Assembly: GCA_037043015.1 (NCBI GenBank)
Contig: CM073329.1
Coordinates: 13,718,648-13,782,647 of the forward strand
Source of the DNA: Bryum argenteum
Lineage: Eukaryota; Streptophyta; Bryopsida; Bryales; Bryaceae
Direction: 5' to 3'
DNA length: 64,000 nt
A program made the translations under genes and the position numbers. The notes beneath the pieces were generated by a model, which was given only the letters and a program-made list of their open reading frames with translations, had not been told where the DNA came from and did not search any database. Each line of letters starts with the position of its first letter. Position 1 is the first letter of the stretch. Positions 1 through 64,000 of the stretch are shown piece by piece.

Positions 1-318
1 ACTCTTTAAGATATGCGCACTTGATAGAGCTTTAAATCTTGAAAAGAGGCCCCAATTGGGCCAAAATTTATGAAACTCCCTTATTTAATTTATTTCTTTT
101 AGTAGTACGGAGTATTGTTTGAAGCTTAATCCATTGTTTTGAACATTTTTTATGTTGATATTTTGATATTACTTTGAGTTTCTTGGATGTTGAGAAAACA
201 CATGTGAGTTGCATAGGATGTTCAATGTTTCATAGAAGGTGTGTACACTAAACATGTAGATTGGTGTTAAATACAATACTTTAGATTAGCATATTTTGTG
301 AATTTATTGATGACGAGT
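1..318. repeat. Dispersed repeat, copy A (cut by window edge)
   Basis: The first ~318 bases recur almost unchanged at 37,158-37,477; the first ten bases, actctttaag, match exactly. The match continues up to the window edge, so the repeat probably extends outside. Its downstream part (about 240-460) also resembles 59,875-60,095, for example the phrase cactatattgg followed by a G-rich stretch. The family is not identified; no coding capacity or termini are visible. Confidence 0.85.
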
Positions 319-3300
319 GTCGTCACCCACTATATTGGTCAAAATGGGGATCTCTTGATAGTATTGGAATTGATGCTTTAGGTAAGTAGATTTTGATCAA
401 GATTAAGAAGTTATAGCATTTTCATATTTTATGGTGGTTGAACACTAATGTACCTATTTGGTGTAGTGTATATCGATGGCAAGGTATTATTTAAGTGAAA
501 AACTTAGAAATTTGGATGAAGAAATGGAATGAAGGGGTGTTTTCAATTGGAATCCAAGGCCCATTAATTTCATATATCAGACATCAGTCTACATGATATT
601 GCATGGACCTTTGACTACGAGGCACTAAGCAGTAAAAAAGGTACTCAATACTTCCTCATGAAGAGTGGTTGTAGTGAATGTCAGGAGGTACAACCGTTTT
701 CCACTAACATCATTCAATATAGCCGTCAACAACGCTTGACTCCCTTTGCTGGGTGATGACAGAGCGTTTACAACTTCAATAGCGCTTGGGCGTCTTGCTA
801 TGTTGTGAGGAGTTGTGGTGCTAAGTTGCTAACTACGGGGGAGGAATGCATGTTTTGATTAGTTGTGTGATGGCTGTTATTTGGTTGATTTTGCGCAGTA
901 AGTGCAACCTTCTTTTCTTGTCGCTGAGAGAAGAGCTTTGGTGTAACGTAGTGAGCTTCAGCTTGATTTGACATAGCATTGGAGGCTTACAATGAGACCC
1001 ATTTGCTTTGGCAGGGGGATTGTTACTGATCTTAGAAGCTTGACTAACATTGTACTTGTGTTTGAATGATTGTAGCTTCGCACAGAGGAATGAATGGTTT
1101 TTCCTTTCGATCAATGTTTGATGTTTAGTGAAACAGATATTAAGCTTGGTGACATCGAAACAAGAGTTTGTATGGCAGGCCTTGATGTTGTCAATTGGTA
1201 TTCGTATGTTTGTAAATACCTGTATCATATGTGCAGTGGTGGTCACATGTAATCTTCTACTGAAACTATTTTAGATTTTTGAGTGGACAGTGTCTTGCTA
1301 AAAACAAGGCATGCTTAAAATGCCACCTTGTGATTACCACCTAGTGGTGTGCAGGACGCTGGCCATCATTTTTCTTTGTTCTTGCGAACAAGGTGTTTGA
1401 GCTCCGTTGTCATGTTGGTATGCTCATTCAACATTACATGTGTGTTGGGCGTGGACTAGCTACATATCATCTTAATAAGGAAGGTAGTAACTATGTTGGA
1501 AGAGCGAAGTCTGCAGCCACCGATTTATTGGCAGCCGGGTGTTTTTTTTTTCTTGAGGTAGTTGCAGTAACATTGCAGCTAACCTTGCAGTAGAGAACAA
1601 GCTTGATAGTTACCGTAATGGAGCTTTGGGTGAAGGTGACACGAAATTTGCTATCCAAGAGAGCTTTTGAACCTTAAGACTAGTTGTTGTCATCTGCGCT
1701 CAAACACAATGACATTGCAACTCAATGGCAAACTATTGTTGATCGAATGCATCTCTGTTTTGCTTCTGAACAGGAATAAATACTTTGTCAAATATATTTT
1801 GCTTTTGTCGACTCCCTTCTTTGATCCAAATTAAGCTTAAAATGCAATGTCGTTATACTACGCATAATTGTACAGAAGGTGTGACCAAGTAGAGATGAGA
1901 ATCACGGGTTGCATTGATATTACATTCGGAATGTGGACCTTAGAGATCTTGGGCATTCTTCTGCTTTGGATGAATGTGCTCCTAGCTAGTTGGACAGGTG
2001 AGTAATCTTTCACTCAAATTACACAAACCTGAAGAGCTTGCAGGTCAGGAGGCTATCATGAATGACGAGTGTGGACCAGAAGGGCGTGACAAAGGTCTGT
2101 TGATTCTCGTTTCTGGTTTTTTATTTTGCATACTCATGTAGGTAACTATTCGCCCAGTCAGTCTTGTCCTTATTTGAACGACCCTTAGTTACCCTTAGTT
2201 ACCTTCAACAATTTATGTTCTAAAGCAGTTCGTCTTGAATGGGTATTTTCTGAGATTGAAGTGAACCCTGAGCTTTGAGACTTTAGTGAGATTTTTTATG
2301 GCTTGGTTGAGTGCAAGTTCTCAAGGTTAAGGTTGATTTTGTCAATTAGCCCACAAGAGGATGTGTGTCCGTAAAATTAAAGGCTCGAGTTGCGTAGCTC
2401 GGTACTCCAGGGAATGATTCCCTGACTCCTGCATTGCTCTTACTAGCTGTGGAGTCATCTCAATTAGTTTTGACACGAGAACTCAAGTAGGTGTTTGTCA
2501 ACGTTACCACCGACTCTTGTTTCATAGAATGTGAACAAGAATTGCAGTAGACCGTGGCCAGGTTTCAAACATATTGGACCTCATGTATGTATGTAGCCTA
2601 GTGGCGCGTCATGAATATTCAACAGCTAGAGAATGGGGACTAGAGAGGATGATTTCAGTGACACTACTTATTATAAGGATTGTTTGTAAAGGCTATTGTG
2701 TGGATTATTGGGTTGCAACGCTTGAATTAATGTGGCCGAGTTTGATGGAGGTAGCTACTCCCCTTCGTCTACGTAACAGTCCTCGATTGTAGTTCAAGTT
2801 GTGAGAGGAGGGTTTAGAGTCAATGAGCATATCAAAATACGTTGATCACAATCAATGGAGCTTATTCATGCAGAGTCTCTAAAAAAGAAGGAGAACATGG
2901 TTTCAAAGTTAAGATTGTATTATTACATTCACTATAGATGCACTCTTTGATTGACAGAAGCAGGAATCGGCAAGGATGACATACGACATTTTTGAAAAAC
3001 TGTGTTTGGTGCAAATTTATCCTTAGATTTTTTTTTATATCAGACTATGAGGTTCGAACCTTAATTTCTGCTACTTTTTGAGTAGGTGGATCTCGAGAAG
3101 TTTTGGTAGGGGAAGTAGCTTGACTTGGGCTTACCTGGCATGGGGTGTACTTAAATGTCACGAAGTGAGCGATATTATAACAAACTGATAAACATTCAAT
3201 ATGGCAGCACGGACAGCTTCCTTGATTAAGTTGAGGTCAGCTTTTTTCAGAAAGATCTATTAAGCTTCCGTCGTTGATTTGTTGTGCACATGAGTAGGTG

Positions 3301-4805
3301 AATTATACAAATTATGCAATAGTGACCTTGGTTGACCCTTGCAGATCCTTGAATGACTGTTAGTTTTAACTAAGGGTAAACTTGTTATCATTTGAGTTTA
3401 GCAGAGCTCTAAAACTAAAATCGCAGAGCACTAATACATGTGAAGTTTAAAATATGATTTATGATGATTGCACTTCTTGAGGGCAACATCTGTAACTATC
3501 CTTTGTTGGCACTGAGTTTGATTTTTAAAACCTTAGTTTTGTGTTAATATATGTTTTTATGTGTCTGACTTGATTTGTGTTATGTACGAGATTTGTTGTT
3601 CGCAGGCAAGCAGGTTGTGTTTACAGAAAGTAGCTGGTAACCCTGGTTTCAATCAATTCGAATTGGGATTGTTTATCATTGTTTGGTATTGTTCCGCTTA
3701 TCGTGTCAATATTAGTGGAACCTCGCATTCCATTCCCTTAATATCGGATACATTCGGTCGATGTATGTTTTTGTAAGCAGGTAGTTAGAGGGGACAAAGC
3801 CACTTTAGAAGCATGAGATGAGTTCTAGAGCCTGACTGGAGAAAGGTGAGGTTTAATTGAGATCATGGAATGCAATAAGCATACTTGAGATATTCGATGG
3901 TGATGGGAAATAGTCTTGTTTGTAATGTAGTATGATCTCAATGTCATGTTTGTAAGGTGAATGGACCCTACACACAGGCTCAAATCCTGTGGTTGTCACT
4001 GGAATGAAGTATGCTTGATGCCTCTAAAAGCATTCACCAAGGTTTCACAAGTGCTTGCCTCGTAGAAAATGTGAAACTAGAGTCACATATAACAAATATA
4101 GGCCTCAAATCCTGAGAAGAACATGCCGGGTTGTTTCCAAATCTACAAGAAAGTAAGACCACTACGAACATGGTTCATCAATGTACCACGTTACAAAGAT
4201 CACCAAAGTCCGCCCATCATTGATACAAGGATGAACATTTGATGTGCATAATCAACCACACAACAAACATGCGGTAGGTAAACTACTTTTAGGGACAGAA
4301 AATATATCCTTTACACCTTTTTTGTACATTCCAATCCGTCCTCCTCTACTACCCACCAACATATCACTCCCCCAAATCTCCACCCCTCCTACATATTCCC
4401 TCCCCCAACCCACGCACCTCCAACCTCAACTCAATCTTAAACAGGTCCTAATGGCCTAGACTTCATTTCAATTGTACTGACATGAATTGGGTCCCCATGT
4501 ATGCTTGATCTGGTTCTGATGTACTCCCTCCATTGAATGGACGAGGACTGCTGTGAAAATGCTTCTGAAGCTTTTCCATCAGATTCAATGACCTCACATG
4601 CAACATCTCTGTAGTTTCTCCAATGAAGTCAATTCAAACAGTTTAAGGGTATGGCTTATGGTAATGGTAAAATTGGCTCATTAGATCGAATTGGGTGACC
4701 AAGACATACGCTGACATTAATTTGCTGCTTCACCCAACAGATTTGATCACTAGCTCTTTATTCGTCCTCAATTATTGAGGTCGATTCTAAGTGTTAACGG
4801 CTATC
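319..4805. other. No recognisable gene
   Basis: No open reading frame here resembles a known protein, and the longest frames are under 140 codons with unstructured composition. The plus strand is rich in T and G. A single Stowaway-like terminus (tactccctcc, near 4525) has no partner end nearby. I see no tRNA, rRNA or paired terminal repeats. Confidence 0.5.
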
Positions 4806-5449
4806 ATGGTGGAAATTGATTTCGTTCACTTTTGGCTGAATGATGTCCAGATTGATTTCGTGTCAGGATCGTGGCTAAACTGCGCGCTCCATTCGGAGCA
4901 CTCAACATTGCAACACTGATAGCAATGCTCGGACCAGAAGCAAACTCACCCCATCTGCGCTTCGAGTTCATCCAAGGCTGCCCCGACTCACTAGTACCCA
5001 TCCTCGACCTGCTACCACGACAGGACCTTGTGATGAATCCCAAGTATCTGGCACGCTTCTACGAGAATTCGAATTCACCCTTGGAGAGCATTTGCCAGAA
5101 GTTTGAAAAGCACGCCAACACACAACCGTATCTGACCTCCTTGCTCTACGTTCGAAGTGTGGTATCCCCGACAGCCCTTTTGTACAAAGTGAGTAGAGGA
5201 GACAAAGGTTTGGATGCTGTCATCATTGAGCTTGTGCACCCTGCTGCCATCGAGGTATTTTAGACGTGGCTGGAGGGCTACAAGAACACTGCCCATGCGC
5301 TGGATAGTGAATCCCAGACGTACATGAAGAGGCGAGATGATCTCATCAAGAGCCAAGGAGTGGAAGTGGATCTCAATTGCAACATGCCCAAATTGTTTGG
5401 CCAGGAGATCGCCCACAAGGTTGTGGCTGCGTTCAGGAAGGGCGTTTGA
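4806..5449 (+). pseudogene. Red chlorophyll catabolite reductase (RCCR/ACD2) pseudogene, 3' part
   Basis: RCCR reduces red chlorophyll catabolite to a primary fluorescent catabolite in plastids during chlorophyll breakdown. The translation from about 4871 shows family hallmarks in order: PFGALNIATLIAMLG, FEFIQGCPDSLVPILDLLPR, DLVMNPKYLARFYE, SLYVRSVVSPTAL, and the C-terminal VEVDLNCNMPKLFGQEIAHK, ending at TGA 5447-5449. Two lesions are visible. An in-frame TAG at 5261-5263 interrupts HPAAIEVF and TWLEG, and upstream the matching phrase IDFVSGSWLNCAL lies in another frame from PFGALNI, which implies a 1-nt indel near 4885-4895. Only about 215 C-terminal residues are recognisable; the family is about 320 with its transit peptide, so the N-terminus is missing. 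No intron is seen in this part. It is likely a dead fragment; a nonfunctional allele or indel errors could also explain the breaks. Confidence 0.85.
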
Positions 5450-5950
5450 TGCATGATTGTCCACACTCTTCCAGACTACTACTGTTTTGATTTACGTACA
5501 GTGCATGTGTAAATGTTTGTAAAGCTTGCTTGTTCATTTTCAGACAGATTCTCCGAGTGAAGGAACAGCTTGCCATAATTCCTTTCACCTCCTTCCATTC
5601 CTTTCCTTTGTTGTCCTGATTTGATTTTGCATGTGGACCTCATATTTTGATGCTTCAATGTATTTTTTCTCAACATGGGCCTTGTGCTTGGTGATTAGAT
5701 CTTTTCTAGTATGAAGGTTACCTTCAAAAACTAACATGGGCATGGGACAGAGGAAGTTGTTAAATGTAGCACTTGAGACTTAAACTCTCTATCGAATACA
5801 GAGTACATGTCATATGAAACAATTCAAATTCCTCCGGTAGAATTAGTAGTTTTGTTTTTTTAGCAAAGTCTCTATTGAAACTCCGGACTTTGGAAACATG
5901 TTTTTTTCTTCAAACAAAAATCCGGGAAGCAAATTAAGTTTGGCCTCAAG
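5450..5950. other. Gap between RCCR pseudogene and solo LTR
   Basis: AT-rich sequence without a supported gene. Nothing recognisable was seen. Confidence 0.5.
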
Positions 5951-7314
5951 CATGTTGTCACATCCCTTCCCAAAGGATTTCCAAACATCGTGGTGAGCCA
6001 AGAGGACCTCGGAGATGACGTCCGGGGCTTGGCAAGAGACAAGGTAAGGTGACGAAGGGGAGTCCCAAGCAAACAATTGGCAATGGCGTCGTGTTTGGGA
6101 CAAACTTGTGGTGTGCCTTACATGGTTGATAACCTTGTTTGAGCACGCACCTAAGGGTCCAAAGAATGCGCAATTTGGAGCTCTGACTCCTCTGAGTCAT
6201 GAGATATGGCTCCCCAAACTTGGAGCGCGTTCTCGGGACACTTCGGGACTCGGGATTGTTACATTCCGGAACTCGAAATGTCTTTCTTCTTGGAAGGTAG
6301 CATCTTGCATATTGTTGGAAAGCTACAGACTAGAGATTTCCAGGATGCTAAGGTTTGTTGTGAGCAAAGCAATATTTTAGGAGATGATGGCTCCTCCAAG
6401 TGGTCAAGACTTCGAGACCCGGGAATGTTGCCTACCGAGACACCATTGTTCAGAAGAGCATATCTCCATTAGAAATGCTTTGATTGTGAGCAAGTAAGTA
6501 GTCTTTTGATATCTACTCAAAGAGTAGATGTGAAAAATGGGCTCGCACATCCCATTTAGATGCTTGAGTTAGGAGATAGCCCTAGGAGAAGTTACGGACT
6601 TACGACTAGACACAGAAGGCAGAAAGGGGTGGTTTTCTAAAAGAAAGTGTCTCACGGAAGGTCCTCTTACAAGAAGGGGGAACCTACCAAAGACCAAAGT
6701 GGGTACTATGAGTCTATGAGGAGGGGGTGGTTTCCTTCCTCACTTCCACATGGTGTCAAGGAGAGTTGGGGTGGCTGTAAGGTGTGAGGCTTGGAGTGGG
6801 GTCTCACTTGTGCACCTTCAGCTTTATGGGATGCTTGTGTGCATTCCCAAACATTGGGTTGTAGTCTTGTAGAAGTGTTTTGCTTCAAACTGGTCCTTAT
6901 GAAAAGTAGTGCTGGTTTTTGGTAGTGTCCCAAACAGAGTGAGAGACAAGACTAAAAGGGGACTAGTGGGGAGTTGGACAACATGCAAGGGCGGTTGACT
7001 CCGGGGGTGAGTAGTGCCACCCTTGGAAGCTCGGACATTAGTGGAAGGTCGCCCCCTGCCACCAAATGGCACGCCCATGTGTCTTGTGGAAATTCCGGAT
7101 TACGAGTTTTGCTTAATGAGTTGGGAAAGTCAATGTAGGTCGGACACCTTGACTAGAATGAACATTAACTTTGCGTGTTCGTGACATGTGCAATTGTGCA
7201 TTGTTAGCTAAGTTGTGGTCGGTTGCTACCAACAAAGTAAGTCTTGATTCTGCAACCATGTAAGGCTCACTTAGAGAAAAAATAGTGGAAAGTAATTAGG
7301 GCCGCGACACATGT
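5951..7314. mobile_element. Solo LTR (Ty3/gypsy-like) with target-site duplication
   Basis: The LTR spans 5956-7309. It begins TGTCACATCCC, a common start of plant gypsy LTRs, and ends GGCCGCGACA, so it has TGTC...GACA termini. It is flanked by a perfect 5-bp duplication, CATGT, at 5951-5955 and 7310-7314. The 1354-bp length and absence of any gag-pol sequence or second LTR nearby indicate recombination between the two LTRs of a former element. Short ORFs inside are chance frames. The gypsy assignment rests only on the terminal sequence and length. Confidence 0.78.
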
Positions 7315-8299
7315 GTTCCCAAACAATATGCATGAAGAAGAATTATACCACGATATGTCACTTCAGCAATCATACACTTCATTTCGGTACAAATTTTAAA
7401 TAAAATTGCTGAAGAACAGTAGCGAGTGAACTAAGAATGCAGATGACAACTACTACAACATACGTCTTCGAAACGAAAACCTTGAAATATTTGGTTGTTA
7501 GCACGAAGATGGATGTTCCATAAACCCTACTGCTTGCAATTCTCCCACCTTCTTGCAGTTCAGGGATCAGAGGCATGCACAGATTTCCTTCAATAAATCA
7601 GCCATCACCCTCTCAAGCGGGTAAGGCCAACCAACAACATTCTTTTTTGTCGAAAAAAACATGCATAGATGTCAATTGACAAAAGGAACGCTGATATATA
7701 TTAACTACTCCGAAATACCAGAATAGGGATTGCCACTGTCTTCTCTGCATGAATTCAATTGGAGGATGCAAGTTGCCTATTACATTCCTCCCAACCTTTT
7801 TGGCGATATGTCGAGGTTTTCCATACGCTCATTTGTCACATCAGTGGTCTTCCTCCTCTGAAGTGCCTTCTTTGCCGACAAACAGGCCCTTCCATTCAAT
7901 AACGCTGCCACCATAGCTAACTTTTTGTAATTGCGGCCCGCATGTCCTAAGTATTCGCGCCTCAGCTGAACAGAATAATGGACACGCTAAAATTCAAATT
8001 GCCATATTGACTACAACGTAAAGTAACGTTGTCGTGATGATATCAGCTACATGTTGTAAAAAACTAAATATAAGTTAATGACCTTATAGTTTTCCATGTA
8101 CTTGGTGCGTGGTAAATATATGGGTGTATTATTAAATTAAAAATGTGTTTTGTGGTGAGAACCACAATATAGGCTTGAGGAATTGGATAATAAATTCTTC
8201 GTACAAGCCTATATCTTGGAGATACTGCATCTTGTCACAGTCAGAGGGTAGGGGCGCCGGTTGCTGGCGTTATTTCTTGCCGTTTAGTCTCGCCAGCAA
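7315..8299. other. No recognisable gene
   Basis: AT-rich sequence with only short unstructured frames. Nothing recognisable was seen. Confidence 0.5.
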
Positions 8300-8362
8300 A
8301 GCCAAGTCACGAGCTGGTTAAGTCGCTCAACGGGTCCAGCGGGGTTCGAACCCGGACCGACA
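8300..8362 (+). repeat. tRNA-like remnant, possible SINE head
   Basis: A B-box-like motif, GGTTCGAACCC, lies at 8343-8353. An A-box-like stretch, gagctggttaag, sits about 33 bases upstream at 8310, the spacing expected of a tRNA promoter. No cloverleaf with a paired acceptor stem could be drawn, so a functional tRNA is unlikely. A tRNA-derived SINE remnant or chance similarity is possible. Confidence 0.35.
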
Positions 8363-10079
8363 GAACGCAGCATCGACTTTCAAGCCAACCAACCAAGTCC
8401 ACAACTTGGCGACTGTATATCGAGCAGCGGCAGATTTATTCAACCATCGGGAGAACTACAAGCCTAAGAACGTGGTGGAGTGAGATAATCCTAGTGGGAA
8501 CTCATTTAATTAAGTTATGATTGAAGTTGATGTTGAATTTCTTATATAATATTAATAGTTAGAATAAGTCGGCGGAAATCCAACCATTTGGTTGATACCG
8601 GATAGATAGAATAGAATTATTTGTATTTCATTAGTTAAGGGGATAAAGAGTAATAAAAAGCAGCATGGAGGTGACCATCCATGCCCAATGGCATGAGAGA
8701 TGCCACATGGGCATGGTATGGGCCTTGGTGGCCCCCCTTTCTCTCTCTCTCTCCTTCCCCCTTGGGAGCTGCTGGCTTTGGGAGGGTATTGTGTTTTGAG
8801 TTTTGGGATAGAGTTTTATAGTTTTGAAAGTGTTGTAGAGTGTTAAGTGAGCTTTCTGAAATGGTATCAAGTGAGTTTATACGTTTTGTGAGGGAGGAGC
8901 AACACTCTTTTTAGTACAAAGAGGTCTGCTGCCTTGTGATTTGTGAACCGTGACTTTGAGGAGTCACTATGTTCTGTAAAAAGCGTTTCTAAGTATGAAA
9001 ATTTGAATGTTTGTGTATCTTGAGTTCTTCTTTGTAAAAAGCTATTGAGTGTTCAATTTGGACTTAGTATGAAGCCGTGGTGTTTATTTGAAGAAGAGAC
9101 GGGATCTTACTCTCTTGACATAGAGGCGGTACTAACAAGCGTATTTTAAACTGACCCTTTAGTTTTTGTGTGTATCTTTTGATGTTGAGGTTTTTATGAG
9201 TTTGTCACATATCAATTTAGCTTTTTATGGAGCTATCACTCATCAAATTTGGAGCTCTTGAGAGTTGTTGACACTCTTTTTAGTGAAGAGAGGTTTGCTG
9301 CCTTCAAATTTCAAAGGCCTAACTTCTACTGACGATAGCGTTTTGTGTATTATTTTCTAATATTTGTACTTTGACATGATTATAGAGTGTTGTATTAGCT
9401 TTCCAATGACATATCACTTGTAAGATTCTAATACCGTATGAAACGGTGATGTTTGATCAAAGTAGGCAGTTTATAACCATTAACTTATGTTATAATTAAC
9501 AAAAGATCTACTAAGTGTGTGCTTGATAGAAGGGTATCTAGAGAGAGGGTATCATAGAGGTCAGGGTATTGAAGGGTTATAGGTAATTAAACTTAATTAC
9601 CTTAATCATGTTTATTAACACTAATTATAATTAATTAACATTAACTCTGTTTTATTAATCTAATCACGGTTAGAGACTAATCAAGGTTAGAAGTTTTTAA
9701 TTTTATCCTATTTAGTCAACTAATCTCTTGTCTAATCATTTATGATTAATTAAGCTAGTCTAATCTCAATTAAGGTTTACTTAGTACATTACTACTAATC
9801 TTTTAACATATCCTTAATATTGTTTTGTGTTATTTACAATGACTTTATTACATAGTTTGATAATTTCTCCTACTTCTCCTACTTCTCATTTGACATAGGT
9901 GCAGCCAGAAACTCGGAGTTTTCTTAGGGCTATTTTTCTCTACCCGACAAAGTTTTAGGTTTATGTCATTTTACGTGAGTTGAGGCAAGATCTGCAGTAC
10001 CCAGACGATGCAATGGCATTTTATTCTTCATTTCTCCATCACTTTGAATGTCGAGTAACTCATCTTCACTTGCAAATTG
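8363..10079. other. LTR-like untranslated remnants, no gene
   Basis: Two diverged copies of one phrase (cactctttttagt...gctgcctt) occur near 8900-8945 and 9262-9305, each near a phrase about gagctttc followed by a gtat-rich stretch. Similar wording appears near 27,745, in another LTR-like region, so this may be an old LTR. No termini or coding sequence were found. Positions 9480-9850 are rich in TTAATTA. Confidence 0.3.
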
Positions 10080-10384
10080 CTAAAAGTCCTCTAGATCATC
10101 TAATAAGGTTGTCCGTATTTCATCTTGATTGGGGTAATTTTCATCTGCAATCAGATCGTTAGGTACATCGTTGCTGTCGTCAGCATCTTCGTTGATGCCC
10201 ACTCTTTCGCCGGCATCATCGTTAGCCTTGACAGACAACAACTCTGATAGAATTGTATTCGGAGCAACCAATCCCGAACCTCCTTCGCCAGGGACCTCTG
10301 TTGGTTTACTGCCCTTAATAGGTAAAGTGTATAGAGTTTCGACTCGCGATGCAGCAGCCTCTGTGTCTCGTCTTTTTTATACAA
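10080..10384 (-). other. Acidic ORFs downstream of tnp2 remnant
   Basis: Overlapping minus-strand frames downstream of the transposase remnant encode a short acidic stretch (ADENYPNQDEIRTTLLDDLE). It could be the transposase tail or a chance frame; no family is recognised. Confidence 0.25.
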
Positions 10385-10479
10385 CCGAATTTGCCCGAGG
10401 TTTTACCTTAATCCTTCAACGCCCAGCCCCTCTAAAAATACACCTAAAAGCAAGCCCGAGGGGCATGCTTGGGCGTTTA

Positions 10480-11930
10480 AGGGTTAATAGCTAACTTCCA
10501 GCGTTGGTTCATAGAATCATCCACGTAAAGCAGTTGACTGACGTCCTTAGGAGAAATGAACGGATCGTCTTTGGCCCCTAATGCCTTGAAAAATTTCCCT
10601 GCCTTAATGCGATTAAAACCACATTCATCTTCTGATACACTTGCATTTGAGCCATGACACCCAATCACATAATTCCAAAATTGACACCTGAACAACACCA
10701 TTTCGAAGCTATCAAAATTCAACCTAACAATGTTGTCTATGTAGCTATAAAACTATGTTTTGTCTCCTTCTATGTCGTATACAATTGAAATTCCACTGTC
10801 AAATGTAATTTTTTTGGGAATCCCTTGCCATAATGCGATAGCGACTTTTACAGGCCCAACACATACGGTAGAAATGGCCATTGTCTCTTAGCCCAAGAAT
10901 AATATCTAAAACCCTTTGGGACACTGCCTTCTTTTTAGATATGTCCTCCCGAACCGTAGCCTGGACCCAATCCTTGAATGAAGGTTTTTTTATCAAGTAT
11001 GGACATTCTAAGTCAGATCTCTTTTTCCAAGATTCTATACATGGAGCATTAAGTAACAAAAACCTATGGGCTTGTTCCGTAAAAATGGAATCCAAAGGTT
11101 TAGGAGATGATAACCTTGGTAATACAATCCCTTTTGATCGTGCATCCTCTGTTTGTTTTTATAGTCGTGTTGCAAATCTATCCACCCTTTGAGTATATTC
11201 ATTGACAGAAAACATTGATTTTGCACATATGTATCCTTCGGCGATGGAACCTTCTCGTCGAGCTTGTTGTCTCACATAGTCTTTTAATACTTTGAGGTAC
11301 CGCTCAATGTAATACATTCATCTTATAGAAACTGGACTTGCAAGTTCTACTTCTTCTACTATATGCAAGATATTGTGGACTTGTATGTTGAAAATAGAAA
11401 TAGGTAAGTGTATTTTCATTTCACACAAAATCTCTGCAGCTTCCTTCTTCATCCTCGGACAATCAGATATCTTAATCTCTTTGAGCACACCCAATAGAAA
11501 AGGGCTGATAACCGGTATACAATACTTTGAATACCGGGCGTAAAAGTACCTCTTACGGCAATAGGTAGTAAATCATGAAGCAAATTATGGTAATCATGGT
11601 TTTTGAAACCTACTAGTGTACGATTGTTGAACTTGTGGCGGAAGCTTGATCCATAGCCAAAACGAGTATGGGTTGATTATATTATGTGAATTAAGTTATC
11701 GTACTCTTTGGTTTTCCAAATCCAATCTGCTGCTGTATATGTCCACCTTTGTAAGCCTTCATCATCCATTCTATCTTCAATTGGGGGAAATTGCTGTAAT
11801 ACATTGAATTGCTATAAAGATCTGCATAATGCAAGAAGAGTGGACTTTGTTCTCTTGCAATTTGAGAACGTTTTTAGTAATGAAGCCGGAACGTTCTTCT
11901 CCGTATGCATCACATCTAGCAAATAAAGAA
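10480..11930 (-). pseudogene. CACTA (En/Spm) tnp2 transposase, C-terminal part
   Basis: This is a degenerate copy of the C-terminal half of a plant CACTA transposase (Transposase_21 proteins with DUF4218 and DUF4216). Reading leftward on the minus strand: VGFKNHDYHNLLHDLLPIAV near 11,600; SPVSIR, a TGA, then MYYIERYLKVLKDYVR near 11,300; EGSIAEGYIC near 11,240; EQAHRFLLLNAPC near 11,060; SFKDWVQATV near 10,970; EMVLFRCQFWNYV near 10,700; and DDPFISPKDVSQLLYVDD near 10,560. These follow the usual order of the family. Several in-frame stops and frame changes break it. The sequence upstream (about 11,700-11,930) encodes WTYTAADWIWKTKEYD, which may belong to the same gene. The N-terminal part appears to lie beyond the copia insertion, at 18.9-19.3 kb. 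Confidence 0.75.
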
Positions 11931-12953
11931 CAAGCAGGTGCTGATAGATAAAAAAATACAATGAAATCAATTTTTAGTACAAGAGTTACGGTATCTCGCA
12001 TCACATTGTACTAAAGGAGATTGAATGAACTTGTCAAATTGTAGTTATTACGGGTACAACAGATAAATTTTGATTTCTATGAAAGGATTTAGTTAAATAG
12101 TCACTGTTAGCCTACAAAAAATATGAAAAAAAATGAAATTGTTAGAAGAAAAGAATGGAGTTAGAAGAATTTGTAAGTTCCACGTTTACTTGTCCACGTA
12201 TTATATGTCTACTGTACATGTACTTGTATGTCTCTTTAGAACCGAATCACAAAGAATTTCATCAACTTCATCAATTATTTGTAACTCAATCCAATTATAG
12301 AGACTACGAATGTGCAATCAATAACAACTTCCACCCAAATGATCTGAATCTAGTAAATTACTGTAAGTGACATAAAACAAGGATATTGAACATATTAATA
12401 ATTAATAAACACTCTATATGCAGAACATATCAAAAAATCGCAAGTATTTTAAAACACGTTCAAGTTGAACCAAAGTAAGTTAGGGTAACTGGTTGTCCCC
12501 AGCTTTTAATAACACACGTGTGTGCTTTTAATAACACACGTGTGTGCTTACAGTATCTCAGCTATCATTGACTGTGTTAACATTCTTTCTTTTTTTTTTA
12601 GTGATATCTTCTTGTTATGGGTAGTAATACATTTAAAAATAAATAAATTATATTTCAGATTATAAAGTTCATATCGTAATGACAATCTAATCGAAACTTC
12701 ATATTACATGCACTAAGCCAGTGACATAATTACAATGGTTGCATTGATACTGCAGACAATATATTGAAAAAATGATGAGCCTTTTTTTAGGTACTTCAAC
12801 GTTTAATACCGCTTCTGTGATCCATTTTCTAATGACATATGCACCTCAGAATTTAATATCCATGTTGCACTCATTATATGGATGAACTTTGTATTAGTCA
12901 TTTTAGCATTGCAATAAACACGGAAACAGAGGAAAAGGTTGCATAGCTTCCTT
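11931..12953. other. AT-rich spacer with a 22-bp duplication
   Basis: No gene is recognised. It may be intron or spacer of the split CACTA element. It holds two head-to-tail copies of a 22-bp unit (12,502-12,523 and 12,524-12,545) whose core, ACACACGTGTGT, is a perfect 12-base palindrome. Confidence 0.5.
12502..12545. repeat. 22-bp tandem duplication with palindromic core
   Basis: Two identical copies of gcttttaataacacacgtgt plus gt. Each contains the 12-base palindrome ACACACGTGTGT, which includes a CACGTG box. Confidence 0.8.
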
Positions 12954-12958
12954 ATACT

Positions 12959-13279
12959 TGAAGCAGATAGACATTCGAAAAGACTAAGAATAAAACAATG
13001 AAAATACAAATTCAAGTATGCTGCAAAATGTAAATGTATTTCGAAGTGAATGAGTCGATACAAGGGGTTACATCTTATCACCTTATATAGCAGGTGGTGG
13101 TAACAGAATGTAACAACCTCCTAGTAAGCATGCAATCACTTTCTTGGAGACGCTTGACAGCTAAGTAGCGTATTTCTTCATAGTCTTTCTCCTAAGCTTT
13201 TCTACAGCTTGCAGCATTTTTCTACAACTTAATAGTGCCTACCCCTTGCACAAATCTCATGGATTCATGTTTTGCAATA
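12959..13279 (-). repeat. Copia 3' LTR
   Basis: A 321-bp direct repeat of 17,845-18,165. On the element strand it runs from TATTGCAAAAC to TCTGCTTCA. The exact ends are set by the flanking ATACT duplication on the left and the polypurine tract on the right. Confidence 0.9.
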
Positions 13280-13290
13280 TCCTCCCTCAG
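13280..13290 (-). other. Polypurine tract
   Basis: On the element strand this reads CTGAGGGAGGA, directly against the 3' LTR. It is the expected primer site for plus-strand DNA synthesis and confirms the LTR boundary. Confidence 0.75.
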
Positions 13291-13308
13291 ACCGGTAAGT
13301 CATCTAAC

Positions 13309-16300
13309 TTACGGGCTGTCAAAGTTACATGAATCCACCATTATGTCATGTACTAGTGGAAGGGGAAGTAAACCAATGGAATCTCGAAGTAGACAAAATC
13401 GATCTCCTAGCAGGGCCTTTGTAAAAATATCAGCAAGCTGCGCCACAGTTGAGATAAATCGAACGTCGATGGCGCCTACTCGTTGCTGCTTACGAATGAA
13501 ATGATACACAATGTCGATGTGCTTCGTTCGACGATGAAACTCTGGATTGTGTACAAGGCGGACCGCACTCTGATTGTCACAGAACAATGGTGTCGGATGA
13601 GTTTGCGGCGATACTAGATTCGCAAGTAAACGCCGAAGCCAGATGATGTCCTTTGCTGTGGAGCTAGCAGCGACATATTCCGCTTCAGTCGTGGATGTAG
13701 CCACACAAAGTTGCTTTCGGCTACTCCAAAGCACAGGGGTGCCACTTAACTGGAGCAACGTACCACTTCGAGGCTTGCGATCCGTGATATCACCAGCATA
13801 ATCCGCATCAGCAAAAGCTTGCAAAATTAGTGAAGAGTTGTTGCCATCGTAGCAAAGTGATAAGTTCAACGTACCAGCAACATATCGAAATATGCGACCA
13901 ACAGCGTGATAATGAGAGCGCTTTGGATTCGAAGTAAACTGAGCGACTGTACTGATAGCGTAGCTCAGATCCGGTCGACTAAGGGTCTGGGCAAACATGA
14001 GACTTCCTACAGCCAAATCGTACTGGAATGGAGGCTCTAAGGCTTCTTCAGCTCCGTGGTCCAACTTCCCATTTGGATCAGCAGGCGTGGTAAGAGGGGT
14101 ACATGCCTCAAACCCAAATTTCTCAAGCATATGTCGCAAATAAACAGCCTGGTGGATGTAGATTTTACTGCGCTCCTCGGCTTGGTCAATATGTAAGCCA
14201 ACGTATAGATCTCCTGATGAGCGGGTGATCTTGAACTGCTTTTCCATGTGTTGAAGTAGAGACTCCATCTTTGAAAGTGAGGAACAACACACGAGGCCGT
14301 CATCAACAAAAAGAGTTAAGATCAGTAGCGGTTCGGTTGCTGAAACATAAACGCATGGATCTGCCTCACTTGGAACAAGCTTGAACTCGATCAAAAACGC
14401 GTCAAACTTGTGGTTCCAGATACGCCCAGATTGCTTAAAGCCATACATGCTCTTAAGAATGAGGCAAACAAGCGTGCAACCATTCACACCTTGTACCTCG
14501 TACCCCTAAGGTTGTCGCATATATAAAATAGTGTCAATCTCTCCATGCAAATACGCCGCTTGCACATCAAATTGCATAATATGCATCCGACTTTGAGCAG
14601 CAAGGGCGAGAACAGTCCGTATTGACTCATATTTTACCACTGGACAAAAAGTCTCAGTGTAGTCAATGCCACGGGTTTGTGTGCAACCTTGAGCTACAAG
14701 GCGCGCCTTGTAACGAGCGACAAAACCATCTGAATTGGTCTTTACTCGATACACCCATTTGCAACCAACAGCACGACGATCATTGGGTAGCTCTACCAAC
14801 TTCCATGTCATATTTGCTACAAGTGAGTCATATTCAACATCCATAGCTTTCCTCCATTCGAGAGCTTCAGGACAAGATTGTGCCTCAGCAAAACTTACAG
14901 GATCATGTGGAATCAGTTTGCTGACAACTATGCCTGCAAACGTCGACGGAATGATGAAATCACGATAGCGTTGAGGAACACTACGTATTTGAGATACTCT
15001 TGACAGAAGAGGTGCAACAACTGGAGTGTCGTCATCTAAATTGACTTCCAGTGCATCGGTAGGCGGAGAGACAGATGCTCTATGCTCTGGTAGTGTTACT
15101 GGCGGCGGCTGATTTTCCGCTTCAACGGCGCTTTGCTCCACATGGGTGCTATATGGGTCTTCTAAAACAGTAGCCGCCCTCTCAAGATTACATCCACCTA
15201 TATTAGATGGTAACGCGTCCTCCCAGCAAGTGGTTGTATCATGCAGCTCCATTGATACGTTTGCGCTAATACTCGATAGTGACATGGACATGCCAGGAAA
15301 TGCATCCCTTGGAACCGCTCCTTCATCAAAAATGACATCTCTATTAATAAGGATTCTCTGCTTCAATGGGTCCCACAATTGGTATCCTTTAAAGTCACCA
15401 CTGTAACCAACAAATATAGTCTTGATGCTTTTGGGATCCAGTTTTCCACGGTTGATTTTAGGAATGTGTGCATAAGCAACACACCCAAAAACACGCAAAT
15501 GTTCAACAAATGGCTTCTTACTTGTCCACAGCTCATAAGCTGTCTTGTATCCACGTGCTCTTGATGCTACTCGATTTAGTACGTATGCGGCTGTTTGGAG
15601 CGCTTCACCCCAAAATTTGTAATCAAGTTTTTTTGAATGAAGCATTGCTCGCATGCTTTCAACCAAAGTGCGGTTCTCCCGCTCCGCTCCACCATTCTGC
15701 TCTGGAGTGTAAGGACATGTCAAATCATGAATGATACCTTCTGTTTTAACGTACAATTTGAATTCCTTGGTCAAAAACTCGCCACTACGATCAGTGCGCA
15801 ATTTCTGAATTCTATTCCCGGTCTCTTGCGCCGCGATTCTACATAAATTTTTGAAACAGTCAAATGCATCAGATTTATGTGGAACGCAATAAACAAAACG
15901 GTAGCCAGAGTGGTCATCTTTAAAAAGCACAAAATAACGGGCTCCACCAATTGATGCGTGATCCATGGGCCCGCATTTATCGGCATGGAAAAATAATCCA
16001 GGTTTGTTAGCCAACGGTGTACTCCGTTCCTTGGGAAAAGGACGACGCATATTCTTGCCAAGTGCACATCCTTCGCAAGGATTTGAAGGCAATGTATGAT
16101 TGGCAAGCTCCATTCCTTCCACAGTCTTATCAGAATGCATATGAATTAACATAGCATAGTTTACATGACCATAACGTTGGTGCCATATCTCCAATTGCTT
16201 CGCTCTTGGCACTACATCAGACGCAGAAGGTCCTTCACTACCTTCAATAGTGTAGCCGCAACTCGCAACAGGTACGACTCTGAGCTCCAGATGGTATAAC

Positions 16301-17662
16301 TTATTGGAACGTGTGCCGGTGAGTACAACTCTTCCTTCCGTGAGGTAACAAGAAGTTCGAGTGTATGTTGTGACATAGCCTTTGTCTGCTAATTGTCCAA
16401 CCGAAATCAAATTCTTGCGTAGATCAGGAACATACAATACTCTATGAAGAGTTCTTTTCTCCCATGCATCTCCTATGCGACACTCGACTTGGATCTGTCC
16501 AACTCCTCGAACCCAGAGTCTTCTATTATCAGCAATCATTACTGGCCAACATCCTTCTTCAACATTTTTGAGACAAGAAAACCATTCAAGTCTGTCAGTC
16601 ATGTGGTCTGTAGCACCGCCGTCAAGATACCATGTATCTTGACCCTCAGTGTGTCCAACAAACGCTAAGAAAGCTCTGTTGTGTTCATCACTTGTTACTA
16701 AGTGTGCTGCACTTTGTTCATCTCCAGACTTCTTCTCTCCTGACTGCTCTGTTTTGTTAGAGTTTGTATCTTTGTCTCGCTCCTGGCATTCTGAATCTCG
16801 CTCCCAGTGGCCTTTCTTCCCGCATCGGTTGCACCGAGTTTTCTTTTTTAGTTCAGCAATCTTGGCAGCTCGTTTCTTCTTCTCCTCTTGAGAAAAACTC
16901 TTAGCACTAGAACTTGGGCTGTGACTTGAGAAAAATGCTTTCTCCCCCTCATCGTCTTCCTTTTGTAAGCGATTACGTGACTCCTCTTTAAGCAAGCAAA
17001 GAGTGAGGGCATCGATGGTCTGTTCATACTTTGGGACACTGTCCCACGCAGATTGCATGTGCCTAAAGCGCGACGGCAAGGTACAAAGAATCTTGCAAAT
17101 GATGGCTTGTTCACTTACTGGTTCACGAAGATCAGTGAGTTGATTAGCCAAATGCTCTACGTTGCTAATGTGGTCAACCACATCAGTTTCTGGTTTCATC
17201 TTGAGTTCAAAAAAATTTGTGCTGTAGAAGTTGAATGTTCTTAGTGGCGTTTTGCTCGTGCACCGTGCAAAGTCGACGCCACATCTCGTTAGCTGTTTTG
17301 CAGACCATAAGTCTACGCATAAGTTTTGGATCAATGGAAGAGATCAAGATGGACTGGCAGGTCGCATCTCTGTCGTTCCAATCCTCGATATCCTCACTTG
17401 TTTCTCTCCGAAGGGTGCCGTCAACTATGCCGAATAGCTTACGTGCGCGAAAGAAAACACTCATCTGAAATTTCCATATACCAAAGTTACCGTCTGTGAG
17501 CTTTTCTATGTTTCCAAAATTTATCATCTCTTGACGACTAATGCTTACAGCATATGTTCGCTCTGGTATGCGTGCAGAACCATCTTCGTAATTCGACGTA
17601 CGCGCTATCTCAGGGCCTGTCAATGGAACTTGGTCCATTGAGGAAACTGGTCGACCCTCCAT
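13309..17662 (-). pseudogene. Copia gag-pol polyprotein, frameshifted and with a nonsense codon
   Basis: A single gag-pol frame of about 1450 codons. The likely ATG is at 17,662. Domains in order: gag with YAVSISRQEMINFGNIEKLT and MWRRLCTVHE; a zinc knuckle CNRCGKKGHWERDSEC whose last spacing is six residues instead of the usual four; protease with YLDGGATDHMT, where the usual DSG is DGG; the integrase zinc region WHQRYGHVN and CEGCALGK; integrase acidic residues in HADKCGPM, LRTDRSGEF and EQNGGAEREN; reverse transcriptase with KARLVAQGCTQ, FDVQAAYLHGE and LFVDDGL; RNase H with ADADYAGD and TEAEYVAASS, ending with QLADIFTKAL. Two lesions are seen: an extra base in a run of seven T (about 17,210-17,216), and an in-frame TAG at 14,506-14,508 after MRQP, where the family usually has Glu. 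As read, no full polyprotein is made. Confidence 0.93.
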
Positions 17663-17830
17663 AAAAAGAAACAAAAAATCGTGACCGACTTCGCAATCCT
17701 CAGACTTTCACGCTCAATAAAACAAAACCTTCAAGGATGAGTGAAATGCCCAGTAAAAACTAAAAGAAAGCTTTGACATGCAAAGAAACTATCACTCAAA
17801 AACTGAAAGGCGGCAGTGAAGTACCCAAGC

Positions 17831-17844
17831 GTGGGCCCATAACC
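17831..17844 (-). other. Primer-binding site: half-tRNA iMet type
   Basis: On the plus strand this reads GTGGGCCCATAACC and abuts the 5' LTR. It equals the anticodon stem-loop of plant initiator tRNA-Met, not its 3' acceptor end. The site therefore fits priming by a tRNA cut in the anticodon loop, as established for Drosophila copia. The usual plant copia site (TGGTATCAGAGC) is absent. Confidence 0.85.
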
Positions 17845-18165
17845 TGAAGCAGATAGACATTCGAAAAGACTGAGAATAAAACAATGAAAATACAAATTCA
17901 AGTATGCTGCAAAATGTAAATGTATTTCGAAGTGAATGAATCGATACAAGGGGTTACATCTTATCACCTTATATAGCAGGTGGTGGTAACAGAATGTAAC
18001 AACCTCCTAGTAAGCATGCAATCACTTTCTTGGAGACGCTTGACAGCTAAGTAGCGTATTTCTTCATAGTCTTTCTCCTAAGCTTTTCTACAGCTTGCAG
18101 CATTTTTCTACAACTTAATAGTGCCTACCCCTTGCACAAATCTCATGGATTCATGTTTTGCAATA
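17845..18165 (-). repeat. Copia 5' LTR
   Basis: The 321-bp upstream LTR in element orientation, with two differences from the other LTR by eye. It lies between the ATACT duplication and the primer-binding site. Confidence 0.9.
17967..17976 (-). promoter_or_regulatory. LTR TATA box
   Basis: The minus strand reads CTATATAAGG inside the 5' LTR, at a position suited to start transcription in the LTR. The identical motif in the 3' LTR lies at 13,081-13,090. Confidence 0.6.
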
Positions 18166-18170
18166 ATACT

Positions 18171-18944
18171 TACCTTGTAATATAGAAGACAGAATAACAT
18201 TGATTTCTTCTCCATGTCCGATTCTTTAAAGATTACTCTGTTTTTGTAGACCTTCTTTCATTCTTTTTGCCAAATTTTACTTCTTGTTCTATTTGATTTC
18301 GGAACTTTATTACATAATGTACCATCAAATTTGTTTCGGTTTTTAATTATACGGTATTTGACTATTTGTACTTCATTGGAAGGTATTTTCTATCTCTAAT
18401 ATATACTACCTTCCTCAGGTATATACAGTATTTTGATTCTATGACATTGATCCACAAGGGGGACAAGCTTTCATTAGTTGTATTTGTAAAGACGAAAATA
18501 CTTCATACCCACTGAAGTCATATAGTGACTTTAGCATCATTGCATAGAGACTGAAATTTTGTTTAGTGTGAGCATCGTAGGCCTCAACTCCATCCACTCA
18601 CAATCTCAGAAGCTCGTCAATCAAGAGTTCTATGTATAAGTTAGATTTTTTTACTTTTCTTTTCCTTGGACAAAAATCACATTCATTGACTCTTTTTTAG
18701 AAATAATTTTTGTTCACTCTGACTATTGGCTCTTATTATATGTATCCTTATTATGAATATCCTTATTATGTGTTCAATAAGCGAGGTTATATGAAGTAAT
18801 ATGATAAAGATTTAATACAGCCCGACATACATTCACCGTAGTCATGAATGATATAACATGCATTATGACCTAACAAATATTGTGAGGACAAAAATTAAAT
18901 ATCAATTCGATTGAAGATGGAGAAAAGTGTAAGGTTAGGAGTCA
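18171..18944. other. AT-rich sequence between copia and tnp2 exon
   Basis: No coding sequence is recognised. If the flanking tnp2 pieces are one gene, this is intron or a decayed middle part of the CACTA element. Confidence 0.4.
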
Positions 18945-18945
18945 T

Positions 18946-19240
18946 ACCTGGTACGACAGTGGACAATAGAAAGTGTCCCTCATGCATTCCAAGCATTGAA
19001 CTGAAATTCAGCAAATGCAGGTAACAAGTCATAGTGAATGACTTGTTGAGTTCAACCATGCTAGAGTGATACCGTCCGTACTAACTTGTAGCATAACACT
19101 CCGGACATCCTTCATGTTCTTATATTTATCTTCCATTGCCTTCCAAGCAGAAGTAATAGCAAGTATTCCCATTTCATCCCATCCACCATCAGTAGGTCCT
19201 TTACCTAATGCTTGAACCGCCATCTCCAAGTCATCTTCAT
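18946..19240 (-). pseudogene. CACTA tnp2 transposase, N-terminal exon fragment
   Basis: The minus strand encodes AITSAWKAMEDKYKNMKDVR, then VMLQVSTDGITLAWLNSTSH, a stop where Trp is usual, and, after a frame change, MLGMHEGHFLLSTVVPG. This matches the order of plant Transposase_21 proteins: a W..F..KYP segment, RNVRLGLATDGFNP, and the hydrophobic run that ends in IPGP. The exon ends at a GT donor (CCAG followed by gtatgactcc, near 18,946). Same strand and correct order relative to the C-terminal remnant at 10.5-11.9 kb suggest one gene split by the copia insertion. The similarity is partial, so confidence is moderate. Confidence 0.6.
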
Positions 19241-19339
19241 TTAAAACAAATAAATGTAAACTAGAAAAAAATGAGCTTTGCACAGAAAAAATCAACAAAA
19301 AATAGCTCAAAACAAAAGTAATGACTTTTCTACACAATC

Positions 19340-20695
19340 ACCCCAAACTCTAATAGTATGACGGTCCCAACCCCTTTCAAACCTAACATGTTCATTATTT
19401 CTATCAATTGGAAGCACTTCTAGAAATTCTTTACGTCTCTTTCTCTCTAAATTACCTCAAAGTCAATTCACTAATACCTTTAATTCTCGCCCTCATTCTG
19501 ACAAAAAAACGGTTCATCACCTAAAATCAACATTGTTATATCAATCCAACAAGTCGATATAATTGCAATGGACGCGGAAGTCATAATTTCTGACTTTCTT
19601 TTTGAAGTTTTGAAATGCACTTTTCAGATATTGAAGTATAAAACAATCTCCACTACATTCTCGTTTCTACGACAGTTAACCTTTTTGAGTCGTAATAACA
19701 AAAAATCTCTCACTTTCAAATTCGGAATGCACTCCGTCATATTCCTTTCACTCGGCTCTCTTCGTGCTAAAACCGGTATTCTAGTATTTACAATTTGTAT
19801 CGCGTACTGACTAGTTCAAACTTCTAGACGTGTTCTGTTCGCGTTTTTTTTCAACACAACTTCTCAAATATTTTGTATTACAACAACACTTTCATCAATC
19901 CGCACACCATATCTATCATTTGAAATTTAAAATATTAATTAAACGGTTTAATTATATTTACAAAACCAGATCATCTACTACATATTGTACATACCTTGTC
20001 ATAAAATCAAAGAGCATATTTGATACTTAATTTTCTTTTTGGATAGTTAAAATTCAAACACTTTCTAGTTGCCGTCAATATAATTATTATGATATGTACG
20101 GTTTTAATTACTAGCGGCTCTAAAAATGGATGCAATATAATGGCGTTTACGGTATTTAATCATTCTCCAAATGATTAATTACTCCCTTGTTTATTTATTA
20201 GCAACGCAAAGATGAGTTTGTTAATCTAGCAATATGTGTTTATGTTAAGAATCTTTTTGGAACGTCACCCGCATGCATTGCAGCTATATGGAGTCTTACT
20301 TGAGAGTTTCAAAGAAAATTACTTGAATAAATTAACTTATGTATAGGTTCATTAGAAATATCGTAGCATTTTTATTCTCAATTAATGTCTTAGCACAACT
20401 TAGCGCACGCCAAACTTTATGACATTGGAATGACATTAAACATTTGTTTTAATATTTGAAGATAATTAAACACTTAGGTTTACCGTTTACATAATATACA
20501 ATTGACTTGCTGGATATTGGTTGAATAGGTAATTATTAATGTTGATGTTGATTATTAATCTAACCATGCAACCTGTAAATTTTAAACTCGTTGTCTGTTC
20601 TTGAAACATGGTGCTGCAATCTCTTTAAAAATTAAAGATAAATAATAACTGCAATATCAATAAATAATTGCAAAAATATTTTTTTACGTGAGGCT
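19340..20695. other. No recognisable gene
   Basis: AT-rich sequence. Short frames at 19,568-20,030 have no recognisable motifs. This may be the 5' side of the old CACTA element, but I could not find its terminus. Confidence 0.45.
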
Positions 20696-21314
20696 TTTAA
20701 CCCTTAAGCGGGCCGAATGTCGAAAAACGACATTTTGGATGACACCAACTTTGGAGAGCCATAACTTCTTCATCCGGACTCCGTTTTGGACGAAATCACT
20801 TGGGTTGGGTCCCAAATCAAGTCTAGTTTATGTAATGAAAATCTCAGACCCATACAATGAAGTATGAATTAATGGCATGCATTTCAGTGACAGCAGCCTA
20901 GTTTTAGACATTTTTTCCTTTGTAAAATTTAGGGCAGTTTTCACCATTGCAGGGCCATAATTTGCACAAAGAAATTTTTCTCATGGTTTTTTTTTGTTCA
21001 AGGATGCTACTGAGATGAAGGTGAACAACATTCTAATTGGTGACTTTTTCATTGCAATAAGTCTAATGGTAGCATTTTCACTTTAAAGTGAAAATGATGA
21101 AATTATGTGATCATTTTTGAGTATTAATACATTATGATCTCGCAATCTATGAAGCCTCATGACTCAAAATTTGACCCACATGATGTTCAATATGTCTACA
21201 ACAAGATTGTACGGTTGAGATTTGGATAACACACTTTTACCTCCACCTATGACAATGCTTTTGAGGATGTGTTCATTTTACTACAAATGAGTCAAACCAT
21301 TTAGGGGTTAAAGA
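20696..21314. repeat. MITE-like repeat bounded by TTAACCC...GGGGTTAA
   Basis: The left end reads ttaacccttaag and the right end atttaggggttaa, an imperfect inverted pair. An inner part (about 20,975-21,165, with catttTcactt...aagtgaaaat and the phrase atctcgcaatctatga) recurs inverted at about 61,075-61,260. Similar ends occur at 48,706/48,974, 35,640 and 38,109-38,134, so this may be a family of non-autonomous elements. No ORF. Confidence 0.5.
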
Positions 21315-22700
21315 ATGCATATGATTAAGATCTAGTGATAAGTTTATTTAAAAAAAAAAAAAAAACCATATAATAACGCTCTAACAACTTTATATAAAGG
21401 TACTAATGGTTGTGTTTTCAAACGTAAGTAAGTATAATAAAGAGCGATCGAAGTAAATATATTAATCCAAAGTATTTTAGTTCGACTCACAATTTGATTA
21501 TAACTGGGAGGTTTTCTTGTGACATAGTAAAAAGGTTCTTTTCAAAACGGATTTGTTGTTGGTGTTCCATACGGTTCCAAAAAGGATGGAGAGGCCACGA
21601 GCATCTTGATGTTCAACCCCTCTAGTGAGAAGTTTGATAAATAATGATGGTGTGTTAAGGTCGGTGTTAACTGTTAAGCCCCTCGCCGAACTTGATCAAT
21701 AACAAATCAAGAGTTCAAGACCCTCCATAACTAAACAATTGCTAATCTTTGAATATCAAAAAGAAAATGAGTGAAACAAAGTTGTAAGAGGTGGTCAATG
21801 AGAAGAGAAAGGCAGAAATAAGAAACAAAATAGGGTAAAATTTAATTTTATAAGAAAAAGTAAAAATAAAGTAAAAGTAGCTAGATGTAATTAATGGTTA
21901 TATGATGTAGGTAAACGGAAAAGTATGATAGGTGATACTAGTAAGTCCATGTATCGGATGAATTGTAAATGAGTTTCGGCATTGTTTTTCAAAGATAGTC
22001 TTTGTGATGATTGTTTCTGCATATGAGTAAGCCCAATGAAATTTTGATGTAGAAATTGTTTTAATAGAAGGCCGTATAGTGTTACAGGGTGTCATTAATC
22101 AAACATTTTTTTGTAAAGATGTACCTATTAGTTGTAGGAAACATGAACTATTTAAACCCAATAGGTTGATCGTACGTAATAAATCTAGAAGAGTATTGTT
22201 ATTACTTGAAATCAATAAAAAATATATTAGTACACGATCTAACATATTTTTTAAGAAAGCGCTTTCAGTCATTGTTCGTCGTCGTTATACTCTTCGCTCA
22301 ATTTTTCAAATAAATTTTATCGCGATAAGAAGTTTAAAAGTTTATCCACTTTTAGTATGTTAATAGATTTATCTTAATTTGTTTGAGTATAATATACACA
22401 TACAATTCCAAGTAGTAGACAACATATAAAAAGTTAGGTGGTGACAATTGACTTCACGCTCATCACTTCTGGCGAGTTTCTGTTTCTCATTCATCGCCTA
22501 TGGGTGTTCCTCATTGTCTTTGAGTGTGTAAAACCTTCCCATATGTAAAGCCTTCAGGTGTTTTGTTTTAGTAAAAGTTCTACTTTAAAATGGGTTTCAA
22601 TCTTGTACGCTTCAAAAGGCTCTATGGATGATTGTTAACGATTTGTTCCTACAAGACCTAGTTTTGCCTGTGTGAAGTTCTTTCAACGCCTAGGATTACT
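21315..22700. other. No recognisable gene
   Basis: AT-rich sequence including a poly-A run near 21,351-21,365. A 94-codon frame at 22,079 is basic and featureless. Nothing could be assigned. Confidence 0.45.
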
Positions 22701-22761
22701 TGCTCAGGTTTCGGATTACATTGTAATCAATGTGTTGTTGGCAATTTGATTTGCTACGTGT

Positions 22762-23170
22762 TTGGGCGATCTACCATGTCTTCTGTTGTTTAAGAGGATT
22801 ATTCTGAAAGTTGCCAATAGTGGAGCTGAAGGACCACATGCCGAGGAAGATGGTGAGGACATACGGTTCGACATGGAACCAGAGGTTGTTAACGGCATTA
22901 CAATTAATCCCGAGTATCAGCCGATTTGGTGTAAGAATGCTGAGGACCAGCCGATTTGGTGCGAGGATGCTGAAGACTAACCGATTTAGTGTGAGGATGC
23001 TGAGGACGAAGAATTTTCGATTCTTCCAACGGAGTTTCACCTTGATTACCATGGTTTTGAGTGCCCTTGACATGACACTTCAGTCCATGAAGAATTGAAG
23101 ATCCACATTCTTCTGTTAATCCGTCAACGAGAATTTTAGATTAGTCTCATCACCATGTAAGAAAGCCGTC
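22762..23170 (+). pseudogene. Acidic 10-residue-repeat ORF upstream of B3 domain
   Basis: The frame encodes an acidic segment (EEDGEDIRFDMEPEVVNG) followed by a 30-bp, three-copy tandem repeat (22,918-23,007) that encodes QPIWCKNAED, QPIWCEDAED and a third unit with two stop codons, then EEFSILPTEFHLDYHGFECP and a stop. No family is recognised. It lies just upstream of the B3 frame on the same strand and may be the N-terminal part of the same decayed gene. Confidence 0.4.
22918..23007 (+). repeat. 30-bp tandem repeat, three copies
   Basis: Three units with core ccgatttggtg at 22,918-22,947, 22,948-22,977 and 22,978-23,007. The length is a multiple of three, so the repeat stays in frame; the third copy carries stops. 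Confidence 0.85.
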
Positions 23171-23308
23171 TATGTACATTTGATAAACTTAGAGAAATGT
23201 AGCACACATTCAGAGAGGAAATCCAGTTTTGAAGAAATTTTAAAAGTTGTGACGTTGAACAAGAGGGTTAAGTTTAATATTAGATTTTGACAATGTTGAC
23301 CTCAAAGG

Positions 23309-23855
23309 ATGATGAAGGGAATGTTGAGTTTTCTTCACGGCAATGTGAACGGAAAGCGGAAAGCCACACTCAACGCGAGATTGAAATGGAGAACAGGAGA
23401 TATGACTACTTTGATTTCAGAACTACAAGCTTCGGATGATATCTTTTTCAGCAAGCTTCTTAAACACCCACGCATTGGGTTGCGTTATCGGCTACAATTG
23501 GTATGCAAACATTTATATTTAAATCACTCAGCTTTATTGTCTAAATATATTGCTCTCATAGTTGCTTATGTTTTCTTCCCTTTATATTCTCAGTATCTCC
23601 CAGTTGGGTTTATCAATCAACAGGATGATAAAGTAAAAGATTCGGTCATTCTGCGAACTCAGTCATCTACCAAGACATGGAGGGTGTGACTGTGCTTTTT
23701 TAGGAAGCCTCATGGATCTATACAAGCACAAATTTTCTGGGGATGGAATGACTTCATTGTGAATAATGAACTTAAGAGTGGAGACTCATTGATATTCGTT
23801 TTCAACATCGAGACAACTTGTTTCCAGGTTTACATCTTCCGGACAGGTCAGAGGT
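23309..23855 (+). pseudogene. B3 DNA-binding domain gene (REM-like) with in-frame stop
   Basis: B3 domains are plant transcription-factor DNA-binding folds. The translation shows SDDIFFSKLLKHPRI, then YLPVGFINQQ, DSVILRTQSSTKTWRV, then WGWNDFIVNNELKSGDSLIF and CFQVYIFRTG. These match the B3 order: F.K.L, the (L/I)P..F strand, W.V, GW..F...N.L..GD..IF. A phase-0 intron of 93 nt fits at 23,501-23,593 (gtatgc donor, ttctcag acceptor) and removes a segment foreign to the domain. An in-frame TGA at 23,687-23,689 follows WRV in the middle of the domain. A 20-nt GT...AG string spans that stop but is far shorter than plant introns. The product as read is truncated; likely a pseudogene. The subfamily (REM) is a guess from domain spacing. 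Confidence 0.75.
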
Positions 23856-25025
23856 GACCAGATCTTAATTTAAAGGAGCTAGGACTTTTCCAATTCAACA
23901 TCACTTTGAAGACGTCTTAATATAGTACATGTATACTCCCCAATGGTTTCATCCTACAAAGTGACCACGGTAGAGAAATGCAGGAAATAGCTGAGATTTG
24001 CAACATCTTACGAAGTTACAGGTTGTTGTGTTAACACAACTGTATAAAGTAAAAGCATATAATAATGAATGGCAACTGATGTTTGTAGTGGTCCATTTAA
24101 CTCCACTATATTCTCATCATGCTCTTGTACTCTTTCCACGATCATCTAAAAATAGTTTTTTTTCTGTCTTCATCGTGTATGATTACCCTTCACAGCTCCT
24201 TTAAATGTAGATGTGTAAGGATGAATAAAGAAAAAATCTAAATGTTGATATCATATACTACTGAATTGTTTAAGGCTATATAGAGCATGTCAAAATTTAA
24301 CATCGTGTTGTTTTTAGAGAATAAAAGTTTCTAAACTTGTGCGTTTTAATCAAGGGTGAACTTTCATATGAAGGTTGATTTCAAGCATCATATATAAATA
24401 TGCAGTCAAAACATTCGTAATAAGCATTGTTCAAATAAAATAAACAATCATACTCATTAAATATTAAAAGTATTAGAATATATAACATGTGAGTTGAGAA
24501 ATGAAAATATCATAAATATAAAATGATTCAAAAATTATTAAAAATTCTAATTTGAAATGTAATTGTGTTGAAGGTTGTTTTACCAAAAACATCAAGGTGT
24601 CAACCATATCAATAACTATTGCTAATTAAATTTTCAAAAAAATAATTCTTGAAAAAAAATTGTATGCGATAATTTAAATTATAAAATTTAATGAGATTGT
24701 GAACTACTTTTGTATATTTTGCACGAAAATTGACAACCAAGTGTTGTTATTTTTCACATAATTGTTTGATTTTGAGTATTCTAGATAGAACCTTATATGG
24801 TCTATATTGTAAAATCATAATATAAATCAAATATGAATTTCATTTATGTTCATTGCATTACATTTTTATTAAGTTGATATATATCCAGGGATAATCATTA
24901 CTCCGAATCTTATAGTCTATTTAAACTAACGCTTATGGGATACTAAAACACAGATTCCATTATAAACCAAAGTTAAAATTTAAAGCATTCACGTAAATAA
25001 GAATTTTCAACAATAGGAAAAGGAT
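23856..25025. other. AT-rich, no gene
   Basis: Strongly AT-rich with no supported ORF. Nothing recognisable was seen. Confidence 0.5.
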
Positions 25026-25104
25026 ATGACATTAAGTTATAAATTAAATATAATAACTAAGGCTGTTGCGCATTATGCGTTGATAGAAAAACAAATTATA
25101 AATA

Positions 25105-25325
25105 GTTCTGGGAGGCCGCCCAAAACTATTTCTTCTTTAACTTTAGCTTCAGCTCTATCAAGAAATGTTTCTGGGCGGCCTCCCAGAACTATTTCCTCTT
25201 TAATTGCAGCTTCAGCTCTATCAAGAAATGTTTCTGGGCGGCCGCGCAGAACTATCTCGTATTCTGAAGCCTAGTCCAGCCCAAACAAGAAATGTTTTAG
25301 GGCTGCCGCCCAAAACTATTTCTTT
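25105..25325. repeat. 63-bp tandem array with GGGCGGCC palindromes
   Basis: Three to four units with 63-64 bp spacing. Each contains a near-palindrome: TGGGAGGCCGCCCA (25,109), TGGGCGGCCTCCCA (25,172), TGGGCGGCCGCGCA (25,235) and AGGGCTGCCGCCCA (25,299). The unit keeps frame, giving 21-residue repeats in an ORF from 25,026, but that ORF has no family match. The same palindrome dominates the array at 29.5-30.3 kb. Confidence 0.85.
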
Positions 25326-25393
25326 GTTAATTACTTATTACGGAAGTACCTAACTGACACAATCAGAAAGCTTTTGGGTTAGACTGCAGTAGC

Positions 25394-25876
25394 GTGTGTT
25401 CACCATCTAGTGTCTTTAGCGTTTTGACATCTGAATCCGTGCAGCGCTTCAAAGAACAAGCCATCGAGACTTTGGAGTCTGCTGGAAATGCCAAGAACAA
25501 GAAGGGGGAGACGCAGAACATCGTCTTGAATAGCGTTGGAGAGATTTGGCTCGTGATGTTATCGGATGCGGCGTATGTCAAGTGGGTTCAGGTCTTCTCG
25601 AAGTACCAGACACTTGAACTCCACGATCCCGACACAAAACAGCCGCTAAAGGAGGTCTACAACACCCTCAACGGGGTCATAAAGAAACACGAGGATGAGA
25701 AGATGGATTTGAATAAGAGAATGGAGAACATGATTGAGAGTATGAAGAAGGAAATGCAAGCCATGGTGGAGAGTGTGAAGATGACACAAGCACAAGCAAT
25801 GCCTTATGCTGCTACTTACGGAGTTACGGCTACGCACCTGGCGTGTACCCGACGATGTCATCTCCTGCCGGTATGA
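25394..25876 (+). CDS. Unidentified ORF with C-terminal coiled coil
   Basis: A 160-codon frame I do not recognise. The middle is helical and charged; from about residue 90 to 130 it reads VIKKHEDEKMDLNKRMENMI, then ESMKKEMQAMVESVK, typical of a coiled coil. After about 25,820 another frame continues with YAPGVYPTMSSPAGMITPAG, a Gly/Pro/Met-rich tail, so a 1-nt shift may separate body and tail. A CAG acceptor-like site sits just upstream near 25,388. It may be an exon of an unknown gene or transposon-borne protein. Confidence 0.4.
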   Translation: MCSPSSVFSVLTSESVQRFKEQAIETLESAGNAKNKKGETQNIVLNSVGEIWLVMLSDAAYVKWVQVFSKYQTLELHDPDTKQPLKEVYNTLNGVIKKHEDEKMDLNKRMENMIESMKKEMQAMVESVKMTQAQAMPYAATYGVTATHLACTRRCHLLPV

Positions 25877-26436
25877 TCACACCTGCTGGAATGATCCCTC
25901 ATTGGAGGATGATCCCTCATTCGAGAATGATCACTTTGGTTCACTCAGCCCTCTTATATCGCTCGCAGATTCTGATGGTGCTCATTCTTTCCAAAGTATG
26001 GTCTCAAACCGCATTTTCTAACCGCCTGTGCTGCTCCAATCCTCGCCAATCAATTGCGAATCAATTCTAAGTATCTGTCTTGTGAGGCGAGTTTTAATCT
26101 GTGAGCGGTAGAGACTTCTCTGCGGAGGTAATTGAAATAAGAGGTGCGCTTTCAAAAAAGTTCATTGGCTTGTTCGTGATCCCTAGTACAGAATAAGGAA
26201 CGGTAGAAATTATTGATGAACCAGGATGCTTGAATAGAAGTAGTGAAACAAGCGACGATTTAGGGAGTTGGAGATCACATTGGTCGGTGTAGCGGTTGCT
26301 GTTGTTTGCATTTGAGGTGAAGAGTTTTTTGTTCGTTTGAGGTTTCCGAACGAGTATTTTGGCGATTTGGTATTGAATCATTCTTACATTATTGTAGCTC
26401 GATTAATGTGTATTTTTTGTGTATTTTTTGTGCATT

Positions 26437-26591
26437 TTGGGAGCCTATCTACCCACCTTGATGATATTGAAGAGAAGCATCAAGCTGAACTTGCAAAGAT
26501 TCGAAGCGAGAATGATGCAAAAGTCAATGGCTTGATAGAAGAGATTCGTAGCTTGAAACAGCCGTTGGCAAAAGACAAAGCGGTATTGTGA
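26437..26591 (+). CDS. Short coiled-coil ORF fragment
   Basis: The frame encodes STHLDDIEEKHQAELAKIR, SENDAKVNGLIEEIRSLKQ and PLAKDKAVL, then a stop. The heptad-like charge pattern suggests a coiled coil. It lies 560 bases after another coiled-coil ORF on the same strand and could be a further exon of that gene. No family is recognised. Confidence 0.3.
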
Positions 26592-26799
26592 GAGCGTGTA
26601 AGCTCTCTTTTGCTTAAGTGTTACTAATAATGGATTTTTATTAATGAATTGTTTGCAAACCATGACATCTTGAGGTAATTTGATGGATTTATGATAATTG
26701 AGTTTTGAATGCAATAGGTATATTAAAGATTAGTTGTCACAAGGCCTTTGGTAGATTATTTAGCATGAATTTTGAGCTTAGTTTAGATTAGGAGTGATT

Positions 26800-26901
26800 G
26801 GTTCGATAAGGAAGGACTAGAGGAGGTAAAAAGCCCCCTAGTGGATCCTTGGTTCGATAAGGAAGGACTAGAGGAGGTAAAAAGCCCCCTAGTGGATCCT
26901 T
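26800..26901. repeat. 51-bp tandem repeat, two copies
   Basis: Identical units starting ggttcgataaggaaggacta at 26,800 and 26,851; a third start (ggtttgatt) follows at 26,902 and then diverges. Confidence 0.9.
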
Positions 26902-27384
26902 GGTTTGATTAGCGTAAGAATTAGGGACTTGGAGTTGGGTTAGAAATTTACCATGGGCCTTGTACAAGTAGTCTTTGATGTCCTTGTTGTGTTTGAAATT
27001 TGGTTGTTGAGAGATTCATTCATCTAACCTTGTGGTAGCATGTGGGAGCTACATCCATTGATGAAGTCGTGGATGGGATGGAGGCTTCAAGGACGGAGCG
27101 CGTGGAGTGGCGGTCATTCATCCATGCCTTAGTTAGGGCTTAGGCCTTAGTTAGGGTTATGGTGAGCCGCCTCTTTGGCGGCTCCCATTTGGTACTTAAT
27201 AGCTTGTTTCCAAGCTATCTTCACCTCTTCCATTTCCTCTTAGTTTAGGTTAGAGTAGGAGAAGGGAGGCCTTGGGCCTCCTTCTCCTCCATTTTGTTCA
27301 CCTACCTATCCATCTATGTAGTTAGGAGGAGGAAGGCCATGGGCCTCCTTTTTCTCTTTGTTCACCTTGATCATCTTTCTTGAA

Positions 27385-27580
27385 TTGTTAGTAGTTAGGA
27401 GAAGGAGAGCCCTTCTCAAAATGATCTTGTTGTTGAAGTGTTAGTAGTTAGGAGAAGGAGAGCCCTTCTCAAAATGATCTTGTTGTTGAAGTGTTAGTAG
27501 TTAGGAGAAGGAGAGCCCTTCTCAAAATGATCTTGTTGTTGAAGTGTTAGTAGTTAGGAGAAGGAGAGCCTTTCTCAAAT
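27385..27580. repeat. 53-bp tandem repeat, about 3.7 copies
   Basis: Units containing gttagtagttaggagaagga start near 27,385, 27,438, 27,491 and 27,544; the last is partial. The copies are nearly identical, so the expansion is recent or the array is homogenised. Confidence 0.9.
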
Positions 27581-28458
27581 TGCTTGTCTTGCCTCACTCA
27601 TCTTCCTCCTCCTTATTGAGTTCCTTTGTTATTAAGATAAAGAGCTTGTTCTTGCCCTATGAAAGCCAGCCAGATTGTTTCCCCCATAACTCACTCGATT
27701 TTTCTTCAACTCCTCTGAGATTTCTACACTAGATAGAGCTCTAGTAGAGCTTTCCAATGGTATAAAGCATGCTCAATTCCGAGTTGTAGAGAGGGAGATA
27801 TGAGCTTCCAAAGTCGGGGTGTTGAAAAAGTTTTCCCCCCGGCAGTGGCAAAAACCGCCACAGTCAAACAACAATCAGTCTTAGCTCGTTGATCTTCTGC
27901 CTTTGAGATTTTAGGGGCGTGTGCACATTGAGCTTAGCTTTCCAAAAAGCTATGGCACGCCCCATTTGGACCTAAGACGAAGGAATGGCAATCAAAAGAG
28001 TAGAGACCACTTCCAAGCCATCCGGCCGGTGGTTCTCTTCTTCTTCTTCCCTATTTCCTTGTCTTCTTCTTGTCTTCCTTCTTCCCCTCTTCTTTTCTCA
28101 TCTAATCTTGCTCTTCAAAACCCCTTGTGACCAAATGCCACCTCATGGTGGTTTTTGGGTTCACAGGTATGTATGAGTTTTATTTAATTTAAATTTACTT
28201 AATATACTTAGTTTATGATTTGAGTTTTCTAATACTTTGTGTTTATTATTTGCATAGACGTCTTGTTAGTGATAACTATGTGAAGAACTACATAAAACGT
28301 TTGAAAAAAAACGATGAAAAATTAAAAACGGCATTTGAGGGGTGATCTTATGCTAAAAGTCTAATGCAAATTAAAATAAGTGTAATATTAATTTATTTCG
28401 TTATGAGAATTTATTTTGTTGGTTATTTTGTTATTTTTTTGTTATTTTATTTTCACAG

Positions 28459-29495
28459 CGTCCAACTCGATGGGATGATGATTCTGAGGAGAATTCGAAG
28501 AAAGCGAGGCGTGTCCCCTTGCAATCATAGGAGGCCGGGCCGAGCCTTGTATCTGCAGTTGTGGAACCAGGAACAGTCTCAGAAGAAAGTCCCAGAGGAA
28601 TAGTCCCTTTGTTTGGTTCTAATTGTATTCCGGTGAATTTTTATGTGAGCTCCGGGGGACGGTTCCGGGCAGGGCAGCCAAAAAAATTTCGCACGGGCAT
28701 CCCCGAAACCGGCCCCCAGAATTTTCAGAACTTCTTGCACCTCCGTTGCATTTGGCAGAGCCACCACGCCTTCTTCTACCGCTCGGGAGGCAAATCCCCC
28801 TCCACAGTCCCGCCCTTAGACGCGAGGGAACTGCACCTTACGCAGTACGACATCGAGAATCACCAGGTGACTAAACCCCGTACCGACGAGGAAACGCCTC
28901 TTTGTTTGGAAGTCTTCTTGATTACCGATTGCCGATGATTTCTGATGTTGGAACTCTTCGTATGTCATTTGCAGGCAATTCCTGCTGATGCCCGCGCGGA
29001 GGTAGACATAGACAACAAGAGTGATTCGGTAGGTTTTCATCTATCATAGTCTGCCACTGGGGTTAGAATCCTCCGGGTTGATCCATTCATGAGTTCTTGG
29101 TGTAGATTATTTTTGTACCAATGTAGTGGGGCCGTTCCCCTAAAATCAGAGCGAGTCGCTTGTATCAATGTGATATTCATGAGTTCGCTCATCTTGATTA
29201 TTGCGAAAGAAGAACTTTTTTCATACGTGACCCTTGTCGTAAATTCTCAGAATCCAATTCATTACGCTGCAATTTCTTACAGGGCCATGAGGCGATCACG
29301 GGCTTAGCCGCGCGTGTTCAGGAGCGGCTAGGAACTGAGGATTGCCCACTAGCACCGTCGGCTTCGTTAGAACCTCTTGCGAATGCTCTACCGGTAGTCT
29401 CTCCAATTGACAACTCTCTAGCGCTAGCCGCCTCTACCACTCAGCCTCCACTGGTTGGGACTCTTATCGAGCAGTGCAATGCGTCTATTCTCTGA
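28459..29495 (+). CDS. Spliced gene of unknown function (three exons inferred)
   Basis: Three coding segments share frame across GT-AG introns, all phase 0: about 28,459-28,866, 28,975-29,028 and 29,283-29,495. Junctions: caccag then gtgactaaac; tttgcag then gcaattcctg; gattcg then gtaggttttc; ttcttacag then ggccatgagg. The product is low-complexity (DDDSEENSKKAR near the start; an Ala/Pro/Ser/Leu-rich end), with no family I recognise. One TAG at 28,528-28,530 interrupts the first segment, unless splicing enters right after it, since TAG also supplies an AG. Possible earlier exons lie at 28,135-28,166 and 28,257-28,340. The FCP1-like exon at 30,611 lies downstream on the same strand and may belong to this gene, with the palindrome array in the intron. 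Confidence 0.4.
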
Positions 29496-29528
29496 ACCAA
29501 CCGTTTGTCATGTTTGATGATTGCAAGG

Positions 29529-30318
29529 AACATTCCGGGTGGCCGTCCACATTTTCTCCAAGCTTGGGATTTCTGGGCGGCCTTCCAGATTGTCTCCATG
29601 TTTGGGACCACAAGGCGCTAGCATAGTATCGTACTCTTTTCGGCCCAATCGGTTTTCTGGGCGGCCGTCCAGATTCTCTCCAACCTTGGAGTTTCTGGGC
29701 GGACATCTAGATTGTCCCCATGCTTGGGATGACTAGGCGCTAGTATAGTATCGTCCCCTATCCAGCCTTCAGTTTTTCGAGGAGCGCTTGGTTCCTTCGA
29801 TGAAGATCTTAGGACCGCGGTTCAGATGTATGACGCTCGCCCTCGACCATTCAACCTACTCCCCTCACGGCTAATCTTTAAGGCTCCCTCAGTTTTCTGG
29901 GCGGTCGTCCAGATTCTCTCCAAACTTGGGATTTTTGGGCGGCCTCCCAGGTTGTCTCCATGCTTGGGATCACTAGGCGCTAGCATAGTATCGTACCCTT
30001 TTCGCCCCCCTCGGTTTTCTTGGCGGCCGTCCAGATTCTCTCCAAGCTTGGGGTTTCTGGGCGGCCACCCACATTGTCCCCATGCTTGGAATCACTAGGC
30101 GATAGTATAGTGTCGTCCTCTATTCAGACTTCAGTTTTTCGAGGAGCGTTGGGTTCCTTTCTATGACGATCTTTGGACCGCGGTTCAGATGTATGACGCT
30201 CGCCTTCGACCATTGAACCAACTCCCCCCCCCTAGGCTTTTCTTGATGTGTCCCTTAGTTTTCTGGGCAGCCGTCCAGATTCTCTCCAAGCATGGGATTT
30301 TTGGGCGGCCATATAGTT
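29529..30318. repeat. ~364-bp tandem array built on GGGCGGCCGTCC palindromes
   Basis: Two full units and a 55-bp third, with starts near 29,535, 29,897 and 30,263. Each unit contains two pairs of near-palindromes of the form CTGGGCGGCCGTCCAG, separated by aagcttggg or a variant and followed by the phrase actaggcgctagcatagtat. At least ten palindrome copies are present (29,535; 29,572; 29,656; 29,693; 29,897; 29,935; 30,018; 30,053; 30,263; 30,302). The array lies between two coding segments of the same strand, so it may be intronic. Confidence 0.88.
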
Positions 30319-30610
30319 ACCTTTATAGTACATAATTATCAAGTCGTTCCTTCCAAGTTGTTCTGGAGGATGATGTAATGACTCACGACGTCTACACCGC
30401 GCTTCAAATGGTTGTGATCGCTTTCCCCAGTTTTGCTCACCAGCCATCCCCGAATTTCACCACCCACATTTATTCAAAACGGTCGTCCAGAAAATGCGTG
30501 CCTCCCTCTATTGCATGGTCGATCACGGCGGTTCTCGGTACTTCATGTTTGCATATGCTTTCTAGTTGGATCATGGGCTGCCTATTTTTATAAGGCCATA
30601 GTATTTACAG

Positions 30611-31321
30611 GTCACGTATCCTGCGTACAAGAAAATACCACCCAGGTTCATGAAGTATTTTGTTATATTAGAGCTTGATGGCGGGCTCTGTGATATCAAG
30701 CACGACAATGGGTTTCTTCAGAACCAGCCCTTGGATTGTGTTCAACCATCCTTCTTTGAGGGGGCGGACTTCCGTCCCCAGACCCGGACAATCTTCAAAG
30801 ACTATGTCCTTAGGTGTCGCCCGGGAGTGCGGGAATTCCTCGAGTTTCTCACTAGCGTATGCCACGTTGGTATTTGGACTAGGATGCCGAGGAATATCAC
30901 GCAGGGTATGGTCAGGTTTCTTTTCCAGAGACTGACGCAACCAAGAGAAATCCTCTCTGTCGAAGATTGCACTCACATCATTGAAACCAGGCCGCAGTCC
31001 GAGTGTCGATGTCCGGTTAGAGAGTGTTGGTGGCGCCCATATCCATGTCCAGGTCACCCATGTACGATGCGGCTTAACCTCATGGCCACCGAGAGGACTT
31101 ACGTCTGGCATGTCGGGCACCCAAGAGATAGGCTGCACGTTAAGGTTGTTCACAAGATGGTGTGGGGCCAAACCAGATTCTGTAAGCCCGATATATGTCT
31201 AAATGCGTCCAACACCCTCCTCATAGACTCCAGCCCCAAATCGGCACTGCTCAATTCTCGATACAATGCAATATTCTCCATCGTTTACAAGGGCAATTCC
31301 AACGATCACGTGCTCTGCTAG
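30611..31321 (+). CDS. FCP1/NIF-like HAD phosphatase domain exon, catalytic residues altered
   Basis: FCP1-like proteins are HAD-superfamily phosphatases acting on Ser/Thr phosphoproteins. An exon opening after the acceptor atttacag at 30,610 reads in phase into YPAYKKIPPRFMKYFVILEL. Counting from the Met at 30,650: motif I FVILELDGGLCDI (residues 4-16), the conserved CRPGVREFLEFL (56-67) and VGIWTRMP (73-80), a Cys-rich insert (residues 107-138), and motif III NTLLIDSSPKSALLN (188-202). The usual DxDGT nucleophile Asp is Glu here, and the usual Asp-Asp of motif III is Asp-Ser, so catalysis is doubtful; relaxed motifs also occur in some plant homologues. The ORF ends at TAG 31,319-31,321, but the same frame stays open to 31,624 (SVAKYIFHIVKSGKSIPRFM), which could be the true tail. 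Confidence 0.72.
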   Translation, partial: VTYPAYKKIPPRFMKYFVILELDGGLCDIKHDNGFLQNQPLDCVQPSFFEGADFRPQTRTIFKDYVLRCRPGVREFLEFLTSVCHVGIWTRMPRNITQGMVRFLFQRLTQPREILSVEDCTHIIETRPQSECRCPVRECWWRPYPCPGHPCTMRLNLMATERTYVWHVGHPRDRLHVKVVHKMVWGQTRFCKPDICLNASNTLLIDSSPKSALLNSRYNAIFSIVYKGNSNDHVLC

Positions 31322-31624
31322 TCTGTGGCGAAGTACATTTTCCACATCGTTAAGTCCGGAAAAAGTATTCCGCGCTTCATGGCCTATACTTGGAAATACA
31401 ACGGCCAAGAGCTGGACCGTTCGCTACGTGCCAGTGTGTTCACTTTTAAAGTCCAAGTTTGTGCCAAGTACACGGACCGATCCCTTGAACTGGAGAACTT
31501 GGATGATATTCCGTCTACGCACTCACAGAGAGGAGCCGACTATTTCACTTGTCGCAGGGTGCCCGCAGGTAATGCCTCGTCTCTAATGCAGTGTGAAGCA
31601 CGGTTTTGTCGGCGGTATCGTTGA
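31322..31624 (+). pseudogene. In-frame continuation of the FCP1-like exon past TAG
   Basis: The reading frame continues after the TAG at 31,319 for about 100 codons with a protein-like composition (SIPRFMAYTWKYNG, ELENLDDIPSTHSQRGADYF, a Cys-rich end) before TGA. It is either the lost C-terminal part of the gene or a chance open frame; I favour the former. Confidence 0.4.
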
Positions 31625-31948
31625 TATCGTAGGTTCCGGGGTTCGTACGTCCTTGATACCGCGGAAGGCGCCGGTTCCTCCGATGGCGACGGTGCAGTGA
31701 CTTACATGTGACGCCTTGGATGCTCATCGCATTGGATGCTTAACGTTGACGGTGAGTTTTGCCTTCTACTAGTTCGTGCACTTCCTCGTCCCTTTCTCCT
31801 TGTTTGTGACTATGCATGTTGCCATATTCATGTCTCTCCCCTCCCCCCCTCATACCACGTACTTCACTAATATTCCACACGAGTCTCTAATTCTTGCCTT
31901 CCTTGAGCTGCTCCATCTCCTCTGCCCCTTGAACGTAAGGGGTCTTGA

Positions 31949-32509
31949 CAGTCTCCAATCGCTTACAGATAAGGCTTGGTAACCATCGCATGTTGAGTTG
32001 ATCTAAAGCAGTCATCGTAACGCTAAACTTGAAGAGCATTTTTGGGCACTTAATGGTTTTCATGATCTTTTTAAAGGCAATCAGAGACTTCATAGTGGAG
32101 AGTAGACTTAGGATTGTGCTCCTTCCTGCTCTTGCATTGTACTTACACTCAAAGAATTGCTGACTTCTCTATCGCGGATTTCCTCAGTGCTGAGCTCTTG
32201 GATTACAGAATCAGTAGCAGTGAAAAATTGTTCAATTCTACTGATATTGTAATCCAAGTACTCGACACCTAGGGAATCCCGATAGAGAAGTCTGCAATTC
32301 ATTGGGTGTAAGTACGGAGCGAGAGCTGGAAGAAGCACAATCCCAAGTCTACTCTCCACTTTAAAGTTTAAAGTCTCTCATTACCTTAGAAAATCCTCAA
32401 TACCAGTAAATGCTCGAAATTGCTCTTTAAGCTTAGTGTTATGATCATTGCCTTGGATCAACTCGACATCACATGGTTACGGAGGCTAATTTGTAAACAA
32501 TTGAAGACT
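31949..32509. repeat. Long inverted repeat from a BTB-gene fragment
   Basis: Two arms of about 230 bp (31,949-32,177 and 32,278-32,509) face each other around a ~100-bp loop. The inner pair is gacttctctatcg / cgatagagaagtc; outer parts include caatcgcttaca against tgtaaacaattg, with moderate divergence. Both arms encode the same peptides in opposite directions (MLFKFSVTMTALDQL versus MLFKLSVMIIALDQL). The right side of the loop encodes ESRLGIVLLPALAP on the minus strand, as does the end of the BTB frame at 33.9 kb (ESRLGFVILLALAR). A transcript through it would fold into a long hairpin. Confidence 0.75.
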
Positions 32510-33885
32510 TTCCAGATTTACAGGCACTGGAGACGGAACAACTTAAGGCAGATAAGTTTTACAGACCTGAGTTTTGTAGTTATTGGGATGGAGTTGTGGT
32601 GAAGGAGAAGAAGATGTTTCATTTCTCCTCTTGCTCGTATCACATTCTCTTAACTACTCGAGCTACTATTAAGTTGGACTTGATGATTTTTAATAAATTT
32701 GGCCTCCCATCCCGCACACGAGGCGTGGAATTCTTCGTATATTGGTCTCATTTCTGCTCGTCTCTGCTTATATCCCGCTTCTGTGCCGCCCAATACCCGG
32801 GTCTCGACATTCAAATGTTTTGAACGGCCGTTCAGATCTTCTGTTGCGTAATCCTGCGCCGACTCTCAACTAATACGTTGTCGTGACTCTTAGTTTATGA
32901 GCATCATGGTTCTCCACTGTCGTTTAGGAGTTCCCTGTATTGGTCCGGGACGACCCTAAACTAGCACACCCTCGTAGATTCAACCTTGGTGACTTACATG
33001 GTTCTCGATTGTCGTTCAGAAACTGAAAAATTTGTATGTCAAACTAAAGAACAACCAAGCATACGTTGACAAGCATAATAATATCATATGTCTTTAGCTC
33101 CGATAACAAATAAAAAGAAGAAGACTATCTTAGAGTTGCGTATCGACATTCCAGTCGTCACACTCGTTACTGCTTCGATCCGGGCTTTCTTTGCACTCAC
33201 TCGTACGCGTCCCTGCTTCGATTCGGGCTCCCTCTGCAAAATCCCGGTCGCGGTGATAAAATTTAGAGCTAGTACTGAGCAGGTTTGAGAACCAAAACAC
33301 ATTAGGATCTCCATACAGAATGCCATTACAGACAAATTTATCTGTGGTTCAATGAAACAAACAATGTCTTTTCAAATTCCGGTTTACAACCTCTCTTCAA
33401 AGCATGCAAACAAACTGTATTGCAGAATCATAATTGCAGATGCCTGCACATCTCCGCTCTCACAAACGCTCTTAGTTTCTTGTAATCACGAACAACACTA
33501 GTTAAGTTGAATTTCTAAAACACAAGATATTTACAACCTCGGCCTCGAGATGAAAAACTATGACTTGATTTGATAAATGCGTTCAAGTTCATTATGAACT
33601 GAAGTTCGAAACAAAAACCTCCTTGTAGATCAACTGTCGGTCCGAAAGTACTTACTTCTCGCTTTGAAGCTTCGAAGTGCTTGCTGACGTGAATCTTCGA
33701 ACAAAGCATGCAGAAAAATTCGATGCACTTGCTCAGCGTTGGTCTTCATCTGCCCAAGGAAGACAGGTACCTTGATAACTTCATCGTAATTTCCAAGTAT
33801 ATAGTTGTAACAAGTTTCACTGCTACTGATTTTGTAATTTAAGTGCTCGGCACTGTCAAAAATTCGTATAGTGATGCCAGCAATT
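32510..33885. other. No recognisable gene
   Basis: Contains one perfect palindrome, TGAACGGCCGTTCA, at 32,820-32,833. The part 33,700-33,885 has wording similar to the loop of the inverted repeat (actgatattgtaat versus actgattttgtaat) and may be 3' sequence of the BTB pseudogene. No gene is supported. Confidence 0.4.
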
Positions 33886-34455
33886 CTAAAGGTTCAATTT
33901 CCTAGCTAGAGCTAGAAGAATTACAAACCCAAGTCTACTCTCCACTTTAAAGACTGTCATCGCCATATAAAGATTCACAAAATGTTGATCGATGGCACCA
34001 CTCAACTGCGGCACTTGGACGTCGGCTTCGTTGGTAGTGTACAAAACGAGACAAACGTAACTCAATACATTCCGGTGTGCTTCCATAGAACCACCCCATG
34101 CATGGATTGTGATATCCGTGGGAATTCCTTCTTCCAGCATATTCAGCACAAAATCCGAACATCTCCACTTCACATCTGCTCTCCTTGTTGTTGATTCTTT
34201 TAAAGACAGAAACTTTGAGATGTCCACATTCAAACGAGGAACCGAGGAAATGAGGAACCGACTCCATACTCTGTAGTGCAATGTCACCCTACGCCATACG
34301 GATAGCTTTCGTGCTGTCAGAGAACATATGAAAGGGACAAAGTCATCTTTGGAACAAAAGCTCCAGTAGAACTCACATGTGTTGCAATGGAACATATCAA
34401 AGTGAGGAAAAAAAAACTCGTGTAGCCCGTCAGCTCCGTCAGTTGGTGACCACAA
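33886..34455 (-). pseudogene. BTB/POZ-domain protein fragment (At1g21780-like)
   Basis: BTB/POZ proteins of this type act as adaptors for cullin-3 ubiquitin ligases. The minus-strand frame encodes VPRLNVDISKFLSLKES, then CSDFVLNMLEEGIPTDITIH, AWGGSMEAHRNVLS, matching the BTB entry of At1g21780-like proteins (L.RMLEE.I.TD.TI...DG...AHKA.LS). The lead-in resembles the region before BTB in that family. After NVLS the homology fades and the core BTB helices are not clear, so the domain is incomplete. The C-terminal ESRLGFVILLALAR also appears in the nearby inverted repeat. Likely a fragment or decayed copy. Confidence 0.6.
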
Positions 34456-34792
34456 GGTGATGATTATCGGTTCATGCTTATTACTTTACTTAGTCAAATC
34501 AGGTTACACTCCATGCACGTTCTCTCGATATTGATTAAAATAATTGTTGTATTCTTTCTCTAAGCTGTTGATGGATTAGCTTGGGGTTCCTTAGATATCA
34601 TGGATGCAAAAAGTCATTGGGTGACTGATGTGTAGTCACTTGATATATGCTGAATATTTGAATTTGGAAGCTTTGAAAGGGCTTCTTGTTGTGCGTCTTG
34701 GGGCTCAGCATGTTAGATGATTCGGTACACTCGCTTTTTCTGTTGCACAACATCTGGTTAAAAAAAAGATATAGACACGATGACTTCAGTCT

Positions 34793-35305
34793 ACTTATAT
34801 TAGGAGAAAACTTGAAAGTTCTAGTATCGTGTAATCATGTTTCAGGACTGCAGTTCGGAAACCCGGGTGATGTAGTGATTCTCAAGAATGTGTTGAAATT
34901 CACCTTATCTTTGCTATATATTCTTCTTTGATACATTGTCGGGATCATGAACTCTGATGGAGGGTGCTATTATAGGATAGAGGAGGGAGGTGTAATACCA
35001 CTTATATTAGGAAATAAATCTTAAAAGTTCCTGTAACGTGTAATCATGTTTCAGGACTGCGGTTCGGAAACACTACTGATGAAGTGATTCTCAAGAATGT
35101 GTTGGAATTCCCCTTGTCTTTGCGATATTCCTCTCAAATACATTGTTGGGTTCATGAATTCTGATGGAGGGTGCTATTATAGGATAAAGGAGGGAGGTGT
35201 AGTACCACTTATATTAGGAAACAAGACTTGAAAGTTCCAATTCAGAGTATTGTTTTCAGACTGCAGTTCAATACACTGGTGATGATTCTCAATAATGTGT
35301 TGACA
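34793..35305. repeat. 207-bp tandem repeat, 2.5 copies
   Basis: Units start acttatattagga at 34,793, 35,000 and 35,207 (the last is partial). Shared phrases include tcatgtttcaggactgc and ctgatggagggtgctattat. No coding frame survives across units. Confidence 0.9.
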
Positions 35306-35319
35306 ATTAGTGCATACTA

Positions 35320-36450
35320 CACAAACTTTCCGATGCTTTGCTCATAAACTATGTGAATCTTGGTCTTTTTGGCCAATTCTTGCTTATTTTTCAGGTTTTT
35401 GCTTGACAATTCTGCCAAATTGACTCCCTTTTTTCCATATTATCCCCATTTCACGTATATTTCTTCAAGTTTTTCTCATTTTCTCACCCCAAAATCGTGC
35501 CATTTAAGTGGAATAACGCCATTTCAACGGAATTGAGGTTTTTCTCATTTGTGAGATTATAATGGTCAAAAGTGGTTGAGTGTTTCTCCTTCGAGAACCT
35601 CAAAAACCCGTTTCAGGTTTTAAGGAAAGTTAGGGGTTAAGGAAAGATAGGGGTCAAATTCAAAAATGCACACGTCGAAGGTAGAACGCAAAAGAAGCAG
35701 AAGTCACAATCTTTCTATCTCAACTTTGTTTCACAGTTTATGAGAAAAAGAAATAAGTTTTTTCAATACGTTTGGGGACGAAGTTTCATCATCTCTAGCA
35801 CTACACTCCACTTTTCACTTATATTTTGATGTCAAACTGGTCGAACTCTTATAATGCATTCAAAATGTGAAATTATACAATTCAAATCACAATTTGTATG
35901 AGTGATTTTGTGCTTTTGAAAGAATTGTGATAAGTAGGTAGGTTGGGGTTGTACTTAACCATGTAGAGTAGGAAGTTACAAGCTCATCATTAATTGGATG
36001 ACTTCACTCATGATGACCAAGTTCAAAAAGTGTACTATTCATGATGCCCAAGTCCAGAAGATGGTGTGCTCCAAATTTTAAGACTCCATGGACGTTTTAA
36101 GAATCAAACAAAATTAGAACAACTTTTGCATGAAAGGTTGGTAGAAGTTTCATCTCTCCTTGAAGTAAAGAACAACTCCCAAAATTTATCCTCCATGTTT
36201 GCAAGTGTAAAAGGGGTTTTGAGTAAAACAAGTTAGTCATCCAAGAAGGTGTGTGTCATGAGATGGGGTGTTTCCACATGGTTTACGTCAATCACATTTG
36301 TGTTGTTGGTTTTTCTAAAAGCTTTGACAACACGTTTCTGGTACCAAGAGAAAAGTCGGTATAAAAGCTTGTTATTTCATTTTGAGTGATATAGACATTA
36401 TAGTTGATGTGAAAAAATTCAAGTGTAATTATGGAAGAAAATGAGGCACC
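35320..36450. other. Spacer with a dispersed-repeat segment
   Basis: The part 35,541-35,645 (ctcatttgtgagattataat...aaacccgtttcaggttttaa, ending aggggttaa) matches 48,879-48,979 inside the large CACTA-like element. The rest shows nothing recognisable. Confidence 0.6.
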
Positions 36451-36452
36451 AC

Positions 36453-36620
36453 AAGCCTTGGCTTGGTGGTTGGGGCTCATGGCCCCCATTGAGGAGGTCG
36501 TGGGTTCTATTCCCCATGCCGGCATGGTGCTCACCACTATAGTCCACCCAACTATTGTGGGAGGTACTTGGACCTTGTTGTTTGGGTACCTCAAAAGCCC
36601 TTTGGGGAATTCTATGTCAC
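36453..36620 (+). mobile_element. tRNA-derived SINE-like element
   Basis: An A-box-like stretch, ttggcttggtggt, lies near 36,458, and a B-box-like GGGTTCTATTCCCC at 36,502-36,515, with spacing like a tRNA gene. The body after it (atgccggcatggtgctcacc...) resembles the unrelated body of a SINE. The 3' end and target duplication were not found. Confidence 0.5.
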
Positions 36621-36739
36621 ATATCTTCAAGGCACTAGTAACTAGGCTAGAAACTAGCGTAGTTATAGTGTCCCCCCTCGAGAGGGAGAACCATCAACCA
36701 TGTAGTTTTTCCTCTCTACATCTTGATACACTCCGTTGA

Positions 36740-37477
36740 GATGCCCCCTTTTGCTATTAGCACCTCACCTTTGGGGCCCAAACAACCTCCCAAGTCACAC
36801 CTTAGCTTAGATAACATTGTTTTAAGAAAACACTCGTGCTAGAACCCTTAATTTCAAAAAACAAGCCCAAATTTGAGCAAGATTGGTAAAAATCACTCAT
36901 TCACCTAAGTATTGAATACTCTCAAATGGTAATTGAACCTCGTTTTGATGGGTACAAAATGTTGGGATGATTTCTCTTGGATAGCGTTGTCTTGGACATG
37001 CAAACTTGATAGAGCCCCTACTTTCTAGGCACAATCGGGATTTGACCAAAATTGGTCAAAACTCCCAATTCACTTCATAATTGAATGCTCTCACTTATGA
37101 ATTTGACCTAAATTTTGATGTGCTACACAATCTTTAAGCAATCGCATTTGAGAAAGCACTCTTTAAGATATGCGCACTTGATAGAGCTTTAAATCTTGAA
37201 AAGAGGCCCCAATTGGGCCAAAATTTATGAAACTCCCTTATTTAATTTATTTCTTTTTAGTAGTACGGAGTATTGTTTGAAGCTTAATCCATTTTTTTGA
37301 ACATTTTTTATGTTGGATATTTTGATATTACTTTGAGTTTCTTGGATGTTGAGAAAACACATGTGAGTTGCATAGGATGTTCAATGTTTCATAGAAGGTG
37401 TGTACACTAAACATGTAGATTGGTGTTAAATACAATACTTTAGATTAGCATATTTCGTGAATATTTTGATGACGAGT
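36740..37477. repeat. Degenerate ~160-bp tandem units and dispersed repeat copy B
   Basis: Related units (phrases such as gcacttgatagagc, aacttgatagagcc and actcgtgctagaaccc) repeat about every 160 bp. The last unit leads into 37,158-37,477, the second copy of the repeat at the window start; the match ends near gatgacgagt. Confidence 0.7.
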
Positions 37478-37731
37478 AGTATTATGTGCAATTCCGTTAA
37501 GATGGCGTTTATCCAGTAAAATGGGGCTTTTTGGGGGTGCTTAAAAATAAAAATAAATAACGTTGGTTCTTGTCAAGTTTTGACATGATAGGGTAAATAC
37601 TTCTAACCGCATTTCAAATACAACAAAGTTTATGAACGGCCGTTCACAAATATTGCCCTTTGTCTATGTCCAAAGGTCAAAAACCATAAAGACATCACAA
37701 GATATATGAAATCCATATTTTATGACGCATC

Positions 37732-38097
37732 TAAGGGCCGCTTTACACCAGGAGTCAAGGCCATCAAAAGGTGGGGCCATTTCAACCAAAAAATCAGCCC
37801 AAATGGCCCCAAGTTCGGCCTCAAGTGTCCATTTTAATAAGACAGAAAAAAAAAACTTATTTTATTGGAATTTCACAACGGCCCCAAGGCAGCGAAGTAG
37901 CCTTCCATTCTTGGCAGACCCAATTCTTGGAGTTGGGGCCGTGCCAGACCTTGTCGTTTAAATGTTAAAATAATTTTTTTTCTATCAGTCTTGACTCCTG
38001 GTGTAAAGGCCTTGGGGCTGATTTCAGAAATTCAACCAATGGGCAACAAGGATTTGGCTTCAAAACGGCCTTGACTCCTAGTGTAAAGCGGCCCTAA
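37732..38097. mobile_element. Tourist-like (PIF/Harbinger) MITE
   Basis: The element spans 37,735-38,094 (360 bp). Terminal inverted repeats start GGGCCGCTTTACAC and pair over 28 bp with one mismatch. The flanks are TAA at 37,732-37,734 and 38,095-38,097, the 3-bp target duplication of the PIF/Harbinger class. A further copy of the terminal phrase (ttgactcctggtgtaaag) lies inside near 37,988. No ORF. Confidence 0.85.
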
Positions 38098-38108
38098 GTT
38101 TCTCTTCA

Positions 38109-38134
38109 AACCCCTGAGGCCTTTAGGGGTTAAG
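38109..38134. repeat. Short palindrome AACCCC...GGGGTT
   Basis: A 26-base stretch with inverted ends (aaacccct / aggggtt) around ggcctt. It looks like the paired ends of the TTAACCCCTAAA-bounded repeat family with the inside deleted; it may also be a small hairpin. Confidence 0.4.
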
Positions 38135-39381
38135 TGCACAATTGCCCCTCAGTGCTGAATTCGTGGAGGGTACTGTACTTCGTTCATACTTGCTTGGTCA
38201 ATTCGCTTTTAGGGTTTCGAATATTCACATTCGTTTGTTGGGTACCCAAAAGTTTCTCGATCTGCATTTGTCGGTGTCTTGTTCGCAATCAATCATCATC
38301 GGCCTTGGTAGTTTGCAACAGACCTTCGAATCAATCGGATGAGCGAGAACGAGGCGAGATTTTCAAGTCCTGCATCGATTGGGACACTTTCTGTTTGAGA
38401 GCTTGCTGATCGCATTGGATCGATAGTCAATCGTGCAGAGTCATTAAGTAACTACCCAAATTCCAGTTCAGTTTTATATTCACCTCTCTGGCCTCAGTAT
38501 TTATTACCTTATTGGACAGAATTCTCAGAGGCATACACAATTGTCAAATGTAATCATGCCTAATTTTAACTAAAAAATTGCTTTAGGTTTGTGATGTACG
38601 GGATTTTTCTTTTCCATCAACCAGCTTGATTGCTATTCTTTCCATCAATTTACGCATTTAGAACTGCAGAGTATAGTCTTTTACCGACATGTGTAAGGGT
38701 GTGCGTGATAGGAGTTACATCGATTTCTCATGCAATTGTTCGAAGTGAGCTCTTTCTTAATCGCTGTGAATTTAAATAATCAAGTTCTTGTCGGTAAGGT
38801 TTCATCACGTATGAGGCTGATCACACGTAGGTTCCGAAGCTCTTATTACAGAGGAAACAAGAGCTGAAGAATTCTTGTTTCTTGAGTTACGTTCTCATCT
38901 GATGGAAATAGCTTCAGTTCTCTTTACGTTTCAAAAAAGACACGATCCTGTTTAATATCTTCAACCATAACCCTAGAGTCTCATTCCAGACATGAAGTGT
39001 CTTCAATTTGCCTGTCTGGTGTACATGATAAACGATGGTGATAAGAGTTCTTAATACAATCTTCTATAGGAATGTTTGGTTGGTCTGCATGAAGGATCGA
39101 TGCTGAATCTTTGGTAAAGAGTTCTTCATACAGGAATGTCTGGTTGGATTCTTCATACTTGGCCTTTCACAGAGAGAATTTATCGTAGCACAGTGGGGTT
39201 AATAGATACAAAAGCATTTGAGGAGATTGTTACATGCATACAGAAGCATTTGCGGATATGATGGGCAGAGCATTTGAGGAAATAGTTCAATGGAAAAATG
39301 GGGTAAATAGTACAATGGTTGCAAGAAGTAATCATATGACTACATAAGCATTTAAGAGAATGTGTCTGTTCTGATCGATTT

Positions 39382-39654
39382 ATGATGGCAGGCAAGATGT
39401 CGATGCTGCTTGGGTTCAACATAGGAGGCAACAACAACAATGGAAATCAGAGCAACAACAAGCATGTTGCACAAGCGCCAGATCCAGACGTGTTGATGCA
39501 GAAAATGGACCAGTCTATTGCAAGTGTGGAGTACCGGAGAGCCACCGCGCAGCTGGCCAAGTACCCTCCCCCTTCTCAGCACGCTGCTGCTTCCAGCAAT
39601 GGCAAGTCCATGCGAGCCAAAGATGAGAGCGTCCTGCTTGCTGACAAGAGCTAA
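39382..39654 (+). CDS. Orphan 90-residue ORF
   Basis: The frame encodes a small protein: MSMLLGFNIGGNNNNGN near the start, then DPDVLMQKMDQSIASVEYRR, ATAQLAKYPPPSQHAAASS and a charged end, stop at 39,652. I do not recognise it. Composition (Asn-rich, then helical, then Pro/Ala/Ser) is more protein-like than neighbouring frames. The start could be ATG 39,382, 39,385 or 39,397. Sequence from about 38,150 (gtactgtacttcgttc..., agggtttcg) resembles a plant 5' leader, which would imply a long 5' intron. Evidence is compositional only. Confidence 0.4.
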   Translation: MMAGKMSMLLGFNIGGNNNNGNQSNNKHVAQAPDPDVLMQKMDQSIASVEYRRATAQLAKYPPPSQHAAASSNGKSMRAKDESVLLADKS

Positions 39655-39699
39655 ACATCTCCAGGTCGACACCATTTTCTTTCATTTCTTGGTGCTCAT

Positions 39700-41800
39700 A
39701 TGATTAAAATGGTCTATGGAAGAGTTTGTTAGACTATTAGGAAGTCTCTGCACTGAGATTGCTATATGTGCTACGAGAAGAAATACTGGTTCAGATTTTC
39801 CAGAATACTTCTCATGTAAACCAATAGTGGAGATTTCTGTTTTACCAATGATGGTAGAGATCGCAACATGCTCAACCAAGGATGAAATTGGATTAGTTCG
39901 ATATCATAGGTAAGTCGGGAATGCTTCCTGAAGAGGGCTAAATGGAAACTAAGGACTCAGCAGAGCTTGACAAGTTAGTCGTTATTTTCCATTTTCCCCA
40001 CCGAAAGGATGTAAACCACCGCCAACAAATGAATATTTTGGATGTAAGAAGGAAAAACAGATGTTCAGTTAGATGATAGATAGGAGATGAAAAACAGATG
40101 TGGAAAAACCATAATGCTGCGTACTGCGGGTTTGGTTTGCTTGTGTAACGGAACGCAACATTATGAACTCACACATCATTCGCTGGCTGTGCTTTAATTT
40201 ATTCATTTTGTGGTTGTAGCAAGCAACTTGCTAGTTGAATCGACTGAGCGTTGTGTGGTCGAAAGTAGTAATACAGGCTAGTCAATCATCTGGTAATTAC
40301 GGCGATCATGGTTACAAGCCACTTGTTAGAGTAAGGATTGAAAACGGAAGAGAAAGAATGCTCAACTGGATGTAATCTAAACTCTTCATTGTGGTGGATG
40401 TTTTCAGAAGCATCATGTAACTTTCACGACCCACAAGCTCTATCCTCGCAGTCACCACCGACATCAAGCTCAACTGCATGCAACAAACGTTTAGCATTGC
40501 AAAAGCACAATTACTAATGAGCACGAATGTAGACGGAGTGATAGATACCAAGGCATGCAACACCCGTGTATCAAACCTTGAAGAACGAGGTACCGTAAAC
40601 CTCTTATCTCTACACCCCAGCATTCTTTGCTTAGCCAGTGCTGATATAATGATATCTGATTCAGGGAATGAATGAATGCTATTGTTACATCATTTGCTAC
40701 TACCTTTAGCGGTTTTTAATGATTGGAGTGATTTGGAGCTCTCTCGACCAGCAGGCAACACCCAAAAAGCAGGCGTTATAATTCTCTCGACGTTGCAGCT
40801 ACTTATCTGCAAGAGGCAAGCAAGCTGCCGTGTGGTGATCGATCATTCATTCATGCGGAATGTATTATTGGCAGGGCACCTTTTTGAGAGTAGGCATTGC
40901 AGAAGTACTCTTGCTCATGAATACGGTTGTTTTTATAAATTTAGTTGGAAGAGCTAACGTGCACATCGTCTTTCAGGTACACAACTGCACACACCATTAC
41001 TAACAGAGAGTTTCTTATTATTTACAATTTTGTCATGCACAAGGATTGATTGTAGTTCACTTTCCATGTGTCGAGTTCGGAGTGGTTTTGCATGCGCATG
41101 TGCATGCTTTGCTTTGAAAAAGTGATTGTATTAATCAGAGGGTTAGCTTTTTAATTTTGTTTTTTTCCTGGAAACGAGCATTGTATGTAAATTGATTAAG
41201 GCAAATCAATACTTTTTGCGATATTTAATGTTTTGACATGGGGTCATGTGGGTTATTTTTGGTTGTTGCTGTTCTATGTTTAGTCTTGCCATAAGTTTGA
41301 TGATGTGTAGTGGTTTGCTTCCACTCAATATCGTCTTGGGGATATACTGGTCTGTTTTCCTTTTTTAACAAATTTAGCTGATATAGGCTACATGCAACTT
41401 ATGCATTTCTTTATTATTTATTTCTTCTTTCAGAATCTTTTTTGCTACAGAAGAGCAATGAGTTCAAGGCAAGAATTCACACTAAGGGGTAGGGTAATTT
41501 TAAAAAAGGAGTCACACTAATGTTGTAGCAAGGATATCATGATTTTGTTTATGTTATAAATATGACATATTCTTACTTTTTTTGACTCCACGTAGATACC
41601 ATATTTAGAAGTCTCACATAGATTTGACATATACTCTCCTAGAATGTGGTTGATATCCTCCCAATACTAAATCAGTTCCACACCTTTTACCTAAGGAGCA
41701 CTAGTACAAACATGGCTTGAGGGGAGCAAATCTAACACTCTCCAGTAGAGAGGAAGTGGTGAGTTTATCACTTTGTACTCAGTATACGGCCCCGTGTACA
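39700..41800. other. No recognisable gene
   Basis: Short frames on both strands at 40.3-41.0 kb have no motif I recognise. No repeat or RNA gene was identified. Confidence 0.45.
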
Positions 41801-42066
41801 ACAACAAATAAGGAATGCCACGTGGCCCTTTTGTAAAACGCCTCAGGCAACAACAAATAAAGAATGTCACGTTACCCTTCTCTAAAGTCCAAAAATTAGG
41901 GTCTTTGTCTCGGTTGACATGACAAAGTGTACATGCTAAGTGAGTCAACCTGCCATGTGGCATTGTGTGGGATGGATACTTGCGAAGGTGAATCAAAACC
42001 TCGTCTCCACGGCTCCATCGAAGGCCCTTAATCATGTAACATAACCATCTAGTTTGCCTCATGCAA

Positions 42067-42182
42067 GGGAATCCACCATTTGTTGGTGCTTTTGCGGGAA
42101 TCCACCATTTGTTGGTGCTTTTGCGGGAATCCACCATTTGTTGGTGCTTTTGCGGGAATCCACCATTTGTTGGTGCTTTTGC
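42067..42182. repeat. 29-bp tandem repeat, four copies
   Basis: Units gggaatccaccatttgttgg plus tgcttttgc start at 42,067, 42,096, 42,125 and 42,154, essentially identical. The unit is not a multiple of three, so it shifts frame each time and argues against the overlapping 204-codon minus-strand frame being a gene. Confidence 0.93.
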
Positions 42183-42322
42183 CATGCGTAATGAGAGGGG
42201 TATAAATGACAATCCTCGTCCAAAATGAACACTCTCAAACGACGATGTAATGCAAAAAAAAAATAAAAAAATACTCAATACACCACGGAGTACACCAACA
42301 ACCAAATTTGATTTATTGAGCC

Positions 42323-42345
42323 TTTTTTTTTTTTTTTTTTTTTTT
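42323..42345. repeat. Poly-T run
   Basis: About 23 consecutive T. It could be the poly-A tail of a minus-strand retroposed sequence or a simple repeat. Confidence 0.8.
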
Positions 42346-42353
42346 GTGGAGCT

Positions 42354-42457
42354 TAGTATTATTTGTTATGTGGATATTAGTGTAACGGGTAACTTTTGGT
42401 AAATATAGTATTATTTGTTATGTGGATATTAGTGTAACGGGTAACTTTTGGTAAATA
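42354..42457. repeat. 52-bp tandem duplication
   Basis: Two copies containing gtggatattagtgtaacggg, period 52 bp, nearly identical. Confidence 0.9.
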
Positions 42458-42628
42458 ATACTATTTCTCAACTCTTTTGGATAAGTGTTCACTTTGGGCT
42501 GCCATCGCAATAAATGTCCCTTGTCTTTTCTTCAAGCCACCAATTGCACCACTTCCAAGATATTTTTCTACGTGCAAGAAAGTGTGCATGCTCTCACAAT
42601 TAGTGTTATGGTTTGGCTATTAATATTG

Positions 42629-43023
42629 TAAGAGCATGCCGAGCCCTTGTGCGTCACGTCGAGCTGCCAGGCTGCGTCAAACCCTCCCACACGTCGCTCA
42701 CTCACCTGGAGCTGAGAACCCCACCTAAGGCTGGAAGACATGCCAATTGAGGACCATTAGCCAATCACATTTCCAACAAGCGGGTTATGATAGAAACCAT
42801 TTTCTGCCAATGAAATTTCTGCCACATAGCACTTACACATTGGTTGAAGGAAAAGCTAAAATGTAAGTGGAGGCATCAGATAACTTGGAATTATAGGGTG
42901 TTAGAATCAAGGGGACTTCAACCTTCTAGGCCGGGTTACAGGGATACTGTGTGCGGTGGGCATCCTCACACTCCAAACCAGGCTCCACGCCCCGATCAAC
43001 AGATCGGGTTGGGCATGCTCTAA
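42629..43023. mobile_element. Tourist-like MITE abutting the CACTA element
   Basis: The element spans 42,632-43,020 (389 bp). Ends are GAGCATGCCGAGCCC and the inverse GGGTTGGGCATGCTC (13 of 15 pair). The flanking TAA at 42,629-42,631 and 43,021-43,023 is the target duplication. The right TAA directly touches the first base of the large element's terminal repeat. Confidence 0.82.
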
Positions 43024-43058
43024 CACTATAAACACTCAATTAAGCAATTGTGCACTTG
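43024..43058. repeat. Left terminal inverted repeat
   Basis: 35 bp starting CACTATAAACACTC, perfectly complementary to 57,250-57,284. Followed by a subterminal pair, tgcacttgg and ccaagtgcg. Confidence 0.92.
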
Positions 43059-43239
43059 GCCAAGTGCGCTAATTGGCGCTCAATAACAATAAGATTTGGA
43101 GCAATTTTTTGTTTTTTTTTAACTAATAAAACAAAATTCCAATATTTTTTTTGCTATATTTTTGTAATAATTTCATTAAATATTGGTTTGTTGATGTCTA
43201 CGTAGGTGAATACTTTTCACTATTTCCTTGAAATTGTGC

Positions 43240-43242
<3 letters not shown>

Positions 43243-43270
<28 letters not shown>

Positions 43271-43271
43271 T
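43243..43271. repeat. (AT)n microsatellite
   Basis: Alternating A and T; a second tract lies at 43,457-43,482. Confidence 0.9.
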
Positions 43272-43457
43272 ACAATATTTCATTCTTATTCCATTTACAG
43301 AATGACATTGACCATATACTTACAAGAACCTAATCCTATAAATTTTGTTTCATGTAATGACTTTATAATGTCGTTCTACAAATACAATTTCTAAGAGATG
43401 TAATGATAAAACCCCAAATACAATGATAAAGTATAAGGTATAAAACTCTATATTTAT

Positions 43458-43488
<31 letters not shown>

Positions 43489-44063
43489 ATTCAATATCAC
43501 ATACTATAATAAAACATACCATTTCAAAAGCAAACATATCAATCACACTATACTAGTCACCTAAACATCATATATGCTAAGTTATGGTATGACTACAAAG
43601 TCTCCATCATATTATGGTGATGCGACTCCCGTAGCGTATTCTATGGCTGTATTGATCATTTCAGCCAAGACATCCTCTCGCACCGGAGTATCCGCAAGAC
43701 CGATTGATGTAGCATTCATATCTAAAGCTACCGGGGGTCGCCATGCCGCGTGTGCCTTACGCCATCTGCATCATAATAGAAGCCATCTCTATATGTCATC
43801 GGTGTAGTGAAGGTCCTCCTAAATTCAGCAACGTCCCCCGATTCACTATGTCTTGTAACAGATGGCAATATTGGTCCAATGCTTCCTCCAAGATCTTTCG
43901 TACTTCTTTGTGTCCCAAATCCAGATTTGTGATTGAGTAGGCACCAATGGTTGCCTACTTCTACTCACAACAACCGAGAAAAATACGAGAGAATCGTGAG
44001 CATATCCATCGATTCCGGCCATTGAGAAATAGATATGTTCATTCCCTCCACTTGGTGTCTCGA

Positions 44064-45635
44064 ATGAACGTTCACCGCATTTGAGTATCATCCGCCATCT
44101 CCATGGGTGTCTCCTCTACACAAACTTCCACATGCGGCGGTGACGTTGGAGTAACCACATCTCTCATAGGTGCTCCCTCCTCTTCACCTTCATCTTCGTC
44201 TTCGTCTTCATCTTCCGTCCATCTTCCTCCTCATCTTCTCCTTCTTCTTCGCTTCATTGCTTTCTTGCGTGCGTGGTGAGTGAACGATCGGTGTGGATTT
44301 GTCCGCCCCATATTCACGTGGCAATCTCTCATTGAACTGAGTGTAGAAATCCACATCATCGTCACCATCCCTCGATAATGGAATCGCATCTTCGGTAGCA
44401 TGCACATCACTAGGAGCACTATCTGTTCCACCTATGTTGTCAGACATCAACAACTGGCCGTGGAAATTGTTGGACAACTCATTGTACAAGAACGAAAGTC
44501 TCTCGTTACAATTGTCAATGACAATGATATCGGATCCCTGGAAATTCGAACGCAAGATAGTCGGAATCGCAGTTGACATGCTACATGCCACCAAACCCCA
44601 ACCTCGAGGCAAGTACGAATCCACAAGTCTTGATAACTCGGATGGAGATCTCTCGAGAGCATCAACAATAGAAAGCTCTTGTGCTTCACCACGGTTATCG
44701 TCAAATAAAAGAGGAAGTCGGCGGTGCCCAGTAACAAAGTTTGGCCCAGCAGATGCTCCAATTGGGTGTTGCAGACAAATAATGATATCACCTATTGGTT
44801 CAACTGCCTGCTGTAAGCGCCCTCCATTTGTAAAATTTAGAGGATGATTAACCGAGGTCTGACCAAATGCCCAACATCCACGTCGATGAGAGCAACCCTC
44901 CGGAAGCTTGAGCTTCGTAATCAATTCCTCGGTGGCGAACACGGCCGGTGGTAACAGGAAAATGACATTCCATCGTTCGACGGCTGTCATCCATAACGCC
45001 AGCTGTGCAAATACTCTAGTAAATTGTTCATCTTCCCAATGACCATTGCCATGTCTTCTACCGCCACGCCGACAATCAATAATCCACAAATACGGCTGTG
45101 TCAACTCTGCATACTCTGAACCGAATAATCCTCTTCTAGATCGAATCAAAAGTGGTTCCTCTCCATTGCTTTGGTCTGGCCTTTGAACGTGCAACTGCCA
45201 CTCCCAATTGGCCCTATTTGCAACTCCTCTACGTAGAGATGGTGCATTGTGGCCTTGCCCTCCTGCTGCAACAACTTCATAATGTACCTTGATGAAAGGA
45301 GGGATGAGGTCGCATATGTCTTTCAGCTTCGACACTTTCTCTCGCTGCGGTGTACTCCATTTGGTTCTTGTTTTGCTATCCAACAACTCGGCAAATTTTT
45401 CAAGTTGTTCCTTGCCTCCTGGTAAATACTTCCGTACAGATATACGAAAGAAATCTTCCATGGAATTTGGGAAAGATTCCTTGTTGTCTACCATCAACCA
45501 ACGGATGGTATTTATCACCGCTTCTCGTCTCATAATGCGCTCACATACACCAAAGAACAGCACGAGTCCTGGATTTCGCTCTTTGACGCCGTTGAAATAA
45601 AAAAGCTTGACGAGGTCTTCGTCCATCCTCGCCAA
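44064..45635 (-). pseudogene. Methyltransferase-like C-terminal half of the element's left gene
   Basis: A 475-codon frame (45,635-44,208) starts MARMDEDLVKLFYFNGVKER. Its order of segments resembles a circularly permuted N4/N6 DNA methyltransferase: first LWIIDCRRGG (182-191) where the catalytic DPPY loop is expected, then RWNVIFLLPPAVFATEEL, then SPSELSRLVDSYLPRGWGLV followed by ACSMSTAIPTILRSNFQGSD and IIVIDN where the SAM-binding DxFxGSGT and GIE-like strands are expected. Both key motifs are altered, so it is probably inactive. The tail is acidic and continues in shifted frames to about 44,064 (EDEDEDEDEGEEEG). This segment follows the ParB-like frame upstream after one frame change near 45,620. 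The fold call is inference from spacing and pattern. Confidence 0.5.
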
Positions 45636-47587
45636 CCGGCTTAGCTAAAATGGCTTTTGCAACCTCTAGATAGTACGAACTTGGAACTCTACCCAACGGC
45701 CTCAACCAATGTCCGGTCATCCGCTTCCGCCTTGGTCGTACATCTACATTTGGGTCTAGACTCTTCTTTAGTGCCAACGCCTTCCACCTCTTCTCCTCAT
45801 CCTTGCTGTAAAACAAAAAGCCGTTCTCGTAGTCCTTGGTAACTTGAAGGACAACTTCAAAGCATTCATCGTTGGGATTCCAGGCATGCTTAGTTAGGTC
45901 TTCCATGTTCTTCCCCAAGCTCGACGTCGTAATCTTGTTGTCACCTCCGTAGGGCAGTTTCCGCACGGCACTTGCTGCGCTCACCAATGCAATAGCCCTG
46001 CGTTCATCATCTGAACGAACTGAGTTATCAGGCCTACCATACAGATTCCATATCTGTCGGAGCTTCACCAAATCCTCACTCATGGTGGATAGTTGTTTTC
46101 TTTGCCACTCCGCATTGTTGACTTGTACCGACTTGTTAATGTAAAGTCGTGGATTATCATACACAACAAAGGTAGCTTCCCGTTGCTCAAACGTCTTCTG
46201 AAACTCGGAATGAGTGATCTTGCCGCTCATCCACTGCTCCTTCGCATACTTGCAAGCAGCTACAACGTGTTGCCCATCCACAGGCTCCCAAATGATATGG
46301 TCTTGAAGCCAAGATAACTGAGAGCCCATAGTACCGTCTACAGAAGCATCTCCATTGCTTAAAAACATCCGTTCAAACTCTTGAGCTGCTCCATTAACCG
46401 GGAAATCGACTCCTTCACGTTCAACCATACCAGTGTCGGTAACGATATCCACAAGGTACTTGATAGGACGAAGTACCAATTTACTCACTCCAATCCTATT
46501 TTGAGGATCTCGTAAGAAGGTATATATCTCTGATACCCTCTTCTGCGACAAAATTCGATGGTTTGTCTCCGGATTCTCCACTTCGATAATGCGGTCAATG
46601 TGTGCCTTGAATACAATGTCGCCCCATATTGAACCTCTCGCAACTTCTTCTTTTGTAGGCACGGGCGCTTTCAGAATCTTAGAAGCTGGAACAGATATTG
46701 AGATGTCTGCCTCTTCCTCCGATTCCCCTGATGGGTGGTCGGAAATGTCGTACAACTCGTCATCCACGGCCGACAAAGTCACAGGAACATCCGCTGTAGA
46801 TGTTGATGATCTACGATGGGTAATGATTGGTCCAGCTATCGATCCACGGCCTCTGCCATGCATTGGCGATGCTCTGTCCTGTGATGTCGAGGCCCTGCCA
46901 CGCGATGGTCGTCGAACAAAACCTGAAGCTATGTTGCCTTCGTCATGTCGTGGCCGCTTAGATGGACGACCAATTGTTGATGTACGAACATTCGATGCTC
47001 GCAATGTAGTGGATGGCCGCCAATCCAATTGTGTCGGCCTTGCTAACGCACGATAAATAGGTTCGGTCTCCTCTGGATCAGCCGGTAAACTTGTATGTTC
47101 AACTCTTGCACGTTCTGGCTCCGACCGCTGTAATGCCTCATACGAGATATGAGCACGCATAAATCTTCTAGCTCGTGCCACATCCTCTTCAGATAACGCT
47201 AAACATGCCGACACATGCTCATGTCTAGCAGTACGCACCGCAAAGATCTGTGTTGAGCCAAAACGCCCGCAACGAGGTTATGTTATTCAATCGCCCTGGA
47301 TTTTGAAGAAGAAGATCAGTAGGAATAGGTGCGAGAAGCAACTTTTTGAAAGGGAAGTCTTTGTCGGCCTCTGACCAACCCCCGGTACGCAAATTGCATA
47401 GATCATATCGCCTGGTCGGAGATTAATTGCCCGAAGTTCGGCGAAGGGCTTCCCCAATGCCGATGTGCGCTTCCCGATTTGAAATGGATGTTACGTGAGC
47501 CATAATATTGGCCTTGATTCGCGTCCACTGCGATCCACCATCCGCATCGCTCCCGCACCTTGTCGATTGGAAGCGTTGGTGCCATGA
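45541..47587 (-). pseudogene. ParB-like N-terminal half of the element's left gene
   Basis: The gene probably starts at ATG 47,587 (MAPTLPIDKVRERCGWWIAV). Its first ~350 nt need several frame changes (FAELRAINLRPGDMIYAICV, then KKLLLAPIPTDLLLQNPGRL) before the 565-codon frame 47,238-45,541. In that frame: an Arg-rich disordered part with RPSRGRAS and HGRGRGS (residues 109-132), an acidic stretch (165-180), then a ParB/sulfiredoxin-like domain: IDRIIEVENPETNHRILSQK (214-233), SKLVLRPIKYLVDI, and WEPVDGQHVVAACKYA (317-332), matching the ParB pattern of an R-rich entry and a DGxHR.xAA helix. ParB-like domains bind or nick DNA and in phages are often joined to methyltransferases, the arrangement seen here. 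The frame runs off near 45,620 into the methyltransferase-like half. Confidence 0.55.
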
Positions 47588-48705
47588 TGTCTCCAACAAG
47601 AAACCCGACTTGAATCACACAATACATATAGAATTGTAAATACGAGTATTAAAAAAAAACCTCTAGCTCTTTTGTGCTTTCTTAAAATTCATATCGTAAA
47701 ATGTTCTTTGTATAAAATATCTATGCCGGTTGAAATGTCGGGTTTCATAAAATTATGAACATCATATCAGAGTTGATAACATGGTCACCAATGTTTTGCA
47801 AAATGTTAATGGTTACTAGAAGACAATTTATACGATCACTTATTTTATCCTAAACCATATAAATTTTATTCAAATTCAGAAAACATTGAATATTCTACGA
47901 CTAATACCTTTCATTTTAGAGTAATTTCAATATATAAACTTTATCACGCTCAAATACGATGCCATACATGGCACTTTTTTAGCTCTTTCAAGCATGTACT
48001 AGGAGATGCAATATTGTAATAAATCATAAGTATTACTTGTCATTACATTGGGCTTATAACAAATACGAATTCTTGTAACTATCATACATCTTGTCAAGAT
48101 ATGGTATCTTACATGATGTCTTCGATAAGTAAGTGCTTGGGAAGAAAGCCTAACCGTTAAGTAAGCAAGCTTGATGTGGTTCAAAATTCTTATGAGAGCA
48201 ATATCCATCCTACCGAAATAAAGCAAAAAGTATCAATTTTATCAATGTGAATTAGATTATTGGAAACTCATAAAATATTTAGGGAATCTGAAAAATACTA
48301 TTTTATAGAGCCTTCAAATGATCATGTTTAAATTCTAATACATTATGAACGAGAAGGATAAATTGACACTCAAATACTTCCTCAAAAATCAATATCACAC
48401 ACAAATGTGAATGTTAAATTTAGGAGTTTATAATAGTATTTATAAAGCCATGCCTTGACAAGATAATCATCATATAAAAAAATTGAAACTCCACCACCCC
48501 CTCCGTTGAACTCTTCTATAGAGACAAACTACGAACCCTAAAAACTAGGTGTAAAAGTATCGCAAAGAAGCTATAGATGCTACTCGGTATGATCTGAGAT
48601 ATCAAGACATAGTAGTGCTAACCTCAACAAGGTAGAGGGTGGAGTAATATAGAGCATGGTTTAATTTTTCAGGATTGAAGTGATTGTTGCCCATTCTTGC
48701 TTTGT
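47588..48705. other. Left part of the element's central spacer
   Basis: AT-rich, no supported gene. It lies upstream of the left gene and could hold its promoter; no specific box is convincing. Confidence 0.4.
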
Positions 48706-48974
48706 TTAACCCCTAAATTTCCTTGTTGCAAAACGGTGTAAGTCACAAAATTTGACCTTCCTTTAGATTAAGCTCAAAAAATCTCAATCTAAGCAATATT
48801 CAAAAAATTCAACCGTAAGATCTCAAATTTCACTTGACATTCTTCTCACATACCAAATTTGAACCGTTCATTCTTCCTCATTTGTGAGATTATAATGATC
48901 AAAGTTGGCTGATTTTTGCTCCTGCGGAAACCTCCAAAACCCGTTTCGGGTTTTAAGAAAAGTCAGGGGTTAAG
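48706..48974. repeat. MITE-like insertion in the element, TTAACCCCTAAA ends
   Basis: The left end reads ttaacccctaaa and the right end aggggttaag, an inverted pair. The right half (from about 48,879) matches 35,541-35,645. Probably a non-autonomous element nested in the larger one. Confidence 0.5.
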
Positions 48975-50040
48975 AAATCTTGCAAGCCTTGGAAAAATTT
49001 TCCCTCATTAAAGTCGCCATATTTGAGAGATTCCTCCCAGATAGCTTCAACCATGAGAATCAGGGCATCAAGCGGGACAGTGCTACAAACTGCACTTAAA
49101 CTTATCAACTTATTATGGTTAACTTATAATGGTCTGCTCTTATTGCTACTTACGTGCAAAGTCTCACATTTCTCTTACGTAGGAATTGACCGAGGAGTGG
49201 AACACAAACTTACCGATCTTTTTGCGGACTAGTTGGGATGCGACTTGCAACTCATGAGTGAAATGCCCCAAACACAAGTAATTGAGCTTGCGCAATGCTG
49301 CTAGAAGAAAACAAGTCACCGCAACAAGAGTATGAGAAAGAAGACTATATTTGAAAACTCACCATAATTGGTTCTCTACATTAATTTTTAACAGTGATTT
49401 TGAGAAAGGAAGACACGGAAGGACCACTATAACGCCTACTCATTATCAACTCATAAACATATGTAGGCCACGACGATAATTAAAATGATACCACACCATT
49501 GTGTTTGAAAAATGGGGGTTCAGTGCTGAAGACTAAAGCTCTATTCAAAGCTACTGAAATTGGAATGTTCTGTTTCGTCCCGTGCACAAGAGCATCCTGC
49601 AATAATTTATCTCCGACTATATCTCTCTTCGACTATTTACTGAAATACTTTATTCATGCCGCAAGTGCACATGCAATCTTGAAATTTTCTGATCAACTGA
49701 TCAACTAAATCACAAACAAAGAACGTAATGGCAAGATTATAACTCCGTTATCCAATAACCTGAACTTCCTTGTGACCTAAAGCATGAACTGAAGAAACAT
49801 CAGGTTACTTGATTTGTCTAGAAGACATAATGAGATAAACATTACAGTATATTTTCTTTAGAAAAAGAGATATTGAAATTTCATCACATCATCAAAAGTT
49901 TCGTCGAAATATGGCCACCAACGCCACGCATGAAATAATACAGAGATTTTGACATTTTGTATTTCGATATCATGCACCCACAGCGTACTTGCTAACTTGT
50001 TCAATTCAAGGCTCGTAATTCGTCGTTCAGACATCTTGTA
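48975..50040. other. Central spacer of the element, no gene
   Basis: Short frames only (49,023; 49,499) without motifs. Nothing recognisable was seen. Confidence 0.4.
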
Positions 50041-50098
50041 ACTATCTTTTCTTTTTCTTCTTTCTTTCTATCTTTCTATCTTTCTTTCTTTCTTTCTT

Positions 50099-50126
<28 letters not shown>
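50041..50126. repeat. CTTT/CTAT microsatellite ending in a T26 run
   Basis: Degenerate ctttctttctat units followed by an uninterrupted T run at 50,101-50,126. It marks the left border of the GC-rich island. Confidence 0.9.
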
Positions 50127-50134
<8 letters not shown>

Positions 50135-51115
50135 CGCTGCCTTGGGGGGGGGTGCGTACGCACGGGGTGTAAGGAGGGAGGCGGAGGGAAAGATTAGGGG
50201 AAGAGGGGATGTGATTAGGGTTTAGAAAGAAAGGCAACTCACGTGCAAATCTCTCAGACCGGGACGCGCTAAGGGACGCTTATTACCGAGGACTCAGATC
50301 GGCACTCGTATCGGCACTCGTATCCGAACTTGTAGTGGAACACCGAGTAACTCTGGCGGGACAAAGCTCATGCCCCGCGACACGAAAATCTCGGACGAAA
50401 GATCACAATATTGTCTTTGGAGACTCCCGATTCGAACGCTAGAGTGTGAGGGGTGAATCCCCCAATTGTTGTCGGAGCCATTGTTCTCTTTCCTCGGGCG
50501 TTTCCGAGCTCGGCAATGTATGCGGCTTGTTCGCGCAGACCTTTGAGCTCGCTCCTCAATGACTTTGGGGCTCTGACGCTGGCTTTGTAGGCCGCTTCTT
50601 TGGTGCGGACTGTGTGCTCGATCCTCGGGCGACTCTGCGGCTCTCACTTTGGCTACGTATGCCCCTTCTTCATTGCGGCCGTTGCGCCTTGGCCTCTGGA
50701 GTTTGAGTTTTCGTGACCGAGCACGATTGGCCGATTCTTCTGCCGTTGTTGTGATGACTCTGTCTTGACGACTGCTTTGCACGTACGCCGGCTCTGAAGT
50801 CACCGAGACTTGAAACCTTGTGAATGTCTACGTTCAAAAGCCGCAAAGCAATGTATCTCGCAACGTTACGACCGGGACTCATGGCCGGACTTTGAGCGAC
50901 TCGTGGCGGGACACCGAGGAACGCGCCGCTGCGAGATCTCGTACCCCGTGCGTCGCACGCACCCCCCTGAGCGGCGCCGCTCAAGAAATGCCAAGTCTTC
51001 GGGAAGAGGCACATTGATTGAAAAGGTGCTAATCTCCTCAGAACCCGAACGAACGAACGTGCACAAGAACGAAGTTTGTGTCGACCACCGAGCTACAAGT
51101 CGGGAATGGTTTTAG
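50127..51115 (-). other. GC-rich coding-like island, possible coiled-coil exon
   Basis: This kilobase is much richer in G and C than its surroundings and begins with a G run. On the minus strand three frames are open in turn. One encodes EEGAYVAKVRAAESPEDRAH; another encodes EAAYKASVRAPKSLRSELKG followed by LREQAAYIAELGNARGKR and an end FTPHTLAFESGVSKDNIVIF. The two segments look like one repeated helical motif (AAYxAxVRAxxS), read in different frames, which suggests a coding exon broken by an indel. No family is recognised. It could also be captured host DNA. Confidence 0.35.
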
Positions 51116-53566
51116 GCATGGTTGTGAGCATCAAGCTACAAGTCAACACCTAGAAAAAGGACTCTAATCTTTGATTATCTTCACTTTGTCCGACTCACTT
51201 AAGCAATACTAGAATCAAGAACACGCGGTGATATTCCGCCTCTCTGTTGTTAATTCTCGATAATTCTCTATTACTCTTACAAAAAAATTGTATAGCCTTG
51301 TCGATTAAGGTCGGATAGAAAAAATAGTAATGGCTAGGAATACACATATATGGCGGCAAAGAACTTGGGAAAATAGTGAATTGAAACTCCGATGTCTGTC
51401 GCATGAACGTCCTAGTTGATATGGATGCCGCTACAAAGAGCACAATAAAAACCTTAAGAAGTATACTCCATAACTACAAAGCTTTAAAATACTATTTGGA
51501 ATTTGCCCAAAAGCGCCCATACTATGGTTTATCTTTTTTTATCTACCCAAAATATATAAGATCGCAGGGAACTTCAAAATTCACCAAACTACGGAAATTT
51601 AACTTTTTTCCAAGTTTTGTTTTTGGTACTTGGACATAAGGTTTTAAGGCATGATCTCACCGTTTTGGATCTTTCATCCAATTATTATTCACATGCCATT
51701 TTTATCATAAAAGAAGGGCCTTTGAAGTTGAATTACTTATGTTTGACCAAGGTCTTAGGCTTGTACTAGGCCAACCATGATAAAATTTGAATTGCCTGCA
51801 TGAAGTTAAGGGAAGCAATATAGTTAGCAACACAGAAGTGAACATTCCAACATTTGATCCTAAACAACGTAAACTCTACATGGTGAATGTACCCATAAAA
51901 ACGATGTAAGACCATCACTAGCACAAACAGATTAAGCTCAATCATGGCCACTTAGAACCACTTGCAGCTCCATATCAGTGTTACTAAAAGAAAAACAAAA
52001 ATGTCGCGTGAACAGATCAAATCTGCCAATTGAAATTAAGAGTAAAGGAAAGTAGAACGTAATCAAATTAGCATACTTTAAGTGGTGAAAACATCAGTTT
52101 AAAAACTTGGTGTTGTTGATGGTCACAAATGCTTGTCTGATTGTGAAACCACCATATCCAGCATGTGTTGTCTCATGAGACAGGCAATTGAATGTCATTC
52201 AAAGTACGCTAGACTCTCACAAGTTTTGTCTTTAAAGTGTTCATAGTCGTGTCAACAAGTCACATGTTACATTAGCCTGATAGTTAACGAGCATGTTGTT
52301 CGGAGCTTTTATCTCTTTTTTCCCCCAATTTCCTAGATTTTAGGTTGTTTTCATCATGTGTTACATATTGACACCAATGTGTTTCTTATGATTGTATAGA
52401 TTTTGAAAGAAAGAGAAGACCAAATATTTTGGCAACGAAGATTGATTGGTGATATTGTCATACTACACAGTGTTGAATCCCGATACCACGCCTCTAGATA
52501 CTTATACTTGAAATTGAGGTCAGAATTACCTTCTACTCCCAATCTAATGGCTTTTAGGACGTATCTTATTTACCGTGGATTTCATCGAATCGCTTAAAAT
52601 TATAATTTTCTTCAATGAGCTCTAATTGACAATCTTTAAAATAATTAATCTTCATACTTGGAAGTATAAGTATATATCTATCATTGGATAGTTTATTGGA
52701 TTAATGATGCTTTTAAATTCAAAAACTATAAATAGTTGAAGTATGATGAACAATACCAGACCAAGTGAATCCGGTATTTCCCGTATGAGGACGAGGCTTT
52801 AAGTAAACCAAATAGGGTTATAGGAGGATGGTAGCCGCTTACAAATGAAACATAGAGATCTTAATGTTTTGTGGTTTTGGTTTTTTCTATTCCAAAATGT
52901 AATACAAACTTCCTTTTTTTCCATTTAGATTTTCTTTGTAGAACATATTAGATTCACAAAAAAATAAAACATGATTTGACAACGTTTAAACCTAAAATGT
53001 TTAAACCTCCAAAGTTTGCACAAATTTTTCAATATGCTAAAAAAAACACATAATTATAGTATATTTTTTTACTACAAGATGTGGTGTCGAACTTCCATTT
53101 GGTCGTTTAGGGGTTTGGGAGAACCAATAGTATAGGTTTTGACATATAATTATAAAACCTTTGTACGAAATTCAACATCCGGTAGTGGGATAGACGTGAT
53201 TTTGTTATACTCTAATAGTACGTAGAAATAAGTACATTCATATGTTTCTAATGTCCATACATTGTGACAATTATATAAATCTAATGGATCTTCAAATTTA
53301 ATTTTCTATCTTAGAAGTTCAAATAAAAAAATAAATCACTAGTGCTCACTACACGTGACCAGGTAACATAAAATCTAATATATGTACAATAAAACTCGAA
53401 TTGTAGCAGAAGGTGAACACTTGGTAGTTTGTCCAAAATGAAGCTTGTTACATAATTTATATACTACCACGTTGACCGATTCTTACCCTTTTATTACTAT
53501 TTTCTGAATATCAGGTTGATAGTCAAGCGATAGCAACTATGATGGAAAACAATACAATAGAAACTC
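51116..53566. other. Right part of the element's central spacer
   Basis: AT-rich, no supported gene. It precedes the DUF7869-type ORF. A possible splice acceptor (tgaatatcag, near 53,515) suggests an upstream untranslated or short coding exon. Confidence 0.4.
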
Positions 53567-55915
53567 ATGTCCCAATCGGAGACATCCCGAGGAGGTGATA
53601 TCTTGTTCAATAGTTCAATAGGTTCACGATTACTGCGGGCGGCTCGAGCGAGACAACTACATGATGGATTAGATGAGATATGTATATCTCAACAAAATAG
53701 TAGGGTCGAATTGCTTTCTAGTACGGGAGCGGTAGTGGGCATGGCGCTAATGGACAATGCATTCAAAAGTGGCATGGAATTGAACAGAATGAGATTGTTT
53801 CCTCCGAGGTGGCGAAGACGTGTCACTCAAGTAGATGATAAATTTGGACGGGGAGATGTAGTTGGAGAACGATTAGGATTGTCTAGGGGACTAACGATTC
53901 GTTGGGACCGCTCTTTGGTACGTGTAGTGGCTTTGGATTCCAATATTCTACACGCACGAGGTGAAGAGGGATCTCAAATGCCGCATGTACCGATGATGAC
54001 TCCGATATTTGATTTCCATGAGGAGTTTCACACACCAAGCTCCAATGAGACATCACGAAGAAGTAGTCAAGCTTCAAATCCCGTACATGAAAATTCACCA
54101 TTTTCCCAGCCTCCTTCTAACAACATCCGAGATCTACCACATGTAGATGGGTTGGCATTTGTAAGACAAACGCGCCGACGTTATTCTATGCAGAATCGGA
54201 CAAGGCGAGTCGCAAGGGAAAGAAGACCGGCCGATGGTGCAAAAGCAAAAGTTACATTGATAAGCGTGCAAGATGCAATAGCAAAAGGTGGATGCAAGAG
54301 AAATTGTTTAACAGATATTCCGGCAAGGTACATCTTGGACGTGCGGTATAATGCATGGGGGTCTAAGTATTCAATCCGGAGTACATGGGTGAGGCAGATG
54401 TTGGTTTCATTCTATACACAAACTGATGGAAATCGTAGAGATAAGTTTGTGACAAAGTTGGACGGCAAAGAGGTTTGCAATGCATGCTACGCTGTAGCGG
54501 TCGGATATTCACAACGGCGTTTCAAGGACTTGAAAAAAGATTGTTTAATATATGGTAGGGTGACAGCTGTTCACGGAAATACCCTTTCAGATCCAGTTAG
54601 AGAGAGTACTAGAATGACTGCCGCCGAGGCATGCTTTAAGTGCTTCGTGGATGAAGCCGGTTGTCCTCAACCCCACCAATCCATTCGACGCAAGAGTGAC
54701 AACGAAGTCGTGCCGCTTATTCTTCTCCCCATGAACACAGTAAAATCTGATGTATTCAATTACGTGAACGAGGAGGTGAAGAGAATTTGCAATGGCGAAA
54801 CCATATCCATGAGCTCATTTCGGAGGATGTGGCGCCTAAGGTATCCTCATGTTCAAGTACCCCCATTCTCTAGGTTCTCAAAATGTTATCATTGTTGGGA
54901 GTACAAATGTGCCATGGAAGGGACAACCAATGCCGATGCCAAGATAAGGATTAAAGAGGTGTTCATGTTACATTTGCTCAATCAAATGGAGGAACGTAGA
55001 CATTATTGGATATTCAAGAGGTCTTGTTATATCAACCCTGAAATGTACATGTGTATCATAGTAGATGGCATGGATCAGAATACAACCATGGTACCCCGAA
55101 TACGTCAGACCGTGAAGAATATCGAGAACCGGTTCGTGAAGACCCATCTATGCGGGGCGTTGGTGCATGGGATTGGATTGTACTGTGATGTGTGGTTCGG
55201 AGCTCACCACAAGCATGATAGCAACCAAGTCGTGAGCACATTATTACATGTGATAGGGGACGTATTACGGAGGAAGGGATTCTTGCCACCAACATTACGC
55301 ATTCAAGCGGACAACTGCACACGCGAGAACAAAAATATTTATATGTTCGCAATGTGTGCAACTTTGGTTGGATTGGGATTTTTTCAGGAAGTGGAACTAA
55401 CCTTTCTCATCGTGGGTCATACGCACGAAGATATCGATCAACGGTTTAGTTGTATCTCAAACACCTTGAAGAGGTCAGACATGAACTCTTTAAAGGAAAT
55501 GTTTACTCTCATTGAACGAGGAACGTCCCCCACCGAGGCATTTGTAAGCGTACGACTATTAGAGAATGTATGGGATTGGAAGAAGTTCGTAACTCCGCAC
55601 CTATTGACGGGATCGGATTCATTGATTGGCATTACATTTCCACACCACATGAGATTCTATTCTAGCAATCGCGAGGGTGCTTGTAAGGTCAGGGTCCAAC
55701 ATAAGCACTATTGCAAGGATGCTTGGGGACCGGAGAGAGGGGATCAAACTTTGAGATCCATCCCAAATAGGGTCGAACGACCGGATTTTGCGACTGTATA
55801 TGCAGCGGATGAGCGGGAGCTCAAGGCGTTAGACGATTTTATTGCGTACAAGGATAGGTGTATTCAAAGATTGCAACACGTGGAAGTCAACCGTGATGCA
55901 AAACATGAGGCATGA
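53567..55915 (+). CDS. DUF7869-type protein, candidate transposase
   Basis: A 782-codon frame. It matches the DUF7869 protein group found in scattered eukaryotes and usually left without a function. Visible features: a disordered, Arg-rich N-terminus (to about 230); Cys motifs CKRNCLTDI (~242) and VCNACYAVAVGYSQRRF (~302), likely zinc-binding; CYHCWEYKC (~442); then the DUF7869 core with IVDGMDQNT (~498), HLCGALVHGIGLYCDVWF, IQADNCTRENKN (~578) and VGHTHEDIDQRF (~614). The three acidic motifs have the order and spacing of an RNase H-like DDE/D core, and the ORF sits in an element with CACTA ends, so transposase is the best inference. The start is the first Met of the frame. The frame ends in three close stops (55,913; 55,919; 55,931), while homologous sequence resumes in the next ORF. 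Confidence 0.7.
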   Translation: MSQSETSRGGDILFNSSIGSRLLRAARARQLHDGLDEICISQQNSRVELLSSTGAVVGMALMDNAFKSGMELNRMRLFPPRWRRRVTQVDDKFGRGDVVGERLGLSRGLTIRWDRSLVRVVALDSNILHARGEEGSQMPHVPMMTPIFDFHEEFHTPSSNETSRRSSQASNPVHENSPFSQPPSNNIRDLPHVDGLAFVRQTRRRYSMQNRTRRVARERRPADGAKAKVTLISVQDAIAKGGCKRNCLTDIPARYILDVRYNAWGSKYSIRSTWVRQMLVSFYTQTDGNRRDKFVTKLDGKEVCNACYAVAVGYSQRRFKDLKKDCLIYGRVTAVHGNTLSDPVRESTRMTAAEACFKCFVDEAGCPQPHQSIRRKSDNEVVPLILLPMNTVKSDVFNYVNEEVKRICNGETISMSSFRRMWRLRYPHVQVPPFSRFSKCYHCWEYKCAMEGTTNADAKIRIKEVFMLHLLNQMEERRHYWIFKRSCYINPEMYMCIIVDGMDQNTTMVPRIRQTVKNIENRFVKTHLCGALVHGIGLYCDVWFGAHHKHDSNQVVSTLLHVIGDVLRRKGFLPPTLRIQADNCTRENKNIYMFAMCATLVGLGFFQEVELTFLIVGHTHEDIDQRFSCISNTLKRSDMNSLKEMFTLIERGTSPTEAFVSVRLLENVWDWKKFVTPHLLTGSDSLIGITFPHHMRFYSSNREGACKVRVQHKHYCKDAWGPERGDQTLRSIPNRVERPDFATVYAADERELKALDDFIAYKDRCIQRLQHVEVNRDAKHEA

Positions 55916-55933
55916 GGTTGAAACAATATTTAG

Positions 55934-56689
55934 CGAGTTTCAAGAAAGGACCGCAACGCCGATCACGAGTCATCACCGTTTTGGCCATCCTATGAGTCCA
56001 ACGCCCAACCTTCAGGGTGCTTCTCTTCGATACCGAGAGAGAATACTATTGCTGAAACTCGCGAGATAACCGTTGTTGATCAGATTGTGGGCATGCTCCC
56101 GAGTGCAGAGGCTCGTGGATACTTTGGACCACGAAGGGAGAGACCATCAAATCAAGGAGTGCATACTGCACGACGAACTAGTCGACATTGCGTCTACGAA
56201 GAAATCTCAGTACGAGACCAAGAAGGAGGTAGCAACGATCCGTTTCCAACATTGAATCCCGAAACAGACATTAATACTGATCAATTTGTTGCACTGAGTG
56301 TTGTTCGAGATGAGGTAGAAGCAGGCATACCCTTTTACCTAGGAAAGGTGATTGAAGAGGGGAAAAACTCATGGAGGTTAAAGATTAAAGTATGTTGGTA
56401 TTGCCCCATTATGAGAGAAGGGGTCGTTGAAGAAACGGGGTCCAACAGACAACGCTATGTAAATTGCATGGAGTCGTTGTGGGAGCCATCTGGTGAGAGG
56501 CACAGTTGGGTACCGAAGGAGGCGTGTATCTTTTCATGGTTTGACGAACAACCCGTATCGGAGAATGTCGTTCAACCGTCGGAGAAGCGCATTGTACACG
56601 GAGTGCAGGTAGAGAAGAGAGTTCGTATTCCTCAATCCACAAAGGCACACACATTCGGAATATATAGCCATGCAAACGGAAGCTATTGA
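55934..56689 (+). pseudogene. C-terminal domain of the DUF7869-type protein, separated by frameshift
   Basis: The same frame as the 782-codon ORF reopens at 55,934 and runs to 56,689. The recognisable part is ALSVVRDEVEAGIPFYLGKV, then KIKVCWYCPIM, RYVNCMESLWEPSGE and WVPKEACIFSWFD, which resembles the small beta-rich C-terminal domain seen after DUF7869 (PF.IGKV...V.WY.P). Between 55,880 and 55,990 a third frame reads MRHEVETIFSEFQERT, so two opposite 1-nt shifts, or a small intron, are more likely than two separate genes. Confidence 0.55.
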
Positions 56690-56887
56690 CGATTTAACGC
56701 TTTGCGACCTTAAATACCAAGGAGTAGGTTATTATCATAGTACATTGACCGTGGTTTGTATGGTAATTGATATGAAGTGTTCATGTATGAACAAGTTAAA
56801 TTTATCCGGTGAAGGTATAGTGGTAGACGTAGAGAGAAATGATTAAAAGGATTGGGAAAATACCAATATTTATATCTACAAATATAC

Positions 56888-57014
56888 TTACAAATGTATC
56901 ATGTTTATTATTGTCCGGGTACTATGTATGCTTACAAATGTATCATGTTTATTATTTTCCGGGTACTATGTATGCTTACAAATGTATCATGTTTATTATT
57001 TTCCGTGTATTATG
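56888..57014. repeat. 44-bp tandem repeat, 2.9 copies
   Basis: Units ttacaaatgtatcatgttta... start at 56,888, 56,932 and 56,976. They lie between the right gene and the right terminus. Confidence 0.9.
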
Positions 57015-57208
57015 TCTCTTGTTGCAAGTAGGGCTTCACCATATTATTAAGTGACAAATATTACAAATGATTCTTGAGGACATTGGGTAAAACTATTTAT
57101 TATCTTACATGTATCATTGTACAAAAACTATATGGTTTTTAAATTTTAACTAGTGGAATTTTTTACCAAAGAACCCATTCTCCAAACCATATATTTGGGT
57201 TTTAAAGT

Positions 57209-57258
57209 GCACATTGAAGACTACTTACAGAAGTGCACTTTTATACATACAAGTGCAC
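57209..57258. repeat. Subterminal AAGTGCAC motifs
   Basis: Three copies of AAGTGCAC at about 57,209, 57,232 and 57,251. Such short subterminal repeats bind the regulatory protein in En/Spm-type elements. Confidence 0.65.
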
Positions 57259-57284
57259 AATTGCTTAATTGAGTGTTTATAGTG
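57250..57284. repeat. Right terminal inverted repeat
   Basis: 35 bp ending gagtgtttatagtg, perfectly complementary to the left terminus at 43,024-43,058. Confidence 0.92.
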
Positions 57285-57679
57285 ACGTGTGACATTTAGC
57301 GTCTGTAACACTAATTAACATCTCTTGTGCATCTTGTGCCTGCATAGATATTTAATGGTTCATATGTCAACAAGGAGACGCAATCCATACATTTGACTTC
57401 ACATGCAAAATGTTTAGGAAAGCTGAGGCACTTCTACTTCAGAAGTACCCTCCTGAAAAAAAATTTACAGATTTATTCTCGCATTCAAACAATTCCGTGA
57501 GTGTCAAATTGTATCGTGCACGATTCCGATCGAACCATATGTGGTAATTTGTACACCACACGCGATAATTTGTACCTTGCACGCCTCAAATTTGAACCGT
57601 ATTATGCCTCCCTAATCGTCGCATTGTACACATCTCAAATCACATGTCTCAAATACATTGTACACGTGCGGAACCAAAT
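57285..57679. other. No recognisable gene
   Basis: Right flank of the large element. Short phrases here (tttgaaccgta, acacgtc) foreshadow the tandem array that follows. Confidence 0.4.
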
Positions 57680-58205
57680 CTTGCACGTCTCGAAATTTGA
57701 ACCACGTGTCTATCTAAATGCATGGTCCATGTCTTTTAGCAACCGTATAATTTAGTCGTGCTCAAGTTGAACACAATCATTTAATCGATGCATTTACGTC
57801 TCAAATTTGAACCGTGTGTTTCTCTAAATGCATGGTCCATGTCTTTTAGCAACCGTAAATCTAGTCGTGCACGCCACAAAACGTATTGCGTAAACAATCA
57901 CATTGTACCTAGCCGCTTCGATAGAACCCTCACGTGTAAATCTTTAACCTTCTTAATTGCATGTTGCATCAAATATTGATTCATCAAGTTGAATACAATC
58001 ATTTACGTCTTGAATTTTTTTGAACCATGTGTGTCTCTAAATGCATGGTCCATGTCTTTTAGCAACCGTAAATCTAGAGGTGCACTCCTCGAAACATACA
58101 GCGCATACAATCACATTGTACCTAACCGCTTTTATAGAACCCTCACGTGCAACTCTTTAACCTTCTTAATTGCATGTCACATCAAATATTGATTCATCAA
58201 GTCAC
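57680..58205. repeat. 213-bp tandem repeat, about 2.5 copies
   Basis: The phrase catggtccatgtcttttagc occurs at 57,721, 57,831 and 58,044. The last two full units are 213 bp apart; the first is shortened to 110 bp. Short parallel ORFs over the units are chance frames. Confidence 0.88.
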
Positions 58206-58230
58206 GCCAAATGAGCTTTTATCTAACAAG

Positions 58231-58336
58231 TACTCCCTTCGTCCCATTATAATTGTCCCGGAGGTTCTCTCAAATATACTTTTCGAGGTAGATTTGAGAA
58301 AACCCACTTTACAATTATAACGGGACAAAGGGAGTA
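58231..58336. mobile_element. Stowaway-like MITE
   Basis: The element spans 58,233-58,334 (102 bp). Ends are CTCCCTTCGTCCC and the inverse GGGACAAAGGGAG, and the arms pair through attataattgt. It is flanked by the TA target duplication (58,231-58,232 and 58,335-58,336), as expected for Tc1/mariner-derived Stowaway elements. No ORF. Confidence 0.88.
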
Positions 58337-59874
58337 TGAGGTTTCCTTTTTTCCCAATTACCACTAAAAGCCCAACATTTAGTATCACTATTAGAAAACC
58401 ATGGTGTCTTTTTTTTTTTTACCATTTGTAGTCACAATGGACATTCACAAAAGCATTATTATTTTGTTTTTTTATAGCATCAAACCTACTCTACACGCAC
58501 ACAAGGAAACTAGTTACATGGAGATACAAAGCCGTCTAATACCAACCACAAATTAATACGTATTCCAACAAGTTGACCTTTTGAGGCTCGACAACCATAG
58601 TATACCAATTGACTTCTTTTTTTTCTTTCTATTTTGCATGCAGTTGACAATTTAGCGTCGCGAAACTCAAATCACAATCGGCCACTTCATTTACGGACGA
58701 AAGGAATGTGTAGACGACACATACAATCATGGGTCGTAGTATAGAAATAACAAGTTGAGTATCGTATTGCCTTGCAAGTGAAGAACTCTACAATTGATAT
58801 CAATCATGCGCTTGTGTAGCCGTCGCTCGCACATGGTTGTTTTTTTTTTTTAGTTTGCTTGTGATGCACCACTTCTTGTTTATTTTAATTTTTTTTTTTT
58901 GTCAAGCAGCCATGAAAATATGGCATTTGGTCGAGGACTATTACAACCACCGCTGGCCCATGATGTACTTGCATGAAATTTTGTACTTTGATTCACGGCG
59001 CGTTTCTATGTATGCCCCCAAGTAAGAGCAATATTTGAAAGAAAGTCGTGTTTTTTTAGAATCTAACTTTACAAATTTTGGTTGCATTGCAAAAAAGATT
59101 GTTCGATTGTGAGTGAGTGATTTTGAATATTGACTTTCTTTTTGTACATTCGACTTTAGATTCTCAAGTTTTGGTGTCTCCCGACGAAATGTCAATGTCT
59201 CGTATCAATCTTCCAAAGTCCCCTATCAATTGGCACATGGGTTGTTCAATAGATAGACATATGTTGTTTCAAGACCCTCCCTTTACTTGGGATTCTACAA
59301 AATATCAAAGTCCTTCATCAAGTTGCCACTTGGGTAGCTTAAAATAATAGACTTGTGTATTTTCAAGATAGTATTATAGTGTTGTTGTCCACCCACCACA
59401 CCTTGAGTTTGGTATATAGTAAGGTGCTCAATAATGACTCAATTTAGGGATGTTACATGTGCAAGCAATTTTTGTGCATGGGGAAAATCAGTTGAGAGTA
59501 GAGCAAGTGGAATCATCAATTTGAGAATGAGTTGCAAATTTTTGAAGTTGGATATATGTGTGTATCCAAAATGGTGCATACCCTATGATGTCTAGAGTGA
59601 GTACATGGTATTTTTGTATAACAAAGCTATTATATACCTCTTACTAACGATTACTAAAGCTCCATAATAGAACGTGCTCCCTTTTAGACCACTCTACTAT
59701 GATCAAATTTCGTTTGAACTACAAAACTTAGAGCTAGATATGAAGAATTTCTAAGAGTGCACCTTTAGTAAACAACCTTAAGTTTTAGGAAAACCACGCT
59801 AAAAACTCTACGTTTATACTTCATAGGAGATATTTAAATTTTTTATACGTGTAAATATGCCATACCTACACTAA
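58337..59874. other. No recognisable gene
   Basis: AT-rich sequence with short frames only. Nothing could be assigned. Confidence 0.45.
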
Positions 59875-60095
59875 ATTTGATAATTAGTGTTAGATACACT
59901 AATTTACATAAACATGTTTTAATTTTTTACTATTGTTCAATAATTTTACCCACTATATTGGCCAAGATGGGGGTCCTTGTATAGTATGGGAATCAATGCT
60001 CTTGGTAAAAATTTTTAAGCAAAAGTAAAAACTTAAAGCATTTTCAAATCTTATAATAATCTAACACTAATTATCAGATTTAGTGTAGTCCTTAT
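59875..60095. repeat. Diverged copy of the window-start repeat
   Basis: The phrases cccactatattggccaagat and gaatcaatgctcttggta match 335-385 with changes, and the preceding gtgttagatacact resembles 265-280. It is an older member of the family at 1-460. Confidence 0.6.
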
Positions 60096-61074
60096 CGTAA
60101 AAAACTGATTCTTTGACTTCATTGTTAGATGGATACATTACTTTGGCAAATTGGACCCCGACAAAAATATCATGTAAAATTAACCATGACGACATTCACC
60201 TACCATGGTTGAAATTTGGTTCTTAAAGACTTGCATATCACCAACATGAACATACAAAATACTATCGTGGCCGCATGGTCCACTCATAAAAAAAAAGTGT
60301 TGCATTATTACGAGGTAGACCCGCGAAGACTAGAAATATTTAAACTCAAACATCGCGGTCAATGTATGGCCATTATGTCTATGTCCGGAGAGTTGACAAA
60401 TATATAAGGTTATTTATGTTGATGGATGTGGCTCATGAACATCAAGCCCATTGTTCTCTTGTGCACTTTAAAAGGGAACTTGGCTGCTTACAAAATTATT
60501 ACCATATTACTTGGATAAGCTTGCCACTTTATAATTCTTGTGGATAGTTGATACAACATTTTGATTGGTTAGAAATCAAGGAAAAACTCAAGATAAAAAT
60601 ATTAGAAAAAAAAAAATTGTTTGTAAATGAAGGTCTTTTTTGATGAATTGGATAAGGTGGACATGCCCTTGTCCTTCAATGCACATCATATTCGTCATGC
60701 GAAAATCTCAAATAAGGAGGCGATTTCAACCTTGTGGCTTCGATTGATGTTTACGCTTATCATTCAATTGTTTTATAATAAATGTAGCACCGCCGTAAAG
60801 TGAGTATGAACTTTGATGGGCTTATATTAGAATGTAATCATGTCCATGAGACACATTTAATTTTTGTAGTGTCATCTCTTTGACCTCTAGAACCTATTTG
60901 TGATTCACGTTTGAGACCTTGGTCTTTTAGATGTCCTTGGGGTACTACTAGACAAAAATCAATTTTCAAAAAGAATGATTCTTAGAAAAAAGTAAATATC
61001 CGCTATTTACATCTTAACTATACAAACTTGTAATGAACTCGTTGTAGATCATGAGGACCAGAATTCGACTTATG
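60096..61074. other. No recognisable gene
   Basis: AT-rich sequence without supported coding frames. Confidence 0.45.
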
Positions 61075-61260
61075 GGACCTCATAGATTGCGAGATTGGAA
61101 CGTATTAGTGCTACAAAACACCATCACTTTGAAGTGAAAATACTACCAACAAGAATTTTGCAATCAAAATATCGCTGACTAGAAAGTTGTACATCTTCAT
61201 TTCAAAAACACTCTTGTACCAAAGAATAAAAAATTATCTAAGAAAAGAAAGGCTTAGATA
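61075..61260. repeat. Inverted copy of the 20.98-21.17 kb repeat
   Basis: In reverse complement this resembles 20,975-21,165; shared phrases include catagattgcgagat and cactttgaagtgaaaat. Both are likely parts of one non-autonomous element family. Confidence 0.6.
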
Positions 61261-62233
61261 AGAAGTATCATATTTAGTTGGTATACAAATTTACAACAAG
61301 AAGAATTATGGGTTAACTATGATTTTTTATTTTTATTTACGTGTACTCAATTTTTGATGAATTTTAGCATTAACGTTGCTTCATGGGTTCCATGTGTAAG
61401 GTTGGAAATCCAAAGTCATGTTAAAATATAACAATTAATCATAATTGCATATATACTTTTGTAGGCTTTAGAATCTCTTGGTTAAACCTCTTGTTAAGTA
61501 ATCAACCTAAGTGCAAATTGCATGATTATTGGTGTCGTAGTTTATATTTGTCCAATTTTACGAGATCTTCGCGCAAGATTACCGTAAGACATGGAACATT
61601 TAGTATTTTTTGTCAAGTATCTTCACATACTTCTAATTATCCATCATATTTAAATTGTGGGTACATGTTAGTAATAAAATAATTTTCAAGTATATATATA
61701 ACCCAAACATAAATGAAAGTACGTATTCAAAACTTGAAAGTATGAGAATATATTCTCATACTTTAGTAATATTGTCATAGTGTTAGCAAAGTGAAATGGA
61801 CTAGAACATCTTCAATCAATATATTATGTGTTGCAAAATTTGAGATTTTTAGTGGAAGCTTTTGAGGTATTTGCAACAAAAACATTTTCCTAAAGTTTGA
61901 GCTTGTGCAAGATATTATAAAACTATTTGCATGATGAAGAATAATTTAAAGTCCAAGAATCTAAGTATATATGCAAAATTACCAATTCGAGAAATAGTGA
62001 ATAGAACATCGATGCACATAGCAAATCTGCAATCTCTATGGCCCCTAATGAATGCAAATATCCCAACAGCATCCGCGCGAGTCAACACTCCCGCCACCTT
62101 CTCTTCAAAAGCGAAATTCGATGTTTTTCGTGCATCGCTCTACCATTGTGGCGCCGCGAGTAGATTCCGAGCGGGTTCTTGGATTTATTGCGGGAGCTCG
62201 CTTTCTCTCGATGAAGATGGTGTGACAAGAAGT
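61261..62233. other. No recognisable gene
   Basis: AT-rich. A 128-codon frame at 61,931-62,317 ends in the inverted-repeat arm and has no motif. Confidence 0.45.
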
Positions 62234-62540
62234 AAGGTAGACCATGCTAAATCCGTGCATTTAAGGACTACAGTACACTACAGTTGGAATATGTGGATCA
62301 ATATTTTTCAATTATAAATATGAAAAAATGAAGAAGTTTCCATATTTTATGATGTTTTTTAAGCACTTATAAAAATAAATAAAAAACTTAGAAGTGACAT
62401 ATACCACATCACCTAAAACCGTTCACATGCTCCATGTGCACATGAGGTACATTCTTCTACATGAAATCTAGAAAGTAGGCAAGAATCTAGAGTGGGTGGT
62501 TTAAGGAGATGCACGGATTTAGCATTGTCTACCTTAGAGT
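62234..62540. repeat. Inverted repeat with 28-bp arms
   Basis: The arm at about 62,234-62,262 (aaggtagaccatgctaaatc...) pairs with about 62,512-62,540 (...gatttagcattgtctacctt), separated by about 250 bp. Probably a MITE-like or rearranged repeat; no target duplication was found. Confidence 0.6.
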
Positions 62541-64000
62541 GGTTGTCTCCCGGTCGTGGGCAGGAGTGAAGTGCTTGGCGTTGGGGCACGTTTCTTGAAA
62601 CCGACCCGCCATGCACCGTTGGTGGGCACCTTGGCGAGTGGCACTATGGTGAAACCACCAAAAGGCAAGCACCCAAGATTCTTGCCTTTATAAAGATCTG
62701 ACCTCCCTTGCATGTACCTCATGCGTACATATTTAGGGTGCCCGCCTTTAAGCTTCTATTTCTAAAACTTTTATTTAACTATGTATGTTTTAAAAAATCA
62801 CAAAAATAGGGAAAATTTGTCTTTTCCTATTCCTTATTCTTGAAAAATAATAACCCACTTCTTTCTCACTTCAAGTATGTCTATTCCCCCACTTTCCCTT
62901 AAGTGCACGACAATAAGTGGTTTCATCATAATCATGCTCTTAGTGACACAAGAGGGCCTATTTTTGAACTCCAATGACAGAGAACTTCACTATTACACTT
63001 GTCACTTATATACAAATATCTACTACATTGGAGATGATATCTAGTGTTATGATACTATACGATTGGGATTTGCTATAAGTGATTACTTCCTTGATGAATG
63101 TTTTTACAAACAAATAGCTATTTGTACTATAGTAGCTTAGATAGTATATGTATAAATTTAGAGTCCACGTTTGGCATGCATGTTGCTTGCGATGTGAATT
63201 AGGTAGCTTGCTCAATAACGGCGCGTATCTTACTATGACATATTTTGTGGTGAAGTTAGTCGTGTGGCCAATTTTTTTTGCATGGGCAAACTATGTGGCA
63301 CAGGGGTCGGAACAAAAAAAAGATCAAAAAATTATGGCTATTGACTTAGGGTGTGTTTTGCAATCTCATATTCGATCTCCTGATAATTTTTGGACCTTCA
63401 TTTTCACTCGTTATTGTAATTTTCACGTATCATAACAATGAGAATATAGAGATGCGTTCGGCAGCGACCTTGACAACTTCACCTGGACACATTGGCAAGT
63501 AAGGGTGGAGAGGCAAAGGGTGGGGAAGGACGAAAGGTGAGTGGTAGGGGGTGATGTATCAAGGTTCAAACTTCTATATTATTTCCTATGAAATAACGTA
63601 TTTATATTTTTAGGAATAATATGATTTTGATTATGATGATAATATTAGGATGTCAAACATGTGGTAATAAGTGAATATCGTGAATTTGAGGAAATTACGA
63701 TTTTTGGCAAAATATCATGATATTGAGGTGGTTGCCAAACGCACCGTTAGAGTACAAGCTAAGCGTGCTATAGAACTGATTAGTCTATGTCATTGTGCAA
63801 GGGGGAGGATTGCTTTCATTTATGAATTCAAATGTATCTAGAAAGTAGAACTAAGCTGGAACCTAAGGTGTTTGCTTTGAGGTGCACCTAAAACTCTTTC
63901 ATCTAAATCTCATAACCAAATCAAGATAAATCCAAAAAACATGATCTTAAATGGTCTAGTCACTCACAAACTTTGCACATATTCCAAAAATGATCCCCTT
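62541..64000. other. No recognisable gene
   Basis: AT-rich up to the window edge, no supported gene. The last 150 bases have wording loosely like the tandem units at 36.7-37.2 kb. Confidence 0.4.

Follow-up and report, generated by a model that had tools for sequence, protein, structure and literature searches.

Plant CACTA/EnSpm transposons are recognized by CACTA ends (5'-CACTR), a target-site duplication (TSD) of 2-3 bp and a Transposase_21 protein (TnpD), whereas Sola1 transposons, as Bao et al. reportedly described them in 2009, have a 4-bp TSD. SrosS, a Sola1 element of the choanoflagellate Salpingoeca rosetta, measures 3.3 kb and has 32-bp inverted repeats and a 4-bp TSD; according to the portion of the report devoted to it, its authors identified no functional domain in its ORF (PMC6875170). 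Sola1-1_Ec32, from the brown alga Ectocarpus, is a giant Sola1 of 21.5 kb that encodes a transposase and, on the opposite strand, a protein of 1104 aa. The passages describing it predict that this protein has ParB-like and N4/N6 DNA methyltransferase domains and suggest that the transposon marks its own DNA (PMC12477816). The same passages cite transposon-encoded ParB-methyltransferase proteins from green and red algae (refs 50 and 51 therein) and name the red algal giant transposons EnSpm. For mosses, the table of one review includes an entry "Physcomitrella Sola1" (PMC9033089). Sola occupies one row of a table in PMC6890710 and goes unmentioned in the main text of PMC7466625, and a literature search combining ParB, transposable elements and moss returned nothing on plant transposons, as judged by title.

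The window, the whole 64,000-nucleotide stretch of Bryum argenteum DNA analyzed here, contains one copy of what is probably a family of cut-and-paste DNA transposons that carry a divergent pair of genes, one for a DUF7869 transposase and one for a partner protein kept with it (Table 1); its type is most likely Sola1. The minus-strand block on the left and the plus-strand block on the right that the earlier note had described are these two genes. In the window copy, a damaged representative of this family, both genes are broken; other places in the genome hold long open frames of each gene.

Table 1. Coordinates of the transposon copy and its features within the window.
Feature	Coordinates	Strand	Remarks
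Whole transposon copy, AACACTC...GAGTGTT	43031..57277	.	14,247 bp; bounds from comparison of 18 end pairs
CAC, left flank of palindromic target CAC-TATA-GTG	43024..43026	+	host DNA, misread as CACTA end
TSD TATA, left copy	43027..43030	+	window pair is one of 16 exact TSD pairs among 18
Left terminal inverted repeat (TIR)	43031..43058	+	28 bp; perfect match to right end
Left gene	44208..47648	-	one protein of ~1,100 aa in window; three ORFs: 47403-47648, 45541-47277, 44208-45644
Region between divergent genes, presumed promoter region	47650..53500	.	~6 kb; 96% common with copies L069 and L070 to ~52.7 kb
Transposase gene, main ORF, DUF7869 core	53561..55915	+	784 aa; PF25273, E 5.1e-51
Transposase gene, C-terminal part	55934..56689	+	same frame as main ORF; stop between them in window copy
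AAGTGCAC/GTGCACTT subterminal motif cluster	57205..57258	+	starts 57205, 57231/57233, 57251
Right TIR	57250..57277	-	28 bp; perfect match to left end
TSD TATA, right copy	57278..57281	+	from 4-bp TSD comparison of end pairs
GTG, right flank of palindromic target	57282..57284	+	host DNA

The earlier note read this copy as CACTA-ended, with perfect inverted repeats of 35 bp. Such repeats are indeed present (43024-43058 and 57250-57284), with two matches in the window at ≤3 mismatches against none in 100 shuffles. When the copies are aligned by their ends, however, the common sequence runs from AACA inwards, and the seven outer bases on each side (CACTATA/TATAGTG in the window) vary from copy to copy and are host DNA. 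The terminus given by this alignment is AACACTCAATTAAGCAATTGTGCACTTG, a true TIR of 28 bp. Adjoining it is a 4-bp direct repeat, exact in 16 of the 18 end pairs compared and off by one base in the other two; it reads TATA in the window and ATAC, TTAT, AATA, AAGA, ATGA, AATT and others elsewhere. In 10,000 shuffles of the partners, exact pairs averaged 1.24 and never exceeded 7. Other TSD lengths and offsets matched in at most three of the 18 pairs; at the same place as the 4-bp duplication, a length of 3 bp matched in one pair and a length of 2 bp in three. All 36 ends start with AACA at the flank (as AACACT, AACACA, AACACG or AACATG). The 18 pairs consist of seven from matches to the window ends and 11 of 14 extra pairs picked among 100 of the 140 places with the TIR core, those at C3:3132889, C4:10064212 and C4:21480339 being left out of the comparison. 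One of the two mismatched duplications belongs to the element at C5:21304877-21317815, both genes of which keep long open frames.

The insertion target is a palindrome, CAY-WWWW-RTG. Outside the TSD, C is found at position -7 in 23 of 42 distinct ends, A at -6 in 28 and Y at -5 in 37 (binomial, each p<1e-6), and each TSD position is A or T in 36-38 of the 42; not all of these ends are independent, as both ends of one element share a TSD. The count took 42 of 47 distinct end flanks, namely those next to AACACT, AACAAC or AACACA, and left out five (three next to AACACG and two next to other sequence). Because the TATA duplication of the window is itself palindromic and lies within CAC-TATA-GTG, the flanks lengthen the inverted repeat by 7 bp per side, and the apparent CACTA end is target DNA. 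When target and TSD are both palindromic, the inverted repeat appears longer than it is, a general trap for CACTA calls made from a single copy. A 3-bp TSD outside CACTA was also considered and ruled out, the flanks (TAA and ACG) being different.

That the element should be a CACTA/EnSpm transposon without tnp2 that carries other genes is scarcely credible. Repeats beginning with CACTA and subterminal motifs would suit such an element in the window copy, but CACTATA is not common to the other copies compared, which have AACA ends and a 4-bp TSD. Nor was a Transposase_21 match found at E≤1 in the seven element ORFs scanned; only DUF7869 was found there, in agreement with the earlier note, which had seen a DUF7869-type protein in place of tnp2. 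Elsewhere in the genome 150 Transposase_21 matches were scored, the nearest of those listed on C9 lying, by eye, ~2 Mb off. The element is thereby set apart from the CACTA-type transposases of its own genome, as befits the distinct lineage that the earlier note had proposed. It resembles plant CACTA/EnSpm elements (En/Spm, with TnpA and TnpD) in having two proteins and subterminal motifs, but none of CACTA ends, a 2-3-bp TSD and Transposase_21 is found in the window element.

The subterminal motifs seen earlier stand: AAGTGCAC/GTGCACTT starts at six points in the element, two of the occurrences overlapping, against 0.34 expected from base composition. Most cluster at the right end; at the left end the only start is 43050, inside the TIR, and a single interior start lies at 49663. 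A 44-bp unit is present in three tandem copies (window 56883-57014), beyond the transposase gene and before the right end. In the intergenic region, a GC-rich stretch beside a long T run was noticed by eye at 50100-51100, inside the part shared with the copies L069 and L070, and could derive from an old insertion that had a poly(A) tail.

The further copies that the earlier note envisaged are numerous. Stretches of 117 bp at the left and 120 bp at the right of the element each have at least 40 scored matches in the 258.8-Mb genome, which contains 70 forward and 70 reverse occurrences of the 22-base TIR core (≤1 mismatch; a backwards control gave 0 and 0). A variant of the core that differs by one base, ATGCACTTG, makes up 33 of the forward and 33 of the reverse occurrences. 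Among the matches listed, 19 end pairs of this variant are just 3.3-4.6 kb apart, too short for both genes, and so presumably represent shortened relatives moved in trans, as judged by end spacing alone. Over its left ~9.7 kb, the window copy is 96% identical to two other copies (L069 and L070), which indicates that these copies are fairly young.

The two genes travel together. Of the 56 window-like DUF7869 places listed, 37 have the left protein's middle piece in divergent orientation within 30 kb, whereas 1,000 random placements, for which a size of C7 was assumed, gave a mean of 0.235 and a maximum of 3. When the C-terminal piece of the left protein is added, divergent pairing is found at 47 of the 56, which agrees with the earlier view of one transposon unit with two gene blocks. 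None of the pairs at these 56 places shows another gene orientation within 30 kb, and at nine places the left partner was not found. The DUF7869 places are 56 of 67 rows, the rest being taken as fragments, with the best 57 of 1,698 candidates scored; for the left gene, 71 of 89 rows were used for the middle piece (fragments dropped) and all 96 rows for the C-terminal piece. Divergent pairing persists where the transposase is ~55% and the left protein ~40% identical to those of the window. This recurrence, together with the long open frames of both genes kept at some places, argues against the idea that an unrelated element picked up both blocks as passengers dispensable for its movement. We regard that idea as very improbable, even though the window copy is broken in both genes and copies are nevertheless many.

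Two further observations concern family members on C8. The element at C8:12996895-13019578 measures 22.7 kb; between its two genes lies a frame of 1161 aa (L071) that appears by eye to be a Copia-type polyprotein, i.e., a nested insertion. Two right ends at C8:130062 and C8:35273 (L050 and L051), ~95 kb apart and in opposite orientation, share the same flank over the 25 bases compared, which points to a segmental duplication or an inversion close to the end of that contig.

The right gene of the two-gene transposon that we favor encodes the DUF7869 protein, which scores 173.4 bits against PF25273 (curated cut-off 26). The window copy has a frame lesion near the start, detected by eye, and a stop at 55913-55915, while in five other copies (L010, L011, L012, L014 and L017) the frame is open for 1,065-1,125 aa without a stop. 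An alignment of six sequences from this one genome (41-96% identity to the first) contains the invariant blocks VDGMDQN, RIQADNC.REN and GHTHEDIDQRF, and the acidic residues D531/D534, D613 and E652/D653/D655 (L010 numbering) are invariant in all six. Acidic residues so spaced are what a DDE/D transposase needs, and they may correspond to the DDD catalytic triad of Sola1 transposases. Given these three invariant acidic blocks, DUF7869 is most likely the transposase core, and the protein most likely the transposase of the element. Searches of PDB sequences at E≤10 and of phages returned no match to it.

The transposase is under purifying selection. Its dN/dS is 0.155 for L010/L017, both with open frames, 0.206 for L010/L014, 0.124 for the window and L017, and 0.094 for L010/L021 at a dS of 2.07. 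For the close pair of the window and L010 it is 0.458 at a dS of 0.053, as the decay of one of the two would lead one to expect. A likely function is thus offered for DUF7869, a domain of unknown function with at least 151 matches in this genome and not found by name in the literature searched. Some of the matches cover profile positions ~53-192, many of them on C1; these may be other DUF7869 lineages belonging to other transposons.

The left gene encodes a protein of ~1,100-1,400 aa across copies. That the left gene is one long frame is seen from three further sites, near C5:21306-21308 kb, C6:4522-4525 kb and C2:13796-13799 kb, where either large piece of the window gene lands in an open frame of identical length (1402, 1405 and 1411 aa); the 81-aa piece joins this frame in L069. 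The middle piece is 53% identical over 404 aa to L073. In the comparison with L073, dN/dS is 0.125, but dS is saturated at 3.3 and the ratio is therefore no measure of selection. The protein carries a VDGQH motif, which we take to resemble ParB-type proteins.

The "ParB/methyltransferase-like" character that the earlier note gave to this protein remains unproved. The likeness to the Ectocarpus Sola1, as far as its published description goes, makes it a good lead, but there is no profile support, and the pieces read lack the catalytic motif. The window left ORFs have no Pfam match at E≤1, and the left-gene pieces of L069 and L070 have none at E≤10. The ParB profile PF02195 finds one place in the genome, sub-threshold (E 1.49) and away from any left-gene place, and alignment of phage N15 ParB with the left-protein profile gave a probability of 0.2% (hhalign). 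Neither large window piece contains the methyltransferase motif (D/N/S)PP(Y/F/W). At the presumed spot of motif IV, the three sequences read there (window, L070 and L097) have LWIIDCRRGG; L097 is the 1402-aa open frame at C5, and its C-terminal region is 46% identical to that of the window. Since IDCRRGG is kept in an open frame, it does not reflect the decay of one copy, and the region is either a non-methyltransferase domain or a pseudo-enzyme. A 6-kb margin around the 71 left-gene places takes in none of the 32 genome places with a PF01555 methyltransferase match. Away from left-gene places, C4:20498341 and C7:9878472 have PF01555 matches at or just over the cut-off, possibly in other genes that encode a methyltransferase motif.

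It is consequently quite unlikely that the left protein works as a ParB-type DNA-binding enzyme with N6/N4 methyltransferase activity that marks the element's own DNA, as has been proposed for the Ectocarpus protein. Its position, strand and similar size, as far as that gene has been described in the passages concerned, and its VDGQH motif would fit such an enzyme; the absence of (D/N/S)PP(Y/F/W), the IDCRRGG that the window shares with L070 and the diverged open-frame copy, and the profile results for PF01555, PF02195 and N15 ParB all speak against it. In this lineage, then, the sequence argues against methylation, as opposed to the self-marking suggested in the relevant part of PMC12477816.

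The middle piece of the left protein has no match to PDB sequences at E≤10, and the single match of the C-terminal piece (E 1.1) was judged to be chance. Four phage records matched the middle piece at E 3-7, with the gene annotated under H1 on the other strand, and three plasmid records matched the C-terminal piece at E 6-9; neither set was retained. The C-terminal piece matched no phage. Scans of IMG/VR and of GTDB genome contigs, with two short peptide patterns per scan, revealed no prokaryotic or viral relative of either protein. PHROGs gave one short match of unknown function (E 0.1-0.19), NCBIfam gave none, and no Rfam family reached its gathering threshold in the window.

Binding of the element's ends is more likely than methylation as the role of the left protein, and an end-binding partner of the transposase is its simplest and most likely function. 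The GTGCAC-type motifs in the TIR and at the right end are candidate sites for such binding, and by analogy with En/Spm the protein may play a TnpA-like part. In the corresponding mechanism, the DUF7869 transposase would cut at the AACA ends and insert the element into palindromic CAY-WWWW-RTG sites, where staggered target cuts would give rise to the 4-bp duplication; the left protein would bind the GTGCAC-type terminal and subterminal sites and most likely would not methylate DNA. A more elaborate scheme is put forward tentatively, as we think it rather less likely to be right than wrong. In it, DUF7869 would be the transposase domain of a two-protein, Sola1-like lineage of plants, and the second protein a pseudo-enzyme, with IDCRRGG replacing the catalytic motif in its methyltransferase-like half, that serves as a sequence-specific, end-binding co-transposase. 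The partner would have evolved independently of the CACTA TnpA, and transposase and partner would have been repeatedly reassorted between lineages.

Set beside the published descriptions, in TSD length and gene arrangement, the element fits Sola1 best, and we call it Sola1-like. Its 4-bp TSD and its opposite-strand accessory gene agree with published elements. It shares with SrosS the length of the TSD and inverted repeats of comparable size (32 bp in SrosS, 28 bp here); it differs in its length (14.2 kb against 3.3 kb) and in its second gene, of which the portion of PMC6875170 dealing with SrosS makes no mention. Likened by description, Sola1-1_Ec32 has the same layout, that of a giant DNA transposon with a transposase and an opposite-strand gene of ~1,100 aa. 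It is longer (21.5 kb against 14.2 kb) and comes from a brown alga rather than a plant, and its accessory protein is predicted in the relevant passages to be a methyltransferase, whereas the left protein here has no recognized methyltransferase motif. The transposon-borne ParB-methyltransferase proteins of green and red algae, likewise compared through the descriptions cited in PMC12477816, are similar in that an accessory gene is claimed to have prokaryote-like domains.

A less probable, though by no means negligible, reading is that a 4-bp TSD and a DUF7869 transposase define a transposon superfamily of their own that is not homologous to Sola1. DUF7869 is not named in the literature searched, the protein lacks a PDB sequence match at E≤10, and the likeness to Sola1 is one of description. 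The agreement of both the TSD length and the opposite-strand accessory gene with Sola1, as the latter is described in the sources cited, counts against such a superfamily and for a Sola1-type element. With its many copies, the family provides a plant system in which the role of the accessory genes of giant Sola1 elements can be tested.

The transposase and the left gene appear to have been reassorted between lineages. Among the 37 listed pairs are 16 (the window pair included) whose transposase shares 90% or more identity with that of the window, and their left proteins fall apart into six at 79-100% identity, eight at 46-51% and two, with several stops, at 60 and 68%. At C2:13786222, for example, the transposase is 96% and the left protein 51% identical to the window's. 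Each identity was taken from one stretch per place and is lowered by frame lesions. Over the 37 pairs, the identities of the two proteins correlate (Spearman 0.62), as common descent demands, so any exchange would overlie descent. Recombination or gene conversion between elements, in which one half is replaced, is the likely cause.

Several other features were observed in the window. Just to the right of the element (57500-58200) are repeated frame pieces of FEPCVSLNAWSMSFSNRK and similar sequence, apparently a local tandem duplication. On the minus strand, 13309-17343 is the coding region of a Copia-type LTR retrotransposon (gag, integrase and reverse transcriptase by Pfam), with a stop between two frames. 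In the genome at large, LOB-domain genes, which are not known outside land plants and their nearest algal relatives, gave 22 matches; ten of these make up five close pairs, each probably exons of a single gene. Ten contigs of 7-44 Mb, together with C7, suggest a set of eleven chromosomes. On the plus strand of the window, an ORF at 30602-31321 has an NLI-interacting-factor-like phosphatase domain (PF03031, E 1.3e-9) and is likely a host gene.
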